Source: Flavipsychrobacter sp. (GTDB taxonomy: Bacteria; Bacteroidota; Bacteroidia; Chitinophagales; Chitinophagaceae). Taken from it: a stretch of DNA of 64,000 bases. The notes under the pieces were generated by a model. That model made no database searches. It saw only the letters and a program-made list of their open reading frames with translations, and was not told where the DNA came from. Positions 1 to 64,000 of the stretch are shown here, piece after piece; the stretch's first letter is position 1, and each line of letters opens with the position of its first letter. The stretch is from NCBI GenBank assembly GCA_016786615.1, contig JAEUVX010000010.1:124001-188000 (forward strand), given 5' to 3'. The translations under genes and the position numbers were made by a program.

Positions 1-1
1 T

Positions 2-2050
2 AAAGAACGTAGCCGCGATGCATTTCCTGTACCGGCACGCACTTCATCCGAAGCTATGGTGCTGACAGATAAAGAAGCTACCAACTTTCAGTTGCAAATC
101 ATCTTCCCGTCTGTAACAAAAGGTGATGAAAGTACACTTGGCGGTTATCGTGATAATATTAAACAAGCATTGGTAACACAAATGTGGAATCAACGCCTGA
201 GCGACCTTGCACGCAGCAGCAATCCTCCTTATCCGTATGCGGCAGTAGGTTTTGATGGTTGGGCTCGTGGTTACGAAAGCCTTTCGGCATTTGCATTGTT
301 TGGTGCAGATGGCCCTGAGAAAGCAATGAATGCATTGACGGCAGAATTGACAAGGGCTAAGGAATATGGCTTTACAAACAGCGAACTGGAAATAGCCAAG
401 AAGGGTATGGTGAGTTTTATAGAGAAAGCATACAACGAGCGTAATACTACAGAAAGCGGTTCGCTGGTAGATGAATATGTACGCAACTTCCTGGAGGCTG
501 AACCAATACCGGGTATTGAAAAAGAATATGAATACTACAAGCAATTGATGCCGGGTATTACCGTAGAAGAACTGAATAAGGATGTAAAAGGCTGGATGAG
601 TAATATGAATACTTTCTCGCTGATAACAGGCCCGCAGCAAGCTGCCGATAAACTACCTACCAATGCACAGCTACTGGCTATGACTAAGAAAGGTTTTGAG
701 CAGAAGGTGACGGCTATGGAAGAAAAAACAGTAGCTGAAAACCTGCTGGATAAAAAACCAACACCGGGCAAAGTAGTATCTAAAAATGATGATAAAGACT
801 TTGGTGCTACTACATATACACTGAGCAATGGTGTGAAAGTAACTATCAAATCTACCAGCTTTAAGAGCGATGAAATACTTGTAAAGGGTATTAAAAAAGG
901 TGGTACGGGCAGCTATGGGCTTGGCGATAAATACAGTGCGCAATATGCTACACAAGTGGCAGGTGCTATGGGTTATGGCAACTTTACGCCTACCGACCTT
1001 GAAAAAGCCATTGCAGGTAAAACAATCAAAGCGAGTGGTGCTATCGGCGATATACAGAACTCTGTTACTGCAAGCAGTACTATCAAAGATTTTGAATCGA
1101 TGCTGCAACTGATGTACCTGAAACTGACACAACCACGCAAAGATGATGCACTGTTCAAAGCATTCATCGATAAGCAGAAGATGCAATTACAATTCATATC
1201 TGCCAATCCGCAGGCTGCTTTCTTCGATACGATGTACACAGTGTTATATAATAAAAACCCGTTAGCACCATCTGCTGTTCCTAAAGCTGCACACTACGAT
1301 GCTATCAATCTCAACAGGGCTTTGGAGATATATAATACAGAGCTGGGTAATGCAGATGGTATGGAGTTTTATATAACAGGTAATGTAGATGCTGCAACAG
1401 CCATTCCGCTTATAGAAACATATATTGGTGGTTTGCCGACGACGGGTAAAAAGCCTTCGTTCAAAGACAATGGTGTGCGCCCTGTAGCTGGTGTGCAGAA
1501 GTTTACCTACAAGAAAGGTACTGAAAAACAAAGCCTGATATTTGGTTTATATACCGGTGAAACCAAGTACTCCGAAGACCTGAACCTGAAAGCACAGGCA
1601 TTATCAGAGATACTGAATATTAAAGTGATAGAAGAACTGAGGGAGAAGCTGGGAGGTATATATGGTGGTGGTTATAATGCAGGTGTAAGCCAGTATCCGT
1701 ACGAACGCTATAATGTTAGTTTGTACCTGCCTTGCGGACCTGAAAATGTAGATAAGCTGATAGCTGCTGCAAACGAAGTGGTGGCAAGCATTAAGAAGAA
1801 CGGCCCTGATGCGAAAGACCTTGATAAAGTAAAAGCACAATGGCACGAACAACGCCGCGATAAGATGAAAGAAAATGGCTTCTGGAATGAGAAGATGGAG
1901 CAGGTAATGTTCTGGGGTAGAGACAGGAAGAATGTTTTTGACTACGATAGTTGGATAGATAAATTAACGACCAACGATATTAAAGATATAGCCAATCAGT
2001 TGTTAGGTGGCAAGAACGAGTTTATCTCTGTTCTGTATCCTGAATCATAA
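2..2050 (+). CDS. M16 family zinc metallopeptidase (insulinase/pitrilysin type), 5'-truncated by the window edge
   Basis: The reading frame is open from base 2, so the gene begins upstream of the window and only about 682 C-terminal residues are present. Bacteroidota M16 proteins of this kind are about 900-950 residues with two peptidase-like halves. The visible part covers the end of the first half and the whole second half. It includes the REKLGGIYGGGYN segment near base 1645, which matches the conserved Arg/Tyr region of the non-catalytic half in this family. The zinc motif HxxEH is not visible and should lie upstream, so catalytic activity cannot be judged here. These proteins are normally exported and degrade peptides in the periplasm. 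A strong hairpin terminator follows the stop codon. Confidence 0.9.
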   Translation, partial: KERSRDAFPVPARTSSEAMVLTDKEATNFQLQIIFPSVTKGDESTLGGYRDNIKQALVTQMWNQRLSDLARSSNPPYPYAAVGFDGWARGYESLSAFALFGADGPEKAMNALTAELTRAKEYGFTNSELEIAKKGMVSFIEKAYNERNTTESGSLVDEYVRNFLEAEPIPGIEKEYEYYKQLMPGITVEELNKDVKGWMSNMNTFSLITGPQQAADKLPTNAQLLAMTKKGFEQKVTAMEEKTVAENLLDKKPTPGKVVSKNDDKDFGATTYTLSNGVKVTIKSTSFKSDEILVKGIKKGGTGSYGLGDKYSAQYATQVAGAMGYGNFTPTDLEKAIAGKTIKASGAIGDIQNSVTASSTIKDFESMLQLMYLKLTQPRKDDALFKAFIDKQKMQLQFISANPQAAFFDTMYTVLYNKNPLAPSAVPKAAHYDAINLNRALEIYNTELGNADGMEFYITGNVDAATAIPLIETYIGGLPTTGKKPSFKDNGVRPVAGVQKFTYKKGTEKQSLIFGLYTGETKYSEDLNLKAQALSEILNIKVIEELREKLGGIYGGGYNAGVSQYPYERYNVSLYLPCGPENVDKLIAAANEVVASIKKNGPDAKDLDKVKAQWHEQRRDKMKENGFWNEKMEQVMFWGRDRKNVFDYDSWIDKLTTNDIKDIANQLLGGKNEFISVLYPES

Positions 2051-2076
2051 TACAGGTTGTAACAGCATAAAAGAAT

Positions 2077-2109
2077 AACGCCTCGTATAGTACGAGGCGT
2101 TTCTTTTTG
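2077..2109 (+). terminator. Rho-independent terminator of the M16 peptidase gene
   Basis: Perfect 11-bp stem AACGCCTCGTA / TACGAGGCGTT (2077-2087 with 2091-2101), a 3-base loop and a following T-rich stretch. It begins 27 bases after the peptidase stop codon and lies between that gene and the convergent recA. Confidence 0.9.
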
Positions 2110-2130
2110 TATACTAACCCAAAAATGTTT

Positions 2131-2228
2131 ACCAGTTGATGTATTGATTGGTTGTAATTGTAACAGCAAATTGTTTTCATTGTGATAGGGGGGGCTGATT
2201 AATTAATCAACCAGTCAACTAATCGACT
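2131..2228. repeat. 8-bp-phased word block, GTTGAT/TCAAC type
   Basis: TCAAC, TCAAC and TCGAC start at 2207, 2215 and 2223, exactly 8 bp apart. Inverted partners (GTTGAT, TTGATTGG, GTTG) lie at 2135-2154. The block ends against the recA stop codon. It is the weakest member of the family described at 36258-36476, but the 8-bp register is the same, and the GTTGAT word recurs at 36261-36282. Confidence 0.5.
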
Positions 2229-3222
2229 ATTCCGCGGGTTGCAGTGCGGCACGTATTTTACCTTCAACTTCTTCTGCAACTTCAGGATTGTCTGACAGGA
2301 ATTGTTTAACGGCATCGCGGCCTTGTCCTATCTTGCTTTCGCCGTAGCTGAACCATGAACCGCTTTTTTGCAATATGCCCAGTTCTACACCCATATCTAT
2401 TATCTCGCCTATTTTGCTGATACCCTCACCGAAGATGATATCGAACTCTACCTGACGGAACGGAGGTGCTACTTTGTTTTTCACAACCTTTACACGTGTA
2501 CGGTTACCGCTTGCTACATCACCATCTTTTATCTGGCTGATGCGGCGGATATCCAAACGTACAGAAGCGTAGAACTTCAGCGCGTTACCACCTGTAGTAG
2601 TTTCAGGGTTACCGAACATTACACCAATCTTTTCGCGTAGTTGGTTGATGAATATGCAGCAACAACCTGTACGGCTGATGGTAGCTGTAAGCTTACGCAA
2701 TGCCTGGCTCATAAGACGTGCCTGTAAACCCATTTTGCTGTCACCCATTTCGCCTTCCAGTTCGCCTTTTGGTACAAGTGCTGCTACAGAGTCTATCACT
2801 ACCACATCTATAGCACCCGATGATATAAGACGGTCTGCTATTTCAAGTCCTTGCTCACCATAGTCGGGCTGAGAGATGATGAGGTTATCTATATCTACAC
2901 CCAGTTTGCGTGCATAGCTCGAATCGAAAGCATGCTCGGCATCTATTATAGCACAGATACCGCCTTTCTTTTGTGCTTCTGCAATGGTATGTATAGCAAT
3001 TGTTGTTTTACCCGAAGATTCAGGACCGTAGATTTCTATTATACGCCCACGAGGAAAACCACCTACACCTAGCGCTACATCCAATCCTAATGAACCTGTG
3101 CTGATGGTGTCTATGTTGTCCTTTTGCTTATCGCCCAACATCATCACGGAGCCTTTACCATAATCCTTCTCTATCTTGTCGAGAGCGAGCTTTAATACTT
3201 TTAATTTTTCATCTGCTGCCAT
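2227..3222 (-). CDS. recA: RecA recombinase
   Basis: ATP-dependent DNA strand-exchange protein that forms filaments on single-stranded DNA, drives homologous recombination and triggers LexA-type self-cleavage. The 331-residue protein has the Walker A motif GPESSGKTT at about residues 66-74, the Walker B region [10 protein letters not shown], the L2-loop [20 protein letters not shown], and the typical RecA N-terminus with YGKGSVM. The length is slightly below the usual 345-355 because the acidic C-terminal tail is short. The gene is monocistronic and convergent with the M16 peptidase gene. A -7 element and two copies of TTTGTACAATA lie upstream. Confidence 0.98.
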
Positions 3223-3258
3223 TGTGTTGTGATTTTAATCTGCTAAACTAATTTTTTT

Positions 3259-3303
3259 CAAAGATAAATAGACTTTGTACAATATCTATACATTTGTACA
3301 ATA
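3259..3303 (-). promoter_or_regulatory. recA promoter with duplicated TTTGTACAATA operator candidate
   Basis: Read on the minus strand, TATCTTTG (3266 to 3259) fits the Bacteroidota -7 consensus TAnnTTTG and would give a leader of about 30 bases. Just upstream, the 11-mer TTTGTACAATA occurs twice as an exact direct repeat (plus-strand 3274-3284 and 3293-3303, 19 bp apart). Each copy contains the palindrome TTGTACAA. The placement suits an SOS-type repressor site overlapping the promoter; which regulator binds is inference. Confidence 0.6.
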
Positions 3304-3801
3304 AAGTTATCCACATGTGTATGAATTGTTATTTTTTATGTTGATTATCAACTATTTATGATTTTGTATGGTTGAACATTCTTTACCTGTATTAAGGTAT
3401 TTCCATGATGTTATTATAATATGTCTGTCCACATCATTAGGAGAATGATATACATAAAATTATGGCAATAATACATTTTAAATATGTACTATTTCATCCC
3501 GACATCCTTAAAGAAGATTAAATAAACGTTAACCCAAAAGTAGGGTATGCCCAAAATATGTTTGCCTTACAAAAAGAGTGAAAGCCTTGTCGCTTAATGT
3601 TTTAGCGTATCAAAATAGTGCCTGATAATGTAGTCATCTACCAAAAACCACAGCATAATAAATTTAGTGGCTTTTCTGTACATAGTAGTTTTACACTAGA
3701 GGATATCAGAGTATCAAGTCGCGACCAAGTAATAACGATACCTGCAACCGGAAGCCGAAAAGGGTTAAAGAGTAGGCACTCATCATCTAAACAGTACAAT
3801 A
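3304..3801. other. Gene-free AT-rich intergenic region between divergent recA and the 619-residue protein gene
   Basis: About 500 bases with no convincing coding content. A short open frame at 3618-3905 runs out of frame into the following gene and has no recognisable features. The region presumably carries the promoter of the downstream gene, but no clear -7/-33 pair was identified. Confidence 0.6.
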
Positions 3802-5661
3802 ATGAAATACATCATCAGGGGCACACTACGTGGCCTGCTATGCTCAGATTGCTTTATGCATCTGGCAAAAATCAAAGTGCGCCTTTACAGCGCATCAAGC
3901 GATAATATAACGATGGTAGCATCTGCATCAGCTGCTCAAACATTCCACCAGTTATCGGACGATGAAATAAAACGCAAAAGCAAAATGCTGATTGCGGAAA
4001 CTACTACCGACGATGCGGGTAATTACAGTTTTGAACTGAGTGAAAAACAATACAAAGGCGAGGCTTATGAAATAGACATTGTGCTCGATACCAACTTCGG
4101 TAAAGAAAAACAATCGAAAGATGCAAAAGAATTCCAGTTCCACCTTACTACACGCCAGCCCGAATTCCGCTTGCGTGATAATATAGCTAAGGGAATACTG
4201 GTTGACTACTGGCGTTATGACATCATCGCTAAATGGTGGTGCCGTATTCTGCAACTGCTGGACCTGTGGGTGATATGCGGACGCGTAGTAGATTGTGATA
4301 CCAAACAACCCATACCGGGTGTAAAAGTATCGGCGTTTGACAGGGACTGGCTTCAGGACGATGCACTGGGAAGTGCTTTTACAGATGCTAATGGTTATTT
4401 CAAAATATACTATACATCTGATGCATTCAAACAAACACTGCTGAGCCCGTGGCTGAATATTGAATGGCAGGCAGGGCCTGATATCTATTTCAAAATAGAA
4501 TCATCGTCAGGTGCTGTGCTGCTTGCTGAAAGCCGCAACACAGGCCTTCGCGACGACCGTGTAAACAGGGGCAATTGCTTCTGCGTAACGCTCTGCGTGA
4601 AAGACGGTCCTACATCTACCGAGATACCATGGTTCACACACGTTGGTAATTACAGCATTACTAACGATATAAGCGCAGTAACAGGGCTTACAACACAAAA
4701 CCGCAGCTTTGCTACAGGTATAGGCTTTGGTTTCTTTGGTGCGGTGAAGCTGGTAGGCTATGCCACCAAGCGTGTGCCTACAGCACCGGGCAGCCCGTTG
4801 TACTACCGCTTCCGCTATAGTACAGATGGTACTACATGGCAGAATGTAACTGCTACACAGATAGTGAATGGCCGCCTGAAAGTGGCAACGCGTATGGTAG
4901 CATGGGGTAGTGGCACTGCGTTTCAGGATGTGGTGATAGACCCTGCACAGGCAGCATCTGCACCTGATGCACTACCGGTATTCGACCCGATGAACCCATC
5001 GACACCACCTGCCGACCATGTATTGCACCCTGATGCAAACGGATGGGTACGTGTTGACCAGCCTGCATTGGATAACGGCTTCTACGGGCCGCTGATGTGG
5101 CTGAACACAAACACCATAGCACCGGGTGGTGCAGGTGCAAGTGCGGGCGATACCGCAGGCAACCTGCCATCAACACCACGCAACGGGCATATTGTATACG
5201 TGGCATTCCAGACAACGGACAACCCTGCTACACATACCAACCCCGGCGATCCGAACTTCAACGAACAAGTGATGCAGGCACACATCTATGTAAACAACTG
5301 GGGCGAAGTAAGTTTGCTGAAACTTGAAGAACTGTTTGCCGGAAGTGGCGGATGTACACCTGTGAGTGCAAGTGCTACCGTACGCTATACTGCCGACCAT
5401 GAGCTGATAGCAGCATGGGGATTGTCGGTATCATCGGCTGCAGTGCCGGGTGGTATCACCATCAACCATTCGCTGACGGCGGGCAGCACTACACGTGGTA
5501 ATGCGCAATCCTTCAACATGGCTGCACCGGGCGAGGTAACACCTGCCTTTAATACATGGCCGTCATGTGCATACAGTCTGGTACTTACTACAAGACGCAA
5601 ACTGACCGATGGTGAAAACAACGACCACGGCAAGAACAACCAGGTAATATTCTGTAAATAA
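3802..5661 (+). CDS. Large Bacteroidota-type protein with two transthyretin/carboxypeptidase-regulatory-like segments, function unknown
   Basis: 619 residues with no signal peptide. The N-terminus (GTLRGLLCSDCF, then AKIKVRLYS) and a segment at about residues 65-90 resemble a first beta-sandwich of the kind where a modification is described as 'DDAGNYSFEL'. A second segment at about residues 158-195 (GRVVDCDTKQPIPGVKVSAFD, then FTDANGYFKIYY) is a clear carboxypeptidase-regulatory-like/transthyretin-like fold motif. The C-terminal 300 residues are rich in Gly, Ala, Thr and Pro and not recognised. I recall similar proteins beginning the same way in other Bacteroidota, which supports this start, but know no assigned role. 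A terminator follows. Confidence 0.8.
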   Translation: MKYIIRGTLRGLLCSDCFMHLAKIKVRLYSASSDNITMVASASAAQTFHQLSDDEIKRKSKMLIAETTTDDAGNYSFELSEKQYKGEAYEIDIVLDTNFGKEKQSKDAKEFQFHLTTRQPEFRLRDNIAKGILVDYWRYDIIAKWWCRILQLLDLWVICGRVVDCDTKQPIPGVKVSAFDRDWLQDDALGSAFTDANGYFKIYYTSDAFKQTLLSPWLNIEWQAGPDIYFKIESSSGAVLLAESRNTGLRDDRVNRGNCFCVTLCVKDGPTSTEIPWFTHVGNYSITNDISAVTGLTTQNRSFATGIGFGFFGAVKLVGYATKRVPTAPGSPLYYRFRYSTDGTTWQNVTATQIVNGRLKVATRMVAWGSGTAFQDVVIDPAQAASAPDALPVFDPMNPSTPPADHVLHPDANGWVRVDQPALDNGFYGPLMWLNTNTIAPGGAGASAGDTAGNLPSTPRNGHIVYVAFQTTDNPATHTNPGDPNFNEQVMQAHIYVNNWGEVSLLKLEELFAGSGGCTPVSASATVRYTADHELIAAWGLSVSSAAVPGGITINHSLTAGSTTRGNAQSFNMAAPGEVTPAFNTWPSCAYSLVLTTRRKLTDGENNDHGKNNQVIFCK

Positions 5662-5690
5662 CAGTTCCCCGTAAGGTACTGCTTATATGA

Positions 5691-5715
5691 TGCGCTCCCG
5701 GTATTCGGGGGCGCA
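5691..5715 (+). terminator. Hairpin terminator after the 619-residue protein gene
   Basis: 9-bp stem TGCGCTCCC / GGGGGCGCA (one G-T pair) at 5691-5699 and 5707-5715, about 30 bases past the stop codon. The T-rich tail is weak (TTATCTTATT), so efficiency is uncertain. Confidence 0.65.
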
Positions 5716-5803
5716 TTATCTTATTCACGCATATTTACAGATTTTTGTATCATCGTTAGACTAATCCGACGTGGATTCGAGTTGGCTTGTAGAAGGTTTG
5801 AAA

Positions 5804-6223
5804 TTATTGCCTGGACTTTTTATTACGCTCTCTCCATTTTTCTAAAATGCGTATTGCGGTTTCCAACTTTACGTTATTATCAAGATTTTTCAGTTCTCTC
5901 ATAGGTAACCAGTTTAATCTTAAAGTTGGGCTAAACGCATCATTAAGCTGCTTTGCCTGAGATAAATTAATTTTCATTTTTAGTGCCAATGTGCAATACA
6001 AAAACGTAGAAAATGTTCTAATGAAATAATGATAACTGAAAAAGAATATTATTAAAGCTATACCCATTATTAGAATTCCCTTATTCTCAAAAGCAGGGGT
6101 ATGTGATAATATAATAATCGTAACAGTAATTGTTAAAAGTTTAAGTACCAGATCATAAATGTGTGTCCAGATCATAGCTCGAATGATTATATTACAATTT
6201 ACTGGTTTTACAGAACAATGCAT
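5804..6223 (-). CDS. Small membrane protein of unknown function
   Basis: 139 residues. Two hydrophobic stretches at about residues 23-41 and 50-70 are likely membrane helices, followed by a basic cytoplasmic-type tail ending WRERNKKSRQ. No family recognised. It lies downstream of the TonB receptor gene on the same strand, separated by 126 bases that hold two inverted-repeat blocks, so co-transcription is unlikely. The base composition is more AT-rich than its neighbours. Confidence 0.6.
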   Translation of the reverse strand: MHCSVKPVNCNIIIRAMIWTHIYDLVLKLLTITVTIIILSHTPAFENKGILIMGIALIIFFFSYHYFIRTFSTFLYCTLALKMKINLSQAKQLNDAFSPTLRLNWLPMRELKNLDNNVKLETAIRILEKWRERNKKSRQ

Positions 6224-6238
6224 GATTTTGTTCTAACG

Positions 6239-6343
6239 TTTTCCACCGTTCCACCTGTTCCAATATTCCAGATATAGAACAAGTGGAACAGTGGAACAAA
6301 TATTCACACTTACAAACCGTGAATGTGTGAATGAGCGTGAATA
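6239..6343. repeat. 8-bp-phased inverted word block (GTTCCAC type and GTGAAT type)
   Basis: TTCC starts at 6241, 6249, 6258 and 6266 (steps 8, 9, 8). The inverse GAAC follows at 6277, 6286 and 6294 (steps 9, 8), forming a long imperfect hairpin. A second hairpin with another word follows directly: TTCACAC at 6303 pairs with GTGAAT at 6319, 6327 and 6337 (steps 8, 10). The two hairpins share layout and register but not sequence. They lie between two genes on the minus strand. Confidence 0.8.
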
Positions 6344-6349
6344 AGAGTA

Positions 6350-8362
6350 TTACTTCATCGTGTACCTGATGCCGAGGAAACCACGTATGCCCTGCAATGA
6401 TGCATAGTTGTAACTCGGGTCGAAGGTATAGCCCTGCGGATTATCGAGCGGGTCGTTTACTTTTTTGTCAAACGGGTCGTGCGCACGCAGTATCGGGTAC
6501 TTCGGCACAAAGTTGAACAGGTTTTTTACACCGCCATATACTTCTATTTGCTTGCCTATACGCTTGGTAAGCTGCACATTGGCTATACAAAACCATGGCG
6601 AGTATTCGGGGCGGAAATCGTTGGGCAGCAACGGCAGTCGCATAGGTCCGTTCCATTTACCTGTCAGGTCTATCATAAAGCCACGCGGCAGTGTGTATGT
6701 AACAGCGAAGTTGCCACTCCATGTTGGTGCCTGTATCTGTATGGTTTTAAACAAGCCGGTGCCTGTGTCTTCCATCTGGTACACATTCATATAGGTAACA
6801 CCAGCCATCACACGTATCGGGAAGCTGAAATTGCCCTCAACATTCAGCGATATGCCCTGCGATATGGCATGGCCTTTCAGGTTGTCATATATAATCTTGT
6901 TAGGGTCGGTGTCAAAGTCGCCATTTATCTTGTTGGTAAAATAAGAGTAGAAAGCAGTAATATCTATTACAGCAAATCCACGTCCTATTACCTGTTTTGT
7001 GTTATAGTTCAGGTTGGTGTTGTAAGAGCGTTCGGGATTCAGTGCTTCTTTTATCACCACCTGGCGTGCGCCTGTCAGTGCTGCATGGTCTTCGGTAAAG
7101 AGGTTCACTACACGATAGCCTGTACCCACGCTGGCACGTATTGCATTGCTTGTGTTGGGTGCCCATTTGTAGGCAAGGCGTGGCGAGTGTATGCTGCCGT
7201 GGTTTTTATCGTAGTCGTAACGATAGCCAAGCAGTATTTTATGTTTCTCATGCACAGCCCATTCGTCTTGTATAAATATACCGGGCAGGGGAGTAATGGC
7301 AGGAGCGTTGCTCTTACCATCAGCCGATAGGGTAGCAGGTGTGTTATCATCGTACACTGTATAACGATATGATGCACCGAGTAACAGGCTGTGTTTATCA
7401 TTCACACGCTTGTCCCAATACGCCTGTATAAAGGCTACCTGCTGGTTGGCATTATAAGGTGTAGTACCGTAGTAGCTATCCTGAAAGTGGTAGTTGTACG
7501 AATACTGTGTTATTATCTTTTCGCGTACAGGCAGTTGGTACATACCTATCAGCTCTATGCGTTTGGTAGTAATGCTCTCGCCATAGATGCTGTCACTACC
7601 CCTGTAGTCGGGTGTCCAGTTCATTTGTCCGCCCCAGCGGTCTTCAGCCACGTAACGTGCTGCCAGCGAAGCCAGTTTATAGTCTTTGCGCAGCAGGCTC
7701 CATTTATTGAATATCGATACACGGTTTTGCAGGGTGACATCTGTAAAGCCATCTTTATTATTATCTATGGGATTGCTGTAGTTGAAGTAGCTGACACCGA
7801 GCATACTATTCAGCTTACCGAGCTTGAATTTGGTTGATATATCGGCATTATACTCCTGCCAGTTTGTAGCAAATACATCGGCACTCAATAGCGGTGCGTT
7901 GTTGGGGGTGCGGGTAATTACATTGATGATACCACCCATAGCCTCCGAACCATACAGCGATGATGCTGGGCCTTTAACCACTTCTATACGGTCAACCATA
8001 CTATTGGGTATGCCATTCAATCCATATACGGTAGATAATGCACTGACAATAGGCATGCCATCTATCAGTATCATGGTATATGGCCCTTCCATACCATTGA
8101 TGTGTATATCGCCCGTATTACAGATGTTACAGTTCAGCTGTGGTTGTACGCCATTCAGCATACCTACCGCCTCAAAAAGGCTTGGTGTGGGGTTCTTTTT
8201 AAAGAATTTCGCTGTGATAATCTCTACAGGTATAGGGCTGTCTTTACGGCTCATTAATTTCATAGTGCCTGTTACCACTACATCCTCCAACGTGTCTTTA
8301 CTGCTTTGTGCAGCTACATTCAGGCTGCTTAATATCAATATCGAGAGTAATAATTGTTTCAT
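6350..8362 (-). CDS. TonB-dependent outer-membrane receptor (BtuB/CirA-like)
   Basis: 670-residue receptor that imports a scarce ligand across the outer membrane using TonB energy. The signal peptide (to about AAQ at residue 20) is followed by a TonB-box-like EDVVVTG, a plug domain with LIDGMPI and RIEVVKGPASSLYGSEAMGGIINVIT at about residues 95-150, and then a beta-barrel ending in the typical LGIRYTMK. Cys78 and Cys81 in the plug (NCNICNT) are unusual. There is no N-terminal CarboxypepD_reg domain, so it is not SusC-like. The -7 promoter element is only 7 bases before the ATG and a DtxR-like palindrome sits in the promoter, suggesting control by iron or manganese. The ligand is not evident. 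Confidence 0.95.
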   Translation of the reverse strand: MKQLLLSILILSSLNVAAQSSKDTLEDVVVTGTMKLMSRKDSPIPVEIITAKFFKKNPTPSLFEAVGMLNGVQPQLNCNICNTGDIHINGMEGPYTMILIDGMPIVSALSTVYGLNGIPNSMVDRIEVVKGPASSLYGSEAMGGIINVITRTPNNAPLLSADVFATNWQEYNADISTKFKLGKLNSMLGVSYFNYSNPIDNNKDGFTDVTLQNRVSIFNKWSLLRKDYKLASLAARYVAEDRWGGQMNWTPDYRGSDSIYGESITTKRIELIGMYQLPVREKIITQYSYNYHFQDSYYGTTPYNANQQVAFIQAYWDKRVNDKHSLLLGASYRYTVYDDNTPATLSADGKSNAPAITPLPGIFIQDEWAVHEKHKILLGYRYDYDKNHGSIHSPRLAYKWAPNTSNAIRASVGTGYRVVNLFTEDHAALTGARQVVIKEALNPERSYNTNLNYNTKQVIGRGFAVIDITAFYSYFTNKINGDFDTDPNKIIYDNLKGHAISQGISLNVEGNFSFPIRVMAGVTYMNVYQMEDTGTGLFKTIQIQAPTWSGNFAVTYTLPRGFMIDLTGKWNGPMRLPLLPNDFRPEYSPWFCIANVQLTKRIGKQIEVYGGVKNLFNFVPKYPILRAHDPFDKKVNDPLDNPQGYTFDPSYNYASLQGIRGFLGIRYTMK

Positions 8363-8369
8363 GTTGGGG

Positions 8370-8400
8370 CAAAGGTATAATATTTTTAGATTAATCTAAA
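8370..8400 (-). promoter_or_regulatory. TonB receptor promoter with embedded 16-bp palindrome
   Basis: On the minus strand the -7 element TACCTTTG occupies 8377 to 8370. The perfect palindrome TTTAGATTAATCTAAA (8385-8400) lies between the -7 and -33 positions, where a bound repressor would block RNA polymerase. Its TTTAGn...nCTAAA halves resemble DtxR/MntR-family operators. Assignment to that family is inference. Confidence 0.65.
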
Positions 8401-8501
8401 TTAATTTATTTGACAGCTCAAAATATTGTGATTTTATGAAGGTATTTTTTGTTAATAGGTGGTTAACCAGTTGCAAAAGGGCAGTTAACGAAGGTTGGAT
8501 T

Positions 8502-8534
8502 TTTGAATGTATATATAGGCTAAGGCTACATTCG
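8502..8534 (+). promoter_or_regulatory. Promoter of the T9SS repeat protein gene
   Basis: TTTG at 8502-8505 and TACATTCG at 8527-8534 (one mismatch to TAnnTTTG), separated by 21 bases. Transcription from here would start at about 8540, downstream of the ATG codons at 8546 and earlier in frame, which favours initiation at 8582. Confidence 0.5.
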
Positions 8535-8581
8535 TGCAGTATCAAATGAAAAAGCGATCAATCTCAAAACAAAGTACAAAC

Positions 8582-11500
8582 ATGAAACAGTATTTAATCC
8601 TTATTATGGTAACGCTTGGCTCAGTAGGCCATGTGTTTGCGCAAAACTGGAACGTACCACAACAACTGGATAATGGTAGTGGTGCGATGGTGGGCGAATC
8701 ATCATCATTATTGGTGGTAAACGGCAATCCTGCTATGTCTTACTTCGATGAGACGAATGGTAACCTCAAATATGTTCGCGCAACAAACAGTGTGGGCGAT
8801 GCATGGGGTACACCAATTGTGGTACAGTCTACCAACTTCGTAGGTGAGTTTACATCTATGGCTATTGTCAGCGGTTACCCTGCTATATCGTATTACGACC
8901 AGACAAACGGTAACCTGATGTACGTTCGTGCTACAAACGCTGATGGCAGCTCTTGGGGTACACCTGTTACGGTTACATCTACAAACAATATAGGCCAGTA
9001 CACATCGCTGGTAGTTGTCAGCAGCAACCCTGCTATTGCATACTACGATGTTACAAACGGCGATTTGAAATACGTACGTGCTACGAATACAACAGGTAGT
9101 ACATGGGGTACACCTGTTACGGTTACATCATCGGGTACGGTGGGGCAGTATGCATCTATGCAGATTGTAAACGGCAACCCTGCCATAGCATATTACGATG
9201 CTACTAACGGCGATATGGAATATGTACGTGCTACCAATACTACTGGTGGTACATGGGGTACACCAGTTGTTATACAATCTACTAATAACGTAGGGCAATA
9301 TTGTTCTATGGTAGTAGTAAACGGCAACCCTGCTGTTTCTTATTACGATGCTACCAGCTTCGACCTGAAATTTGCACGTGGCAATGATGCAAGCGGCAGC
9401 ACATGGGGTACACCCGTAACGCTGGATGCAACCGGTGACGTAGGGCAATACACATCATTGAAAATAGTAGATAACAACCCTGCCATAGCATATTTTGATG
9501 TGACCAATGGTGACCTGAAATATGTACGCGCTATAAACACTTCAGGTACTACATGGGGTTCACCTGCAAGGTTTGAAACCACCGGTGATATAGGCGAGTA
9601 TGCTTGTCTGCAGGCTATAAACGGTGCACCAGCCATATCATATCACGATGATACGAATGACGACCTGCGTTACGTAAATCTGTGTAATACATGGACAGGT
9701 GCAAGCAGCACCGACTGGCATACGGCTAACAACTGGTCTTTTGCAAACGTGCCTATCAGTACAGAAGAGGTGCATATAGTAGATAAAACCAACGACCCGA
9801 TAGTATCAGCTGACGCTACAGTTGCTACTATGAAAATATACAGCGGCGGCAGGGTTACATTAAGTGGTTCAACAACAGACTTTACGATATCAGGCGCTTT
9901 CGATAATGCCGGTATCATCAGCATAGCAAACGGTAACCTTGCTTTAGGTGGTGCTGTAAGCGGTGCTGGTACTATCACAGGTGGCAGCACATCAAACCTT
10001 AATGTGAATGGTGCAGCAGGTACATTGAACTTTACAAGCGGTTCTCGCAAATTACTGACGCTGGCATTAGGCAGCTCGGGTACTGCAACACTCGGTACTG
10101 CTCTTGACATAGAGCCTACCGGTGTGGTAACTGTTACAAGCGGTGGTGTACTTACATCAAACGGCAACCTCACACTGAAATCTACATCAGCAGGTACTGC
10201 ACGTGTAGCACAAGGTTCAAGCTCGGGCAACTACATTATAGGTAATGTAACAACTGAAACATATATAGCTGGAGGCCGCAGGGCATTCCGTTTCATAACA
10301 CACCCGTTCTCAAGCTCGATAGGTTTGAATCAGTTGACAGACGATATAGATATCACAGGTACAGGTGGCGGAACAAATGGTTTTGACTACCAACCCGGTA
10401 ACCCTGCATCTGCATTCTGGTACAATCCTGCAACAGGTAATGGCTCTACCGTAAATGATATAGGCTGGACAGCATTTACAAGTACAAACGGCAGTGGTGC
10501 AAACAGTTGGGATAGATGTGAATCAGTACGCGTATTGGTACGTGGCTCGAAAGGTCAGGGACTGTATGCAGGTACATACACACCCGATGCTGTAACACTT
10601 GATATGACAGGTCCGTTGAACCAAGGTAGCGTAACAGTGCCGCTTACAAAAGGAAGTAATACACCATTCGTTTTGGTAGGTAACCCTTTCATGAGCCCTA
10701 TTAATATGCTGCTGACTACCAACACAAGTTTAGGTGCCAATCTGATTGTATGGAACTCTAACCAAGGTACTAGAGGTGGTTATACAAGTATTCCTATACT
10801 GAATGGTATCATCATACCGGCAGGTGCATCGTTTGTAACAACTGTATTATTCAGTGGTTCAATCACCTTCCCTGAATCTTGTAAAACTTCATCTGCAGGT
10901 TTAGGTTTATTGAAAACAACAGCTGCAAAGCCTCGTCAGATAGAATTGAAGATAGAAGACAGCACTATTTTCTGGGATAAACTGCTTGTATTGTTTGACG
11001 ATACAGCCAAAGCATCTTATGATTATGGCGATGGCCTGAAAATGGCAAACCCCGATATCAGTATCTATACTTTTGGTAGCGATGATTCTTTATTAGCTGT
11101 AGATGCCCGTAAACATACAGACAGTCAGGTAATAAGGATGGGATTATATACGCCGTATAAGAAGAAGTATAAGTTTGTATTGGGAGATTATGATATGGCT
11201 CTTGGTACAAGGATTTATCTGCACGATAAATACATGAATATAAAAGAAGAAATCGTTCCGGGTTTTGAATATTGGTTTGAAGTAACAAATGATGTTGCAA
11301 CAACCGGCGAAAATCGTTTTGAACTGATAATGGAGGGCAAAGCAACCAAGCCAACAAATCCTACGAACGTATCGCTTCCTGTAGCTAAGATACAGGAAGC
11401 AGCTAAACTGGAAGTAAAACTTGCTCCTAATCCTGCTAATACTACAACTGTATTACATTACAATGGTGCAGCCAACGAAACAATGAAGATAGCTGTAACA

Positions 11501-11653
11501 AGCATCCTCGGTACAGTAGTGTCTGTTACGGAAATAAAAGCTAAAACAAGTGGTGAAGTAGTATTACCTGTACAAGCATTACCTGCAGGTATGTACCTGG
11601 TAGAGGTGAGCAATGGCAAAGAAACTGTAGTTGAAAAACTGATTAAACAATAG
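8582..11653 (+). CDS. Secreted T9SS cargo protein with seven 50-residue repeats and a type A sorting domain
   Basis: The chosen ATG (8582) gives 1023 residues starting with a clear signal peptide MKQYLILIMVTLGSVGHVFA. From about residue 47 to 395 there are seven tandem repeats of about 50 residues, each with the pattern NPAxxYYDxTNGDLKYVRATN followed by WGTPV. Seven repeats of this size suggest a seven-bladed beta-propeller (inference). A middle beta-rich region starting CNTWTGASSTDWHTANNW follows. The last 75 residues (LAPNPANTT..., LPAGMYLVEVSNG, EKLIKQ) form a T9SS type A C-terminal sorting domain, so the protein should be exported and attached to or released from the cell surface. Ligand or substrate unknown. 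Confidence 0.93.
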   Translation: MKQYLILIMVTLGSVGHVFAQNWNVPQQLDNGSGAMVGESSSLLVVNGNPAMSYFDETNGNLKYVRATNSVGDAWGTPIVVQSTNFVGEFTSMAIVSGYPAISYYDQTNGNLMYVRATNADGSSWGTPVTVTSTNNIGQYTSLVVVSSNPAIAYYDVTNGDLKYVRATNTTGSTWGTPVTVTSSGTVGQYASMQIVNGNPAIAYYDATNGDMEYVRATNTTGGTWGTPVVIQSTNNVGQYCSMVVVNGNPAVSYYDATSFDLKFARGNDASGSTWGTPVTLDATGDVGQYTSLKIVDNNPAIAYFDVTNGDLKYVRAINTSGTTWGSPARFETTGDIGEYACLQAINGAPAISYHDDTNDDLRYVNLCNTWTGASSTDWHTANNWSFANVPISTEEVHIVDKTNDPIVSADATVATMKIYSGGRVTLSGSTTDFTISGAFDNAGIISIANGNLALGGAVSGAGTITGGSTSNLNVNGAAGTLNFTSGSRKLLTLALGSSGTATLGTALDIEPTGVVTVTSGGVLTSNGNLTLKSTSAGTARVAQGSSSGNYIIGNVTTETYIAGGRRAFRFITHPFSSSIGLNQLTDDIDITGTGGGTNGFDYQPGNPASAFWYNPATGNGSTVNDIGWTAFTSTNGSGANSWDRCESVRVLVRGSKGQGLYAGTYTPDAVTLDMTGPLNQGSVTVPLTKGSNTPFVLVGNPFMSPINMLLTTNTSLGANLIVWNSNQGTRGGYTSIPILNGIIIPAGASFVTTVLFSGSITFPESCKTSSAGLGLLKTTAAKPRQIELKIEDSTIFWDKLLVLFDDTAKASYDYGDGLKMANPDISIYTFGSDDSLLAVDARKHTDSQVIRMGLYTPYKKKYKFVLGDYDMALGTRIYLHDKYMNIKEEIVPGFEYWFEVTNDVATTGENRFELIMEGKATKPTNPTNVSLPVAKIQEAAKLEVKLAPNPANTTTVLHYNGAANETMKIAVTSILGTVVSVTEIKAKTSGEVVLPVQALPAGMYLVEVSNGKETVVEKLIKQ

Positions 11654-11665
11654 TAATAGTATTGC

Positions 11666-11699
11666 AAAAGCGGGGTGGGCAACCATTCCGCTTTTTTTG
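11666..11699 (+). terminator. Terminator of the T9SS repeat protein gene
   Basis: AAAAGCGG pairs with CCGCTTTT around a loop that itself can pair (GTGG with CCAT), followed by a run of seven T. It lies 13 bases after the stop codon. Confidence 0.85.
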
Positions 11700-11833
11700 T
11701 TAACCGATTGTGAAGCAGATGCAAATCTAAGGTTAAGCGGATTGATAATTTAGGATGAACCTTTATCGCTGAACTACCTTTACAATACTGAACAAGACAC
11801 AAATACTATTAAACAAACTATAAAAGATATAAG

Positions 11834-12040
11834 ATGAAAAAGGTACAAGTATTATTAGTTTTCACTGTGATGATGTTACTGGCAAGTTCACAGGCATTTG
11901 CATTCGGCCCCGGTTTCGACCCTGATGTAGAACCATATGCTGCCCCGTTGGATGGTGGTACAAGCCTGTTGGCAATTGCAGGTATTGTGTATGGCGTAAG
12001 GATGTATATGAAGAATAAGCCTGCTAAAGCAAAAGCATAG
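11834..12040 (+). CDS. Exosortase-type cargo protein with PLDGG sorting signal
   Basis: 68 residues in three parts: a signal peptide (residues 1-23, ending SSQAFA), about 14 residues of mature peptide with no Cys (FGPGFDPDVEPYAA), and a tripartite C-terminal sorting signal. That signal has PLDGG at 38-42, a short hydrophobic helix (SLLAIAGIVYGV) and a basic tail MKNKPAKAKA. The same PLDGG arrangement occurs in the protein at 14110-14340, which lies in an operon with an exosortase. This resembles the PID-CTERM type of sorting signal annotated in Bacteroidota (name from memory). The gene is monocistronic with a strong terminator. Almost nothing remains after both ends are removed, so the product may be a small peptide or a surface anchor. 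Confidence 0.85.
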   Translation: MKKVQVLLVFTVMMLLASSQAFAFGPGFDPDVEPYAAPLDGGTSLLAIAGIVYGVRMYMKNKPAKAKA

Positions 12041-12066
12041 ATAATAGCTGTAGAATAAAATAGGGT

Positions 12067-12099
12067 AAAAAGCCTGCAATGTATGTTGCAGGCTTTTTT
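12067..12099 (+). terminator. Terminator of the PLDGG cargo gene
   Basis: Perfect 13-bp stem AAAAAGCCTGCAA / TTGCAGGCTTTTT (12067-12079 with 12086-12098), a 6-base loop and a T run. Confidence 0.92.
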
Positions 12100-12155
12100 A
12101 TGCATTAATATCTGTCATTCTGATTCGTAGTATAGAGCAATGTGCTGCAATAGAA

Positions 12156-12181
12156 AAAGCCGCCTTGGAAAAGGCGGCTTT
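12156..12181 (-). terminator. Terminator of the rpsL-rpsG operon
   Basis: Perfect 11-bp stem AAAGCCGCCTT / AAGGCGGCTTT around the GGAA tetraloop. On the minus strand it is followed by further T residues. It lies 24 bases past the rpsG stop codon and closes the operon before any further ribosomal or elongation-factor gene. Confidence 0.9.
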
Positions 12182-12204
12182 GTTGGTATAGTAAGTGTCT
12201 TGAA

Positions 12205-12672
12205 TTATACTTTAAAATGCGAGAACGCTTTGTTGGCTTCAGCCATACGGTGCGTATCTTCTTTCTTTTTGAAAGCGCCACCTTCACCTTTCGCAGCAGC
12301 AACGATTTCATTAGCCAGTTTATCAGCTATTGTTTTACCGTTACGTTCGCGGCTGAAACGGATAAGCCATTTCATGCTCAAAGATATTTTACGGTCAGGG
12401 CGTACCTCTGTAGGTATCTGGAAAGTAGCACCACCGATACGGCGGCTGCGCACTTCTACCGCAGGAGTAACGTTTGTCAAAGCGCGCTTCCACACTTCGT
12501 AACCGTCTTCACTTGTTATTTGGCTTACTTTATCCAGAGCATCGTAGAATGCACTCAACACGATAGTTTTGTTACCACCCCACATAAGGCAGTTAACGAA
12601 ACGTGTAACGTTTTTATCGTTGAATTTAGGATCCGGTGCTAAAGGGAGCTTTTTCGCTTGTGCCTTCCTCAT
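12205..12672 (-). CDS. rpsG: Small ribosomal subunit protein uS7
   Basis: 155 residues, full length for S7, with the N-terminal [15 protein letters not shown]-like [12 protein letters not shown], the [16 protein letters not shown] motif at about residues 77-92 and the C-terminal [16 protein letters not shown]7 nucleates assembly of the 30S head by binding the 3' domain of 16S rRNA. It lies 31 bases after rpsL in the same operon. Unusually, the usual next gene fusA is absent and a terminator follows directly. Confidence 0.98.
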
Positions 12673-12703
12673 CGTTTATGATTGGCTTTAATTATATTAA
12701 ATA

Positions 12704-13084
12704 TTATTTTTTAGCTTTTTCTTTCTTCGTACCGTATTTAGAGCGGCTTTGTTTACGGTCTTTTACACCCGCAGTATCAAGCGCGCCACGTACGATGTGG
12801 TAACGTACACCCGGAAGATCTTTAACACGACCACCGCGAATCAGCACGATAGAGTGCTCCTGCAGGTTGTGGCCTTCACCAGGGATGTATGCGATAACCT
12901 CTACTTTATTTGTAAGGCGCACTTTGGCAACTTTACGCAGGGCAGAGTTTGGTTTCTTTGGAGTGGTTGTGTACACACGAGTACATACGCCGCGACGCTG
13001 AGGACAAGCATCCAAAGCGCGAGACTTTGACTTGGCGCGAATTTGCGTACGACCTTTACGAACTAATTGTTGAATAGTAGGCAT
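12704..13084 (-). CDS. rpsL: Small ribosomal subunit protein uS12
   Basis: 126 residues, full length, with [63 protein letters not shown] and a lysine-rich tail. S12 lies in the decoding centre. The codon giving streptomycin resistance when mutated is the wild-type Lys in TPKKPNS. First gene of the rpsL-rpsG operon, with a well-formed -33/-7 promoter upstream. Confidence 0.99.
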
Positions 13085-13117
13085 TTGCTATACCGTTAAT
13101 AAAATTTTAATGGAGTG

Positions 13118-13148
13118 CAAAGGTAATCTTTTTTAGAATACCAACAAA
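13118..13148 (-). promoter_or_regulatory. rpsL promoter
   Basis: On the minus strand TTTG (13148 to 13145), a 19-base spacer and TACCTTTG (13125 to 13118): a textbook Bacteroidota -33/-7 pair. The leader would be about 30 bases. Confidence 0.85.
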
Positions 13149-13158
13149 AAAATACAAA

Positions 13159-13560
13159 TTATTTATTGACATGATTTTGTTGTGTATGCACCACTTTGTT
13201 GATAATATATAACATAAAATAGGGTAACGGGCTGGTAAAGAACAGGCGCAGACTGCTAATCTGGTCTAAAAAAACAATGCCGAACAGCCCTGTTTTCCAT
13301 TGAATAAGGCCAGTAATACCAATAATTGCGATTGCTGCTGCATAGGATATCAGCCATAGCTTATAAATCCACTGTATGCCATAAAATCGCCATCCGATAT
13401 ATCCAACAGGCATTATTGCCACTAATAGTAGTATATGGCCTATTTGACGTTGTAATGGTGTAATTAAATGTGCGTGCCCTTCTGTAAAGTATTGATAATC
13501 AATCCAACATAGTGCAGCTACAATGATAAATGAAAGCCAGAATGCTAATTTTTTATTCAT
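13159..13560 (-). CDS. Exosortase-associated membrane protein (XrtF-associated type)
   Basis: 133 residues with about four membrane segments (near residues 6-18, 40-58, 70-90 and 103-122). The gene overlaps the exosortase gene by four bases (ATGA), so the two are translationally coupled. Position, size and topology match the small membrane protein that accompanies Bacteroidota exosortases (the exosortase F system-associated family). Sequence similarity alone was not strong enough for me to assign the family. Likely a structural partner or regulator of the exosortase. It is the last gene of the operon. Confidence 0.7.
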   Translation of the reverse strand: MNKKLAFWLSFIIVAALCWIDYQYFTEGHAHLITPLQRQIGHILLLVAIMPVGYIGWRFYGIQWIYKLWLISYAAAIAIIGITGLIQWKTGLFGIVFLDQISSLRLFFTSPLPYFMLYIINKVVHTQQNHVNK

Positions 13561-14087
13561 TTGGCAGCAGGCTTTTTAGAATATAGCACCCAGCCATAGA
13601 ATACAACCGCATAAATAACCAGCTTGAACGCATAATGGTGTGCAAAATCAGTCAGGTCGTTGTGATTGATATACATTACTGCCAATACCGCACAACGAAT
13701 CACATTCAGGGTATAAATAGCTGCAAACCCTACGAGGGTATATATCAATATCTTTCTGAAACTGGCAGGGAAACACAACATGAAGCCTATGTAAAGTGCG
13801 TTGAGTTCCAAACCATTACATTGATGACCAATACTTACAGAGGGTATGCCATCAATGAATACGATAGTGCCGGCTTGGGTAACATTGGGGTAAAACCATG
13901 ATAATACTTCAGCAGTACCTATCTGTACAAGTTTGCTTAATTGGTTATCAGGTATTCCGGCAGGCCCTAAAACAAATTTGTACAATAAAGTCCAGCCAAC
14001 AACCAATAACAGGCCTCTTATAATAATAGGCCTGATATTGGAGGGTAGAACTTTATTTAAGCTAAAGCTGTCTGTTTTAGTTTCCAT
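13557..14087 (-). CDS. Exosortase family transpeptidase
   Basis: 176-residue integral membrane protein. Exosortases are membrane cysteine proteases/transpeptidases that cut C-terminal sorting signals and transfer the protein to a lipid or surface acceptor. The catalytic set is visible: Cys90 in GHQCNGLEL, Arg131 in NVIRCAVL, and His150/His151 in DFAHHYAFK, each at the edge of a predicted helix as the family requires. At 176 residues it matches the short XrtF-like Bacteroidota forms rather than the EPS-linked XrtA (about 280 residues). It lies 22 bases after a PLDGG cargo gene and overlaps the partner gene downstream, giving the order cargo-exosortase-partner. No polysaccharide synthesis genes are nearby. 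Confidence 0.88.
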   Translation of the reverse strand: METKTDSFSLNKVLPSNIRPIIIRGLLLVVGWTLLYKFVLGPAGIPDNQLSKLVQIGTAEVLSWFYPNVTQAGTIVFIDGIPSVSIGHQCNGLELNALYIGFMLCFPASFRKILIYTLVGFAAIYTLNVIRCAVLAVMYINHNDLTDFAHHYAFKLVIYAVVFYGWVLYSKKPAAK

Positions 14088-14109
14088 TTTTTATTGCCGG
14101 ATACAAGAC

Positions 14110-14340
14110 TTATTTCTCTTTCTTATTATTCTTATACCTTTTAATGCCCAGGCCGGCTGCACCTGCAACTAATAGTGCTATGCCACCATCCAAAGGAACG
14201 GCATAACCACCACCGCCGCCACAGTTACAACCCCAACCGTACTTTGAATAGCACCATGTTGTGTGTGCAAATGTGCTTAAAGGCAATACAAGCATAGCTG
14301 TCAGCAGCAATGCTTTAGCAGAATAGAGGACTTTTTTCAT
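14110..14340 (-). CDS. Exosortase cargo protein, Cys/Gly-rich, with PLDGG sorting signal
   Basis: 76 residues. Signal peptide to about Ala25, then a mature part of about 22 residues with three cysteines and a glycine run (C30, C38, C40, then GGGGG), then PLDGG at 49-53, a short hydrophobic helix (IALLVAGAAGLGI) and the basic tail KRYKNNKKEK. It is the first gene of the exosortase operon, so it is very probably the dedicated substrate. A second substrate with the same signal lies at 11834-12040. The mature peptide could be disulfide-linked or lipid-modified; nothing in the sequence decides this. Confidence 0.85.
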   Translation of the reverse strand: MKKVLYSAKALLLTAMLVLPLSTFAHTTWCYSKYGWGCNCGGGGGYAVPLDGGIALLVAGAAGLGIKRYKNNKKEK

Positions 14341-14483
14341 ACTGAGTTTTTTATTTTTATTTCGTGATAGTAGGCAAATATCCCTTTTTACTTTATATCA
14401 CGCAAGGAATAGCAAAACATTAACGAGCGATTTACGTTTATTTATCCCATATTTAATAAAACAAACTTCTTACTAATCAATTA

Positions 14484-15617
14484 TTATACCAATCCTGTAA
14501 GCTTGGCAACCACCGTGTCTACTTCTTCTTTGGTATTATGTCTGCAAAAAGAGAAGCGTATCGGTACTATGTTGGCTGCATTTTCCGGATACAGTTCTTT
14601 AATAACATGGCTGATGCTGTTGGCCCCACTACTGCATGCGCTGCCGCCACTTACACAGATGCCTGCCATATCCAGATTGAATAGCATCATATCAGACTTA
14701 TCCGTCAGCGGGAAGCCAACGTTCAATACCGTGTACAGGCTGTTGCCTTCAGCATCGCCATTCAGCAGTATGTTGGGGAATGTGCTGCGCAGTTGCGCTA
14801 TCATGTATTGTTTCAGCTCCTGTATATATTGGCTGTCCTGCTCGTAGCGTTCGGTAGCTATTTCCAGTGCTTTGGCATAGCCTACAATACCATACAGGTT
14901 TTCTGTACCTGCACGCATATTGCGTTCCTGTGCACCACCGTTTAGCAATGGTTGTATTTTAACGTCTTCGTTTACGTAGAGCATACCCACACCCTTAGGC
15001 CCGTGAAACTTGTGGCCTGCCGAGCTGGCAAAGTGTATATAAATATCGTGCAGGTTGATGGGGTAGTGCCCGATGGTCTGCACCATATCGCAATGGAAGA
15101 TGGCATTGTATTTACGACACAGTTCGCCCACGGCTTTTACATCCAGCAGGTTGCCTATCTCGTTATTGGCATGCATCAGGGTTACGAGTGCTTTGTCGTC
15201 ACTTTCGGCAAGCAGATTTTCAAGGCTTTGCAGGTCTATATACCCGTTGGGTGTCAGCTTTATAAAGCTAAGTGCTGCTTGTCCTGTTTTGTGCAGGTAT
15301 TCAACCGTATGCAGCGTAGCGTGGTGTTCTATGGGCGATGATATGATGCGTTTGCAACCAAGGTCGCGCACAGAAGCATGTATAGAAGTATTGCTGCTTT
15401 CCGTACCGCCCGATGTAAAGAATATCTCTCCCGGGTTTGCATGTAGTATTTTAGCTACAGACTTGCGGGCATTCTCTATAGCCATTTTTGTTTCTCTGCC
15501 ATAAGAATAAATAGCAGACGGGTTGCCAAACTTCTCTGTCATGTATGGCATCATTGCATTCAACACGTCCTGGTCCATTGCAGTTGTAGCTGCATTGTCA
15601 AAATATATCCGCTCCAT
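14484..15617 (-). CDS. Cysteine desulfurase (NifS/IscS family)
   Basis: PLP enzyme that takes sulfur from cysteine for Fe-S clusters or thio-cofactors. From the chosen ATG (15617, protein start MERIYFDNAATT) it is 377 residues. Motifs: FFTSGGTESSN, HANNEIGN, the Schiff-base lysine in SAGHKFHGPKG, RAGTEN, and the active-site loop cysteine in SGGSACSSG. Residues in this loop resemble the short-loop class-II-like NifS variants. An upstream ATG at 15629 would lie at or before the transcription start predicted from TAAATTTG (15634 to 15627), so 15617 is preferred. No iscU or suf genes are adjacent; the gene is monocistronic. Confidence 0.95.
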   Translation of the reverse strand: MERIYFDNAATTAMDQDVLNAMMPYMTEKFGNPSAIYSYGRETKMAIENARKSVAKILHANPGEIFFTSGGTESSNTSIHASVRDLGCKRIISSPIEHHATLHTVEYLHKTGQAALSFIKLTPNGYIDLQSLENLLAESDDKALVTLMHANNEIGNLLDVKAVGELCRKYNAIFHCDMVQTIGHYPINLHDIYIHFASSAGHKFHGPKGVGMLYVNEDVKIQPLLNGGAQERNMRAGTENLYGIVGYAKALEIATERYEQDSQYIQELKQYMIAQLRSTFPNILLNGDAEGNSLYTVLNVGFPLTDKSDMMLFNLDMAGICVSGGSACSSGANSISHVIKELYPENAANIVPIRFSFCRHNTKEEVDTVVAKLTGLV

Positions 15618-15626
15618 AATCGGGTG

Positions 15627-15634
15627 CAAATTTA
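15627..15634 (-). promoter_or_regulatory. -7 promoter element of the cysteine desulfurase gene
   Basis: TAAATTTG on the minus strand, nine bases before the chosen ATG. It sets the gene start and implies a leader of only a few bases. Confidence 0.65.
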
Positions 15635-15700
15635 CGGAAAACTGTATTGTATGCTGTTAATATTCGCTGTAGTTTAGCTCAGTATTTTTTGTAGGTATAG

Positions 15701-16768
15701 ATGAAAAAAGTGCTATTTGTAGTCTGTTTGTTGTCAGTATTTAGTGCAGGTGCGCAGGATAAGCCAGCTATTCAGCTATCAGCGTATGGAGAGCTGTATT
15801 ATGGCTACGATTTTAACGAACCGCGAGACCATAACCGCCCTAACCATATTGTATCGCACAGCAGGCACAACGAGGTGAATCTGAACCTTGCCTACCTGAA
15901 AGCCGCCTATGAGAGTAAGCATGTGAGGGGGAACATAGCCTTGATGACGGGTACCTACAGCAACGCCAATTATGCAGCAGAGCCGGGTGTACTGAAAAAC
16001 ATACTGGAGGCAAATGCAGGGGTAAAGCTCAGCAGAAAGCAGGAACTATGGGTAGATGCGGGCATCATGCCATCGCACATAGGGCTGGAGAGTGCAGTTG
16101 GCAAAGACAACCGAACCCTGACACGCAGCCTGATGGCTGACAACTCTCCTTACTTCGAGACAGGTGTACGCCTGAGCTATAAAAGCAAAAATGACAAATG
16201 GTATGGAGCACTGCTATACCTGAATGGTTGGCAGAACATACAACGCAAGCCCGGCAATAATACACCCGCATTTGGCTTACAGCTTACCTATACACCGTCA
16301 GACAAGCTGACCATCAACTATAGCAATATTGTTTGCAATAACGAGCCCGACAGCCTGAGAAAATGGCGTTGGTATCACAATTTCTATGCAGTATACAAAC
16401 CTGCTAAAAGATGGGAAGTGGCAGCAGCATACGACATAGGCGCAGAGCAAATAAGGAAGGGTGACAACACCTACGGCCTGTGGTACAGCCCTGCACTGAT
16501 AATAAGATATGCAGCAAGCAAGAAGATAGCCATAGCTGCCCGTTGCGAGTATTATGACGATTACTACGGCTTAGTAGTGCGTGGTGCTGCGTCACGCCAA
16601 TTCCGCACATGGGGCAATAGCCTGGGTTTAGACTATAGCATCAGCAAGCATGCTATGTTTCGTGTAGAAGGCAAGTATTATAGCAGTGGACAATTTGTAT
16701 TTGCCAAATACGGTATGCCTATAAAGAACAATCTGGTAACTACGGCTACGCTATGTGTTTGGTTCTGA
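15701..16768 (+). CDS. Outer-membrane beta-barrel porin (bbp2/OmpL-like)
   Basis: 355 residues with a signal peptide (to about GAQ at residue 19), alternating aromatic beta-strand patterns throughout, a barrel start of LSAYGELYYGYDFN, and a C-terminal aromatic residue (LCVWF) as in outer-membrane proteins. Matches the putative beta-barrel porin-2 family (PF07642) common in Bacteroidota. Substrate unknown. The 3' end overlaps the convergent gene at 16751-17368 by 18 bases. Confidence 0.82.
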   Translation: MKKVLFVVCLLSVFSAGAQDKPAIQLSAYGELYYGYDFNEPRDHNRPNHIVSHSRHNEVNLNLAYLKAAYESKHVRGNIALMTGTYSNANYAAEPGVLKNILEANAGVKLSRKQELWVDAGIMPSHIGLESAVGKDNRTLTRSLMADNSPYFETGVRLSYKSKNDKWYGALLYLNGWQNIQRKPGNNTPAFGLQLTYTPSDKLTINYSNIVCNNEPDSLRKWRWYHNFYAVYKPAKRWEVAAAYDIGAEQIRKGDNTYGLWYSPALIIRYAASKKIAIAARCEYYDDYYGLVVRGAASRQFRTWGNSLGLDYSISKHAMFRVEGKYYSSGQFVFAKYGMPIKNNLVTTATLCVWF

Positions 16769-17368
16769 TCCCAGAATAGAGATTAATATAAAGAATGCGC
16801 AAATTGCTATCCAGATTAACAATGGTTTCCAAACAGGTTTGGTCCTGTGTTTTATTTGTGCCCCCAAGTACTTATTCCAAAATAGTCGCTCCAGCAGAAA
16901 AGCACCAAACCCGTTAAATGCTACTGCCAGTGATGATGTTGACTTCACGATTTCAGAAACATAAATCATTATTGTCAAAAAAGTGATTGTATAGGCAATG
17001 CCAAATAGTAATACTTGATTTGAAGCTTTCTTTTCTTTTGCAATAATCAGGTTTCTTCTAAGTAATAGTGTTCCTGCAAGCATTGTAAAGAATACCGAGA
17101 ACAGGTAAATTGCTAATTTGGAATAATATTGAGGGGCTGCCGGGTCATCTGTTATGTTGTCTTTCCAACGCCCACCTGATGTAGGTTGTTGTTTCTTTCT
17201 TTCGATAGCAATGTTTAGTGCAGTCTCATCAATAGGAATACAGCGTTCTTTCAATTCTGCAACGGCGGCTTCTATAGCTTCCACCATGTATTTTTCTGGT
17301 TCATGAATATATTTGAGCAGTTCTTCGTTGGTTTTCTGCTTCATAAGGGTTTCATACTGGTTCTCCAT
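16751..17368 (-). CDS. Membrane protein of unknown function with cytoplasmic helical N-terminus
   Basis: 205 residues. Residues 1-60 are charged and helical (MENQYETLMKQKTNEELLKYI...). Four hydrophobic segments follow at about 84-102, 119-137, 145-160 and 183-200. No family recognised; the N-terminal part resembles the short helical repeats seen in other Bacteroidota membrane proteins that start with 'LxxxsxeeLlxiv'. Convergent with and overlapping the porin gene. The promoter would be shared with or close to the end of the methyltransferase gene upstream (26 bases away, same strand), so the two may be co-transcribed. Confidence 0.7.
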   Translation of the reverse strand: MENQYETLMKQKTNEELLKYIHEPEKYMVEAIEAAVAELKERCIPIDETALNIAIERKKQQPTSGGRWKDNITDDPAAPQYYSKLAIYLFSVFFTMLAGTLLLRRNLIIAKEKKASNQVLLFGIAYTITFLTIMIYVSEIVKSTSSLAVAFNGFGAFLLERLFWNKYLGAQIKHRTKPVWKPLLIWIAICAFFILISILGSEPNT

Positions 17369-17394
17369 CGTTACGTATTTTGTAGTTATTTCTG

Positions 17395-17913
17395 TTATTT
17401 AATCATTTCCCAAAGCACCACACCCATGCTTACAGATATATTGAGTGAGTGTTTGCTGCCAAATTGAGGTATCTCTATGCATCCATCTGCCATGGCCATC
17501 ACTTCATCGTTCACCCCGCTTACCTCATTGCCAAATACCAATGCCACAGGTTCATTGTTCCATTGCAGCGTATTAAGCATGGTGCTATTGTGCGCCTGCT
17601 CTACGGTATATATTTTATGGCCTAGTGCCTTAGCATGGTTTACGGCATCCATGGTGGTTTCAAAATGCTTCCAGCTTACCGTTTCTGTAGCACCAAGCGC
17701 CGTTTTATGAATGTCCCTATGGGGAGGTGTTGGTGTATAACCACAGAGATATAAGGCTTCTATGGCAAAAGCATCGCCTGTGCGGAAGGCACTGCCCACG
17801 TTGTGCATACTGCGCACATCGTCCATTATCACTATTACCGGATGCTTTTCGGCAGCTTTCATTTCATCTGCACTCAGGCGTTCCAGCTCTTCCATCGTCT
17901 TTTTGGTAAACAT
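17395..17913 (-). CDS. SpoU/TrmH-family RNA 2'-O-methyltransferase
   Basis: 172 residues from ATG 17913 (protein start MFTKKTMEELERL). SPOUT fold with the three SpoU motifs: NVGSAFRTGDAF (motif 1, about residue 37), ALVFGNEVSGVNDEV (motif 2) and IPQFGSKHSLNISVSMGVVLWE (motif 3). These enzymes methylate the ribose 2'-OH of a tRNA or rRNA nucleotide with SAM. The TATCTTTG promoter element ends only four bases before this ATG, which rules out the longer in-frame start at 17973 and suggests a leaderless message. The target nucleotide is not deducible. Confidence 0.93.
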   Translation of the reverse strand: MFTKKTMEELERLSADEMKAAEKHPVIVIMDDVRSMHNVGSAFRTGDAFAIEALYLCGYTPTPPHRDIHKTALGATETVSWKHFETTMDAVNHAKALGHKIYTVEQAHNSTMLNTLQWNNEPVALVFGNEVSGVNDEVMAMADGCIEIPQFGSKHSLNISVSMGVVLWEMIK

Positions 17914-17917
17914 GCCG

Positions 17918-17960
17918 CAAAGATATGATTGGTTGCAAATTCTCAAATTCCTTATATTTG
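17918..17960. promoter_or_regulatory. Interleaved divergent promoters of the SpoU methyltransferase gene and clpS
   Basis: Minus strand: TTTG (17947 to 17944), 18-base spacer, TATCTTTG (17925 to 17918). Plus strand: TTG (17933-17935), 17-base spacer, TATATTTG (17953-17960). The -33 of each promoter lies inside the spacer of the other, so polymerases cannot occupy both at once. Confidence 0.75.
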
Positions 17961-17977
17961 CAAAAAATAACAAGTAA

Positions 17978-18280
17978 ATGAGTTCAAGAGAATATCAAAT
18001 GGGTGGTATTCAGTGGCAAACACAAGAGGATGCTGAAGAGGATGTACTGGTAGAGGAGATGCACAACCTGATAGTATGGAACGACGATGTAAACACGTTC
18101 GACCATGTTATCGAGTCGCTAATGGAAATCTGCGAACATTATCCTGAACAGGCAGAACAATGCGCACTTATTATTCATCACAAAGGAAAATGTGGTGTAA
18201 GAAAAGGCACTTTTGAGATGCTGCGCCCGCAAGCTGAAGCTCTAATAGACAGGGGCATTCAGGCAACTATCGATTATTGA
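17978..18280 (+). CDS. clpS: ATP-dependent Clp protease adaptor ClpS
   Basis: 100 residues. ClpS binds N-degron substrates and delivers them to ClpA/ClpC-ClpP. Visible are an acidic extension (QTQEDAEEDVLVEEM), the core LIVWNDDVNTFDHVIESLM with the conserved N-D-D-x-N-T-F/Y turn of the N-degron pocket, and HHKGKCGVRKGTFEML with the conserved His and Lys-Gly. Monocistronic, with a bidirectional-looking terminator after it. The promoter interlocks with that of the divergent methyltransferase gene. Confidence 0.95.
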   Translation: MSSREYQMGGIQWQTQEDAEEDVLVEEMHNLIVWNDDVNTFDHVIESLMEICEHYPEQAEQCALIIHHKGKCGVRKGTFEMLRPQAEALIDRGIQATIDY

Positions 18281-18302
18281 TTTATGAATTATAGCAAAAC
18301 AG

Positions 18303-18333
18303 AAATCCCCTTGTAGAAACAAGGGGATTTTTT
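18303..18333 (+). terminator. Terminator after clpS
   Basis: Perfect 11-bp stem AAATCCCCTTG / CAAGGGGATTT (18303-18313 with 18320-18330) followed by TTT. It sits between the convergent clpS and BamE-like genes and may serve both. Confidence 0.9.
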
Positions 18334-18347
18334 GTTACCTCTCGCAT

Positions 18348-18830
18348 TTATCCTTTTGCTTTAATGGATATATCTATATTCTGCAACAGCTCGTCTTTGA
18401 AGCTGAGCCGCAGCATACTGTTCTTATACCTATACATTACCAGCTGATTATTCTTTTCTACTCTGTATTCGTTTGGTATACCCAGCAAACGCACGGCATC
18501 ATTTGTTTTTGTAGTACCTGCATTTAGCTTGCATAACAGGCTTTGATCTGCCTCTGTCGCCGATGCGCTCGCTGAGTAATTATATTCCAGCAGTTGTTTA
18601 GTGGTCTTGTCCCATACCAGCATTACCCGCCTGTCTTTGTTATTATATAGCCATTGCTGTTTATTACCGTCATTGTTTATCGTGGTAGGCTCACCAAACA
18701 TTTCTTCAGCTTGTTTTTGGGTAGTTACACCCGGTTTAATATCCGTTACTTCGGGGGCAGGTATTGGAGTGCAAGCGTATACATGTACGCTGAAAACTGC
18801 CATCAGCGCGGCAAAGAGTATTTTCTTCAT
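18348..18830 (-). CDS. Exported BamE/SmpA-like two-repeat protein
   Basis: 160 residues from ATG 18830 (MKKILFAALMAVFSVHVYAC). The start was chosen because it opens a clean signal peptide; the upstream in-frame ATG at 18878 adds 16 uncharacteristic residues. The mature protein holds two copies of a short motif, PGVTTQKQAEEMFGEPT and AGTTKTNDAVRLLGIPN, each followed by a strand with WLYNNKD or YRYKNS. This is the arrangement of SmpA/BamE-type folds. The cysteine right after the signal (YAC) could be a lipid-attachment site, although the lipobox is poor. Role unknown. Confidence 0.75.
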   Translation of the reverse strand: MKKILFAALMAVFSVHVYACTPIPAPEVTDIKPGVTTQKQAEEMFGEPTTINNDGNKQQWLYNNKDRRVMLVWDKTTKQLLEYNYSASASATEADQSLLCKLNAGTTKTNDAVRLLGIPNEYRVEKNNQLVMYRYKNSMLRLSFKDELLQNIDISIKAKG

Positions 18831-18940
18831 AATAGTTGGTTTTGAGAATATAACGATGCGGATAGGGGCATATTGCATTTTCCCCCGTTTTCTGACCCTT
18901 TTATGATTTCTTTAAAGTTTCAACTATCCGCGATACCGAC

Positions 18941-18948
18941 TATTTTTG
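18941..18948 (+). promoter_or_regulatory. -7 promoter element of the dipeptidyl peptidase gene
   Basis: TATTTTTG, matching TAnnTTTG, 21 bases before the ATG at 18970. Confidence 0.6.
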
Positions 18949-18969
18949 GGGGATACATAGTACAGAATT

Positions 18970-21144
18970 ATGAAATACTCTCTGCTGATAGCGTCTTTAT
19001 TGGTTGTGCAGCTTGCCAATGCACAGGCTAAGAAACAAATAACCATGGACGACCTGTTCAAGAACAACACTTTTCGTATGAAGAGTGTCCCTGGTTTTAA
19101 TGGTATGAAAGATGGCAGGCATTATACTAAGATTGAACAGTCAGGTGATGTACAGATAATAAAGAAATACAACCTTGAAACAGGCGCTGAGCTGGAAGTG
19201 TTATTTGATAACAGTAAGACACTATTCAACGGCAAGCAATTGAAATTTGATGACTATAGCTTCAGCAAAGACGAGAAGAAACTGATGCTGAAGGCTGAGA
19301 GCCAGAATGTGTATCGCCGCTCTGTATTGAACAAAGTATATGTATACGATATAGCTACTAAAAGCATAGCATCTGTAGATAACGATAAAGTATTGCATGC
19401 AACATTCTCTCCTGATGGTAATGCGGTTGCTTATGTAAAAGGCAATAATCTGTACACCATCAACTTTGCAAACGGAGAGAACAAACAGGTAACAACAGAT
19501 GGCGAATGGAATAAAATAATAAACGGTAATTGCGATTGGGTGTATGAGGAAGAGTTTGAATTTACACGAGCATTCGACTGGTCGCCTGATGGTAAGTATA
19601 TAGCTTATTACAGATTCGACGAAACAAACGTTCCGCAATTCAATATGGCGATGTATGGAGGGCTTTATCCCAAAGATTATCAATACAAATACCCGAAAGC
19701 TGGTGAGCCTAATTCTGTAATAGAAATTAAAGTGTATGACTTTGCGAGTGGTAATATCATTAAAGCAGATATAGGTACAGAAACAGACCAGTATATACCA
19801 CGCATTAAATGGACGAACGACCCTAAGACGCTATGCATCTACCGAATGAACAGGTTGCAGAACAAATTGGAATTGTTATTTGCAAATGCTGCTACCGGTA
19901 AATCTGAAGTCATATACACTGAAGAAAATAAAAGTTACATAGAGATAAATGATAACATGGAGTTTTTGCCCGATAACAGCTCATTCATTTTTACGAGTGA
20001 AGTAAGTGGCTATTCACACCTGCACCTATGGGATTGGAAGAATAAGAAACTGACAGACCTGACACCCGGTAAATATGATATAGCAGACATAACAGGAGTA
20101 GATAAAACAAAGAAATTAGTTTACTACACTGCTGCGGAAAACAGCCCTGCAGAACGTAAGTTATATGTCATCAATTGGGATGGTAAAAAGCGTAAGACCA
20201 TTACAGCAGAAGATGGTGTACACTCCATTACGCCAATAGAGGGCTATCAGTACTTTTTAGATAAGTATTCAAAAATCAACCAGCCGCCGGTATATTATTT
20301 GCGTGATGCTGATGGCAAGATTCTGAAGATATTGGAGGATAATAAAGGGCTGAAAGATGTTATGGCTGATTACAACCTCGGTAATATAGCAATCAAACAG
20401 ATAGATTTGAGTGGTGGTAACACATTCTGGACATGGATGATAACACCTCCAAACTTCGATCCGAATAAAAAATATCCTGTACTGATGTATCAGTATAGCG
20501 GACCAGGTTCTCAGGAAGTAGCAGACAGGTTTCCGATACGCGATTTCTTCTGGCACCAGATGCTGGCACAGAAAGGGTATATCGTGTTTTGTGCTGATGG
20601 TACAGGTACTGGTTACCGAGGCGAGGCGTTTAAGAAAAAAACATATTTGCAACTTGGTAAGTACGAAAGTGATGACCAGATAGCTATTGCAAAATGGTTG
20701 GGCAGTCAAACTTATGTAGATAAAAGCCGCATTGGTATTTGGGGTTGGAGCTATGGAGGCTTTATGAGCAGCACCTGTGTATTCAAATCGCAGGATGTGT
20801 TTAAGATGGGGATTGCCGTAGCACCGGTTAGCAACTGGCGCTACTATGATAATATATACACAGAACGCTATATGCGTACCCCAAGGGAAAATGCTGAAGG
20901 CTACGATAATAATGCCCCTGAGAAGATGGCAGGCAATCTGAATGCCAAATACCTGCTGATACACGGCACGGCTGATGATAATGTACACTTTCAGAATGCA
21001 GTGATGCTGACAGATGCGTTGATTAAGGCGAATAAAGAATTTGATGGGGAGTATTATCCTAACAAGAATCATGGTATTTCTGGTGGTATAACGCGGTACC
21101 ACTTATATAAAAGAATGACAGATTTCATTCTCAGCAATCTTTAG
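18970..21144 (+). CDS. Dipeptidyl peptidase IV (S9B serine peptidase), exported
   Basis: 724 residues with a signal peptide (to about ANA/QA near residue 18). The N-terminal half is a beta-propeller (for example the WSPDGKYIAYYRFDE and EEEFEFTRAFDWS segments, the latter containing the Glu-Glu pair that binds the substrate N-terminus in DPP-IV). The C-terminal half is an alpha/beta hydrolase with Ser594 in GWSYGGF, an Asp at 669/670 in HGTADDNVHF and His701 in NKNHGISG. It removes X-Pro dipeptides from peptides in the periplasm. Typical length for Bacteroidota DPP-IV. The next gene starts 15 bases downstream. Confidence 0.96.
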   Translation: MKYSLLIASLLVVQLANAQAKKQITMDDLFKNNTFRMKSVPGFNGMKDGRHYTKIEQSGDVQIIKKYNLETGAELEVLFDNSKTLFNGKQLKFDDYSFSKDEKKLMLKAESQNVYRRSVLNKVYVYDIATKSIASVDNDKVLHATFSPDGNAVAYVKGNNLYTINFANGENKQVTTDGEWNKIINGNCDWVYEEEFEFTRAFDWSPDGKYIAYYRFDETNVPQFNMAMYGGLYPKDYQYKYPKAGEPNSVIEIKVYDFASGNIIKADIGTETDQYIPRIKWTNDPKTLCIYRMNRLQNKLELLFANAATGKSEVIYTEENKSYIEINDNMEFLPDNSSFIFTSEVSGYSHLHLWDWKNKKLTDLTPGKYDIADITGVDKTKKLVYYTAAENSPAERKLYVINWDGKKRKTITAEDGVHSITPIEGYQYFLDKYSKINQPPVYYLRDADGKILKILEDNKGLKDVMADYNLGNIAIKQIDLSGGNTFWTWMITPPNFDPNKKYPVLMYQYSGPGSQEVADRFPIRDFFWHQMLAQKGYIVFCADGTGTGYRGEAFKKKTYLQLGKYESDDQIAIAKWLGSQTYVDKSRIGIWGWSYGGFMSSTCVFKSQDVFKMGIAVAPVSNWRYYDNIYTERYMRTPRENAEGYDNNAPEKMAGNLNAKYLLIHGTADDNVHFQNAVMLTDALIKANKEFDGEYYPNKNHGISGGITRYHLYKRMTDFILSNL

Positions 21145-21158
21145 CCGTAATTTGTGGT

Positions 21159-22103
21159 ATGACAAGACTGGAAGCTACCATTCTGCAATTACCACCAGTA
21201 AAAGTGCTTACTAATTGGGCTAAGGGGGTAGTGTTGCCTGGTTTTCAGGGGGTGTCGTTGTTTGATGTTGGTAAATTCTTTTATAAAGAGGTAACCAATA
21301 CAAAAGTGAATGTACGAGCCGCTGCGGTCACATATAATTTTTTGATGGCGATACCGCCAACATTGTTATTCCTGTTTTCATTGATACCTTACCTACCCTT
21401 AGGTGATGTACAGGTTACTATATTGGATACACTTAAATTGTTGGCTTTACCCCCCGCCATTTATAATAGCATATCCGGTATTATTATAGACTTTCTGAAT
21501 ACAGAAAGAAATGATGTATTATCATATGGTATCTTACTGACATTGTTTTTCTCTTCAAACGGCATGATGGGATTAATGAATACATTCGATAGGGGAACTT
21601 CCATACATGTAAAACGTTCGGGGTTGAAACGCAGATGGACATCCATCAAACTGACTGTGATGTTAATATGTGTTGCTATCATCAGTCTGGCAGCACTCAT
21701 CCTGCAGACAGAAGCATTAAATGAGATTATACTGAGTGTATTTAATAATGTAATTATAGTAAAGCTGTTAAGTATGCTGATACTTATTGGCTTGATATTT
21801 TGTATGATTTCTATTGTCTATACTTATGGGCCTTCAATGGTACACAGGTTTAGTTTTGTATCACCCGGTTCTGTTTTTGCTACAGTACTGAGTGTTGTGG
21901 CAACAGTAGTATTCTTTTTTATGGTCAACAACTTTATCAATTATGATAAAGTATATGGTTCTATCGGGTCGTTGATGGCATTTATGGTTTGGGTGTGGTT
22001 GAATACGATGGTTATCATATTAGGATATGAACTCAATGTCAGCATATTGTTGGGCAAATTTTCTGTAAAGCATGAGAGTGAAAGCAAGAAAAATAGTAAG
22101 TAG
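21159..22103 (+). CDS. YihY/BrkB-family inner-membrane protein
   Basis: 314 residues with about six membrane helices. YihY/virulence factor BrkB family (once named ribonuclease BN). Characteristic segments are VNVRAAAVTYNFLMAIPPTLLF at about residues 48-70, LFFSSNGMMGLMNTFDRG at about 128-145, YTYGPS in the middle and WVWLNTMVIILGYELN at about 275-290. Biochemical function unknown. The frame overlaps the following gene by 32 bases, and the preceding DPP-IV gene ends 14 bases before, so these three genes are probably one transcript. Confidence 0.9.
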   Translation: MTRLEATILQLPPVKVLTNWAKGVVLPGFQGVSLFDVGKFFYKEVTNTKVNVRAAAVTYNFLMAIPPTLLFLFSLIPYLPLGDVQVTILDTLKLLALPPAIYNSISGIIIDFLNTERNDVLSYGILLTLFFSSNGMMGLMNTFDRGTSIHVKRSGLKRRWTSIKLTVMLICVAIISLAALILQTEALNEIILSVFNNVIIVKLLSMLILIGLIFCMISIVYTYGPSMVHRFSFVSPGSVFATVLSVVATVVFFFMVNNFINYDKVYGSIGSLMAFMVWVWLNTMVIILGYELNVSILLGKFSVKHESESKKNSK

Positions 22104-23436
22104 TATAGCAGGTATATTAATATTATTTCAATCGTGTGATAACCCAAACAGGCTACCCGATAATGTAACATTCACTGAGCATATTGCACCGCTGATGTAC
22201 AAGAACTGTACAGGTTGCCACAGGGAGGGTGGTGGTGCACACTTCAATCTTGTTACTTATGCCGATGCTAAGAAGTATGGTGCGGCAAGTGCATTTGTGA
22301 TGCGTGAACGCATGATGCCACCCTGGCCTGCAGACCCTCACTATACTGAGTTTGTTGGTCAGAAGGTAGTAAGCGAACATGATATACGACTTGTAGAAAA
22401 ATGGGTACAGGATGGTATGAAGGAGGGGCCTGCAGATAAAATGCCATCATTACCGGATTACCCGAAAGGTTCATTGATAGGTACGCCTGATTTGCGTATT
22501 CCTGTGGAGCCGTATTATTTGCCCGCTAACAACAGCGATAAGTTTTTGTTGGTTAAAGTGCCGTTTGAACTGCCTGCAGATACTTACGCAAGTGTTATAG
22601 AGTTTATGCCCGGAAATGGTGGAGTAGTGCATCATGTGAATGGTGATATGGTGAAGTATGACTTTAACAAAAAGAAGACCGTTTATATAGGTGATAATAT
22701 TGCGGATATGGTTGAGGATACTACTATAAAACTCGCATTTGAAAAACTTGGTTTGCCCAATGATGATGGTACATATCCTACGTTGCAAAAGTCTGTAGTA
22801 AACTACCTGCCCGGTACTTATGGGCAACGCTATCCTGAAGGATTGGGTGGATACAAGCTGCCACGTAAAGGTGCCTTTATTTTAAATGATTTACATTATG
22901 GTTTCACAAAGAATAAAGCCGTGTGGGACAGCTCATATATCAATGTATTCTTTTCAAAACTACCACCTGACAGGCCTGTTAAAGAATTTCAATTGGGTAC
23001 AATTGGTGTATCGCCTGTATTGCCCGACCTGATATTGGAACCCAACACAGTAAAGAATGTATATACTAAGTACACCTTACCCGAAGATATATCTGTACTT
23101 ACCATCAACCCACACATGCACCTGATAGGTAAGAGTTTTAAAGCCTATGCATTAAAGCCCGATGGTGATACAATCCGTTTAATATCAATACCTAAGTGGG
23201 ATTTTAACTGGCAGTATTTCTACACATTCAAGAAGCTGGTGAAAATACCAAAGGGTAGCACCATAGTGGCAGAAGGTGTGTATGATAATACGAAGAACAA
23301 TATGAACAATCCTTTCAGCCCTCCCAGATTGGTAAAAGACCAGGATGGCAGTATGCGTGCAACAGATGAGATGTTTCAGTTCATCATTACCTATGTACCA
23401 TATAAAACAGGTGATGAAAATATAAGCCTTGAATAA
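22072..23436 (+). CDS. Lipoprotein with cytochrome c domain fused to a copper type II monooxygenase-like domain
   Basis: 454 residues. Lipoprotein signal with Cys22 (LFQSC). A short cytochrome c domain has heme motif C46-T-G-C49-H50 and a possible axial methionine in RMMPPW. The rest resembles the PHM-type copper ascorbate-dependent monooxygenase fold: a His-His pair at 187-188 (VVHHVNGD) and a His-Met-His at 348-350 (NPHMHLIGKSF), which is the expected type of copper ligand set. The protein probably oxidises a small substrate in the periplasm, with the heme passing electrons. The substrate is unknown. The gene overlaps the brkB-like gene and is followed 55 bases later by a thioredoxin-like gene. 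Confidence 0.82.
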   Translation: MRVKARKIVSSIAGILILFQSCDNPNRLPDNVTFTEHIAPLMYKNCTGCHREGGGAHFNLVTYADAKKYGAASAFVMRERMMPPWPADPHYTEFVGQKVVSEHDIRLVEKWVQDGMKEGPADKMPSLPDYPKGSLIGTPDLRIPVEPYYLPANNSDKFLLVKVPFELPADTYASVIEFMPGNGGVVHHVNGDMVKYDFNKKKTVYIGDNIADMVEDTTIKLAFEKLGLPNDDGTYPTLQKSVVNYLPGTYGQRYPEGLGGYKLPRKGAFILNDLHYGFTKNKAVWDSSYINVFFSKLPPDRPVKEFQLGTIGVSPVLPDLILEPNTVKNVYTKYTLPEDISVLTINPHMHLIGKSFKAYALKPDGDTIRLISIPKWDFNWQYFYTFKKLVKIPKGSTIVAEGVYDNTKNNMNNPFSPPRLVKDQDGSMRATDEMFQFIITYVPYKTGDENISLE

Positions 23437-23491
23437 ACCTTAACAGTTCTCAATAGTCCATATCCCTTAACTTCATAAAAAATAACATTGC

Positions 23492-24094
23492 ATGAAAAAT
23501 CTTTTGCTGACTGCCGCATTATTCAGTTCATTTTCTGTACTTGCACAAAACAATATCACGAGCATAGAAGTAGGAACAACAATACCTATGGCGGATGCTA
23601 AAATGAAATCGACTGATGGTAAAACAATATCCCTTGACAAAGCCAAGACCAATAATGGCTTACTGGTAATGTTCTCTTGCAATACCTGTCCGTATGTTAT
23701 TAAGAGTGAAGGTCGTACAAAAGAAATGATGGACTATGCTATGAGCAAACAAATAGGCATGGTTATCATAAACTCGAACGAGGCCAAGCGTGGAGATGAG
23801 GATTCTGACAAAGCAATGGCTAAATATGCAAAAAAGATGGGGTATAAAGTGCCCTATGTAATAGATGAGAAATCGGCTGTGGCAGATGCGTTTGGTGCTA
23901 CACGTACACCGGAGGTTTTCCTGTTTGACGGTAACGGTAAACTGATGTATAAAGGTGCCATGGAAGATAATCCATCTAACCCTTCAGAATCTAAAAATAT
24001 GTTTCTGAAAGATGCAATTGATAAAATAGTGGCAGGTCAGGTGCCCGACCCTAATAGTACCAAATCAATTGGTTGTACTATTAAACGTATGTAA
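23492..24094 (+). CDS. Periplasmic thioredoxin-like protein (AhpC/TSA-redoxin type) with CNTC motif
   Basis: 200 residues, signal peptide to about LAQ at residue 21. Thioredoxin-fold redoxin with the active-site pair C68-N-T-C71 (MFSCNTCPYV) and the cis-proline segment TRTPEVFLFD. The insert VIINSNEAKRGDEDS is typical of the Bacteroidota 'thioredoxin family' proteins with a Cys-Asn-Thr-Cys-Pro-Tyr site. It follows the heme/copper lipoprotein gene and may keep its cysteines or copper site reduced (inference). A third cysteine lies near the C-terminus (IGCTIKRM). Confidence 0.85.
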   Translation: MKNLLLTAALFSSFSVLAQNNITSIEVGTTIPMADAKMKSTDGKTISLDKAKTNNGLLVMFSCNTCPYVIKSEGRTKEMMDYAMSKQIGMVIINSNEAKRGDEDSDKAMAKYAKKMGYKVPYVIDEKSAVADAFGATRTPEVFLFDGNGKLMYKGAMEDNPSNPSESKNMFLKDAIDKIVAGQVPDPNSTKSIGCTIKRM

Positions 24095-24129
24095 TCTGTT
24101 TGTTATCAATATATTACGGTTTTAGTTGA

Positions 24130-24163
24130 AAGGCGGGGCATAATGCTTCGCCTTCTTCATTTT
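24130..24163 (+). terminator. Probable terminator after the thioredoxin-like gene
   Basis: AAGGCG pairs with CGCCTT and an inner GCAT pairs with ATGC (24130-24154), followed by CTTCATTTT. The stem has unpaired bases in the middle, so it is moderate. Confidence 0.55.
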
Positions 24164-24227
24164 CCCGATTTTGAGTGTAGTTTTTCCCGATTTTGAAAGC
24201 GCAGATAAGTTTGCTCTTATACTTTTG
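24160..24227 (+). promoter_or_regulatory. Promoter of the DUF4856-imelysin-HTTM-receptor operon with an exact 15-bp direct repeat
   Basis: TTTTCCCGATTTTGA occurs at 24160-24174 and again at 24182-24196, start-to-start 22 bp, about two helix turns, so the copies face the same side of DNA. The -7 element TACTTTTG (24220-24227) follows. The TTTG at the end of the second copy (24192-24195) is at roughly the -33 position. Paired direct repeats of this spacing upstream of -33 are typical of activator sites such as LytTR response regulators; the actual regulator is unknown. Confidence 0.65.
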
Positions 24228-24255
24228 CGCCACTCAAACGAATTATAAGGATATA

Positions 24256-25437
24256 ATGAAAAAGCAATTAATAGTAGGAGCAGGTTTAATGGCAGTAATG
24301 TTTGCATCTTGTAAAAAGGATGACAATACAACGGTAACACCAAACGAAAATCTGAAAGTACCATATTCTACGCTGACATCGACTACCAACTATTTCGAAA
24401 CATTTAAAGGTACTGATAGTAAAACAACTGTAGATTTCGCAGGACAAACTACCCGTATCAGTATGCTGAAAGAAATAGACGCATATATGAAGAAAGGTGT
24501 AACATCTGCTATCACAGCAGCTAAGCTGAAGGATATGTATGAAAACAAAAACAGTGCTTTTACTAATGCTGCATTGAATAGCGCTACTGATAAAACAATC
24601 GTTTCAAAAACGGCACAGTCTTTTGCTACTGTAGATGCAGATGCTGAACGTCAGCGTTTTTACGGATACTTCACTCAACTGGAAGCTGCAAGCAATTCAT
24701 TTGCACAAACAGCAGAACAGGGTAAAGCAGGTGTGCTGGATGGCAAGTATCTGGTAAATGAAAAAGGTTTTGAATATGGACAGTTTGTACAAAAAGGCCT
24801 GATAGGTGCTATGATGCTCGACCAGATCAGCAACATCTACATGGGTACCGAAAAGCAAGCTGCTGATAATAACACAATCGTAAGTGGTAAAAACTATACT
24901 GCGCTGGAACACCATTGGGATGAGGCTTATGGCTACCTTACTGCTAATGAAATGTATCCTAAAAAAGACCCTGCAGATGCTACTAAGTGGTTAGAAACAT
25001 ATCTGGGTAGTTATGTTCGTCAGGTGAGTACTTCAGTTGGTGGTGAAAATGCTGCTGATATTTACATAGCATTGCTGAAAGGCCGTGCTGCCATTGTAAA
25101 TAAAGACCTGACAACACGCGATGCAGAGATAGCATATGTTCGCTCATCATTGGAAAAAGCTATTGCTATCATAGCAATCAGCTACCTGAATAAAACAAAA
25201 ACAGCTACTACAGATGGTGCTAAGTTTCACTCATTGTCTGAAGGTTATGGTTTTATATACTCATTGAGGTTTGCACACAATGCAAAAATTAACAAGGCTA
25301 AGTCTGATGAGCTGTTGAATGTATTATCAAATAAAGCAAATGGTTTCTGGTCTCTGACGAACGCTGATATAGACAATGTTCGCGACCAGATAGCAGCTGC
25401 ATTCGGTATTAATAAAGAAGTGGTTGTGAACCACTAA
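24256..25437 (+). CDS. DUF4856 lipoprotein, first gene of a metal-uptake operon
   Basis: 393 residues from ATG 24256, which opens a lipoprotein signal (MKKQLIVGAGLMAVMFASCKKDD, Cys19). The longer in-frame start at 24193 lies upstream of the predicted transcription start and is rejected. The DUF4856 hallmark ALEHHWDEAYGYL is at about residues 213-227. The family resembles the all-helical imelysin-like peptidase-fold proteins, with which it is often encoded. Likely a surface or periplasmic binding lipoprotein acting together with the imelysin protein encoded 80 bases downstream. Ligand unknown; iron is the working guess from context. Confidence 0.88.
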   Translation: MKKQLIVGAGLMAVMFASCKKDDNTTVTPNENLKVPYSTLTSTTNYFETFKGTDSKTTVDFAGQTTRISMLKEIDAYMKKGVTSAITAAKLKDMYENKNSAFTNAALNSATDKTIVSKTAQSFATVDADAERQRFYGYFTQLEAASNSFAQTAEQGKAGVLDGKYLVNEKGFEYGQFVQKGLIGAMMLDQISNIYMGTEKQAADNNTIVSGKNYTALEHHWDEAYGYLTANEMYPKKDPADATKWLETYLGSYVRQVSTSVGGENAADIYIALLKGRAAIVNKDLTTRDAEIAYVRSSLEKAIAIIAISYLNKTKTATTDGAKFHSLSEGYGFIYSLRFAHNAKINKAKSDELLNVLSNKANGFWSLTNADIDNVRDQIAAAFGINKEVVVNH

Positions 25438-25462
25438 AACAATATTGCAGTTTGGTTTTTCT

Positions 25463-25492
25463 GTAAAGCGGTGATTATGTTCATCGCTTTAC
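25463..25492 (+). other. Intra-operon hairpin between the DUF4856 and imelysin genes
   Basis: GTAAAGCG pairs with CGCTTTAC (25463-25470 with 25485-25492), with further TGA/TCA pairing inside. There is no T run after it, so it is more likely an RNA-processing or stability element than a terminator. Confidence 0.5.
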
Positions 25493-25516
25493 CCGTTAAA
25501 AAGAGTGAATTTAAAA

Positions 25517-26629
25517 ATGAAGAAAACATTAGTTTTTGCAACGGTTTCGGTACTTATTTCTGTAATGAGTTTTCTGTCTTGTAAGAAAGATGATAAAAAT
25601 GATGTTACAGAACCGGGGCTTGACAGAGCACCCATGCTGACTAACTATGCTGATAATTATATTATTCCGGCATACACCGCTATGGTAAAAGATCTGAAAT
25701 CTCTGAAGGCTAAAACGGATGTCTTTGTAGCCAATCCGGATGCAGCAACACTCACTGAGTTAAAATCATCTTTTGAAGCAGCATATATTACATGGCAAAA
25801 AGTAGATGTATTGGAGTTTGGCCCGGCAGAAGATGTGTCGTTGCGTATGTACATGAATACGTACCCTGTTACCGTAACGAAAGTTAACAGTAATATCACT
25901 AATGGGGGATATGACCTTGAACAGTTTGGTAATAAAGATGCACAGGGTTTTCCTGCTGTTGATTATCTGCTGAATGGCAATGCAAATACGATAGAATTGT
26001 TTACTACAGACGCACAGTCTGCAGCCCGCAAGCAATATCTGCAGGCAGTTGTCAACAAAATGCTGCAGAAAACAGAAGGTGTCGGCAATACATGGGTTTC
26101 TTACCGCAATACATTTGTAGCAGCAACGGGTACTGATGTTAATGGCGGACTATCTAAAATGGTGAATGCCTATGTGTTGTATTATGAGCGTTATCTACGT
26201 TCGGGTAAAATAGGTTTGCCCGTAGGTGCAATGACTGGTGTTGCAAAACCTGAATTAACAGAAGCATATTATACGCCTCAGTTATCAAATCTGTTGGCTC
26301 AATATGCAAATGCTGCCGCAATAGCTTTTTATGAAGGTAAGAGCTATGATGGTACGGGTTCAGGTGCATCGATGAAAACATATCTGGCAAGCATTGGTAC
26401 AAAAGATGATAATGGTACTGCTATGGCAGACCTTATCGTCACCAAACTGAAACAGGCTGAAACAAGACTGAAAGCTTTGACTATCCCGATAAAAGATGCA
26501 GTGATAAGCAAACGCCCCGAAGTACTGACTATATACGATGAAATGCAGCAATGTGTACCACTACTGAAAGTAGATATGGTATCGGCATTCGGGATATCTA
26601 TTACATATACTGATAATGACGGTGACTAA
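25517..26629 (+). CDS. Imelysin-family (IrpA/ICMP-like) lipoprotein
   Basis: 370 residues from ATG 25517, giving a lipoprotein signal with Cys23 (MSFLSCKKDD). The all-helical imelysin fold is indicated by the ADNYIIPAY start, the AAYITWQKVDVLEFGPA segment and the GFPAVDYLLNG motif, which stands where GxHxxE-type residues occur in other imelysins; here His is replaced by Pro. Members are iron-regulated or heme/iron-related surface proteins. Located between a DUF4856 lipoprotein gene and an HTTM gene, with a FecA-like receptor after them. Stop codon and next start are three bases apart. Confidence 0.9.
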   Translation: MKKTLVFATVSVLISVMSFLSCKKDDKNDVTEPGLDRAPMLTNYADNYIIPAYTAMVKDLKSLKAKTDVFVANPDAATLTELKSSFEAAYITWQKVDVLEFGPAEDVSLRMYMNTYPVTVTKVNSNITNGGYDLEQFGNKDAQGFPAVDYLLNGNANTIELFTTDAQSAARKQYLQAVVNKMLQKTEGVGNTWVSYRNTFVAATGTDVNGGLSKMVNAYVLYYERYLRSGKIGLPVGAMTGVAKPELTEAYYTPQLSNLLAQYANAAAIAFYEGKSYDGTGSGASMKTYLASIGTKDDNGTAMADLIVTKLKQAETRLKALTIPIKDAVISKRPEVLTIYDEMQQCVPLLKVDMVSAFGISITYTDNDGD

Positions 26630-26632
26630 TTG

Positions 26633-28009
26633 ATGAGCAGAACATTGCCAGACATATTATCCAAAGCATATTTAAGGAAGCCTGTTTATTCGGCTTCCTT
26701 AGCTGTTTTCAGGATAGTGTTCGGGTTGATGATTCTGGGCAGCACTGTTCGATTCTGGTTGAAGGGATGGATTGATGAATTGTACATCAAACCACAATAC
26801 TTTTTCCACTATTACGGATTTGAATGGGTAAGGCCATTGGGGCAATATACCTATACATTGTTTGCATTGTGCGGTATCAGTGCATTGATGTTTGCATTAG
26901 GCTTGTGGTATCGTTTAGTTGCTATATTACTGTTCCTCAGTTTTACGTACATCGAACTGATGGATAAAACCAACTACCTGAACCATTACTACTTTGTAAG
27001 CCTTGTATTATTTCTGATGATATGGCTGCCTGCCAATAGCAACTTTTCTATTGATGCTAAACGCAGGTCTGCATTGTTAAACCGCTTTATACCATTATGG
27101 ACAGTAGGTAGCATCCGCCTGATGATGGGTATTCTGTATGTATATGCAGGATTGGCAAAACTCAATTCAGATTGGTTGCTCAAGGCTATGCCACTGCGTT
27201 TGTGGTTACCTGCACAAAACGATACTCCTGTAATCGGTGATTTATTCAACCATGTATGGATTGCTTATGCCTTCAGTTGGTTTGGTGCTATTTACGACCT
27301 GACAATACCTTTCTTCCTTATCAATCGTAAAACAAGGCCTTATGCTTATATAGCAGTGGTTGTGTTTCACGTCCTCACGTCTATACTGTTCCCTATAGGT
27401 ATGTTCCCGTATGTGATGATTGTATCAGCGTTGGTGTTTTTCGATTCGGCTGATGCAGACAGGTTATTAATGAAAATAAAACATACATGGGCTTCATTAC
27501 CCATTGCAATATCTGATAATGTATTTACCTTTGCGCGCCTTCGGGCAAGGGGTATTCTTTTGATGTTCGGTTGTTTCTTTTTGTTGCAGGTTTTGCTGCC
27601 CTGGCGATACCTGTTGTACAAAGGAGAGTTATTCTGGACAGAGGAAGGTTACCGCTTTTCGTGGAGGGTGATGCTGATGGAGAAAATGGGTTATGCGCAG
27701 TTTGTAGTAAAAGATGGTGTTACGGGAGAGAAGATTGCTGTTAATAACAATGAATTCCTGACGAAGAACCAGGAGAAGATGATGGCAACGCAGAGTGATT
27801 TCGTGCTGCAATATGCACAGATACTGAAGCATTACTATGAAAAACAAGGTGTGCGGCAACCGGAAGTATATGCTACTATATATGTGGGATTGAACGGAAG
27901 GCGTAGCAGGCTATATACTGATACCGCTGTAAACCTTGCTGATGAAAAAGACGGATTAAAACACAAAACATGGCTGATGCCATTCAGTGATAAGATATAT
28001 GGGTTATAG
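26633..28009 (+). CDS. HTTM-domain integral membrane protein (vitamin-K-dependent gamma-carboxylase-like)
   Basis: 458 residues from ATG 26633 (a TTG three bases earlier is also possible). About eight or nine membrane helices. Horizontally transferred transmembrane (HTTM) features are SLAVFRIVFGLMILGSTVRF near residue 20, the YIELMDKTNYLNHYYFVSLV segment at about 108-128 and RLMMGILYVYAGLAKLNSDWL at about 165-185. The soluble C-terminal part (about 330-458) is not recognised. HTTM proteins of Bacteroidota are often encoded with imelysins and TonB receptors, as here. Activity as a carboxylase is not established. The gene overlaps the receptor gene by 11 bases. Confidence 0.88.
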   Translation: MSRTLPDILSKAYLRKPVYSASLAVFRIVFGLMILGSTVRFWLKGWIDELYIKPQYFFHYYGFEWVRPLGQYTYTLFALCGISALMFALGLWYRLVAILLFLSFTYIELMDKTNYLNHYYFVSLVLFLMIWLPANSNFSIDAKRRSALLNRFIPLWTVGSIRLMMGILYVYAGLAKLNSDWLLKAMPLRLWLPAQNDTPVIGDLFNHVWIAYAFSWFGAIYDLTIPFFLINRKTRPYAYIAVVVFHVLTSILFPIGMFPYVMIVSALVFFDSADADRLLMKIKHTWASLPIAISDNVFTFARLRARGILLMFGCFFLLQVLLPWRYLLYKGELFWTEEGYRFSWRVMLMEKMGYAQFVVKDGVTGEKIAVNNNEFLTKNQEKMMATQSDFVLQYAQILKHYYEKQGVRQPEVYATIYVGLNGRRSRLYTDTAVNLADEKDGLKHKTWLMPFSDKIYGL

Positions 28010-30176
28010 GTTATTGTTGATACTGATGTTGGGTGCTATAACTGCTAATGCACAGGACAGCACAAAAAAGCTGAAAGAAGTAGAAGTGCGCGATGTGAAG
28101 TCGGGCAATTTCGGTAGCCTGCGTCAGGTAGATGGTATGAAACTTACTGCCGGTAAAAAATCGGAAGTAATACTGGTAGAACAATTGACTGTAAATAAAG
28201 CAACCAATAACACAAGGCAGGTATATGCTAAAGTAGCAGGTCTGAATATATTTGAGAATGACGGTAGTGGATTGCAGCTGAGTATTGGTGGCAGAGGTTT
28301 AGATCCTAACCGTACATCTAATTTCAACGTTCGCCAAAATGGTTATGACATCAGTGCTGATGCTTTAGGATACCCTGAGAGTTATTATACACCACCAACA
28401 GAAGCATTAAAACGTATAGAAATCATTAAAGGTGCAGCGGGCCTGCAGTATGGTACACAGTTTGGCGGCTTGCTGAACTTTGAAATGAAACAACCCGGTG
28501 CAGATAAAGCATTGTCTGTAGAAAGTAAACAAACATTCGGTTCGTGGAACTTCTTTGGTTCGTATAACAGCATCAGTGGTACGAAAGGTAAACTGAGCTA
28601 CTACGCATATATACACTACAAACGTGGTGATGGCTGGCGCCCTAACAGCAGGTTCGAGTCGTTGAATGCTTATGCAGATATACACTACCAGGTAAACAGC
28701 AAACACATGCTTGGTTTTGAATATACACGCCTGCAATACCTTGCACAACAACCCGGTGGGCTGGATGATAATATGTTTGACAAAGACCCGATGCAGAGTA
28801 ACCGCACACGCAACTGGTTTGCCGTGCAATGGAACCTTGCAGACTTTGAGTGGGATTATGTAATGTCATCGCGCAGCCGTTTACAAACAAGGGTATATGG
28901 TTTGATGGCATCGAGAGATGCAATAGGTTTCCGCCCCAACCGTCCTTCGCAACCTGATAATGGTGGTGCAAGAGATTTGCTGAAAGGAACATTTCAGAAC
29001 ATCGCATTGGAATCAAGGTTTTTACATCGTTATACAATTGCAGGAGCAGAGCAAACATTATTGGTAGGTGTACGTGCATACAATGGCTACAGTACCAATA
29101 AACAAGGCTATGTAAATAACGGAACAGGTGCTGACTTCAGCTTCAGGAATGAAACAACGGAAGTGCTTTCTGACTATGCTTTCCCTAATACAAACTATGC
29201 AGCATTTGCAGAGCAGATTGTACGCATCACACCGAAGTGGAACATAACACCCGGTGTAAGGGTAGAGCACATAAAAACGAAAGCAGATGGTTCGTATCAC
29301 GACAGGGTACTCGACCTGCGCGATAGCATCATCAGCGATGTAGTGACTTATGAGAACCGTGAATTGCCGCGCACGTTTGTATTAGCGGGTGTTGGTAGCA
29401 GTTATAAGTTCAACGCAGACCTTGAAGCGTATGGCAACTTCTCTCAGAACTATCGCTCTGTTACATTCAATGATATACGTGTAGTCAATCCGTCTTTCGA
29501 GATAGACCCTAATATACAGGATGAAAAAGGATGGAGCAGCGACTTAGGTTTTCGTGGTAATGTACGTGGCAAATTTCGCTTTGATGCGAATGTATTTTAT
29601 CTCTATTACGGTAACCGTATAGGCGAATATTTTGCAGTAAAGAACAATACACAGGTGATACGCAGGCGTGGCAACGTTGGTGTTGCGCAGATATACGGGC
29701 TGGAGTCGTTTATGGAACTGGATGTATTGAAGCTGTGGAATGTGAACCCTGATAAGTGGGGTACTACAATTTATTCAAACCTTGCATTGACAGAAGCTAC
29801 TTATACAAAAAGCCCTGTAAAGAATATTGAAGGCAAGCGTGTAGAATATGTACCGTTCATAAACTGGAAAGCAGGTGTACAGGCTAACTACAGGAAGTTT
29901 AAACTTACATACCAGTTCAGCTACCTGAGCGAACAGTATGCCGATGCTACCAATGCTGACAAAGGTGGCTATAGCGGTGTGAATGGTATGGTGCCAACAT
30001 ACTACCTGATGGATTTATCTGCAGGATATAGCTGGAAGTGGCTGACGCTTGAAGGTACTGTGAATAACCTTGCGGATGTTCCATACTTCACACGCAGGGC
30101 TACAGGCTATCCCGGCCCGGGCATAATACCAGGCGACGGCAGAGGTTTTTATATAACTGCTGGTGTAAAATTTTAG
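27999..30176 (+). CDS. FecA-like TonB-dependent outer-membrane receptor
   Basis: 725 residues from ATG 27999 (an upstream in-frame GTG at 27987 adds four residues). Signal peptide to about ANAQ at residue 18, TonB-box-like KEVEVRDVK, plug with GRGLDPNRTSNFNVRQNGYDI and RIEIIKGAAGLQYGTQFGGLLNFEMKQP, barrel to the end, and a terminal Phe (GVKF). The plug resembles the FecA iron-citrate receptor branch of Bacteroidota. It closes the DUF4856-imelysin-HTTM-receptor operon and points to uptake of iron or an iron chelate. No FecI/FecR regulator pair is adjacent, and the direct-repeat promoter may replace that control. Confidence 0.95.
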   Translation: MGYRLLLILMLGAITANAQDSTKKLKEVEVRDVKSGNFGSLRQVDGMKLTAGKKSEVILVEQLTVNKATNNTRQVYAKVAGLNIFENDGSGLQLSIGGRGLDPNRTSNFNVRQNGYDISADALGYPESYYTPPTEALKRIEIIKGAAGLQYGTQFGGLLNFEMKQPGADKALSVESKQTFGSWNFFGSYNSISGTKGKLSYYAYIHYKRGDGWRPNSRFESLNAYADIHYQVNSKHMLGFEYTRLQYLAQQPGGLDDNMFDKDPMQSNRTRNWFAVQWNLADFEWDYVMSSRSRLQTRVYGLMASRDAIGFRPNRPSQPDNGGARDLLKGTFQNIALESRFLHRYTIAGAEQTLLVGVRAYNGYSTNKQGYVNNGTGADFSFRNETTEVLSDYAFPNTNYAAFAEQIVRITPKWNITPGVRVEHIKTKADGSYHDRVLDLRDSIISDVVTYENRELPRTFVLAGVGSSYKFNADLEAYGNFSQNYRSVTFNDIRVVNPSFEIDPNIQDEKGWSSDLGFRGNVRGKFRFDANVFYLYYGNRIGEYFAVKNNTQVIRRRGNVGVAQIYGLESFMELDVLKLWNVNPDKWGTTIYSNLALTEATYTKSPVKNIEGKRVEYVPFINWKAGVQANYRKFKLTYQFSYLSEQYADATNADKGGYSGVNGMVPTYYLMDLSAGYSWKWLTLEGTVNNLADVPYFTRRATGYPGPGIIPGDGRGFYITAGVKF

Positions 30177-30199
30177 CCGTTTAACAAGGCTTTATAAAA

Positions 30200-30469
30200 C
30201 TACTGCTGATTAGAGGCCTCAACTATCAGGTCCTTGATTTTTTCATCAAATGCTTCCGTATCGGTTTCCCATGTAATGTCTATCTGATGTTTTTCTATCA
30301 GTGCATTGGGGTTGCCTATCAGGTACAGTTCATAATCCTCATCGCCTGTTTCTACAACTGCAAGCTGCTGCTGTATATGCAAGATGATGCGTTTTATTTC
30401 AGCATTGGCAAACTCGCTGATGGGGGTGTCTCCCTGCAGGTATTCTGTGATGTCGTGTATGTCAAGCAT
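30200..30469 (-). CDS. Small acidic protein of unknown function
   Basis: 89 residues, soluble, acidic (many Asp/Glu), no signal peptide. Predicted helices around residues 2-35 and 70-88 with a strand pair between (DYELYLIG, IDITWET). No family recognised. It is convergent with the FecA-like receptor gene, 24 bases away, and lies 28 bases downstream of the desaturase gene on the same strand, so it may be part of that transcript. Confidence 0.6.
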   Translation of the reverse strand: MLDIHDITEYLQGDTPISEFANAEIKRIILHIQQQLAVVETGDEDYELYLIGNPNALIEKHQIDITWETDTEAFDEKIKDLIVEASNQQ

Positions 30470-30497
30470 GGCAGTTAGAATATTGCGTGATGGTTTC

Positions 30498-31490
30498 TTA
30501 TGCTAAGGTACAATCTTTTAGTTCTTTAAAACCAATCATCCTGTTTGTTTCGGGGTCCCATACTTTCAGACGAAAACAGGCAGCGATTTCCTTGGGGTGC
30601 AATGATGTGGTTCTGGCATCCTGCAATTCAGGGAAATCATTATACACTTCGGGCAACCTGTAGAATGGTATGCGCGAATTGAGGTGGTGTATATGATGGT
30701 AACCGATATTGCCCGTCATAAATTGCATGAAAGGATTCATTACCATATAACTCGATGATTCCAAAGCAGCTACTTCATATTTCCAGTCTTCTTTATCGCT
30801 GAAGGTAGTAGCAGGGAAGTTGTGCTGTGCATAGAAAAGGTATGCGCCCATGGCAGATGCCAGAAATATGGGTATGAATACAAAGAACAACCATGTTTCC
30901 CAACCGAAAGTGGTGAATATAAACCAGTTGAGGAAACCATGCACTACCAGTGCTATGAGTGAATCGTAATGCTTTTTAGGAGCACTTACGAAAGAGCTGA
31001 TGCACATACCGATGATGAACATTGTGAAATAACCCATGATGATGGTAAGAGGGTGGCGGATGAAAAGGTACATCCTTCTTTCTCCGGGCTTCATGCTCAG
31101 GAATTTGCTTTTGGTAGCTATGGGGTAAGAACCAATGCTGGCACTGAAGAGTTTTGAATTATGTGCATGATGGTAATCGTGCGAACGCTTCCAGATGCTG
31201 GCAGGTACCAGTACATACATACCATACAGTGTCATGATAACATCTGCAAGAACAGAACGGTGCAGTATGGCATGGTGTTGAAAGTCGTGGTAGATGATAA
31301 ACATACGCACCATCAGCAGCCCTGCAAGCAAGCTGCATACAAGGCGCAGTATTGTATAGGGTATTAAGAAAGCACCCGACAATGCAGCAGCCAGCAGCAA
31401 CAAGGAAGATATGAGTAACAACCAGCTTTTGTTACGGTCTTCCTTTGTATATGGCTTTGTAGCTAATATCAGTTCTCTGCCTGTACGCAT
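30498..31490 (-). CDS. Membrane fatty acid desaturase
   Basis: 330 residues. Di-iron membrane desaturase with three histidine boxes, H68-DFQ-HH73, H104-DYHH108 and HHIHH at 265-269, plus QH223. Membrane segments lie around residues 25-42, 45-65, 150-175 and 180-215. It introduces a double bond into acyl chains or hydroxylates a lipid. The first base of its ATG is the last base of the upstream acyltransferase stop codon (TAATG), so the two are translationally coupled and probably act on the same envelope lipid. Confidence 0.92.
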   Translation of the reverse strand: MRTGRELILATKPYTKEDRNKSWLLLISSLLLLAAALSGAFLIPYTILRLVCSLLAGLLMVRMFIIYHDFQHHAILHRSVLADVIMTLYGMYVLVPASIWKRSHDYHHAHNSKLFSASIGSYPIATKSKFLSMKPGERRMYLFIRHPLTIIMGYFTMFIIGMCISSFVSAPKKHYDSLIALVVHGFLNWFIFTTFGWETWLFFVFIPIFLASAMGAYLFYAQHNFPATTFSDKEDWKYEVAALESSSYMVMNPFMQFMTGNIGYHHIHHLNSRIPFYRLPEVYNDFPELQDARTTSLHPKEIAACFRLKVWDPETNRMIGFKELKDCTLA

Positions 31491-32365
31491 TATGCTGTCG
31501 GTTTTTTATGTTTCCACCTGCGGTGAGACCATAACCACACTTCGGGTTGTTCTATAATATCTCTTTCCAGTTTGCGAGTATGCATTTCAGATACCTCGCC
31601 TTCTTTGGTGGCTTTAGGCTCTTCGCACAGTATTTCAGCAAACATCTGGTACTCACCACGTTTCACTCTCTTTACAGTAGCATATACAATGGGGTAATTG
31701 ATTTTGCGGGCAATCAGTTCCGTACCTCTGAAAATCGGAGTATCCTGGTTCATAAAGGTAGTCCAGTAAGCACTTTCGGGTGCAGGTGTCTGGTCTGCGA
31801 TAAAAGCAGTTGCATTCAGTTCTTCTCGGTTTTCCAGCATTTCTCTGAAAGTATCTTTCATCGCAATCAGTTTGGTGCCGAAGCGTGTACGCATTTTATA
31901 CATCAGCCAATCAAAGTATTTATTCCTGATAGGATGATATATAACATACAATTGCTGTTTTAGTTGAAGGCTGAAGGTATTTCCTGCCCATTCCCAGTTG
32001 CCCAGGTGGCCCATTACCAATACGATGCTTTTGTTTTCGGCTGCCAGTTTATCAAACAGCTCCTTTGCACTGGGGTGGAAGTAGCAGTGTTTCTGCATAG
32101 CCTCTTTGCCAATGGTTAGTGTCTTAAAGGTTTCCAAAAACAAATCGCACAAGTATTTATAATAACGCTTGCCGATGGCTTTTATTTCTGCTTCGCTTTT
32201 TTCAGGAAATGAATTGCGCAGGTTGGTATGCACGACCTCCTTACGATACCCGAGTATATGATACAGGAGTATATAGAAAAAGTTGGATACCATGTACAGT
32301 ACCCTGAATGGCAATATCGATATCAGGTAGATAAACGGTAATGCTATATAATATACTAATGCCAA
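31490..32365 (-). CDS. LpxL/HtrB-type lysophospholipid or lipid A acyltransferase
   Basis: 291 residues. One N-terminal membrane anchor (about residues 3-38) followed by the acyltransferase domain with the H(x4)E motif His120-LGNW-Glu125. The KEVVHTNLRNSFPEKS segment is typical of Bacteroidota LpxL-like enzymes. It would transfer an acyl chain to lipid A or a lysolipid at the inner membrane. The first codon is TTG (32365-32363); no ATG is available at a family-consistent position. Coupled to the desaturase gene, giving a two-step lipid-tailoring operon. Confidence 0.88.
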   Translation of the reverse strand: MALVYYIALPFIYLISILPFRVLYMVSNFFYILLYHILGYRKEVVHTNLRNSFPEKSEAEIKAIGKRYYKYLCDLFLETFKTLTIGKEAMQKHCYFHPSAKELFDKLAAENKSIVLVMGHLGNWEWAGNTFSLQLKQQLYVIYHPIRNKYFDWLMYKMRTRFGTKLIAMKDTFREMLENREELNATAFIADQTPAPESAYWTTFMNQDTPIFRGTELIARKINYPIVYATVKRVKRGEYQMFAEILCEEPKATKEGEVSEMHTRKLERDIIEQPEVWLWSHRRWKHKKPTA

Positions 32366-32505
32366 AAGATGCGTTTTTTCAATATTCGTAAACGTACAAA
32401 TATAACACGCAAAAGACGATTTACCCCTATTAATCGGTTATGGTGTCTTGAGATTTTTGTCTTAGAAGTTTTTCTAGAATATATTAGTGTTAATTGCAGC
32501 TTATA

Positions 32506-32694
32506 ATGCCACTTCAGCAAATACTGGTTATAGTTCTCTTTTTTACAATACCAATTATTGGAATTTGTTTGCTCGCGTTGTGTAAAAAGAAAGTCTGGAA
32601 AATAATAGGAGCCATACTGTTTATAGTAGGCACTATTATGTTCGTACATGAAGGTGTTTGGCACATGCTGCTTATCAGCCTTGGTTATGCTTGA
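32506..32694 (+). CDS. Small two-helix membrane protein (tentative)
   Basis: 62 residues from ATG 32506. Two hydrophobic stretches, VIVLFFTIPIIGICLLALC and IIGAILFIVGTIMFVH, are separated by the basic turn KKKVW. The frame fills most of the space between the divergent acyltransferase gene and the convergent molybdoenzyme gene, and the hydrophobic layout argues for a real product. No homology recognised. A minus-strand frame over the same bases has no protein-like features. Confidence 0.5.
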   Translation: MPLQQILVIVLFFTIPIIGICLLALCKKKVWKIIGAILFIVGTIMFVHEGVWHMLLISLGYA

Positions 32695-32706
32695 CACGTT
32701 AGGAGC

Positions 32707-35034
32707 TTATCCCTGATGCGGACGTATTCTTAATATTACCATCTTTGATGTGGGAGTATTGCTCTTGTCTGCCACGCTGCCTATCGGTACCAGTACATTA
32801 GTTTCTGGGAAGTAGGTAGCTGTACAACGCTCAGGTATGCTGAAAGGTATGATGAGGAATTTGTGTGCCACACGTTCTACACCATCGTGATAATTATATA
32901 AATCAACAATATCATTTGCTGCAAAGCCTGCTTCTTTAATATCCTTCTCATTCATGAATATTACCCTGCGTTCATTCAACACACCACGGTAGCGGTCATC
33001 GAGCCCGTAGATGGTGGTGTTAAACTGGTCGTGGCTGCGGATGGTCATCATCATGTATTCATCCTGTTCCAGCTTAGGGAATATAACATCTGCTACATTG
33101 AAGTGTGCCTTGCCTGTTGTCAGTACATTAAACTTGCCCTGCCTTGCGGTGTTGGGCAGGTAGAAGCCACCCAACTGACGCACTCTCTGATTATAACTAT
33201 CAAAGCCGGGTATAACAAGTTCTATATCATTGCGTATATAGTCGTAATGCTCCAGGTACAAATCCCAGTTTATCTTGCTGCGATTGCCAAGTGTAGCTTT
33301 AGCAAGTTTTGCAACTATCACAGGTTCGCTCAGTAGTTGTTCAGATACAGGCTTCAATCCGCCCTTGCTCATCTGCACCACACCCATCGAGTTTTCGCAA
33401 CTGATGAATTGTTCTTCACCATTCAGCACATCTTTATCGCTGCGGCCGAGGCAGGGTAGTATCAGTGCTTCTTCGCCTGTTATCAGGTGGCTGCGGTTCA
33501 GTTTGGTAGATACATGTACGGTGAGTTTTGTACGGCGCAATGCTTCGGCAGTATATTCGGTATCGGGTGTGGCAGACAGGAAGTTGCCACCCATTGCAAT
33601 GAATACTTTTGCCTTGCGCTGATGCATGGCATGGATGCATTCCACTACATCATAACCATGATGGCGTGGTGGTTCGAAACCATACACCTGTTGCATCTTA
33701 TCGAGGAAAGACTTTGGTGGTTTTTCGTAAATACCCATCGTACGGTCGCCCTGCACATTGCTATGGCCACGCACGGGGCATGTGCCCGCACCTTCTTTAC
33801 CAATGCTACCTTTCAGTAATAATAAGTTCACCACTTCTTTAATGGTATCAACAGCGTTTTTGTGTTGTGTCAATCCCATTGCCCAGCAGGCTATTATCTT
33901 GCTCTTGTTCTTAAATACTTCGGCAGTTTGTTGTATCTGCTCCATCGATATACCGCAGGCTTCTGCCAGTTGGTTGATATCGTATTTGCCGATGTTGCTC
34001 AGGTAATCTTCGTAGCCTGTTGTGTGTTGTGCTATGAAGTCGAGGTCGAATACTGTACCCGGTGCTTTGGCTTCTTCTTCCATCAGCAGTTTGGTAATGG
34101 CTTTGATAAGAGCCATATCACCATTCAGTTTCACTTGCAGGAAGATGTCTGTTAGCCTTGCCTTGATACCCAATGCGCCCTTTACCGTTTGCGGATTGCT
34201 GAAACCCATCAGCCCCGTTTCGGGCAGTGGGTTAACTGATATAATAGTACACCCGTTCTCTTTTGCCTTTTGCAAAGCACTTAGCATACGCGGGTGATTG
34301 GTACCGGGGTTTTGCCCTAATATTATAATGACCTCTGCCTTGTAAAAATCTTCCAGCGTTACGGAGCCTTTACCTATACCGAGGCTTTCGTTGAGTGCAA
34401 CACCGCTTGATTCGTGGCACATATTAGAGCAGTCGGGCAGGTTGTTGGTGCCGTATTCTCTTACAAACAACTGGTATAAATAAGCAGCCTCATTACTTGT
34501 TCTTCCCGATGTGTAGAACACAGCTTCATCAGGGTTATCGAGTGCATTGAGGTGTTCAGCTATTTTATTAAATGCATTGTCCCAACTGATGGGTACATAG
34601 TGTGTGCCGCCTTTGGGCAGGTACATGGGTTCTGCCACACGTCCTTTTTTACCAATGCGGTAATCATCATTTTCAGCTAATTCCTTTACCGAATATTTAG
34701 CAAAGAAATCGGCGTGTAGTTTTTTGGTAGTAGCTTCTTCTGCTATTGCTTTCGCACCATTCTCGCAATACTCTGCAATGGGCGAACGGTGGCCGTCGGG
34801 GTCGGGCCATGCACAGCCGGGGCAGTCAAAACCATCTTTCTGATTCAGCTTTGCCAGCGCTTTGAAACCACGCCCGAAACTCATCTCTCCGAACACATGC
34901 TTAATGCTGGATATAACAGCAGGTATGCCCGCTGCCGCATCGTGTACGTGTGTAAACTTTATACCGGTAAACTCCTCGGGGTTTTCGGCATTCGGTTTAT
35001 CATCGCCCTGCTTTTTGTTTTGCTCTTCGCTCAT
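32707..35034 (-). CDS. FdhF/YdeP-family molybdopterin oxidoreductase
   Basis: 775 residues. Molybdopterin-dinucleotide enzyme of the YdeP type, formate-dehydrogenase-like. Near the N-terminus, C71-PG-C74 replaces the usual four-cysteine Fe-S motif, as in YdeP. MPT-binding segments include FYTSGRTSNEAAYLYQLF, the CSNMCHESSG loop, ILGQNPGTNHPRM and the C-terminal MMTIRSHDQFNTTIYG. The substrate of YdeP-type enzymes is not settled, though E. coli ydeP is linked to acid resistance. It shares four bases with the gene upstream, in an operon fdhD - small protein - ydeP. The adjacent fdhD strongly supports sulfurated molybdenum. Confidence 0.94.
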   Translation of the reverse strand: MSEEQNKKQGDDKPNAENPEEFTGIKFTHVHDAAAGIPAVISSIKHVFGEMSFGRGFKALAKLNQKDGFDCPGCAWPDPDGHRSPIAEYCENGAKAIAEEATTKKLHADFFAKYSVKELAENDDYRIGKKGRVAEPMYLPKGGTHYVPISWDNAFNKIAEHLNALDNPDEAVFYTSGRTSNEAAYLYQLFVREYGTNNLPDCSNMCHESSGVALNESLGIGKGSVTLEDFYKAEVIIILGQNPGTNHPRMLSALQKAKENGCTIISVNPLPETGLMGFSNPQTVKGALGIKARLTDIFLQVKLNGDMALIKAITKLLMEEEAKAPGTVFDLDFIAQHTTGYEDYLSNIGKYDINQLAEACGISMEQIQQTAEVFKNKSKIIACWAMGLTQHKNAVDTIKEVVNLLLLKGSIGKEGAGTCPVRGHSNVQGDRTMGIYEKPPKSFLDKMQQVYGFEPPRHHGYDVVECIHAMHQRKAKVFIAMGGNFLSATPDTEYTAEALRRTKLTVHVSTKLNRSHLITGEEALILPCLGRSDKDVLNGEEQFISCENSMGVVQMSKGGLKPVSEQLLSEPVIVAKLAKATLGNRSKINWDLYLEHYDYIRNDIELVIPGFDSYNQRVRQLGGFYLPNTARQGKFNVLTTGKAHFNVADVIFPKLEQDEYMMMTIRSHDQFNTTIYGLDDRYRGVLNERRVIFMNEKDIKEAGFAANDIVDLYNYHDGVERVAHKFLIIPFSIPERCTATYFPETNVLVPIGSVADKSNTPTSKMVILRIRPHQG

Positions 35035-35420
35035 TTGTTTTGCAGATTCATGTTATAAAGAATAGCTGCGGGGTTTTCGTAGTTGTCGCTCTGGTCTTCG
35101 TGTGTTTCGTCCAGGCATTTAAAATCTTTTTCTAACAGAAGGTACAGTTTTTTTCCGTCACCGAGGTCCATGTTATGCTCATAACCCACTTTTTCGGTAC
35201 GTGCCCATTCATCTGCTTTTGCAGCAGGCATAAATATGGTAAGTGTGCTATCGGTAAAGGTAGCATACATATTATCGGCATTGCTGCGCTGCATGGCATA
35301 CGTAAGTGTTGCCGTACCAAATTCCGTTGTCTCTTCCACAAGCCCTGTTTCGGCAAATTTATCCATGTCACTTTTGGTGACACGCATCCGTACAGAGTTG
35401 CCTTTTATTCTCATTTTCAT
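35031..35420 (-). CDS. Conserved small protein of the fdhD-ydeP operon (DUF7009-like)
   Basis: 129 residues, soluble, no signal peptide. It begins MKMRIKGNSVRMRVTKSDMDKF, a run of beta-strands suggesting binding rather than catalysis, and contains LTIFMPAAKADEWA and LLLEKDFKCLD. I recall a small family found next to fdhD in Bacteroidota (DUF7009), but the name is from memory. Four-base overlaps on both sides (ATGA) show tight translational coupling with FdhD and the YdeP-type enzyme, so a role in maturation or cofactor insertion is likely. Confidence 0.8.
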   Translation of the reverse strand: MKMRIKGNSVRMRVTKSDMDKFAETGLVEETTEFGTATLTYAMQRSNADNMYATFTDSTLTIFMPAAKADEWARTEKVGYEHNMDLGDGKKLYLLLEKDFKCLDETHEDQSDNYENPAAILYNMNLQNK

Positions 35421-36238
35421 ATAGTAACTCTTTGATTGCCAGTATAAATATTAAAGCGTTCGCCACGCAAAAAACCGATGAGCGTCATGCCAAACTCTGC
35501 AGCCGTTTGTGCTGCAAGGCTCGATGGTGCGCCTACTGCCGTCACTATTTTAATGCCTGCCATAGCCGCCTTCTGTATCAGCTCGAAGCTGGCACGCCCG
35601 CTGAGCAGCAGTATATGTTTATCGAGTGGTACTATGTTTTGTTCCAGTGCTGCACCTATCAGTTTGTCCAGCGCATTGTGCCTGCCCACATCTTCGCGTA
35701 GTAAAATTAAATTACCTGCTTCATCAAACAAAGCAGAAGCATGCAGCCCGCCTGTAGTATCAAACACTGCCTGTTGCTTGCGCAGCATATCGGGTAGCTT
35801 GTAGATAAGGGTAGATGACACCTGTAGGGTATCTGCACCGCCTGCCACATCGCACACCGTCTTTATAGCATTGATAGACGACTTGCCGCACACACCACAA
35901 CTGGATGTAGTATAAAAATGCCTTTCCAGCTTGGCAAGGTCCAGTTCCACATCTTCCTTAAGCACTACCTGCACTATATTATCGGGGATGGTAAAAGCGC
36001 CCTTAACATCGCTGTATTGTTTGATAATGCCCTCGGTAAACAGAAAGCCTATTGCCAGTTCGGTATCGGCACCGGGGGTGCGCATGGTTACCGAGAGGCT
36101 TTTCTGAATACGTGCATCTGCCTTGCCGTAGTTGATGCGTATCTCCAATGGTTCTTCTGTTGCCAGTACATCATCTACGTCGGCAACCGTATCGGCAGTT
36201 ACCTTTTTGATGGCTATATGCGAGACAGCTACATTCAT
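35417..36238 (-). CDS. fdhD: FdhD sulfurtransferase, formate dehydrogenase accessory protein
   Basis: 273 residues. FdhD passes sulfur from a cysteine desulfurase to molybdenum in formate-dehydrogenase-type enzymes. The essential pair C114-GV-C117 (SSCGVCG) is present, with the RTPGADTELAIGFLFTEGI segment at 53-72, REDVGRHNALDKLIG and LSGRASFELIQKAAMAGI in the C-terminal domain. First gene of the operon. Its likely sulfur source could be the desulfurase at 14484-15617 (inference). Upstream of the ATG lies the largest phased repeat array of the window. Confidence 0.96.
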   Translation of the reverse strand: MNVAVSHIAIKKVTADTVADVDDVLATEEPLEIRINYGKADARIQKSLSVTMRTPGADTELAIGFLFTEGIIKQYSDVKGAFTIPDNIVQVVLKEDVELDLAKLERHFYTTSSCGVCGKSSINAIKTVCDVAGGADTLQVSSTLIYKLPDMLRKQQAVFDTTGGLHASALFDEAGNLILLREDVGRHNALDKLIGAALEQNIVPLDKHILLLSGRASFELIQKAAMAGIKIVTAVGAPSSLAAQTAAEFGMTLIGFLRGERFNIYTGNQRVTI

Positions 36239-36257
36239 TACTACGAATTTACGATGT

Positions 36258-36476
36258 TTAGTTGATAGGTTGACCGGTTGATTAGGGTGTTCGACTGTTC
36301 AGGGGTGTCCCATTTGTCCCACTGTCCCACTGTCCCATTTGGGACAGTGGGACAAAAACAGGGGTTTAATGTATTATAAGTTTTTAGTGTTCATGTTCCG
36401 AACAGTGAACACCTGAACAGTTTCTAAGATTCTCATTTTCTAGAATTCTAGAATTCCAAGATTCTAGAAAGTTGGA
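36258..36476. repeat. Composite 8-bp-phased inverted word array between fdhD and the MORN/TonB gene
   Basis: Words start every 8 bp. GTTGAT-type at 36261, 36269 and 36277. GTTC at 36289 and 36297. GTCCC at 36307, 36316, 36324 and 36332, then inverted GGGAC at 36341 and 36349, making a perfect 15-bp stem with a two-base loop. GTTC at 36389 and 36395 is followed by GAAC at 36400, 36407 and 36415. TTC at 36438, 36446, 36454 and 36462 forms TTCTAGAA units. Both flanking genes point away from this region, so these hairpins are not terminators. Confidence 0.9.
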
Positions 36477-36604
36477 ATAGTGTGTTTTTTGATAACAATT
36501 ATGAAGTGAATAGAAAATAAGAACATTGTCAGATTAATTGTTGTAGTATCCCTTATTTATTCAATACTTAATATATTTTCACACCATTTTTTGAAATTGA
36601 GACT

Positions 36605-37867
36605 ATGTTAAGAAGTACCCTATTAATAACATTAACTATAATAAGTAATGTTATATACGCACAAACTGCTGTTAAAATTGATACTATTTATTATGATATT
36701 AAATGGAAAATAGTTCCTGAAAAAGATAAAGCAGTTTATTACCGAATAGCAGAGAAACTAGCCGATAAAAACTATAAAGTAACTGATTACTTTATGGATG
36801 GACTATTGCAAATGACTGGTACTGTTACTGACCCGCTATGTGATGGTGATGATTGTGATAATGGACCTTTTGTATACTATTTTAATAATGGTGTAATAGA
36901 GTGTGCGGGTAATTCTGTAGCAGGAAACCGAGTTGGTAATTGGAATTGTAATTATATAAATGGCAAAAAATCAAGCAATACGAATTACAAAAATGGATTG
37001 TTGGATGGTAAGGCAATATTTTATGATTCCCTGACAGGTAGAAAAGAATCTGAAGGCATACATGTTGCAGATGAAAAACATGGTAAATGGCATTACTATG
37101 ATACGAATGGAAAAGTGTCGAGAATTGTTGAATATAATAATGGGAATTATCATGGTAAGTGTATTGTTTATAACACAAATACAGGTTATCCAATAGCTGA
37201 AGGTGTATTTAAAGATGATAATAAAGAAGGTAAATGGACTTATTATTATAATAAGCCTGATAAGAAAATTAGCCTCATTGAAAATTATAAAAAGGGCTTA
37301 TTGGATGGAGAGGCTATAAAGTATGATTCTATAGGGAATGAATTACTACATTCTAATTATAAAGATAATCTGAAGTCTGGTGCATGGAAATATTATTATT
37401 ATGGTTCCGATAAAGTATGGTTGTCATACTACTTTACAAAAGATTCTCTCGATAAAGAATTGATATCATTCTATCCGTCAGGGAAATTAAAAAGAAAAGA
37501 AGTATATGATAATGGTAAGATTCTATCATCTAAATGCTATGCTGAAAATGGTGACGAAATGGAGTATTACCCGATATTAACCGGTGCGCAATTTGAAGGA
37601 GATGTAATGACTTATGTTGGCAATACATTGGTGTACCCTAAAGATGCTAAGCAGCAAAAGATAGAAGGTAAGGTTTTGGTGAGTTTTGCAGTTAATGAAA
37701 GTGGTATTGTAGAAGAGCCTAAGGTTATTAAAAGTGTTTCTAAATCATTAGATGCCGAAGCATTGAGAATAGTTGAACAAATGCCTCCGTGGCAGCCTGC
37801 CCGTATTGATGGGCAACCCTATAAAAGTGTGCAAGAGCTACCAGTAGTTTTTTGGATACAGGACTAA
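36605..37867 (+). CDS. MORN-repeat protein with C-terminal TonB domain
   Basis: 420 residues, signal peptide to about YAQ at residue 20. Residues 85-320 hold about eight MORN-like (YwqK-type) repeats with the pattern DGKaxxYxxxGxxxxxxxYxxGxxxGxW. The last 90 residues (YPKDAKQQKIEGKVLVSFAVNESG, LDAEALRIVEQMPPWQPARIDG) are a TonB C-terminal domain. Such MORN-TonB fusions are common in Bacteroidota, and their partners are unknown; the domain may link an exported repeat scaffold to the envelope. The gene is clearly more AT-rich than its neighbours and is bounded on both sides by phased repeat arrays, hinting at transfer or relaxed selection. Confidence 0.88.
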   Translation: MLRSTLLITLTIISNVIYAQTAVKIDTIYYDIKWKIVPEKDKAVYYRIAEKLADKNYKVTDYFMDGLLQMTGTVTDPLCDGDDCDNGPFVYYFNNGVIECAGNSVAGNRVGNWNCNYINGKKSSNTNYKNGLLDGKAIFYDSLTGRKESEGIHVADEKHGKWHYYDTNGKVSRIVEYNNGNYHGKCIVYNTNTGYPIAEGVFKDDNKEGKWTYYYNKPDKKISLIENYKKGLLDGEAIKYDSIGNELLHSNYKDNLKSGAWKYYYYGSDKVWLSYYFTKDSLDKELISFYPSGKLKRKEVYDNGKILSSKCYAENGDEMEYYPILTGAQFEGDVMTYVGNTLVYPKDAKQQKIEGKVLVSFAVNESGIVEEPKVIKSVSKSLDAEALRIVEQMPPWQPARIDGQPYKSVQELPVVFWIQD

Positions 37868-37874
37868 GTCAAAA

Positions 37875-37970
37875 TATTCTCAATTCCAGAATTCTAGAAA
37901 GTTAGAATCTTGGAATTTTCTGGAATTTGTTCGGGTGTTCAGGTGTTCGGAATCCGAACAGGTGAACAGT
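37875..37970. repeat. 8-bp-phased inverted word array after the MORN/TonB gene (TTCTAGAA and GTTCAG types)
   Basis: TTC at 37877, 37884 and 37892; GAA at 37897, 37905, 37913 and 37923. GTTC follows at 37929, 37937 and 37945, with inverted GAAC at 37956 and 37964, closing a near-perfect hairpin centred near 37952. The word types are the same two that occur in the array on the other side of the MORN gene (36389-36476), but in the opposite order. Confidence 0.9.
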
Positions 37971-38007
37971 CTACGCGAGACCAGATTATTCAGCTACGCT
38001 CCATGAG

Positions 38008-38040
38008 AAAAGTTGCTTCGTGCCTCGCAATGACGCGATT
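38008..38040. repeat. Fragment of a dispersed TTGC...TCGCAATGACG-type repeat
   Basis: The bases around TTGCTTCGTGCCTCGCAA then TGACG resemble the CGTCATTGCGAGG...GAAGCAAT element that recurs between genes in many unrelated bacterial genomes. Only one partial copy is visible here, sandwiched between two phased arrays. The assignment rests on memory of that motif. Confidence 0.5.
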
Positions 38041-38048
38041 ACGTGTTT

Positions 38049-38163
38049 TTGTCCCACTGTCCCACTGTCCCAAATGGGACACTTGGACAGTGGGACACTT
38101 GGGACACTCCTGAACACAAACTGTCCCGCTGTACGAACTCGTACACCTGTACACTCGTACACC
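38049..38163. repeat. 8-bp-phased inverted word array (GTCCCACT type then GTACAC type)
   Basis: GTCCC at 38051, 38059 and 38067; inverted GGGAC at 38076, 38092 and 38101, with a degenerate GGAC at 38085. Then GAAC at 38112, GTCCC at 38123, and GTAC at 38131, 38141, 38149 and 38157. Within one array the core changes from GTCCC to GTAC without losing the 8-bp step. The first half is nearly identical to 36307-36353. Confidence 0.9.
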
Positions 38164-38238
38164 CCGATATCATTTAAAGATAGCAGTTGTAATAGACGTA
38201 CCTTTAATAAGCAGTTATTAAACAAGCTGTGCAACATC

Positions 38239-38430
38239 ATGTTTACACCCAAGCATATACCCGAAGTGCCACAGCAACCCCACGAACCATTACAACAGCC
38301 TAATGAACCGTCACAACAACCTTCTCCGCCGGAGATAGTACCTAATACAGAACCGCAACAAGTGCCCGGCAAGCCCGAAATGCCTCCTGCACCTGCGCCA
38401 ACCAATCCACCAAACCCCGGTGGTATTTAG
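38239..38430 (+). CDS. Short proline/glutamine-rich protein (tentative)
   Basis: 63 residues from ATG 38239, starting MFTPKHIPEVPQQPHEP. About one third is proline, with repeated QQP/EP units and a C-terminal PTNPPNPGGI. No signal peptide or membrane segment. A longer in-frame extension to 38020 would translate the phased repeat array and is rejected. A weak -7-like TACCTTTA lies near 38198. Sequences of this kind act as spacers or ligands of SH3-like domains, but there is no family match and the reading could be fortuitous. Confidence 0.45.
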   Translation: MFTPKHIPEVPQQPHEPLQQPNEPSQQPSPPEIVPNTEPQQVPGKPEMPPAPAPTNPPNPGGI

Positions 38431-38453
38431 TATAGTGTTTGCCATATAGCAAA

Positions 38454-38556
38454 CTGTTCAGGTGTTCGAACACTGAACATAATGTAATATTGTTATTGAA
38501 ATTGTCCGACTGTCCCAAATGGGACACTTGGACACTTGGGACACCCTGAACACCTA
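38454..38556. repeat. 8-bp-phased inverted word array (GTTCAG and GTCCC types)
   Basis: GTTC at 38456 and 38464, inverted GAAC at 38468 and 38475. Then GTCC at 38504 and 38512, inverted GGGAC/GGAC at 38521, 38530 and 38538, and GAAC at 38548. The order GTTC block then GTCCC block repeats that of 36289-36353. Confidence 0.88.
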
Positions 38557-38631
38557 CAGGATTTTTTTCTTTCCCTGTACTTTGATAATCAGCAACTTAT
38601 ACTACTGCAAGAATATTTTATCAAAAATTAT

Positions 38632-38679
38632 TTTGTGCAATCAATTGGTTGCGCTTATATTTGCAACTGAACGGTTGCG
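38632..38679 (+). promoter_or_regulatory. ArsR-SRPBCC operon promoter with inverted-repeat operator
   Basis: -33 TTTG (38632-38635), 20-base spacer, -7 TATATTTG (38656-38663). Immediately after it an inverted repeat GCAAC-TGAACG-GTTGC (38663-38667 and 38674-38678) covers the transcription start, and GGTTGCG also occurs in the spacer at 38647-38653. This fits autorepression by the ArsR protein encoded next. Confidence 0.65.
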
Positions 38680-38710
38680 GAATGTATTAAATACCCATAC
38701 CGTATAGTAT

Positions 38711-39031
38711 ATGAGAAGAGATGTTTTTCAGGCAATAGCAGACCCCACACGCAGGGCCATCATAGCACTGATAGCCATGCAGGCAATGACGCCCAATTCG
38801 CTGGCAGAACATTTCCACACATCGAGGCAGGCAATATCCAAACACTTGCAGATACTGGTGGAGTGCGAGGTAGCCATACCCAAACAGCAGGGCAGGGAAA
38901 TATATTATGAAATAGAAATGAAGAAGATGAAAGAAATAGACAAGTGGCTGGAACAGTTTCGCAAAATATGGGAAGACAGGTTCAACCAGCTTGACGAAGT
39001 ATTAATAACCTTAAAAAAACATAAACGATGA
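38711..39031 (+). CDS. ArsR-family winged-helix repressor
   Basis: 106 residues. Begins [21 protein letters not shown], the usual opening of the ArsR subgroup paired with SRPBCC proteins, with the recognition helix in [20 protein letters not shown] and the wing [11 protein letters not shown]. There is no metal-binding ELCVC motif, so it probably does not sense metals. Its stop overlaps the next start by four bases (ATGA). Likely represses its own operon through the inverted repeat over the promoter. Confidence 0.93.
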
Positions 39032-39531
39032 AAAGCAGCCTATTAATGGATTTTGTGGTGAACAAAGAAAACAAAACCATCACAGTAAAAAGAGCATTCG
39101 CAGCCGAGCGTCCGCTTGTTTGGGATGCCTTTACAAAACCTGAAATACTGGACCAATGGTGGGCACCCAAGCCGTGGATGAATAAAACCAAATCGATGGA
39201 TTTCAGGGCAGGTGGCAGCTGGCTGTATGCAATGGTAAGCCCCGAGGGCGAATCGCATTGGTGCATACTCAACTACATCAGCATCGAACCTCAAAACGGC
39301 TATACCGCAACAGACGCTTTTGTAAATGCCGAAGGCGTTGTCAATAAAGAGATGCCGCAGGCTACATGGAAGAGCAATTTCAGCAGTACGGATGATGGTA
39401 CACTGGTGGTATTTGATATATCTTACGACGACTTGTCGCAACTGGAAGCTACCATCAATATGGGCTTTAAAGAAGGATTTACAATGACACTGAACAGCCT
39501 CGATACATTATTGGAAACACTCAAAAAATAA
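39028..39531 (+). CDS. SRPBCC/AHSA1-domain protein
   Basis: 167 residues. START-like hydrophobic-cavity fold of the AHSA1 type: [30 protein letters not shown] at about residues 18-47, then [17 protein letters not shown], and the C-terminal helix [21 protein letters not shown]. These proteins bind hydrophobic small molecules or, in AHSA1, Hsp90; the bacterial role is unknown. It is coupled to the ArsR gene, and its product may provide the inducer-related function. Confidence 0.93.
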
Positions 39532-39541
39532 TACTTAGAAC

Positions 39542-39970
39542 ATGGAAAATCAGGCAGTAAAAGTTACAATCAATGCTACGGTAAACGCTCCTGTAGCCAA
39601 AGTATGGGAAAACTGGACTACACCCGCAGACATTATGCAGTGGAACAATGCATCGCCCGACTGGCATACACCACGTGCGGAAAATGATTTGAGAAAAGGT
39701 GGTTCATTTCTATCGAGGATGGAAGCTAAAGACGGTAGTTTCGGTTTCGATTTCACCGGTATCTACGATGAGGTGATAACCAACAAGCATATAGCATACA
39801 CCATGCCCGATGGCAGAAAGGTAAAGATTGACTTTACAGACAATGGCGACAGTACGGGCATACAGTCGGTATTTGATGCGGAAACAGAAAACCCCGTAGA
39901 TATGCAGCGCGATGGCTGGCAGGCAATACTGAACAATTTTAAACAGTACACAGAAAACACAGCGGGGTAA
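39542..39970 (+). CDS. SRPBCC/AHSA1-domain protein, second copy
   Basis: 142 residues. Same fold as the preceding gene: VTINATVNAPVAKVWENWTTPADIMQWNNASPDW at the N-terminus, GGSFLSRMEAKDGSFGFDFTGIYDEV in the middle, and a C-terminal helix with GWQAILNNFKQY. It follows the first copy by 10 bases and is clearly related but diverged. A terminator follows. Confidence 0.93.
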   Translation: MENQAVKVTINATVNAPVAKVWENWTTPADIMQWNNASPDWHTPRAENDLRKGGSFLSRMEAKDGSFGFDFTGIYDEVITNKHIAYTMPDGRKVKIDFTDNGDSTGIQSVFDAETENPVDMQRDGWQAILNNFKQYTENTAG

Positions 39971-39992
39971 TAGTATTACAACCAACAGTATT

Positions 39993-40026
39993 AAGCCACT
40001 TGAAAAGAGTGGCTTTTCTTTTTTCT
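39993..40026 (+). terminator. Terminator of the ArsR-SRPBCC operon
   Basis: AAGCCACT / AGTGGCTT (39993-40000 with 40008-40015) and a TTTTCTTTTTT tail. Confidence 0.85.
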
Positions 40027-40070
40027 GCTGCTGACATAGGGCTGTCATTAAGTAGTTTTATTTTTACAGC

Positions 40071-40652
40071 ATGGCTACAACAGAAATAGAAACCTTTTGC
40101 CCGGCAAGTGTAAAGGATTGGAGGCAGTGGCTGAAGAAATACCATAGCAAGAAGCAGTGTATATGGCTTATTTGCTACAAGAAAGAAACGGGTAAGCCGA
40201 CGCTTAGCTGGAGCGATGCTGTTGACCAGGCACTATGCTACGGGTGGATAGATGGTACACGAAAGTCTGTAGACCATGAAAGCTTCATGCAGTATTTCAG
40301 CAGGCGGAAGCCAAACAGTATGTGGTCGAAGATAAATAAGAACAAAGTGGAAAAGCTGATAGCAGATGGGCAGATGACACAGGCAGGGCTGAATGCTATT
40401 GAGATTGCCAAAGAAAATGGTAGCTGGACAATACTGGATGATGTAGAAGAATTGGTAATACCTAAAGACCTTGAAAATGCATTTAAAACACAACCCGGTT
40501 CAAAACCTTATTTCATGAGCCTAAGCAAATCTGTAAAGAAGATGATACTGCATTGGGTAACTGTTGCCAAACGGCCTGAAACAAGGGAAAAACGCATAAC
40601 AGAAGTAGTAACACTTGCCGCAAAGCAACAAAGGCATCAGCGGTTTATGTAA
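40071..40652 (+). CDS. YdeI/OmdA-family protein
   Basis: 193 residues. YdeI/OmpD-associated family: WRQWLKKYHSKKQCIWLICYKKETGKPTLSWSDAVDQALCYGWIDG at the N-terminus, the RRKPNSMWSKINKNKVEKLIADGQMTQAG segment and a C-terminal helical region (KRPETREKRITEVVTLAAKQQR). Family members are linked to stress or bacteriocin tolerance in a few bacteria, but the mechanism is unknown. Probably monocistronic and convergent with mobA. Confidence 0.9.
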   Translation: MATTEIETFCPASVKDWRQWLKKYHSKKQCIWLICYKKETGKPTLSWSDAVDQALCYGWIDGTRKSVDHESFMQYFSRRKPNSMWSKINKNKVEKLIADGQMTQAGLNAIEIAKENGSWTILDDVEELVIPKDLENAFKTQPGSKPYFMSLSKSVKKMILHWVTVAKRPETREKRITEVVTLAAKQQRHQRFM

Positions 40653-40683
40653 CTGCTATGTGTGAACATAGGTAATACATCAG

Positions 40684-41271
40684 CTAATATCGCTGCGATA
40701 GCTTAACCAATGCTTCCATATAGCCCATACGGGTATCAACACTTTGCAGTATAGCATTGTCTTCGGGTATTATCTTCTGCGCATTGGCTTGCCTCAATAT
40801 CCATTGCAGGGAGTACTGCCCGATGTCGTGTTGCGCCAGCATGATGTCGCGAATATCGGGTGTATAGATGCCCAGCAGCGGTTCGTACACATTGGCCTCG
40901 TCATTGAAGTAAACAGTGGTTTTACCATTATATTCTATGGACAGTTTGTGTATGTTGTGCGCACGTATATAGGGATAATCGCAACCCACAACCAGGAAAC
41001 TATCGTCGGGGTAATGCCTGTATGCAGATAATAAAGCAGCCATCGGGCCAATGTGCCTGTAGGCATTTGCATCTACAATAGTAGGGTAGGTATCGCCTAT
41101 TTCCGAAGCCTGTTCGTTGTTGCAGGAAATGAATACTTCTTCGCATAGTGGTTGCAGCATCCTGTACAGCCATTCCCGTTGCGGAACGTCGTGATATTGC
41201 AACTGGCTCTTATCCATGCCCATACGTGTGCTTTGTCCGCCGCACACTACGAGGCCGTGTAATACACTCAT
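40684..41271 (-). CDS. mobA: MobA-like molybdenum cofactor guanylyltransferase
   Basis: 195 residues. Nucleotidyltransferase with the signature GGQSTRMGMDKSQL at about 11-24, a DANAYRHIGPMAALLSAY loop and VVGCDYPYI for metal binding. MobA attaches GMP to molybdopterin to make Mo-MGD, which the YdeP-type enzyme at 32707-35034 needs. Its start overlaps the stop of the P-loop NTPase gene by four bases. No other moa/moe genes occur in the window. A molybdopterin-cytidylyl activity cannot be excluded. Confidence 0.9.
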   Translation of the reverse strand: MSVLHGLVVCGGQSTRMGMDKSQLQYHDVPQREWLYRMLQPLCEEVFISCNNEQASEIGDTYPTIVDANAYRHIGPMAALLSAYRHYPDDSFLVVGCDYPYIRAHNIHKLSIEYNGKTTVYFNDEANVYEPLLGIYTPDIRDIMLAQHDIGQYSLQWILRQANAQKIIPEDNAILQSVDTRMGYMEALVKLSQRY

Positions 41272-41765
41272 TCAAAAAAAGATTTATTGAGTACAGGTGC
41301 GTTTTCTATTTTGTAATGAACCCTTGCTTCATCAAGCAGGTAATCGCGTATTACTAAGAGGAGTTTGCTTTGAGGTGCCTTATCGGCTTTATACAAAGAT
41401 ATAATTTTTGAGATAACAGGTTCAAGTCCCGCATTTTGTTTCATTTCCAGCAGTCCTACCTCATCTACCACTACCCAATCTACAGGCATTTCAGTGCTTT
41501 TCAGCAGTAGCTGCTGTGCCAGGTGGAAGCCTGCTTTGCTGAAGCGAAATTTACCAATCATTATCAGGTCGTTCACTGGGTGGCTGGCTCGTACCTGCAA
41601 CGGGTGATATGTTTTATGAGCTACATCATACAGCATCCGCCATTTGTCAACATCGGGGGTAAGGATGCCCGCAGCACTGGGTGTTCGTTCCAGCCAGTTC
41701 ATCAACAAGGTGGTTTTGCCGCTATGTATGGGCTGGCTCAGTATGCAGATGTTGTTATTCGTCAT
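41268..41765 (-). CDS. THEP1-like P-loop nucleoside triphosphatase
   Basis: 165 residues. Walker A QPIHSGKTTLL at about 10-20 and Walker B DWVVVDEVGLLEM at about 100-112, in a small single-domain P-loop protein that resembles the THEP1 NTPase family (PF03266). It lies in the overlapping chain membrane protein - NTPase - mobA (11- and 4-base overlaps). In that position it could play the part of MobB, the P-loop partner of MobA in many bacteria (inference). No helicase or kinase domains. Confidence 0.85.
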   Translation of the reverse strand: MTNNNICILSQPIHSGKTTLLMNWLERTPSAAGILTPDVDKWRMLYDVAHKTYHPLQVRASHPVNDLIMIGKFRFSKAGFHLAQQLLLKSTEMPVDWVVVDEVGLLEMKQNAGLEPVISKIISLYKADKAPQSKLLLVIRDYLLDEARVHYKIENAPVLNKSFFE

Positions 41766-42738
41766 TTCCTTGCAAGCTTGCCACTATCAGTATAAATAAA
41801 AAACCTGTGTACCTGCCAAAGCCCTTGTATCGTTCATTGGCTAATTGGTATGCGGGGCGTATATAGCTGCGCATCTGCGGCATCATATCCAGTATGGGTT
41901 GCAGTTTTTCGCCGTGTTTGCTGCGGCTGCTGTTTATCCAGCGTTGCATAGCCCATTTCATAAACGGTGCTATGATACCGAATATAAGTAACAACACAGC
42001 AAGTGTACGCAGTACTGCATACAATGCCTTGCTCATACTGCCGCTGAATGCAAATACGGTAGCAATGAATAGGAGTGTTGATAACAGGAATATGATTTTG
42101 CCCGCAAGGCTTTTCTTTTTCTTTTCAGGATTATCAGTAGTATTATTAACTACCAGTTCAACCTTGCCGATTGCTTCAATGCGCTTCGGCAGCCGCGATA
42201 TCCATATACCAATAGTTAAACCCCACAACGTATATATACTACCATAGATGGCTATTATCCAGAAACTGTAAGAAGTGTCTTCGGGTAAATGAAAACTGCT
42301 GAGCAGGTTCTGAAAGAATTTATCTACCGCTTCCCACAACGATTTCCCAAACACGATGGTCATCATCAGCAACATCTGGAAGGCACTTTCAAGCATGGCT
42401 ATTATAGCAAACAGTACAGATGCAATGGTGTAGTTGGGTATGGCACGGTACATCAGCGCACCTACCAATCCCTGAAAGCCTACTGCTATATATGCAGGAA
42501 AACCCGACTGTGGGCTTACGGCTGCTTTTACTAATATCACCAGTATAGTAGCCTGTAGCATCTGCCGTACATTGTTGCGGGTGTAGTGTGCCAGCAGTCC
42601 TATAATTACTACGGCAAAGCCACCGACAAAGAAACCTGTAAGGGGTATCTTCAGCGCATGCATCCAACCCCCGAGCCCGCTTTCGCAAAGTGCCCAGAGA
42701 GCCGTAAGGCGTTGTATGGTGGTAGTATTGTTTCGCAC
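41755..42738 (-). CDS. Polytopic membrane protein coupled to the NTPase and mobA
   Basis: 327 residues with about eight membrane helices. The N-terminal half (ALKIPLTGFFVGGFAVVIIGLLAH, then FPAYIAVGFQGLVGALMYR) is reminiscent of small substrate-binding integral components of vitamin transporters of the ECF type, but I could not recognise a family. The C-terminal half has basic patches (KKKKSL). The frame overlaps the NTPase gene by 11 bases. Together with the NTPase and mobA it suggests transport or processing of a molybdenum or pterin compound; that is inference from position only. Confidence 0.8.
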   Translation of the reverse strand: MRNNTTTIQRLTALWALCESGLGGWMHALKIPLTGFFVGGFAVVIIGLLAHYTRNNVRQMLQATILVILVKAAVSPQSGFPAYIAVGFQGLVGALMYRAIPNYTIASVLFAIIAMLESAFQMLLMMTIVFGKSLWEAVDKFFQNLLSSFHLPEDTSYSFWIIAIYGSIYTLWGLTIGIWISRLPKRIEAIGKVELVVNNTTDNPEKKKKSLAGKIIFLLSTLLFIATVFAFSGSMSKALYAVLRTLAVLLLIFGIIAPFMKWAMQRWINSSRSKHGEKLQPILDMMPQMRSYIRPAYQLANERYKGFGRYTGFLFILIVASLQGNDE

Positions 42739-42785
42739 TATGTAAATATAGTGCCTGAAATGCTAAATCCTATATTGGGATGACG

Positions 42786-43913
42786 TTATCTGATGATGAT
42801 TGGTATTGTTTCCGATTCGTTTTTAGAACTAAGCCTTAGCATATATGTACCTGCAGCAATGCTTTGAGGTAATACAATTTTTTCGGAAGTAGATGTAGTA
42901 AGTATATTGGTTTCATAAACCACTTCTGCCCGCAGGTTGTATACAGCAATACGTAAAGCATCACCTTTGTTATATTTCCCTTTCAGTATTAATGTGCCGT
43001 TGCTAGGGTTAGGGGAGATGCTGAATGCTTTATTAGCCGTGTTATTAATACCAAGGTTGGTATTAATGACATTGGCTGTGCTGACAGAGTCAGTTATACA
43101 TTTGTCAAGCCTTTTTACCCATACAGTTATCGTATCTCCTGTTATGAAATCTACCGAAGATGTGCCGACATAAAAGCTGTCAGTAGCTCCGATAATGTTT
43201 ACCCCGTTTTTGCGCCATTGGTATTGATATTTGCTACCTGTAAGGCTGGTGCTGAAAACTATTCTTGTAAATGGCCCTGCATTAAGGCTAGGGAATACAG
43301 TTACAACAAGCGGTATTGGTGGAACTGTAGGAAGTATATCAGCAGAAGTTATCCTTATGCCCACTGTGTCAGAATAGCATTGAAAGCCAGGATATGTCAT
43401 TGTATGATAATACATGCCTGTATCAGCAAGTGTTGCATTATTGATGGTAATAATCCCACGAATTTCAAGCAAAGATTTTTTGCCAAACCAATAATGGTCC
43501 CAGCCAGCGGGGAAGTTGTTCATTTCTATTATACTCAGCGAATCGCCTACACATACCGGTGCATTGCCACTAAGCTGAAGTGTGGAATTGGGTGGAACAC
43601 CGTACGTTTGAATAAACACTGTATCGCTCTCTGAAGTACAACCTGCTTTTGATACTGTAAGAATGTAGTTTCCTGTACCTAACCCCGTTGGCATCATGAA
43701 TGATGGGTTTTGAGAAGACGATGTAAAGCCGTTCGGGCCTGTCCAGCTGTAGCTGATACCTGTACCAGTAGCAGAGCCATAAAGGTTTGTCAGCCTTCTG
43801 TCGCAGGCAGGTATTGGTCCGTAGCTGGCATTGGGTTGCATATTGCATGGCTGTGCATAAGAAGTATAGCTGATGAAGAGCATGACAGCCCAGAGTGTAA
43901 GTTTAAGGTTCAT
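42786..43913 (-). CDS. T9SS cargo protein with Ig-like/PKD-like segments and type A sorting domain
   Basis: 375 residues. Signal peptide to about SYAQ at residue 21, a SprB/PKD-like region (SYSWTGPNGFTSSSQNPSF, NYILTVSKAGCTSESDTVFIQT; then two further repeats ending WRKNGVNIIGATDSFYVG). The last 75 residues (ISPNPSNGTLILKGKYN, AVYNLRAEVVYETN, IAAGTYMLRLSSKNES, IPIIIR) form a T9SS type A sorting domain. Exported surface protein of unknown binding. Convergent start with, and about 47 bases downstream from, the membrane protein gene at 41755-42738. Confidence 0.9.
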   Translation of the reverse strand: MNLKLTLWAVMLFISYTSYAQPCNMQPNASYGPIPACDRRLTNLYGSATGTGISYSWTGPNGFTSSSQNPSFMMPTGLGTGNYILTVSKAGCTSESDTVFIQTYGVPPNSTLQLSGNAPVCVGDSLSIIEMNNFPAGWDHYWFGKKSLLEIRGIITINNATLADTGMYYHTMTYPGFQCYSDTVGIRITSADILPTVPPIPLVVTVFPSLNAGPFTRIVFSTSLTGSKYQYQWRKNGVNIIGATDSFYVGTSSVDFITGDTITVWVKRLDKCITDSVSTANVINTNLGINNTANKAFSISPNPSNGTLILKGKYNKGDALRIAVYNLRAEVVYETNILTTSTSEKIVLPQSIAAGTYMLRLSSKNESETIPIIIR

Positions 43914-44059
43914 CTTATAGGTTTGTAATAATGACAGTAAATATATGGAGAACGGTTGGTAAATAACAGTTTATTGATATTTATCATCTGCTGAGGTGAA
44001 GAATGTCATATAATTAAAACAGAGTAAATAATAATTTAGCATTACTTATTATATAGGAT

Positions 44060-45199
44060 ATGCAAAAACTCTTGCTTTCAGCGTTGTTGTTTATACATGG
44101 TTTTATACACCTGATAGGCTTTACAGCAGGCTTCGGACTATCTGATATTAAAGGTTTCTCCGGAAAAACAATCATACCTCTTTCTGCAACTGCTACCAAA
44201 GTACTGGTTATACTATGGCTGTTGACATTTGTATTGTTTTTAGTAGCCGCATTGGGTTACATACTACACCGGCAATGGTGGTGGATGTTTTGCGGAGCAG
44301 CAATTGTTGTATCACAGTTATTAATTATTATCTACTGGAAAGATGCTAAGGCCGGTACAATTGCAAATCTGTTATTGGTATTGCCTGTTCTGTTTGCCTA
44401 TGGCAGCTATCGCTTTTTTAATACTGCGGTTACGGAAACAAAAGCGATGATATCAATACCTACTGCTTCAGAAAGCATTGTGACTGAAGATATGTTGGTG
44501 CATTTGCCGATAGCTGTTAAGACATGGCTGCGCAATAGCGGTATTGTAGGTAAACCAATGACATCGCGGGTGTATCTGAAACAACGCGGCAAGATGTGTA
44601 TAAAACCCGGTGGTACATGGATGGAAGCTGAGGCTGAACAATATTTCAATATAAATGAACCTGCTTTTATATGGACAGTAAAAGTAAGGATGCTTCCGGG
44701 TGTGGATATGACTGGCAGAGACAGGTTTGCAGATGGCAGGGGCAATATGTTGATAAAAGTTGAAGGGCTCTATACTTTTGCGGATGGCAAAGGTGATGAG
44801 ATAGACCAGGGAACCATGCTTCGTTATCTGGGAGAGATATGCTGGTTTCCGTCAGCTGCATTGCAACCGTATATACAATGGAGAGAGATAGATACACACA
44901 CTGCAGAAGCAACAATGTACTACAAGGGTAAATCTGTATCTGCAATATTCCATTTTGATGAAAAAGGCAGGCTGATAAGTACTGCTGCAAAGCGATATAT
45001 GGGTATGGGTAAAGACGCCGCTCTGCAAGACTGGTATATACCATGCACCGAATGGAAGGCATTTGAAGGTGTGACGGTACCTGTAAAAGGTAATGCTACA
45101 TGGAAGCTGAAAGAAGGTGATTATGATTACTATCAATGGGAGATAACCGATTTGAGATATAATGGGCAAGTACCACAGCAGGTTAAATCAATATTATAA
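44060..45199 (+). CDS. DUF6544-like membrane protein
   Basis: 379 residues. Four N-terminal membrane helices (about residues 3-22, 47-68, 75-92 and 98-116) carry the conserved HGFIHLIGF near residue 13. A soluble C-terminal domain (about 140-379) has GKMCIKPGGTWMEAEAEQYFNINEPAFIW and the GKSVSAIFHFDEKGRLIS strand. This arrangement matches the DUF6544 type of Bacteroidota proteins from memory. Function unknown. Confidence 0.78.
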   Translation: MQKLLLSALLFIHGFIHLIGFTAGFGLSDIKGFSGKTIIPLSATATKVLVILWLLTFVLFLVAALGYILHRQWWWMFCGAAIVVSQLLIIIYWKDAKAGTIANLLLVLPVLFAYGSYRFFNTAVTETKAMISIPTASESIVTEDMLVHLPIAVKTWLRNSGIVGKPMTSRVYLKQRGKMCIKPGGTWMEAEAEQYFNINEPAFIWTVKVRMLPGVDMTGRDRFADGRGNMLIKVEGLYTFADGKGDEIDQGTMLRYLGEICWFPSAALQPYIQWREIDTHTAEATMYYKGKSVSAIFHFDEKGRLISTAAKRYMGMGKDAALQDWYIPCTEWKAFEGVTVPVKGNATWKLKEGDYDYYQWEITDLRYNGQVPQQVKSIL

Positions 45200-45274
45200 T
45201 ATCAGTACCGATGATGATTTTTGTCATAGTCTGTGAGTAGCATTTTTCGTAAATTGTATTAAATAAAAAATCTT

Positions 45275-46336
45275 ATGACGCATAGGATAAAGGTTGTTTT
45301 CCTTGTTATGCTTGTGTTGGCAAGTACTGTATCATCTTGCCGTAAACCTGACTCGGACGACGACGATGGCGGCGGCGGTGCAACTTGCAGCGGACAGGTA
45401 CAGATGACACCCTATACATGGTACGACCCTGCGCGTTTCCCTAAAGCAGAAATACCTGCTGATAATGAGATGTATGTAGAACGCATTGCATTGGGTAAGA
45501 AGTTGTTTTATGATACCCGTTTATCGAACAATGGTGAGTCTTGCGAAACTTGCCATAAGCAAAATATGGGTTTCTCTGCTTCCGGTGTTTCCGACTTTGA
45601 TAAGGGTTTGCAGAAAATGCCGCTGGTAAATCTTGCGTGGTATAAGAATTTTATGTGGAGTGGCCGTATAGTTGGTACGCTGGAAGAAGTAATGCATGCC
45701 GAACTGACTAAACGTTTCAGTACCGACTTCGCAAAAATCAATGCCATACAGGAATACAAAGATTTGTTTTGTAGGTACTATGGTACCGATAACATCACTG
45801 CTGAATTGATGTCTAAACCACTTGCACAGTTTATGCGGGTACTGGTATCTAAAAACAATAAGTACGACAGGTATTTACTGGGTTTGCAACCACTAACGCT
45901 TGATGAAGATACTGGCAGGGCTATATTCTTTAGCGAAAGGGGAGACTGTTTTCACTGCCATGTGCAGGTGCTTGCTACAGATAACATGCTGCATAACAAC
46001 GGTATTGATAGCTTGTATGCAAAGGATATAGACAAAGGATATTTTAATGTAACGGGCAACCCTGCACACTTAGGTATGTTCCGCACACCCAATCTGCGAA
46101 ATGTAGCTTTGCGTACAGAATATATGCATGACGGTAGGTTTAAAACATTGGAGGAAGTAGTAGAGTTTTATGACCACCAAGTGCATATCGGTGTTAAAAA
46201 CATAGACCCCGTGATGCTGAAACCCGGTAAAGAAGACGGGCTGAACCTGACACCACTGCAAAAGAAACAACTGGTAGCCTTCCTGAAGACGCTGACAGAT
46301 GATGACTTTATTAATAATGCAGAATTTAAACCATAA
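45275..46336 (+). CDS. Di-heme cytochrome c peroxidase-like lipoprotein (MauG family), first copy
   Basis: 353 residues. Lipoprotein signal with Cys22 (VSSC) followed by an acidic linker rich in Asp and Gly. Two heme sites, C90-ET-C93-H94 and C225-FH-C228-H229. FRTPNLRNVALRTEYMHDGRFKTLEEVVEFYDHQV in the C-terminal domain is typical of the CCP/MauG fold. It would reduce peroxide or oxidise a partner protein in the periplasm. The stop codon directly abuts the end of the convergent homologue (no intervening base). Confidence 0.93.
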   Translation: MTHRIKVVFLVMLVLASTVSSCRKPDSDDDDGGGGATCSGQVQMTPYTWYDPARFPKAEIPADNEMYVERIALGKKLFYDTRLSNNGESCETCHKQNMGFSASGVSDFDKGLQKMPLVNLAWYKNFMWSGRIVGTLEEVMHAELTKRFSTDFAKINAIQEYKDLFCRYYGTDNITAELMSKPLAQFMRVLVSKNNKYDRYLLGLQPLTLDEDTGRAIFFSERGDCFHCHVQVLATDNMLHNNGIDSLYAKDIDKGYFNVTGNPAHLGMFRTPNLRNVALRTEYMHDGRFKTLEEVVEFYDHQVHIGVKNIDPVMLKPGKEDGLNLTPLQKKQLVAFLKTLTDDDFINNAEFKP

Positions 46337-47380
46337 TTATTCGGATAGTCCTTCTTTTGAGAGAAACTTATAATCGGTAAGTGTTTGGAGAAATGCAATA
46401 ATCTTTTGTTGTTCTTCAGTGTTTAATTGCAAGCCGGGAGTACCATTTTTAATAAGCAATGGAGATACGGTAGCAGAAGATTTTACACCTGTTGCATAGT
46501 GTTGCAATACCTGTTGCAGTGTGGCAAATCGGCCATCGTGCATGTAGGGTGCTGTTACTGCAATATTGCGGAGTGTCGGTACTTTAAATGCACCCCAATC
46601 TTGAGATAGCTGAGATATACGATACCTGCCCGAATCAGCAGTATATACTGTATCAATGCCATTGTTTCTGAAGCTATAGTCTGTTAGCAGAGGTTCTGCA
46701 TGGCAGGTTGCACAGTTGTTTTTGAACAACATATATCCTTCCAGTTCTTCCTGTGTGAAACTTGTTTTTCCTCTATATACATCATCGTATTTTGATGTGG
46801 CGGATACGAGGTTGCTCATATACTGTGCCAATGCCCAAAACATCTGCTGGTCGTCAATACTATCCCTGCTGAATACTTTTTTAAACAGGGAAGGGTAGTC
46901 TTTGTGCCTGTTTAGTTTATATACGATATGTCCTATGCTTTCTCCCATCTCTACAGGATTGGTAAGCGGGGCGAGTGGCATTACTTCAAGGTGGTTAACA
47001 CCTCCATCCCACATAAAGCTTTTATTCCATGCCATGTTGAATATAGCAGGTGTATGGCGTCTTCCTTTCAACCCGTTGACGCCACTGCTGAAGGCTACCG
47101 GTATATCCGCGAATGCATATTGTTGTTTGTGGCAGCTACCGCATGATATGGTATTGTCTATAGATAGCAACGGGTCGAAGAACAGTTTTCTTCCCAATTC
47201 ATATCCTGCCTTGCTATAGGTATTCGGGTTGTGTTTGTAATATGCTTCAGGGAAGTGTGCAGGTCTGTCGGGTGCGTCAGCTACTACATCCGGGATTACA
47301 GTATCGTCATTGTTACGGGTACAGGAACCCATGCTCCACAGTATTGTAAAAGAGGCAATATATATGATACGGCGGAGCAT
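46337..47380 (-). CDS. Di-heme cytochrome c peroxidase-like lipoprotein (MauG family), second copy
   Basis: 347 residues. Lipoprotein signal with Cys20 (MGSC). Heme sites C80-GS-C83-H84 and C223-AT-C226-H227. FKVPTLRNIAVTAPYMHDGRFATLQQVLQHY at the C-terminal domain. It shares the architecture of the neighbouring copy but is clearly diverged (different linkers and heme spacing), so it is an old duplication or independent acquisition. The two genes are tail to tail with zero spacing, and no hairpin terminator lies between them. Confidence 0.93.
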   Translation of the reverse strand: MLRRIIYIASFTILWSMGSCTRNNDDTVIPDVVADAPDRPAHFPEAYYKHNPNTYSKAGYELGRKLFFDPLLSIDNTISCGSCHKQQYAFADIPVAFSSGVNGLKGRRHTPAIFNMAWNKSFMWDGGVNHLEVMPLAPLTNPVEMGESIGHIVYKLNRHKDYPSLFKKVFSRDSIDDQQMFWALAQYMSNLVSATSKYDDVYRGKTSFTQEELEGYMLFKNNCATCHAEPLLTDYSFRNNGIDTVYTADSGRYRISQLSQDWGAFKVPTLRNIAVTAPYMHDGRFATLQQVLQHYATGVKSSATVSPLLIKNGTPGLQLNTEEQQKIIAFLQTLTDYKFLSKEGLSE

Positions 47381-47430
47381 GTGAGGAAAGTTTATTGTAA
47401 AGGCTCTATTTATTTGGCTTCAATACGGGT

Positions 47431-48411
47431 TTATACTGCCACGGCAAGCTTATTATACTTGTTGCGATACTCCAACGGCGATAACCCGGTTATCTTTTTG
47501 AACGTAGTACGGAAGGCTTTTATATCTACATAGCCCACTTCATACATTACTTCATTTACATTCTTGCTGCCTGTTTCCAGTTCCTTCTTGGCTGCTTCTA
47601 TCTTTACGCGCTGTATGTATTCTGTTACGGTGTTGTTGGTTGCTTTCTTAAACCTTCTTTCAAGGCTGCGGCGGCTGAGGGCATACATGTAGGCAAGCTG
47701 GTCAACAGTTGTTTTTTCTTTGTAGTTGTTTTCAATAAACTCCTGTGCTTTTTTTACCGGTTCGTCCTCATGCTCCTTCTGTCCCTGGAATATCATGAAT
47801 GCAGATTGACTGTCACGTTCCAGTTGCACTGCAAATACTTTCGCTATCATTATTGCCATATCACGCCCTGCATATTTTTCTATCAGGTGCAGTATCAGGT
47901 TCAGGTAAGAGAAAGCGCCACCACTGGTATAGATGCCGTTTTCATCGGTAATTATTTTTTCAGTTATCAACTCTACCTGCGGAAACATAGCCCTGAATTC
48001 GTTGGCTGCAACCCAATGTGTAGCACATTTCTTACCGTCCAGCAATCCTGTAGATGCCAGCAGGAAAGCACCAAGGCACAGGCTGGCTATTTCAGCACCG
48101 TTATGGTGCATGTCTGTCATCCATGCTACAAAATCTTTGTTGGCTTCCAAAGCTTGTTTCAGGTCGCCATCTATAGCTGGTATTACAATAAGGTTTGTCT
48201 TTTGTACCTCATGTATCAGCTTTGTGGAATTGACGGTAAATAGCCCGCCACTTACTGTAGTTTCCTGAGTCAGCCCTACCAGTTGTATATCAAATACCGG
48301 TTCACCGCCATGCATCTTTATCAGCTGGTTTACCTGTGAAAATAGTAGTCTGCTGCCTTCAAGGCTGGCTAATATGGCACCTTTGGGAATGAGTATAGAT
48401 ATGTGTATCAT
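47431..48411 (-). CDS. GlxA-type regulator: DJ-1/PfpI domain fused to AraC helix-turn-helix
   Basis: 326 residues from ATG 48411 (protein start MIHISILIPKGAILAS). An in-frame ATG 66 bases upstream lies before the two candidate promoter elements and is rejected. Residues 1-185 form a DJ-1/PfpI amidase-like fold with SLCLGAFLLASTGLLDGKKCATHW, in which the nucleophilic cysteine equivalent is present (Cys in ASLCLG). Residues 215-320 are an AraC HTH region ending TGLSPLEYRNKYNK. GlxA-type regulators often control glyoxalase or aldehyde-stress genes; the divergent gene is a glyoxalase-fold protein. Confidence 0.93.
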   Translation of the reverse strand: MIHISILIPKGAILASLEGSRLLFSQVNQLIKMHGGEPVFDIQLVGLTQETTVSGGLFTVNSTKLIHEVQKTNLIVIPAIDGDLKQALEANKDFVAWMTDMHHNGAEIASLCLGAFLLASTGLLDGKKCATHWVAANEFRAMFPQVELITEKIITDENGIYTSGGAFSYLNLILHLIEKYAGRDMAIMIAKVFAVQLERDSQSAFMIFQGQKEHEDEPVKKAQEFIENNYKEKTTVDQLAYMYALSRRSLERRFKKATNNTVTEYIQRVKIEAAKKELETGSKNVNEVMYEVGYVDIKAFRTTFKKITGLSPLEYRNKYNKLAVAV

Positions 48412-48417
48412 GATATT

Positions 48418-48504
48418 CAAATTTATGCAAACATATTGTCGCAAACAACCCCACAAGTTGCCGCTTTCGCACCTCACTGTTTAATATATCAGGCTATAGC
48501 TTTG
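48418..48504. promoter_or_regulatory. Divergent promoter region between the GlxA-like regulator and the VOC cluster
   Basis: Minus strand: two -7 candidates, TAAATTTG (48425 to 48418) and TATGTTTG (48435 to 48428), upstream of the regulator. Plus strand: TAGCTTTG (48497-48504), 26 bases before the first VOC gene. Divergent control by the AraC-type protein is plausible; no clear operator was identified. Confidence 0.6.
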
Positions 48505-48530
48505 CAGTATCATTTACAAAACAATAAACT

Positions 48531-48938
48531 ATGGCAAATCAAATCTTCGTAAACCTGCCTGTTGCAAACCTGCAAAAGAGTATAGAGTTCTTCACGCAAG
48601 TAGGCTTTACATTCAACCCCCAGTTTACTGACGACAAAAGCACTTGTATGATAATAGGCGAAAACATATTTGCCATGCTCTTGGTAAGAGAGCGTTTTCA
48701 GGACTTTACTAAAAAAGAGATAAGTGATGCGCATAAAACTACCGAAGTGCTGCTTGCTATAGATGCGCCAAGCAGAGAAGCTGTTGATGATATGGTACGT
48801 AAAGTGGTCGCAGCAGGTGGTGTAACATATATGAACCCGCAAGACCATGGCTGGATGTACCAACACAGCTTTGCCGACCTTGACGGACATCAGTGGGAGG
48901 TATGCTTTATGGATGAGAGCCTGTTGCCTAAAGAATAA
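48531..48938 (+). CDS. VOC-family glyoxalase-fold protein
   Basis: 135 residues. Vicinal oxygen chelate fold: FVNLPVANLQKSIEFFTQVGFTFNPQFTDDKSTCMIIGE and HSFADLDGHQWEVCFMDES. It has the YSF-x-D-x-D-GH hallmark of PhnB/lactoylglutathione-type proteins; the substrate is not evident. First gene of a cluster of five probable detoxification or sensing genes on the plus strand, and divergent from a GlxA-type regulator. Confidence 0.9.
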   Translation: MANQIFVNLPVANLQKSIEFFTQVGFTFNPQFTDDKSTCMIIGENIFAMLLVRERFQDFTKKEISDAHKTTEVLLAIDAPSREAVDDMVRKVVAAGGVTYMNPQDHGWMYQHSFADLDGHQWEVCFMDESLLPKE

Positions 48939-48976
48939 TCAGTAACCAATTCAATCATTATAAAACAACAAAAACA

Positions 48977-49411
48977 ATGGCAACTCTTAGTCAACACATC
49001 GCATTCAACGGCAATGCGGAAGAAGCATTCAATTTCTACAAGGGTGTATTTGGCAGCGAGATACAAATGATAATGCGCTACAAAGATACCCCCGAAGGAA
49101 TACCCAATCCTACAACACAGGCTGAGGGCGAAATGGTAATGCATATATCTATGCCTGTTGGTAATGGTGCCATGCTGATGGGCTGTGATATGCCTGCTGC
49201 TTTCGGTAAAGCTAGCTACGGCAATGCCTTCAATATATCTGTAGGGGTGGATAGCAGGGAAGAGGCGGATAAAATATACAATGGCCTGTTGGAAGGTGGT
49301 AAAGTATCTATGCCTATTGCTGATACCTTTTGGGGTGCATACTTTGGTATGGTGGTAGATAAGTATGGCGTACAGTGGATGGTGAGCTACGATAATATTA
49401 ATAATAACTAA
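48977..49411 (+). CDS. VOC-family protein, PhnB-like
   Basis: 144 residues. PhnB/3-demethylubiquinone-9 3-methyltransferase-like (DUF899-type naming avoided): ATLSQHIAFNGNAEEAFNFYKGVFGSEIQMIMRYKDTPEG and a C-terminal WGAYFGMVVDKYGVQWMVSYD. The family is catalytically undefined. 38 bases after the first VOC gene, so likely one operon. Confidence 0.92.
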   Translation: MATLSQHIAFNGNAEEAFNFYKGVFGSEIQMIMRYKDTPEGIPNPTTQAEGEMVMHISMPVGNGAMLMGCDMPAAFGKASYGNAFNISVGVDSREEADKIYNGLLEGGKVSMPIADTFWGAYFGMVVDKYGVQWMVSYDNINNN

Positions 49412-49448
49412 CTTACTTATCTGTTCATCAAACTAACACTGAGCACTT

Positions 49449-49829
49449 ATGAAAAAACTGAACATCGCTTACTGGGTAGTAACGGGTTTATTCGCCGCGT
49501 TCATGATATTTTCGTCAACTGGTAATGTAATGAGCGATGCCTCTTCTGTAGATTTGATACATACACAGATGGGGTTCCCGAAGTATATCATACCTTTTCT
49601 TGGTGTGGCAAAGATATTAGCTGCTATTACGATACTGATACCAAAGCTCGACAGGATTAAGGAGTGGTCATACGCAGGACTTGTATTCGACCTTGTGGGG
49701 GCTACCTATTCTTTTATAGCACTGGGTTATCCAGCAAGCGGATGGGGGATGATGCTTGTATTTGTGGGAGTTGCGCTGTTATCTTATTACCTGCATCGAA
49801 GAAGACAACAACTACTTGCCAAAGCATAA
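49449..49829 (+). CDS. DoxX-family membrane protein
   Basis: 126 residues, four membrane helices: about residues 6-24, 44-64, 72-92 and 98-115. MGFPKYIIPFLGVAKILAAITILIP is typical of the DoxX-like family. Members are linked to redox homeostasis in some bacteria, without a defined biochemical activity. Third gene of the VOC-DoxX cluster; the next gene begins three bases after its stop. Confidence 0.9.
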   Translation: MKKLNIAYWVVTGLFAAFMIFSSTGNVMSDASSVDLIHTQMGFPKYIIPFLGVAKILAAITILIPKLDRIKEWSYAGLVFDLVGATYSFIALGYPASGWGMMLVFVGVALLSYYLHRRRQQLLAKA

Positions 49830-49832
49830 TGT

Positions 49833-50039
49833 ATGGTAGCTGTATTTAAAACCAATGTGCATGAAGGCGGTAGCGATAATGTATTGCAACTGCTGCGTGT
49901 GCATTTTCCTGATAGCCACATCACCATAGACCTTGAAGACTGCGACCGTGTATTGCGTATAGCGCCCTGCCATCATCCTGAAGACTTGGTACAGCAGCTA
50001 TTGGCAACACAAGGATATCATTGCGAAACATTATTATAA
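49833..50039 (+). CDS. Small HMA-like (ferredoxin-fold) protein
   Basis: 68 residues. Pattern of two strand-helix-strand units (VAVFKTNVHEGGSDNVLQLLRVHFPDSHITIDLEDCDRVLRI) as in heavy-metal-associated domains, but the CxxC metal motif is absent; cysteines lie at 37, 46 and 64. Related proteins in Bacteroidota are annotated only as hypothetical. It is closely packed between the DoxX and SRPBCC genes (3 and 12 bases apart), so it belongs to the cluster. Confidence 0.75.
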   Translation: MVAVFKTNVHEGGSDNVLQLLRVHFPDSHITIDLEDCDRVLRIAPCHHPEDLVQQLLATQGYHCETLL

Positions 50040-50051
50040 AAACATCATACA

Positions 50052-50489
50052 ATGGAAAAACTTCAGTTTAAAACAACGATTAATGCACCACGTGAGAAAG
50101 TGTGGGACATTTTATGGACAGATGAAACGTATCGTGCATGGACATCGGTTTTTGGAGAAGGTTCACATGCAGTTAGTGACTGGAAGAAAGGAAGTAAGAT
50201 ACTCTTCCTTGGTGGAGAAGGGACAGGCATGGTATCTCGTATTGATGATTTAGTGCCGAACGAGTTTATGTCATTCCAGCATCTGGGCGAGGTAAAGGAT
50301 GGGGTAGAAGATACTACCAGCGAACGTGTGCAGAAATGGGCAGGCGGTAGGGAAAACTATACGCTGAAAACGGTGGATGGTAACACCGAGCTGACAGTTG
50401 ATTTGGACATTCCGGAAGAATTTAAAGAGATGTTTTCAGAGATGTTTCCCAACGCATTGAATAAAATAAAAGAATTGTCGGAGCGGTAG
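50052..50489 (+). CDS. SRPBCC-domain protein (AHSA1-like)
   Basis: 145 residues. FKTTINAPREKVWDILWTDETYRAWTSVFGEGSHAVSDWKKG at the N-terminus, then GSKILFLGGEGTGMVSRIDDLVPNEFMSFQHLGEV. The same fold as the two proteins at 39028-39970 but distinct. Last gene of the cluster and followed by a hairpin terminator. Confidence 0.92.
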   Translation: MEKLQFKTTINAPREKVWDILWTDETYRAWTSVFGEGSHAVSDWKKGSKILFLGGEGTGMVSRIDDLVPNEFMSFQHLGEVKDGVEDTTSERVQKWAGGRENYTLKTVDGNTELTVDLDIPEEFKEMFSEMFPNALNKIKELSER

Positions 50490-50532
50490 CTGATGATATA
50501 AAACAGTACATCAAACAACTCAAAAAAAAAAC

Positions 50533-50567
50533 AGCAGGCTCTGATAAAGCCTGCTTGTGTTTTTTTA
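50533..50567 (+). terminator. Terminator of the VOC-DoxX-SRPBCC cluster
   Basis: AGCAGGCT / AGCCTGCT (50533-50540 with 50548-50555) and a following run of seven T (TGTGTTTTTTT). Confidence 0.88.
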
Positions 50568-50733
50568 ATAGAGGTATCGTGTTATTTATTTATTGTTTGA
50601 ATATCTGTCGAGTTCATAAGTTGCATCAAGAGAAAGAGCCTGCAAATTATCTGCATACTGTTACCGCATCATTAAGGATATAATACATCAATGCTACCAT
50701 TATGTTAGGCGTTATACTATATTAGCACAGCAG
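50568..50733. other. Gene-free leader region before the thymidylate-kinase-like gene
   Basis: AT-rich, no hairpin or coding content of note. The promoter of the following gene must lie here, but no convincing TAnnTTTG element was found. Confidence 0.5.
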
Positions 50734-51372
50734 ATGAAGGGCAGCGCAATATATATAGCCATTGAAGGTTTGGATGGTACGGGCAAGTCCACCTTGTTCA
50801 ATAACCTGTGCGATAAACTGGATGCTGCCAATATAAGTTACAGCACTTTATGTCCTACACGAATGACAAGGCCTAGGTCGCTGATAGAAAGGATGTATAA
50901 TTTTAATAATTGGCATAAACGCATACTTTGGTTTCGCAGGCTCATCTATGCATACCGTTCTTATTGTGCGGTTAAAAGCCTGAATACAGATGTAGATATT
51001 ATACTGGGCGACAGGAGCATTGCAGGTACCTATGCAAAAAGCTGGAAGGTATTATTTGGCTCTCGCAGGCTAACAGTAGCTTTCTTCAACCTTGCAGAAC
51101 CATTTATAGCAGCACCCGATTACATTTTGCTATTGCAGGCTCCTATGCAGGTTATCCATACAAGATTGCAGGGTAGGGCTTATATAGATGCTGATGAGAG
51201 CGAAGCATCGCTGTTGAAAATGAAGGATGCCTATGCCGAGATAAGCGGCAGCTACACCATACACAGGCTACGCAACAGCCAATGGATACCCGTTGATGCA
51301 GATAAAGAACAGGATGTGCTGACAGATGAAGTGCTGGCTATGATACACAAATGGCGCAATACTGATAGTTAA
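50734..51372 (+). CDS. Thymidylate-kinase-like P-loop nucleotide kinase
   Basis: 212 residues. P-loop GLDGTGKST at 12-20, as in dTMP kinases, and the DR-x motif GDRSIAGTYAKSW at about residues 90-102. The LID region and much of the core differ from housekeeping Tmk, and the middle section is rich in basic and aromatic residues (NWHKRILWFRRLIYAYRSY). It is more likely a specialised nucleotide kinase than the essential Tmk. The stop overlaps the convergent protein kinase gene by four bases. Confidence 0.85.
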   Translation: MKGSAIYIAIEGLDGTGKSTLFNNLCDKLDAANISYSTLCPTRMTRPRSLIERMYNFNNWHKRILWFRRLIYAYRSYCAVKSLNTDVDIILGDRSIAGTYAKSWKVLFGSRRLTVAFFNLAEPFIAAPDYILLLQAPMQVIHTRLQGRAYIDADESEASLLKMKDAYAEISGSYTIHRLRNSQWIPVDADKEQDVLTDEVLAMIHKWRNTDS

Positions 51373-52214
51373 GAATATTTGTACACTGTAATGTGCTGCA
51401 ACCAGCGCCTGTATATCTTGGCGGCCAGTATGCCTGCAAATAATTCTTTGCTCAATATTCCCGAATACATCTTGCCTGTATCTTTCAATACCTTCAAAGA
51501 CCATCTGAAGTACAGGCTTAGGTCTGAAAGCGTGAATTTCTTTTTACGCGCTATCATATCATTGATAACTATGCCTATGCAATGGTGTGTCATGGTTCTC
51601 CACTGAGACTGGATACTGCCCGACAGTATGTATTTATAAGGATGCGGATGGCGCAGCTTTGCGTACAGGTCTCTGCTTTCGCTGTCATTCAACAATGTAG
51701 TATTGTATTTGCTGATGAAGTCGAGGTCTATCAGTACCACATCATCGCTGCTGGTTATTATTATGTTCGATGGTTTTATATCCCTGTGTACGATGTCTGC
51801 AGCAAATAACCCTTCGCTGGCTTTGTACAGTGCGGTAACTACTTTCCTGATAAATACGGTAGAATATCTGCCCTTTGCAATGATTTCGCTCAATGGCCTG
51901 CCATGCAGGTAATCCATCACTGTATAGTATAGCAGTTTGCCATTATAATCAAGGAAAGATACATCGTGTATCGGTACAAGGTTGGGTATCTTGTGGTTGA
52001 TGAGATAATGCTCTTTGCAGCGCATCTCATTACCAAACTTATCGGGCAGTGCCCTTGTGTATATTTTAATGGCTCTTGTATTGCCCTGACGGTCGTGGCA
52101 CATAAAAACATCTGCGCGAGAGCCGCTGCTTATTTTTCGTATCAGCGTATATCCTGCATCTTGGAATGCATCACTTAATCCTGTGGTAGGATAGTGTATT
52201 TCAGGGGCTATCAT
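51369..52214 (-). CDS. Serine/threonine protein kinase-like protein
   Basis: 281 residues. Kinase fold with a Gly-rich region ISSGSRADVF at about 28-37, the VAIK-type lysine K50 (TRAIKIY), the catalytic loop H143-R-D-I-K-P-S-N150 and a DLD-F metal-binding segment (163-166, where DFG is usual). The activation segment is short. No membrane or sensor domain. Kinases of this small type in Bacteroidota are often next to thymidylate-kinase-like and CHAD genes, as here. Substrate unknown. Confidence 0.88.
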   Translation of the reverse strand: MIAPEIHYPTTGLSDAFQDAGYTLIRKISSGSRADVFMCHDRQGNTRAIKIYTRALPDKFGNEMRCKEHYLINHKIPNLVPIHDVSFLDYNGKLLYYTVMDYLHGRPLSEIIAKGRYSTVFIRKVVTALYKASEGLFAADIVHRDIKPSNIIITSSDDVVLIDLDFISKYNTTLLNDSESRDLYAKLRHPHPYKYILSGSIQSQWRTMTHHCIGIVINDMIARKKKFTLSDLSLYFRWSLKVLKDTGKMYSGILSKELFAGILAAKIYRRWLQHITVYKYS

Positions 52215-52372
52215 GGAAAGTAGAACGATTTTTCAAATACAAATTAAGCATATTATCCCACGTTCTGCCCCTGTTCATTGGTTAACGATATGTTATTGAA
52301 GGCAGTTTTTTTGGTGATTTCATTCTTATCTATTGGATAGCAATGGTTTATGAAAATGCTATGCAGCTTGTG

Positions 52373-53125
52373 TTAGCTATACAGTTGCTGTATCGCTTTA
52401 ATAACTTTTCGGCGGGTTGCTGTATGCTGTGCATCAAATTGTACCTGTATAGTATGCAGCATAGCTCTTTCATTTTCGGGTACAAGGTTGTTGTATTGTT
52501 TCAGGTGGGTTACAAATACGACACTGTCAAGGTAATCTCCTGATACTTGTGCGGCATCTTTATAAGCATCGGGCAATGGCAGATAGCCTTGTACATATAC
52601 CATATCCTTCAGGTGCTTGCGGATGGTGTGTATATCCTCGTCTGTAATGTGCGGAGATAATAGTGCATGTATCGTTTGCAGGTGTTTATTGTTGCGATGC
52701 ACGTACTGTTTGCGATGCAGGTGGTACGGGATAGCATGCTTTAACTGTTTGGATATTCGTGCAAAGGATATTTGTTTATATGCCTTGTCGTAGGCAGGAT
52801 GTTGTTTTTGTATTTCGTCCTGTATCAGTTGCAGGTATTGTATAGGCAGTGTTGTTTTGTGTGTGTATAATGCTGCCAGTTGCTGATGGTGCAATTGTAA
52901 ATCGCGGATGGTGCCTGCTGTGCGATACAGCTTTTTCAGTGATGAGGGTATATCCTTTTTGCTATGCTTGCATTGTACCAGTCTTATTACAGCACGCATT
53001 TTTTTGAAGTTTACCCGTAGCTGGTGTATGTCTTCCATATCGTAAGACACATACGCTTTCTTTGCCAGTTGTTGTATGGACTGCAATTTTTCTTCTATAT
53101 CGTGCAGTAATTGCTTACGGCGCAT
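52373..53125 (-). CDS. CHAD-domain protein
   Basis: 250 residues, nearly all helical with many conserved His, Lys and Arg: QLRVNFKKMRAVIRLVQCKHSK near residue 35-60 and IRKHLKDMVYVQGYL near 185-200. CHAD domains bind polyphosphate and associate with polyphosphate granules. No CYTH domain is attached. The -7 element TACATTTG ends four bases before this ATG. Confidence 0.9.
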   Translation of the reverse strand: MRRKQLLHDIEEKLQSIQQLAKKAYVSYDMEDIHQLRVNFKKMRAVIRLVQCKHSKKDIPSSLKKLYRTAGTIRDLQLHHQQLAALYTHKTTLPIQYLQLIQDEIQKQHPAYDKAYKQISFARISKQLKHAIPYHLHRKQYVHRNNKHLQTIHALLSPHITDEDIHTIRKHLKDMVYVQGYLPLPDAYKDAAQVSGDYLDSVVFVTHLKQYNNLVPENERAMLHTIQVQFDAQHTATRRKVIKAIQQLYS

Positions 53126-53129
53126 ATTG

Positions 53130-53137
53130 CAAATGTA
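53130..53137 (-). promoter_or_regulatory. -7 promoter element of the CHAD gene
   Basis: TACATTTG on the minus strand, ending four bases upstream of the ATG at 53125, which implies a leaderless or nearly leaderless transcript. Confidence 0.6.
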
Positions 53138-53316
53138 CGTAACATATTATGTATCAACAGGTATTAGATAAATGACAAAAAAACCGGTGTTTATCTCGGT
53201 TGACAATGGCTTGTTGGTTATGTATATTTACTTTTCTTCCTCTCAGAACAGCAAAAATACCGCGAAACCGAAAACGGGTTAACAGAGTAGGTATTCATCC
53301 TTTAATACATTTTACC

Positions 53317-53574
53317 ATGGCACAGAAAGAATTCAAAGTAGTGCTTGATGGCATTAAGCTGTCTGCTGATGCGGAAAAAAGAATTGAAAAAGGCATCCAG
53401 TCGCTGGTAATGCAAGAACTGGCTGGCTACAAGCCCAACCCCGACGGACCGGTTGGCGGTCCCATTAAAGTAGGTCCGATACCGGGAAGAACATTCCATA
53501 TCCCGATTGACTGGATTGGTATCATCGCAAGAGACTTCAACCTGAAGGAAGCAAAGCAAATTTTCAGATTCTGA
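53317..53574 (+). CDS. Small protein of unknown function, possible peptide precursor or binding partner
   Basis: 85 residues from ATG 53317; an in-frame start at 53200 lies upstream of the predicted transcript and adds an uncharacteristic segment. It begins with a conserved-looking amphipathic helix (KEFKVVLDGIKLSADAEKRIEKGIQSLVMQELAGYK), followed by a Pro/Gly-rich stretch (PNPDGPVGGPIKVGPIPGRTFHIPIDW) and ends QIFRF. The first half resembles leader-like helices of ribosomally made peptide families, but no modification enzyme is adjacent. The following gene is 14 bases away. Not recognised. Confidence 0.72.
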   Translation: MAQKEFKVVLDGIKLSADAEKRIEKGIQSLVMQELAGYKPNPDGPVGGPIKVGPIPGRTFHIPIDWIGIIARDFNLKEAKQIFRF

Positions 53575-53588
53575 TAAACTACATCAGT

Positions 53589-53984
53589 ATGAAAACAGAA
53601 GCAGATAATAAAACCTGTCCGAGCAGTACTTGCAAGGAAGGTGCGTTATTGCTGGGTGTGGTGCAGGGCGATAATACTGTCGCCCTGCTTACCGGCACTC
53701 CGCTGACGGTTGATAAAGCATTTGCCGAAAAAGCACATGAAGACGGCGACCCTGAAAGAAGGTTTCGATTTGCCAATAAATGTGTACAGACAGGCTGCAA
53801 ACAATGGACAGGGCATAGCTGTGGTGTAATAACCCGCCTGCACGAAATGAATGAACGTATAGAAGCCGATGCACAGCTAAAGCCATGTGCCATACGCAAT
53901 ACATGCAGGTGGTATGCGCAAGAGGGAGACAGTGCCTGTACGATATGTACCTATGTGGTAACTAATAATCTGGAAGAAGTGTAA
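53589..53984 (+). CDS. Nine-cysteine protein of unknown function
   Basis: 131 residues, soluble, no signal peptide. Cysteines at 10, 15, 65, 70, 78, 100, 106, 117 and 120, with groups CxxxxC, CxxxxC, CxxxxxC and a final CTIC. Spacing and the conserved CRWYAQEGDSACTICTYVV are compatible with binding of metal or an Fe-S cluster. It follows an 85-residue protein by 14 bases and looks like its operon partner. No family recognised. It is convergent with the gene at 53991-54386. Confidence 0.75.
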   Translation: MKTEADNKTCPSSTCKEGALLLGVVQGDNTVALLTGTPLTVDKAFAEKAHEDGDPERRFRFANKCVQTGCKQWTGHSCGVITRLHEMNERIEADAQLKPCAIRNTCRWYAQEGDSACTICTYVVTNNLEEV

Positions 53985-53990
53985 TGTCTA

Positions 53991-54386
53991 CTACTCTTTA
54001 TCGGTAGCCAGCCTGATGCAGCATATTGCCAGTAAGAGTGTAAGGATGCCGAATGATTTTTCCATCAGCGTTTGTGCAAAGATATTACCCAATGTGTTGA
54101 TGGAGAACATAACCACCATCAGCCACATGGCTATGCGGGTAGTGCGCCTGTCGATACGGAAGGGCAGCCAGCGCATGTGTGCGGCTACTATCAGTATTAC
54201 GGTTATATTTATCAGTACAGATACCGTTTCGAAGCGTATCATATCGGCATGGGTTTTCAGCCTGCCGCCCCACGTAATATCGTAGGGTATTACACCCGTC
54301 AGTATCAGTGTGTGCAGTATGATGGTAATCCCCATGATGCAGATGGTGGTATATGCCGCTGTTTTGCTACTGATGATTTTATTCAT
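53991..54386 (-). CDS. Four-helix membrane protein of unknown function
   Basis: 131 residues with membrane segments at about 12-33, 52-70, 84-103 and 112-125. Short polar loops, no conserved catalytic motif seen. Related small proteins occur in Bacteroidota as hypothetical proteins. It ends 6 bases from the nine-cysteine gene on the opposite strand. Confidence 0.72.
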   Translation of the reverse strand: MNKIISSKTAAYTTICIMGITIILHTLILTGVIPYDITWGGRLKTHADMIRFETVSVLINITVILIVAAHMRWLPFRIDRRTTRIAMWLMVVMFSINTLGNIFAQTLMEKSFGILTLLLAICCIRLATDKE

Positions 54387-54556
54387 ATTGCTGGCAAAGC
54401 TAAGTGCTTTTTTGGTTGTAAGGATGTGTTGTCAACTTAGGCATGATAAGAAAAAATATAGATATTTCACATCGGGTAAGCATAAGATATGTGTTGTAAA
54501 GACAAAACAGTTTAGATAGAAAATGTTATTAATTTTATTAAAACAAACAGTTTGGT

Positions 54557-55279
54557 ATGAGTATAGAACCCAAACACACTAATCCCTTAAAAGGCTATTT
54601 GTCTCCGCATTATATACATAAAAGCAATTGGCTGAGGGCGGCAGTGCTTGGTGCAAACGACGGGATACTTTCAACAGCCAGCATAGCTATTGGTGTGGCA
54701 TCGGCAAGTGTAACGCGCGAGCCAATTATCCTGGCTTCTCTTGCAGGGTTGGTTGCAGGTGCATTGTCTATGGCAGCAGGTGAGTACGTGTCTGTCAGTT
54801 CTCAGACAGATATAGAGAAAGCAGACATAGCCCGTGAAGCAGCAGAACTGAAAGAAAAACCTGATACTGAGTTACAATATTTAGCCACAATATATGAGCA
54901 GCGAGGGTTGAAAAAAGAAACTGCTCTGCAGGTAGCTAAAGAGTTGACTGCGCATGATGTCCTTGCAGCGCATGTAAGGGATGAACTTGGGATAAATGAG
55001 ATAAGTCAGGCAAAGCCCTTGCAAGCAGCTTTAGCATCGGGTGCATCATTTACATGCGGTGCATTATTGCCCTTGCTTATTTCTGTATTTATGCCATTAA
55101 AGTATATGGTATATTACCAGTATTGTCTTGCTATAGCTTTTCTGCTGATGCTTGGTGCTATAGCAGCTAAAACAGGAGGCTCCAGCATAGGTAAAGCTGC
55201 ATTGCGTATAACCCTGTGGGGTACAATAGCTATGGCACTGACTGCAGTGGTTGGACGTATATTTGGTGTAGCAGTATGA
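54557..55279 (+). CDS. VIT1/CCC1-family metal transporter
   Basis: 240 residues with about five membrane helices and the family signature LRAAVLGANDGILSTASIAIGVASA at about 26-50, SLAGLVAGALSMAAGEYVSVSSQTDIE at about 58-85, and a central charged cytoplasmic domain (90-150) that binds metal in plant VIT1. It moves Fe(II)/Mn(II) out of the cytoplasm or into a compartment. It fits with the iron-related genes elsewhere in the window but is not linked to them. Confidence 0.93.
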   Translation: MSIEPKHTNPLKGYLSPHYIHKSNWLRAAVLGANDGILSTASIAIGVASASVTREPIILASLAGLVAGALSMAAGEYVSVSSQTDIEKADIAREAAELKEKPDTELQYLATIYEQRGLKKETALQVAKELTAHDVLAAHVRDELGINEISQAKPLQAALASGASFTCGALLPLLISVFMPLKYMVYYQYCLAIAFLLMLGAIAAKTGGSSIGKAALRITLWGTIAMALTAVVGRIFGVAV

Positions 55280-55330
55280 TTACAGAAAGGAATCACAAGC
55301 CATTAACTTTGATACGCAATACTGTTTGAT

Positions 55331-55685
55331 ATGGATAATACACAAAGGCTTTACAAGATGATATTTGCAAGCGTGTACCCCTACTATATACAAAAAGGCA
55401 GAGAAGAAAGGGCGCACGAAGGAAGAGGTAGATACCATCATCTGCTGGCTTACGGGATATACCGAAAAAACATTGCAGCAACAGATAGATAAGAAAGTGA
55501 ATTTCGAAACCTTTTTTGCAGAAGCACCGCAACTGAACCCCAATGTATCAAAAATAACCGGTGTTATCTGCGGGTATCGGGTAGAGGATATAGAAGACCT
55601 CCTGATGCGCAAAGCCCGCTATATGGATAAGCTGATAGACGAGCTGGCAAAAGGCAAAGCAATGGAAAAGGTATTGCGCAAGTAG
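55331..55685 (+). pseudogene. DUF2200 gene with a +1 frameshift near its start
   Basis: The natural start is ATG 55331 (protein begins [22 protein letters not shown]), and the matching continuation [22 protein letters not shown] lies in the next reading frame from 55393 on. DUF2200 proteins are one continuous chain of about 115 residues across this junction. The break coincides with an A5 run at 55392-55396 (family sequence would need A4). The gene is therefore either a recent frameshift mutation, a sequencing or assembly error, or less likely a programmed shift. The reading frame downstream is intact to 55685, which argues for a very recent event or an error. Confidence 0.85.
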
Positions 55686-55690
55686 GGTAG

Positions 55691-56167
55691 TTACTTAATG
55701 TTCTTATACGTTTGTATGGTAGTAACGGGTGTGCCCGAAGTATTGGGTTTTGTTATTTTCAGTTTCATCTGCGTGGTGCTTATCTCTAAGTCGAAGGTAT
55801 CGGGGTTGCTGTCAACAATAGCCAGTTTTGTATCGTTATTAAGCAGTGCATAGGTTGCTGTTTCTACCTGTGCATCGTCGGGGCATTTATTGGTGTTTTC
55901 GTCCATAGTAGCTTTGCCGTCTGCTGCAAACTGCATAAAGTCGTCTTTATCACATTGATCCATCTGGCTGTATATGTCTATAGAGGTATCTTTGCCCATA
56001 TAGTTTATGGTAGCTGTACCGGCAATCATCTGCCACTTGCCAGCCTCCAGTGCTTGCCTTGCAGCAGATGTATTATTGTTCTTGTTATCGGTATCATCTG
56101 TTTTTTTACAAGCTGCAAAAAGTGCAATGCCACAGTATAGGGTAATAACAGCAGGTGTAAATTTCAT
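55691..56167 (-). CDS. Lipocalin-like lipoprotein
   Basis: 158 residues. Lipoprotein signal with Cys20 (LFAACKKTDD) and a beta-rich body (GKWQMIAGTATINYMGKDTSIDIYSQMDQCDKDDFMQFAADGKATMDE), matching the small lipocalin-like lipoproteins of Bacteroidota. A second Cys pair in the body (Cys72, Cys94) could form a disulfide. Ligand unknown. Convergent with the DUF2200 gene five bases away. Confidence 0.82.
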   Translation of the reverse strand: MKFTPAVITLYCGIALFAACKKTDDTDNKNNNTSAARQALEAGKWQMIAGTATINYMGKDTSIDIYSQMDQCDKDDFMQFAADGKATMDENTNKCPDDAQVETATYALLNNDTKLAIVDSNPDTFDLEISTTQMKLKITKPNTSGTPVTTIQTYKNIK

Positions 56168-56425
56168 AAGTATATGTTTTATATAAAAATATGATACAAT
56201 TCATATTGTTGCAATACCTGAATAGGATAGTATTATTCTGAGGTTGCTTCGTTATGATTCCTCACCCCGAAGTATCCACACTCAATCCACCACACACATA
56301 CCATTCATTTCTATACATTATGAATAACGAATTTTTCACCTAACTTCGCGACTTATTTTTTCAGTAGTTTAAGGCTTATTCTGCCCCGATGGGTAGCGCA
56401 GCCTTTGGTATTTTGAATCAACGAA
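56168..56425. other. Divergent intergenic region upstream of ileS
   Basis: AT-rich 258 bases. A plus-strand TAACTTCG near 56341 resembles a -7 element with one mismatch and would leave an 80-base leader. No T-box-like structure was recognised. Confidence 0.5.
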
Positions 56426-59400
56426 ATGTCGGACAGGTACGTAGAATATAAAGGACTAAATATGCCAACCATAGAGCAGGGCATCCTGCAACTGTGGAAG
56501 GAGAATGATACTTTCAATAAGAGTGTTACAGGGCGCAATGGCTCTCAGCCATTCGTTTTTTACGAAGGTCCGCCCAGTGCCAATGGTATGCCCGGTATTC
56601 ACCACGTTATTTCCCGTACCCTCAAAGACCTTGTATGCCGTTACAAAACCATGCAGGGCTATCAGGTACACCGCAAAGCGGGGTGGGATACGCATGGCCT
56701 GCCTGTAGAGCTTGGCGTGGAAAAAGAACTGGGTATTACTAAAGAAGATATCGGTAAAAAGATAAGTGTAGAGGACTATAACCTGAAATGCCGTGAGGCA
56801 GTAATGCGTTATAAAAAAGAGTGGGAAGACATTACCGAGAAGATGGGTTATTGGGTGGATATGGGCAATCCCTACATCACATTCGATAATAAATATATAG
56901 AAACCCTGTGGTGGGCTCTGAAGACCCTGCATACAAAAGGGTATCTCTACAAGAGCGTCAGCATACAGCCCTACAGCCCTGCTGCGGGTACGGGTTTAAG
57001 CAGCCACGAGCTGAACCAGCCGGGTACGTACAAGGATGTAAAAGATACTACAGTGGTGGCTATGTTCAATGCCATCCGCAATGCACAGTCCAAGTTTCTG
57101 TATGAGGCATCGGGTGGCGAAGCGGTACACTTCCTTGCATGGACGACAACCCCATGGACGTTGCCAAGCAACTGCGGCCTTACTGTAGGAGAGAAGATAG
57201 ATTATGTGTTGGTAAAAACCTATAACGCATATACGCATCAGCCTATCAATGTAATACTGGCAAAGGCATTGGTTGGCAAACACTTCAAAGCCGAAGGGCA
57301 GGATGCAGACTTTGCAGCTTATGGTGCAGAGCAGAAAATCATCCCTTGGACAATTATTAAAGAGTTTAAAGGAAAGGACATAGAAGGTTGCCGTTACGAG
57401 CAACTGCTGCCATACGAGGGTAATACTGCCGAGATAACTGGTGGCGACCCATGGAGGGTAATAACAGGTGATTTCGTAACTACCGAAGATGGTACGGGTA
57501 TCGTACACACTGCCCCTGCTTTTGGTGCAGACGACTATCGTGTAGGCAAAAAGAATAATATAGGCATACTGACACTGGTAGATAAGGAAGGTAAGTTTAC
57601 CGAATACCTTGGCGAACTGAGTGGCAGATATGTAAAGAATTATAAAGATGACAGCGAGTGGAAGGATGTAGATGTGGATATAGCTGTGAAGTTGAAACTG
57701 GAAGGCCGTGCCTTTAAGGTTGAAAAATACGAACACACTTACCCGCACTGTTGGCGTACCGATAAGCCTGTTATCTATTATCCGCTGGATGCTTGGTTTA
57801 TAAAAACCACTGCCGTAAAGGATAGGATGATAGAGCTGAACAAAACCATCAACTGGAAGCCTAAGGCTACCGGTGAGGGTAGGTTTGGCAATTGGCTGGA
57901 GAATATGGTGGACTGGAACCTGAGCCGCAGCCGTTATTGGGGTACACCATTGCCGGTATGGGCTACCGAAGATGGTAGTGAAATACGTGTGATAGGCAGC
58001 CTCGAAGAACTGAAAGATGAGATAATCAGGGCTAATAAGTCATTGAATATCAATCAAAATACCGAAAGTATAACGCAGGATTTGCACAAGCCATTTGTTG
58101 ACCAGATAATATTGGTAAGCGATAGCGGCAAACCTATGATGCGTGAGCCAGACCTGATAGATGTATGGTTTGATAGTGGTGCTATGCCTTATGCACAGCA
58201 GCATTACCCGTTCGAAAACCATGCGGAAAGAACACTGAGCCAAAACTTCCCTGCCGACTTTATAGCCGAAGGGGTTGACCAGACACGTGGTTGGTTTTAT
58301 ACCCTCCATGCACTTGGTGTAATGCTGTTCGATAATGTGGCATATAAGACAGTAGTAAGTAACGGCCTGGTGCTGGATAAGAATGGTAATAAGATGAGCA
58401 AACGCCTTGGCAATGTCATCAACCCATTCGAAACGATAGAGAAAAACAGTGCTGATGCTACGCGTTGGTACCTCATAACCAATGCAAGTCCGTGGGATAG
58501 CTTACGATTTGATTTAGAAGGAATTAAAGAGGTTCAACGGAAGTATTTTGGTACATTATATAATACCTACCAGTTCTTTGCGCTATACGCCAATGTCGAT
58601 GGCTTTAACTTCAAAGAAGGTTATGTACCGGTAGAGCAACGCCCTGAGATAGACCGCTGGATATTGTCATCGCTCAACACCCTTGTAAAGGATGTAACCG
58701 CTTATATGAACGATTACGAACCTACGCAGGCAGGCAGGGCTATGGAAACTTTCCTCGACGAGCAGCTGAGCAACTGGTATGTTCGCCTGTGCCGCCGCCG
58801 TTTCTGGAAGGGAGAGTATGAGCATGATAAAATATGTGCATACCAAACCTTATATGAATGTTTGGAAACACTGTCATTATTAATGGCACCAATATCACCA
58901 TTCTTTGCAGATTGGTTGTATAGCAATCTTAATAATATAACAAAGCGTTACGAGGCTAAGTCAGTTCATCTGGCAGATTACCCGGTTGCAAACGTAGATG
59001 TAATAGATACGGAACTGGAAGAACGTATGCACCTTGCGCAGGATGTATCATCTTTGGTACTGTCTTTGCGTAAGAAGGTTAATATCAAAGTTCGCCAGCC
59101 ATTGCAAAAGATATTGATACCTGTACTGGATGCACACATGAATGAACAAGTGCAGAAAGTGGAGGATTTGATTAAAGGTGAAGTTAATGTAAAAGATATT
59201 GAGTATTTATCTGATACAGAAGGATTTATAAGAAAGAAAGTAAAGCCAAACTTCAAGTCGCTTGGTGCTAAAATGGGTGCAAAGATGAAGGCAGTAGCTG
59301 CTATCATCAGTGCTATGGACCAGCAGCAGATAAGCGCATTGGAAAAAGACGGAGGCTATACCCTGACAGTAGATGGTGAGCCTATAGATATAGTAAGAGA

Positions 59401-59755
59401 AGACGTAGATATAATAGCAGAGGATATACCGGGATGGAGTGTAGCTAATAAAGACACCCTGACTGTGGCATTGGATATAACAGTTACCCCGCATTTGCAG
59501 GATGAGGGTAACGCAAGGGAATTGGTTAATCGTATTCAAAAAATTCGTAAAGAAACAGGATTAGAACTTACAGATAGAATAGCAGTTAGCGTAGAGGAAC
59601 ACGAACCATTAAAGACTGCCATATTAAATTTCAGTGATTATATTTGCACGGAAATTTTGGCAGATAAGTTAGAGATTGTCCCTCAGATATCCGAAGGAAC
59701 GGAGATTGAGGTTAATGAAGCAATACTTAAAGTGTTAATATCTAAAAAACAATAA
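56426..59755 (+). CDS. ileS: Isoleucyl-tRNA synthetase
   Basis: 1109 residues, the long form usual in Bacteroidota. Class I synthetase with the HIGH-like motif GMPGIHH at about 54-60, the connective editing domain (around residues 215-420, with the TTTPWTLPSN segment) and the KMSKR loop K656-MSKR660, followed by the anticodon-binding and C-terminal domains. Charges tRNA-Ile and edits valine. It is followed four bases later by the lysine-rich DksA-like gene, so both are likely co-transcribed. Confidence 0.98.
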   Translation: MSDRYVEYKGLNMPTIEQGILQLWKENDTFNKSVTGRNGSQPFVFYEGPPSANGMPGIHHVISRTLKDLVCRYKTMQGYQVHRKAGWDTHGLPVELGVEKELGITKEDIGKKISVEDYNLKCREAVMRYKKEWEDITEKMGYWVDMGNPYITFDNKYIETLWWALKTLHTKGYLYKSVSIQPYSPAAGTGLSSHELNQPGTYKDVKDTTVVAMFNAIRNAQSKFLYEASGGEAVHFLAWTTTPWTLPSNCGLTVGEKIDYVLVKTYNAYTHQPINVILAKALVGKHFKAEGQDADFAAYGAEQKIIPWTIIKEFKGKDIEGCRYEQLLPYEGNTAEITGGDPWRVITGDFVTTEDGTGIVHTAPAFGADDYRVGKKNNIGILTLVDKEGKFTEYLGELSGRYVKNYKDDSEWKDVDVDIAVKLKLEGRAFKVEKYEHTYPHCWRTDKPVIYYPLDAWFIKTTAVKDRMIELNKTINWKPKATGEGRFGNWLENMVDWNLSRSRYWGTPLPVWATEDGSEIRVIGSLEELKDEIIRANKSLNINQNTESITQDLHKPFVDQIILVSDSGKPMMREPDLIDVWFDSGAMPYAQQHYPFENHAERTLSQNFPADFIAEGVDQTRGWFYTLHALGVMLFDNVAYKTVVSNGLVLDKNGNKMSKRLGNVINPFETIEKNSADATRWYLITNASPWDSLRFDLEGIKEVQRKYFGTLYNTYQFFALYANVDGFNFKEGYVPVEQRPEIDRWILSSLNTLVKDVTAYMNDYEPTQAGRAMETFLDEQLSNWYVRLCRRRFWKGEYEHDKICAYQTLYECLETLSLLMAPISPFFADWLYSNLNNITKRYEAKSVHLADYPVANVDVIDTELEERMHLAQDVSSLVLSLRKKVNIKVRQPLQKILIPVLDAHMNEQVQKVEDLIKGEVNVKDIEYLSDTEGFIRKKVKPNFKSLGAKMGAKMKAVAAIISAMDQQQISALEKDGGYTLTVDGEPIDIVREDVDIIAEDIPGWSVANKDTLTVALDITVTPHLQDEGNARELVNRIQKIRKETGLELTDRIAVSVEEHEPLKTAILNFSDYICTEILADKLEIVPQISEGTEIEVNEAILKVLISKKQ

Positions 59756-59759
59756 CGCT

Positions 59760-60941
59760 ATGGCCACAAAAAAGAAACCGGCAGCCAAGCCAGCTAAAAA
59801 AATAACAGCTTCTAAATCAGGCGCTAAAAAGGCAGCGCCGGCAAAAAAGATTGTGGCATCGAAAAGTACTAAGAAGGCAACGCCTGCGAAACCAGTGAAG
59901 AAAGCAGCACCTAAAGCTGCACCGAAAAAGGCTGCGCCTAAAAAAGCCACACCTGCCAAAGCAAAACCAGTGAAGAAAGCAGCACCGGCGAAGAAGGTAG
60001 CAGCCACTAAAAAAGTGGACTCGAAAAAAACTAACCAATTGAAAAAGACAGCAACAACGAATAAGAAGACTGTAGCTAAAGCAGCACCGGCAAAGAAGGC
60101 AGCGTCCGCTAAAAAAGCAGCGCCTGCACCAGCAAAGAAAGCAGCACCAGCGTCAAAGCCGGTAGCAAAGAAAGCGGCACCTGCTCCTGCACCGAAAGCG
60201 GCTCCTAAAAAAACAGAACCGGTAGCAGCACCGAAGAAGGTAGCACCAGTACCTGCTCCCAAAGCAGCGAAAAAATCATCTAAGACGTCGCACCATATTA
60301 CAAAAACTGTTACAACGTTTGCAAAAGGCGCATTACCTAACCGTCCGATATCTGCATCAGCATCGGCAGGGTCGTCTTTGCCATCATCACCTACCAAGCA
60401 GGCAACACCTGTACGTGGTGCTGAGAAAAAACCAAACGTTATAGTAGCACATCGCCGTCTTGAAAATAAAGCCAAGAAGAAAGATGACTCTGGCAAAACA
60501 ATGATTAATTACCAACCGGAATTTACACGTTCCATATTAGATGAACCAATACAAATGCAAGGACCAGTATACCGTTATAGTGACGAAGAACTGAATGAAT
60601 TCAGAGAGCTTATCATGGCACGCCTTGATAAAGCACGTAAAGAGCTTACTTATCAGCAGGGTTTGATAACACGTAAGGATGAAGCGGGCACAGAAGATAC
60701 AGAAAACCGCTACATGAACATGGAAGATGGCAGTGGCGCTATGGAGCGCGAACAACTGGCACAGCTGGCAAGCCGCCAGATCCAGTTCATCAACCACCTG
60801 GAGAAAGCGCTGATACGCATCGAGAACAAAACATATGGTATATGCCGTGTAACAGGCAAGCTGATAGATAAAGCCCGCCTGCGTGCAGTACCGCATGCTA
60901 CACTCAGCATCGAAGCGAAGAACGTAATGACTAAGAAATAA
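59760..60941 (+). CDS. Histone-H1-like lysine/alanine/proline repeat region fused to a TraR/DksA-like domain
   Basis: 393 residues in two parts. Residues 1-175 are degenerate repeats of AxPAKKAAPKK with more than a third lysine, like bacterial H1/AlgR3-type tails that bind DNA. Residues 250-393 are DksA/TraR-like: coiled coil ELIMARLDKARKELTYQQ..., then GICRVTGKLIDKARLRAVPHATLSIEAKN. The zinc-finger cysteines of DksA are largely replaced (only the first remains), as is usual for this Bacteroidota subfamily. Likely an RNA-polymerase or DNA-binding regulator. It follows ileS within four bases. Confidence 0.88.
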   Translation: MATKKKPAAKPAKKITASKSGAKKAAPAKKIVASKSTKKATPAKPVKKAAPKAAPKKAAPKKATPAKAKPVKKAAPAKKVAATKKVDSKKTNQLKKTATTNKKTVAKAAPAKKAASAKKAAPAPAKKAAPASKPVAKKAAPAPAPKAAPKKTEPVAAPKKVAPVPAPKAAKKSSKTSHHITKTVTTFAKGALPNRPISASASAGSSLPSSPTKQATPVRGAEKKPNVIVAHRRLENKAKKKDDSGKTMINYQPEFTRSILDEPIQMQGPVYRYSDEELNEFRELIMARLDKARKELTYQQGLITRKDEAGTEDTENRYMNMEDGSGAMEREQLAQLASRQIQFINHLEKALIRIENKTYGICRVTGKLIDKARLRAVPHATLSIEAKNVMTKK

Positions 60942-60966
60942 AAGTATTTATACTTTAAGCAATAAC

Positions 60967-60994
60967 AAGCCACCTGCATTAACGGGTGGTTTTT
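60967..60994 (+). terminator. Terminator after the H1/DksA-like gene
   Basis: CCACC pairs with GGTGG plus flanking A-T pairs (60970-60974 with 60985-60989), then TTTTTGTTTT. The stem is short. Confidence 0.6.
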
Positions 60995-61015
60995 GTTTTA
61001 ATGTAACTTTACTCC

Positions 61016-61549
61016 ATGCAATTCGCGGAATCACAAAAGTTCAGACAGTGGTGGATATGGTTGATAGTAATAGGCGTTTCTGTATCGACTATACTGAGTG
61101 CAGTATATGCTTATAACAAAGCAGGTGGCGAACTGGCTGGTAGTGCCTTGTTCAGTTTTATATTCTCTTTTATTCCCTTATTGGTCATACTCTTGTTCTG
61201 GCTGCTGCGGTTAGATACTGTGATAGATGAAACCGGCATAACGTACTGTTATTACCCTTTTATAAAAACGAAACACATACCATGGAGCGAATTGCAACAA
61301 GCTTACGTTCGCAAATACAGTCCGTTGATGGAGTATGGAGGCTGGGGCATACGTGTAGGTATGGGCAGAAAAAGCGGTGCTTATAATGTAAGTGGCAATA
61401 TGGGTCTGCAACTGGTATTTAAAAACGGCAGATACTTACTATTGGGTACACAACATGCAGACGAATTAGAAACCTATATGCAGGATTTGTATAAAAAAGG
61501 ATTGGTAAATAAAGGTGAAACAGAACCAAATATCAAAGACAGGTATTAA
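61016..61549 (+). CDS. Membrane protein with PH-like domain, function unknown
   Basis: 177 residues. Two membrane helices at about 13-30 and 42-62 (a pair as in DUF6141/bPH2-type proteins). The rest is a beta-rich domain with RLDTVIDETGITYCYYPFIKTKHIPWSELQQAYVRKYSP and LVFKNGRYLLLGTQHADELETYMQ, a pattern like bacterial PH domains. No function known. The next gene follows 24 bases after its stop. Confidence 0.75.
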   Translation: MQFAESQKFRQWWIWLIVIGVSVSTILSAVYAYNKAGGELAGSALFSFIFSFIPLLVILLFWLLRLDTVIDETGITYCYYPFIKTKHIPWSELQQAYVRKYSPLMEYGGWGIRVGMGRKSGAYNVSGNMGLQLVFKNGRYLLLGTQHADELETYMQDLYKKGLVNKGETEPNIKDRY

Positions 61550-61573
61550 CTTACAGTACACAAACATACCTGC

Positions 61574-61933
61574 ATGGCATCTATCAATATAAAGAAACTA
61601 CACCACGTAACTATATGTATCCCCACAGGCTTCGAGGCTGAGGCAAGGGAGTTTTATACAGGATTGCTGGGTTTGCAGGAGATAGACAAACCCAAGAGCA
61701 TACCGGGTATTTGGTACAAAGTAGGCGAGAGCGAACTACATCTTGGCATAGAGCCAGAAATGTATCCTACCAAACGTTTTCCTGCTTTTGAGGTTGATAG
61801 CCTTGACAGTGTACGCAAACTGCTGAATGAAAAAGGCATTGGCATAAAAGAAGAAACTGCGATACCTGGGTATAAACGCATCTCCTTCCTCGACCCGTGG
61901 AAGAACAAGCTGGAATTGATGCAACGTATATAA
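61574..61933 (+). CDS. VOC-family protein (glyoxalase/bleomycin-resistance type)
   Basis: 119 residues. LHHVTICIPTGFEAEAREFYTGLLGLQEIDKPKSIPGIWYKVGESELHLGI, then AFEVDSLDSVRKLLNEKGIGIKEETAIPGYKRISFLDPWKNKLELMQ. It keeps the His and Glu ligand positions of the family (His10, His58, Glu116). Likely dioxygenase or lyase activity, with unknown substrate. Confidence 0.9.
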   Translation: MASINIKKLHHVTICIPTGFEAEAREFYTGLLGLQEIDKPKSIPGIWYKVGESELHLGIEPEMYPTKRFPAFEVDSLDSVRKLLNEKGIGIKEETAIPGYKRISFLDPWKNKLELMQRI

Positions 61934-61936
61934 TCC

Positions 61937-63532
61937 TTACCTGAAGAAGCTCATATTATCTTCCAGAAACTCGGCGTTATAATTACCTAAATAATCTTCC
62001 CTGAATGCAACCATGCCATTGCGCAGGTAGTAATCCAATGCAGGGTTTTCATCTGTTATTACTGCTACAGAAGGGTTGGTAAGCATCTCCGTTACTTCAA
62101 ATGTTTTCAGGCTACCTTTTATTGGGTAGTAATTGTCTGTAAGTATCTGTACGGTATCGTAGCTGCTGTTTTTGTTTTGTGTGGCTACATACATTATATC
62201 GTAGCTGGTACGTTTGGGCGATGATGAAAATATACGTGTATTAAAACCCGCACTGTTCAGCGTATTGTACACCATCTGCTGTGCAAGCCCGTCATCTTCC
62301 TGTCGTATGCCATCAAACTCTATGAAGATTTTACCATCGGGGTTCAGCAGTTCTTTCATTTTGGTAAATGCTTCTTTACTCAGCAGGTGCGATGGTACAT
62401 TTTCGCCCAGTAGTGCATCTACTATTATCAGGTCATATTTCTTTTTGCATATGTTTATATAATGCCTGCCATCATCTACCGCAGTATTGGCTACTGCATG
62501 TTGCAGCCCGAAGTATTTCTCTGCAAGCTCCGGTAAGCGTCCGTCTATCTCTACAGCATCGTAGCTCATGCCATGTTGTTCCAGTTGCAGTGCTACCGTA
62601 CCTCCACCCAAGCCTATCAGCAATGCTTTGCTACCCTTGGGCATACTTTTAATAACAGCATTGGTAAAACGTGTGTAGTACAGAAAGCTGAAGTGTTTAT
62701 CCTTACTGCTTATCCATGTTTGCCAGTTGTGGTTTACCAGCATTACACGCGATGGTATGTTCAGTCCGCTTTCGGTATAGTTGAAGTCAACAACTTTTAC
62801 CTGCCCGAGCATACCCTCTGTATGATACAGGATTTTGTACTTGTCTGTTTCGCGATGGCGGTTGCTATCGTAGAAAAAAAAAGCAGGCACTAACAGCAGC
62901 AGCAATACACCTGCTACTATTTTATTCTTAGGGCGTAGTACTATAATGGTGAGCAACAGTAATATACCACCAGCCACAATACATGGCAGCGATATACCTA
63001 CTAACGGTACTAACCAGAAGCCGGTTATCATAGTAGCTATTACACCACCCAGTGTAGATATGGCATATATCAGCCCGGCTGCTTTACCACTGTTATTATT
63101 TTCTGCTATCAGGCTGATGAGCATAGGGCTAACCATACCCATACCCATAATAGGTGGCAGCAGAAAGAATAGCTGCGATGTAATAACACCTGTAAGGAAA
63201 CTCATTTCAAGTGTATTGCCCATGATGAACCTTGCAGTCATAGGCATAATGATAACTAATGCAGACGCTACAGCCAGTATCAGGAACAATGCTTTTTGCC
63301 TTTGGGGTAATTCCTTTTTACTGAGTTCGCCACCCCAGTAGTAACCCAATGTAAGCCCGCCTAGTGTAAGTGCAAGGGTGGAAGCCCATACATATAATGA
63401 TGTACCGTAGAAAGGTGCAAGCATCTTGCCGCCTGCCAGCTCTGCAACCATTACACATGCCCCCTCGAAGAAGGATAAGAGTAAGAGCATATTGCGTGGT
63501 ATGGCAGTGGTGGTTGTAGTATCGTTTTTCAA
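61937..63532 (-). CDS. Fused membrane/spermidine-synthase-like protein
   Basis: 531 residues from TTG 63532 (protein start MKNDTTTTTAIPRNM). Nine or ten N-terminal membrane helices (about residues 15-240) are followed by a soluble spermidine-synthase-like Rossmann fold. The latter includes LLIGLGGGTVALQLEQHGMSYDAVEIDGRLPELAEKYF and a YDLIIVDALLGENVPSHLLSKEAF segment with the nucleotide-binding GxGxG and acidic residues. These fused MFS/synthase proteins are frequent in Bacteroidota; whether they make polyamines is unknown. An in-frame start at 63631 would be preceded by the phased repeat block and is rejected; ATG 63490 is an alternative. Confidence 0.85.
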   Translation of the reverse strand: MKNDTTTTTAIPRNMLLLLSFFEGACVMVAELAGGKMLAPFYGTSLYVWASTLALTLGGLTLGYYWGGELSKKELPQRQKALFLILAVASALVIIMPMTARFIMGNTLEMSFLTGVITSQLFFLLPPIMGMGMVSPMLISLIAENNNSGKAAGLIYAISTLGGVIATMITGFWLVPLVGISLPCIVAGGILLLLTIIVLRPKNKIVAGVLLLLLVPAFFFYDSNRHRETDKYKILYHTEGMLGQVKVVDFNYTESGLNIPSRVMLVNHNWQTWISSKDKHFSFLYYTRFTNAVIKSMPKGSKALLIGLGGGTVALQLEQHGMSYDAVEIDGRLPELAEKYFGLQHAVANTAVDDGRHYINICKKKYDLIIVDALLGENVPSHLLSKEAFTKMKELLNPDGKIFIEFDGIRQEDDGLAQQMVYNTLNSAGFNTRIFSSSPKRTSYDIMYVATQNKNSSYDTVQILTDNYYPIKGSLKTFEVTEMLTNPSVAVITDENPALDYYLRNGMVAFREDYLGNYNAEFLEDNMSFFR

Positions 63533-63601
63533 GAAAAGCTGTTTAATGAAATAAATATAAGGACTTTGGTGGGAATTGAGAATTTGTAACCGGTAGTTGG
63601 T

Positions 63602-63657
63602 GTTTTGTTTTATCTGTTTCAGGTGTTGCAACTTGAAACATGAAACAGATGAAACAA
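63602..63657. repeat. 8-bp-phased inverted word block, GTTTCA type
   Basis: GTTT at 63607 and GTTTC at 63616, GTTG at 63625, then inverted GAAAC at 63635, 63642 and 63651 (steps 7-9). The block lies upstream of the spermidine-synthase-like gene, with no gene end nearby on the plus strand. Confidence 0.75.
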
Positions 63658-64000
63658 GTAATCGTTTTATACCTAAGTGTGTCGGAATGTGTTACTTGAA
63701 ATGTGAGGCCGTTTGGAAAATATGAACGCGTTTATTGCAATAGCACACAGGTGTCAATAAGAATATATATTACACATAACAGTATAGTTAAGTATCAGCA
63801 ATAGGTATATGGTATGTTATCATTATTGTAATGCTATTATTGCGAAAGAAGTATATAATAGTATCTCAAAGGAATACTATTAATCATTGAGTTTATGTTA
63901 TATGCATTAATTGATACTACAAATTGGTACAGAGTATCAGGTATGAATATATGTTTATTATACTCATTGAATTCGAGTTAGTATTCTGTTCTTGTCCCAC
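63658..64000. other. AT-rich gene-free window end, possibly entering another phased block
   Basis: No coding frame or hairpin of note. The last bases hold GTTC at 63988 and GTCCCAC at 63994-64000, words typical of the phased arrays, so another block may start at the window edge. Confidence 0.4.

Follow-up and report, generated by a model that had tools for sequence, protein, structure and literature searches.

The repeat block at 36258-36476 of the window (the whole 64-kb stretch of DNA analysed here) is best explained, with a probability of about 0.7, as a cluster of iterons belonging to a family of mobile-element initiators, copies of which have spread as the ends of cargo cassettes. Each array would comprise some six short iterons as binding sites, roughly three per direction, to be read by the C-terminal helix-turn-helix (HTH) of a helicase-like initiator of the AAA_25-HTH or DUF3987-HTH type, and each initiator would have a private word determined by its recognition helix, with an array of that word at the end of its own gene. 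Such an array is most likely the origin of the element; a hexamer could place six HTHs on six words and thereby load the helicase, after which a DUF6371 Zn-ribbon protein would prime. In this Chitinophagaceae genus, copies of the arrays appear to have spread without an initiator and to bracket single cargo genes, often anti-phage ones. The block would then form the left-hand array cluster of a cassette with a TonB_C/MORN gene as cargo and its right cluster at 37882-38163, and cargo would turn over while the arrays stay, probably via recombination between like arrays after initiator-driven copying.

Organization of the array cluster and its counterparts in the window

Base identity at lag 8 in the block is 0.493, compared with a mean of 0.260 (sd 0.030) in dinucleotide shuffles, none of 2000 reaching the observed value, while lags 3-6 give 0.18-0.23, lag 9 gives 0.333 and lag 16 gives 0.369. 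The 8-bp spacing described in an earlier note on this DNA is therefore real, although the register in the arrays is 8-9 bp and not the fixed 8 bp it had assumed. Two further claims of that note were confirmed: a perfect stem is formed by TGTCCCACTGTCCCA at 36323-36337 and its complement at 36340-36354 (15 nt, 100%, 2-nt loop), and the genes on either side, FdhD (35417-36238, minus strand) and the TonB_C/MORN-like gene (36605-37867, plus strand), are transcribed away from the block.

The left-most part of the block consists of GTTGAT words (36261-36282, plus strand; tandem repeat of period 8), which are found at the same place in two other species of the genus (G002 and G006) and for which no reader was found. 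They are followed by TGTTC words (36289-36301, plus strand), by reading a shortened version of an array present in full here in G002 and G006, and by a TGTCCCA array (36306-36354; repeat and inverted-repeat searches, detector) with four direct and two inverted words that contains the perfect 15-bp stem. A TGTTC array (36388-36420; sequence reading, inverted-repeat search) and a TTCTAGAA-type array without a reader found (36422-36478; 25-nt arms, 76%) complete the cluster. The TGTCCCA word also follows AAA_25-HTH genes with the helix SKST, SKTT or GKST, and TGTTC is the word of the DUF3987-HTH initiators L200-L202 in sister species.

Beyond the cargo gene (36605-37867; Pfam TonB_C at 7.3e-18, the MORN-like repeats matching MORN_2 below the cut-off), these arrays recur in mirror order: a TTCTAGAA-type array at 37882-37927 (inverted-repeat search, detector) mirrors 36422-36478, a TGTTC array at 37928-37968 (tandem-repeat search, by reading) mirrors 36388-36420, and a TGTCCCA array at 38050-38106 (repeat searches, detector) mirrors 36306-36354. 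Further to the right are a TGTAC array at 38130-38163, highly similar to one in G009 (reading, repeats and species comparison), and a compound TGTTC plus TGTCC array at 38454-38556, inverted relative to the left block. Elsewhere in the window, a TTCCA array and an ATTCAC array lie at 6241-6342 (repeat searches, detector), between 5804-6223 and a TonB receptor gene at 6350-8362, and a TGTTTCA array is located near the window end (63615-63656; inverted repeat, detector), whose word GTTTCA also follows the AAA_25-HTH genes L174 and L182.

A strict array detector, requiring repeated words 7-10 bp apart and one turn of orientation, found six elements in the window, as against 0 to 2 per shuffle in 20 shuffles of the whole window. 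Five lie wholly within the 7.0 kb of gaps, for which 200 shuffles gave a mean of 0.075 and a maximum of 1; the sixth (63615-63656) extends across an ORF start, and no element was detected wholly inside the 60 ORFs (56.6 kb). Five of the seven blocks listed in the earlier note were flagged (6239-6343, 36258-36476, 37875-37970, 38049-38163 and 63602-63657); as for the rest, 38454-38556 is an inverted repeat of 18 nt at 83%, under the strict threshold, and the GTTGAT/AATCAAC block downstream of recA (2131-2228) has only a 10-nt, 90% inverted repeat and probably represents a different class. Long GTTGAT/AATCAAC arrays beside core genes were also observed at L161 (12117-12171), L159 (8998-9048) and L146 (2461-2534), with neither cargo nor initiator seen; those of L161 and L159 are at the same place in two species. 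No reader for GTTGAT or TTCTAGAA-type arrays was seen at six places examined, or in the data examined as a whole. A search of the window against Rfam returned no match.

Putative initiator genes and the array at their 3' end

The genus was represented by this genome (G000) and 14 further species. Using an array-adjacent AAA_25 ATPase with a C-terminal HTH as query, 20 homologs were found in 10 of the 15 genomes. The detector placed an array within 1.5 kb of 19 of these genes (shuffles gave one element in all), and by reading an array starts no more than about 12 bp past the stop codon in all 20 (L173 included). A second array of the same word, usually beyond one co-directional cargo gene, is present 0.6-2.6 kb away at 11 of the 20 loci, for which short flanking stretches were examined. 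The words at these genes include TGTCCC, TGTCCA, GCCCA, GCTCC, GCTCA, GTTCA, GTTCG, GTTTCA, ATTCAC and TTCCA, and six words per stop-codon array is the count in 17 of 35 loci (range 4-9, the 5-mer counted being chosen by eye). In viral contigs, AAA_25 relatives with an HTH have an array at the stop codon in 14 of 15 cases (detector; L241 included), and relatives without an HTH in 0 of 11, these eleven coming from large phage contigs and looking mutually related.

The array-after-gene rule also holds for DUF3987 proteins that end in an HTH. Distant DUF3987-HTH genes (L205, L211, L212, L213 and L215) are followed by two-word palindromes, which may be a reduced version of this rule. At the genes of longer AAA_25 proteins (L225, L227, L232 and L234), arrays are in the vicinity of the stop codon instead of directly at it, and among distant AAA_25 proteins L230 is without an array and L231 has one of another kind. 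The predicted structure of a viral-contig AAA_25-HTH member (mean pLDDT 82.4) matches the fold of DnaB, KaiC and T7 gp4, and sequence profiles recover T7 gp4 at E 0.009.

In this genome, the assembly of which is 91% complete, there was no AAA_25-HTH match and a single DUF3987-HTH match, with the word TGTCC and on another contig than the window; no readers for TGTTC, TGTAC, TTCCA or GTTTCA were accordingly found in it. Since no initiator gene lies beside the arrays of the window, these are called origin-like copies and not origins.

Covariation of recognition helix and word

Comparison of 34 loci (561 pairs) revealed that the word correlates with the 11-residue recognition helix (r = 0.467) and not with the ATPase body (r = -0.013); the helix-word partial correlation was 0.507, and none of 5000 permutations was as high. 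The same word was found at the locus with the nearest helix in 21 of 28 cases, as against 9 of 28 for the locus with the nearest body. Excluded from the correlation were duplicates or near-duplicates (L223, L235, L243), loci whose array is not at the stop codon (L225, L227, L232, L234), distant loci with the array absent or of another kind (L230, L231), fragments or proteins with no HTH end (L228, L236, L237, L240), and L226, whose array is too degenerate to score. In a test set of 14 further HTH loci from viral contigs, the nearest helix predicted 11 of 14 words (1.6 expected), the effective number of loci being below 14 because L258 and L259 are close to the training locus L245, and L246 and L247 to L218/L222. 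Among the misses, L254 and L257 have other words and L255 has no array. The helix ISLGAVNKYL accompanies GTTCAC at L183, L219, L221, L248, L251 and L252, SHMKV accompanies TGTAACA, and GKST accompanies GTCCC, also in Bacteroidales elements, the same helix having the same word across families.

A particularly simple pair is provided by the DUF3987-HTH proteins of this genome (L199) and of G006 (L200), which are 98.8% identical outside the last 45 columns; in the HTH, 16 of 20 residues match and 4 differ, and the arrays are TGTCC and TGTTC, respectively. Replacement of words, by which the earlier note had supposed the repeats to mutate, holds in this sense, namely that helix and word of orthologous initiators differ jointly.

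Taken together, the sequence data strongly support the view that the word is set by the recognition helix of the HTH and not by the ATPase body, and that the words are bound by the HTH-ATPase; it is by covariation that the C-terminal HTH appears to be specific for the array repeats. Of the hypotheses put forward in the earlier note, binding arrays for an 8-bp-phased protein is thus well supported, as the word tracks the recognition helix of the adjacent HTH-ATPase. With about a dozen words, these loci form a natural data set for reading an HTH recognition helix against its DNA word, and orthologs that are almost identical but unlike in both helix and word offer a simple case of a protein-DNA recognition code.

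In the longer AAA_25 proteins, which belong to another genus, one helix residue was observed to vary (V-H-R, V-N-R, V-A-R), and the words near their genes are, by reading, GGAAC, GGGAC and GGTAC. A one-residue, one-base code is possible in these proteins.

Cargo genes between the arrays and their turnover

At the locus of the block, this genome, G002, G006 and G009 have the arrays and the downstream sequence in common and four different cargos, namely the TonB_C/MORN protein in G000, a 429-codon ORF without a Pfam hit in G002, an ApeA-type HEPN defence protein in G006, and a 204-codon ORF without a Pfam hit in G009. In a comparison of six proteins, the best similarity among the four was weak (G000 versus G002, 28% over 75 residues, E 0.002). 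This is one of three loci at which cargo differs between common flanks. At L023/L032, whose flanks are orthologs of window 3802-5661 and 14484-15629, the same words surround a GldM-like gene in G002 and a SIR2-like gene in G006. At locus M, upstream of an M16 peptidase gene, the flanks of G006 and G007 are alike (2.0 kb at 83% and 3.9 kb at 81%) and GCTCCA arrays are present in both with unrelated genes between them, and G000 and G009 have GCTCCA plus ATTTCA arrays round other genes. No array was detected at this locus in G002, G004, G005, G011, G012 and G013, in which both flanks align; a degenerate GCTCC remnant could be read in G004. In part, the same words do recur at the same positions in sister species, an outcome that the earlier note had named as refuting if the sites were ordinary regulatory ones, but these arrays are not such sites.

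Cargo genes adjacent to AAA_25-HTH genes matched PADLOC models in 11 of 19 cases at E <= 1e-5, compared with 2 of 10 larger genes of the window, the types being OLD/AriA, AbiU, ThsA, Fic, bSEFIR, SIR2 and TIR. Four of the 11 matches are weak, at about 1e-6 to 1e-5 (L170, L175, L176 and L184); the cargo of L185 was left out of the set, and those of L173, L177 and L183 are cut by the locus edge. Eight of the 19 had no match at 1e-5, and some of these (L179, L181, L182 and L186) may be unrecognised defence genes. The cargo in the window, the TonB_C/MORN gene, was not matched to a defence family. The arrays provide a DNA signature of loci where single genes, several of them for defence, differ between sister species, and could be used to find new defence genes.

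Pairs of same-word arrays round a cargo are mutual inverted repeats in 24 of 33 cases and direct repeats in 9, and the cassette ends are therefore not uniform. In 29 cluster pairs, the order of common words is mostly mirrored (19 mirror versus 7 direct comparisons, TGTCCC and TGTCCA having been treated as one word at the two loci that supply 6 of the 7), and the innermost words agree in 19 of 29. The cassette of the window did not score as mirrored, its weaker arrays being under the detector threshold; its mirror order was established by reading. Such inverted, mirrored ends would fit a transposase-like or recombinase activity that moves the cassettes with the arrays as terminal inverted repeats, replication being secondary. 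This is the strongest competing explanation, but we consider it doubtful, as reading of the translations next to the cassettes of the genus revealed neither a transposase nor an integrase, and no target-site duplication could be established at locus M. A relaxase or mobilization gene was likewise not recognised in these translations.

If the arrays are instead iterons of the HTH-ATPase initiators, recombination between like arrays, aided by initiator-driven copying, is the mode of cassette movement that we favour, albeit tentatively, and helper-less cassettes could also spread by ordinary recombination. The idea of a mobile palindromic element, raised in the earlier note, gains partial support here, in that the arrays belong to mobile-element replication modules and bracket species-variable genes. 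A broader proposal, also tentative, is that these loci represent a class of minimal mobile cassette, in which origin arrays keyed to an initiator by a helix code double as cassette ends, an initiator under SOS-like control copies the gene between them, and exchange of the copies takes place at docking sites marked by arrays, which would amount to a store of swappable anti-phage and accessory genes.

Origins, operators or terminators

The arrays might alternatively be operators through which the HTH-ATPase controls transcription of its own gene and of the cargo, with no role in replication. The helix-word evidence fits this explanation equally well and the arrays do adjoin initiator and cargo genes; it is nevertheless improbable, because the arrays are placed at the gene end and not at the promoter, and because the ATPase has a helicase-like fold and adjoins DUF6371 and mobilization genes in mobile elements. 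Moreover, the sequence found upstream of 7 of 20 AAA_25-HTH genes and 6 of 7 DUF3987-HTH genes is a different one, the recA-like TTGTACA-n-TTGTRCA; of 43 genes in the window, recA alone is preceded by it (window 3223-3350). It is a candidate SOS operator in this group, and its position suggests SOS-like control of the initiators.

A role as transcription terminators or mRNA 3'-end hairpins is far less probable still. The arrays often begin a few bases past stop codons and form stems, but none of three terminator-like hits in a simple scan of 36200-38720 fell on an array, the block at 36258-36476 sits between divergent genes, the array in mobile elements fills or overlaps a short gap between co-directional genes, and the helix-word correspondence would be left unexplained. 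Least credible is the copying process suggested in the earlier note, in which strand or template switching spreads words in 8-bp steps without any reader: words do occur in both orientations within one array, but it is largely refuted by the correspondence of the word with the recognition helix in the adjacent gene, for which such a process gives no reason. Nor is it needed, as by eye the words match between arms and the spacers often do not, a pattern more in keeping with selection acting on the words than with whole arms being copied.

The array at the end of an initiator gene is read as a likely replication origin, by analogy with the systems considered below.

Relationship to Bacteroidales mobile elements and other known systems

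In Bacteroidales mobilizable elements, the AAA ATPase is 41-43% identical to the AAA_25-HTH of the genus, the first array extends over the 3' end of the AAA gene or lies just after it, and a DUF6371/PG0870-type gene comes next. An excisionase is also among the genes of the array-bearing elements, and we take these excisionase/AAA/DUF6371 elements to resemble Tn4555. An integrase and a mobilization protein are listed in two of three annotated records (CP103138.1 and NZ_CP032820.1; not in CP103131.1), and integrase, mobilization gene and replication module occur together in the same two and partly in L241. The Bacteroidales elements therefore resemble the genus loci in having a homologous AAA ATPase and the same kind of array at the gene 3' end, whereas they carry one or two arrays per element and the genus has dispersed arrays bracketing single cargo genes. 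The array is a candidate origin for mobilizable elements of Bacteroidota; according to a 2017 review, no study had addressed how mobilizable elements replicate once excised (PMC5704250).

Integrons share several features with the genus cassettes, having single-gene cargo, a hairpin-forming site after each gene, a helper gene alongside and turnover of cargo. In contrast, the cargo in the genus is bracketed on both sides, no integrase was recognised in the translations read beside the cassettes, and it is a helicase-HTH that would read the sites.

The initiators of the genus and the Rep protein of SaPI presumably belong to different helicase families, judging in part from Pfam. According to the description of the work of Ubeda et al. 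(2007) in PMC7581432, the C-terminal domain of SaPI Rep recognises short iterons directly downstream of its own gene, so that the two systems are alike in having an initiator helicase, C-terminal recognition and iterons just after the initiator gene. The genus differs in that its sites form an 8-9 bp two-way array with a dozen or so words and a readable helix-word relation, and in that the arrays recur as ends of cargo cassettes. The same paper describes SCCmec Cch2 as a helicase with a C-terminal dsDNA-binding part, 5-nt iterons downstream, a primase partner and a putative origin (PMC7581432); with a domain of the Primase_Cterm/D5 type and three iterons, all direct, it differs from the genus, which has AAA_25 or DUF3987 and about six words in both orientations. 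RepA of the PLE satellite binds semi-palindromic iterons, and repeats of 8-9 bp are given for two related RepA_N plasmids (PMC7145576); here the likeness lies in an element-encoded initiator with iterons and the difference in a RepA_N fold instead of a predicted helicase.

Repeats directly downstream of the initiator gene, a hallmark of initiator-iteron origins, were thus found for 20 of 20 genus AAA_25-HTH genes and 14 of 15 viral-contig ones, and by analogy the layout matches origins of the SaPI/SCCmec type in kind. The remark in the earlier note that its author knew of no described element with such a layout is to be qualified in this respect; as for this particular arrangement, no published account was found in the open-access literature, subscription papers being outside the scope of the search.

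REP/BIME repeats (GTAG and CGTC types) are small dispersed intergenic palindromes arranged in mosaics (PMC3733652). The arrays are likewise dispersed intergenic palindromes and are often adjoined by a CGTC-type repeat, but no REP tag was seen in them and one array has a different word from another. Next to many arrays there is a further dispersed repeat, CGTCATTGCGAGGaACGAAGCAATCTC (window 38018-38045, L026 near 3890, L033 and others); it may be one of the CGTC-type REP repeats (PMC3733652).

Distribution in the genome, the genus and the order

The genome-wide test of lag-8 excess envisaged in the earlier note was uninformative when applied to all intergenic DNA, as the autocorrelation signal is too diluted to tell genomes apart, and a seeded detection of direct plus inverted words was used in its place. 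In 297 kb sampled from this genome, seven elements were flagged and none in shuffles, five of them within one 20-kb stretch; the arrays are not genome-wide in this genome. In the sample of near relatives, lags 4-20 showed peaks at lags 8 and 9, with 41 and 27 seed regions at the 7-mer level and none in shuffles at these lags. No element was found in 180 kb sampled from five more distant members of the genus, three of which have arrays elsewhere (loci L006, L011 and L012). Samples of other genera (359 kb) gave six elements versus one shuffled, of other types by reading.

This genome and 9 of the 14 others of the genus contain the pattern TGTCCCA-NN-TGTCCCA, as does 1 of 21 genomes from elsewhere in the family; none of 23 further genomes of the order has it, and its reversed control gave one match, in G014. 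The sole same-family match outside the genus (L005) is by reading not an array. AAA_25-HTH proteins are uncommon, occurring in 15 of 298 genomes of the order and 13 of 395 of the phylum. The spread of arrays is uneven, with arrays bracketing genes for example at L023, L032, L025, L031, L006, L011, L115 and L119. In addition, Y1 transposases (Y1_Tnp) are present in 10 of the 15 genus genomes, and the window contains a 150-bp tandem repeat of 2.7 copies (8954-9354), which lies inside a 1039-aa ORF (8534-11653).
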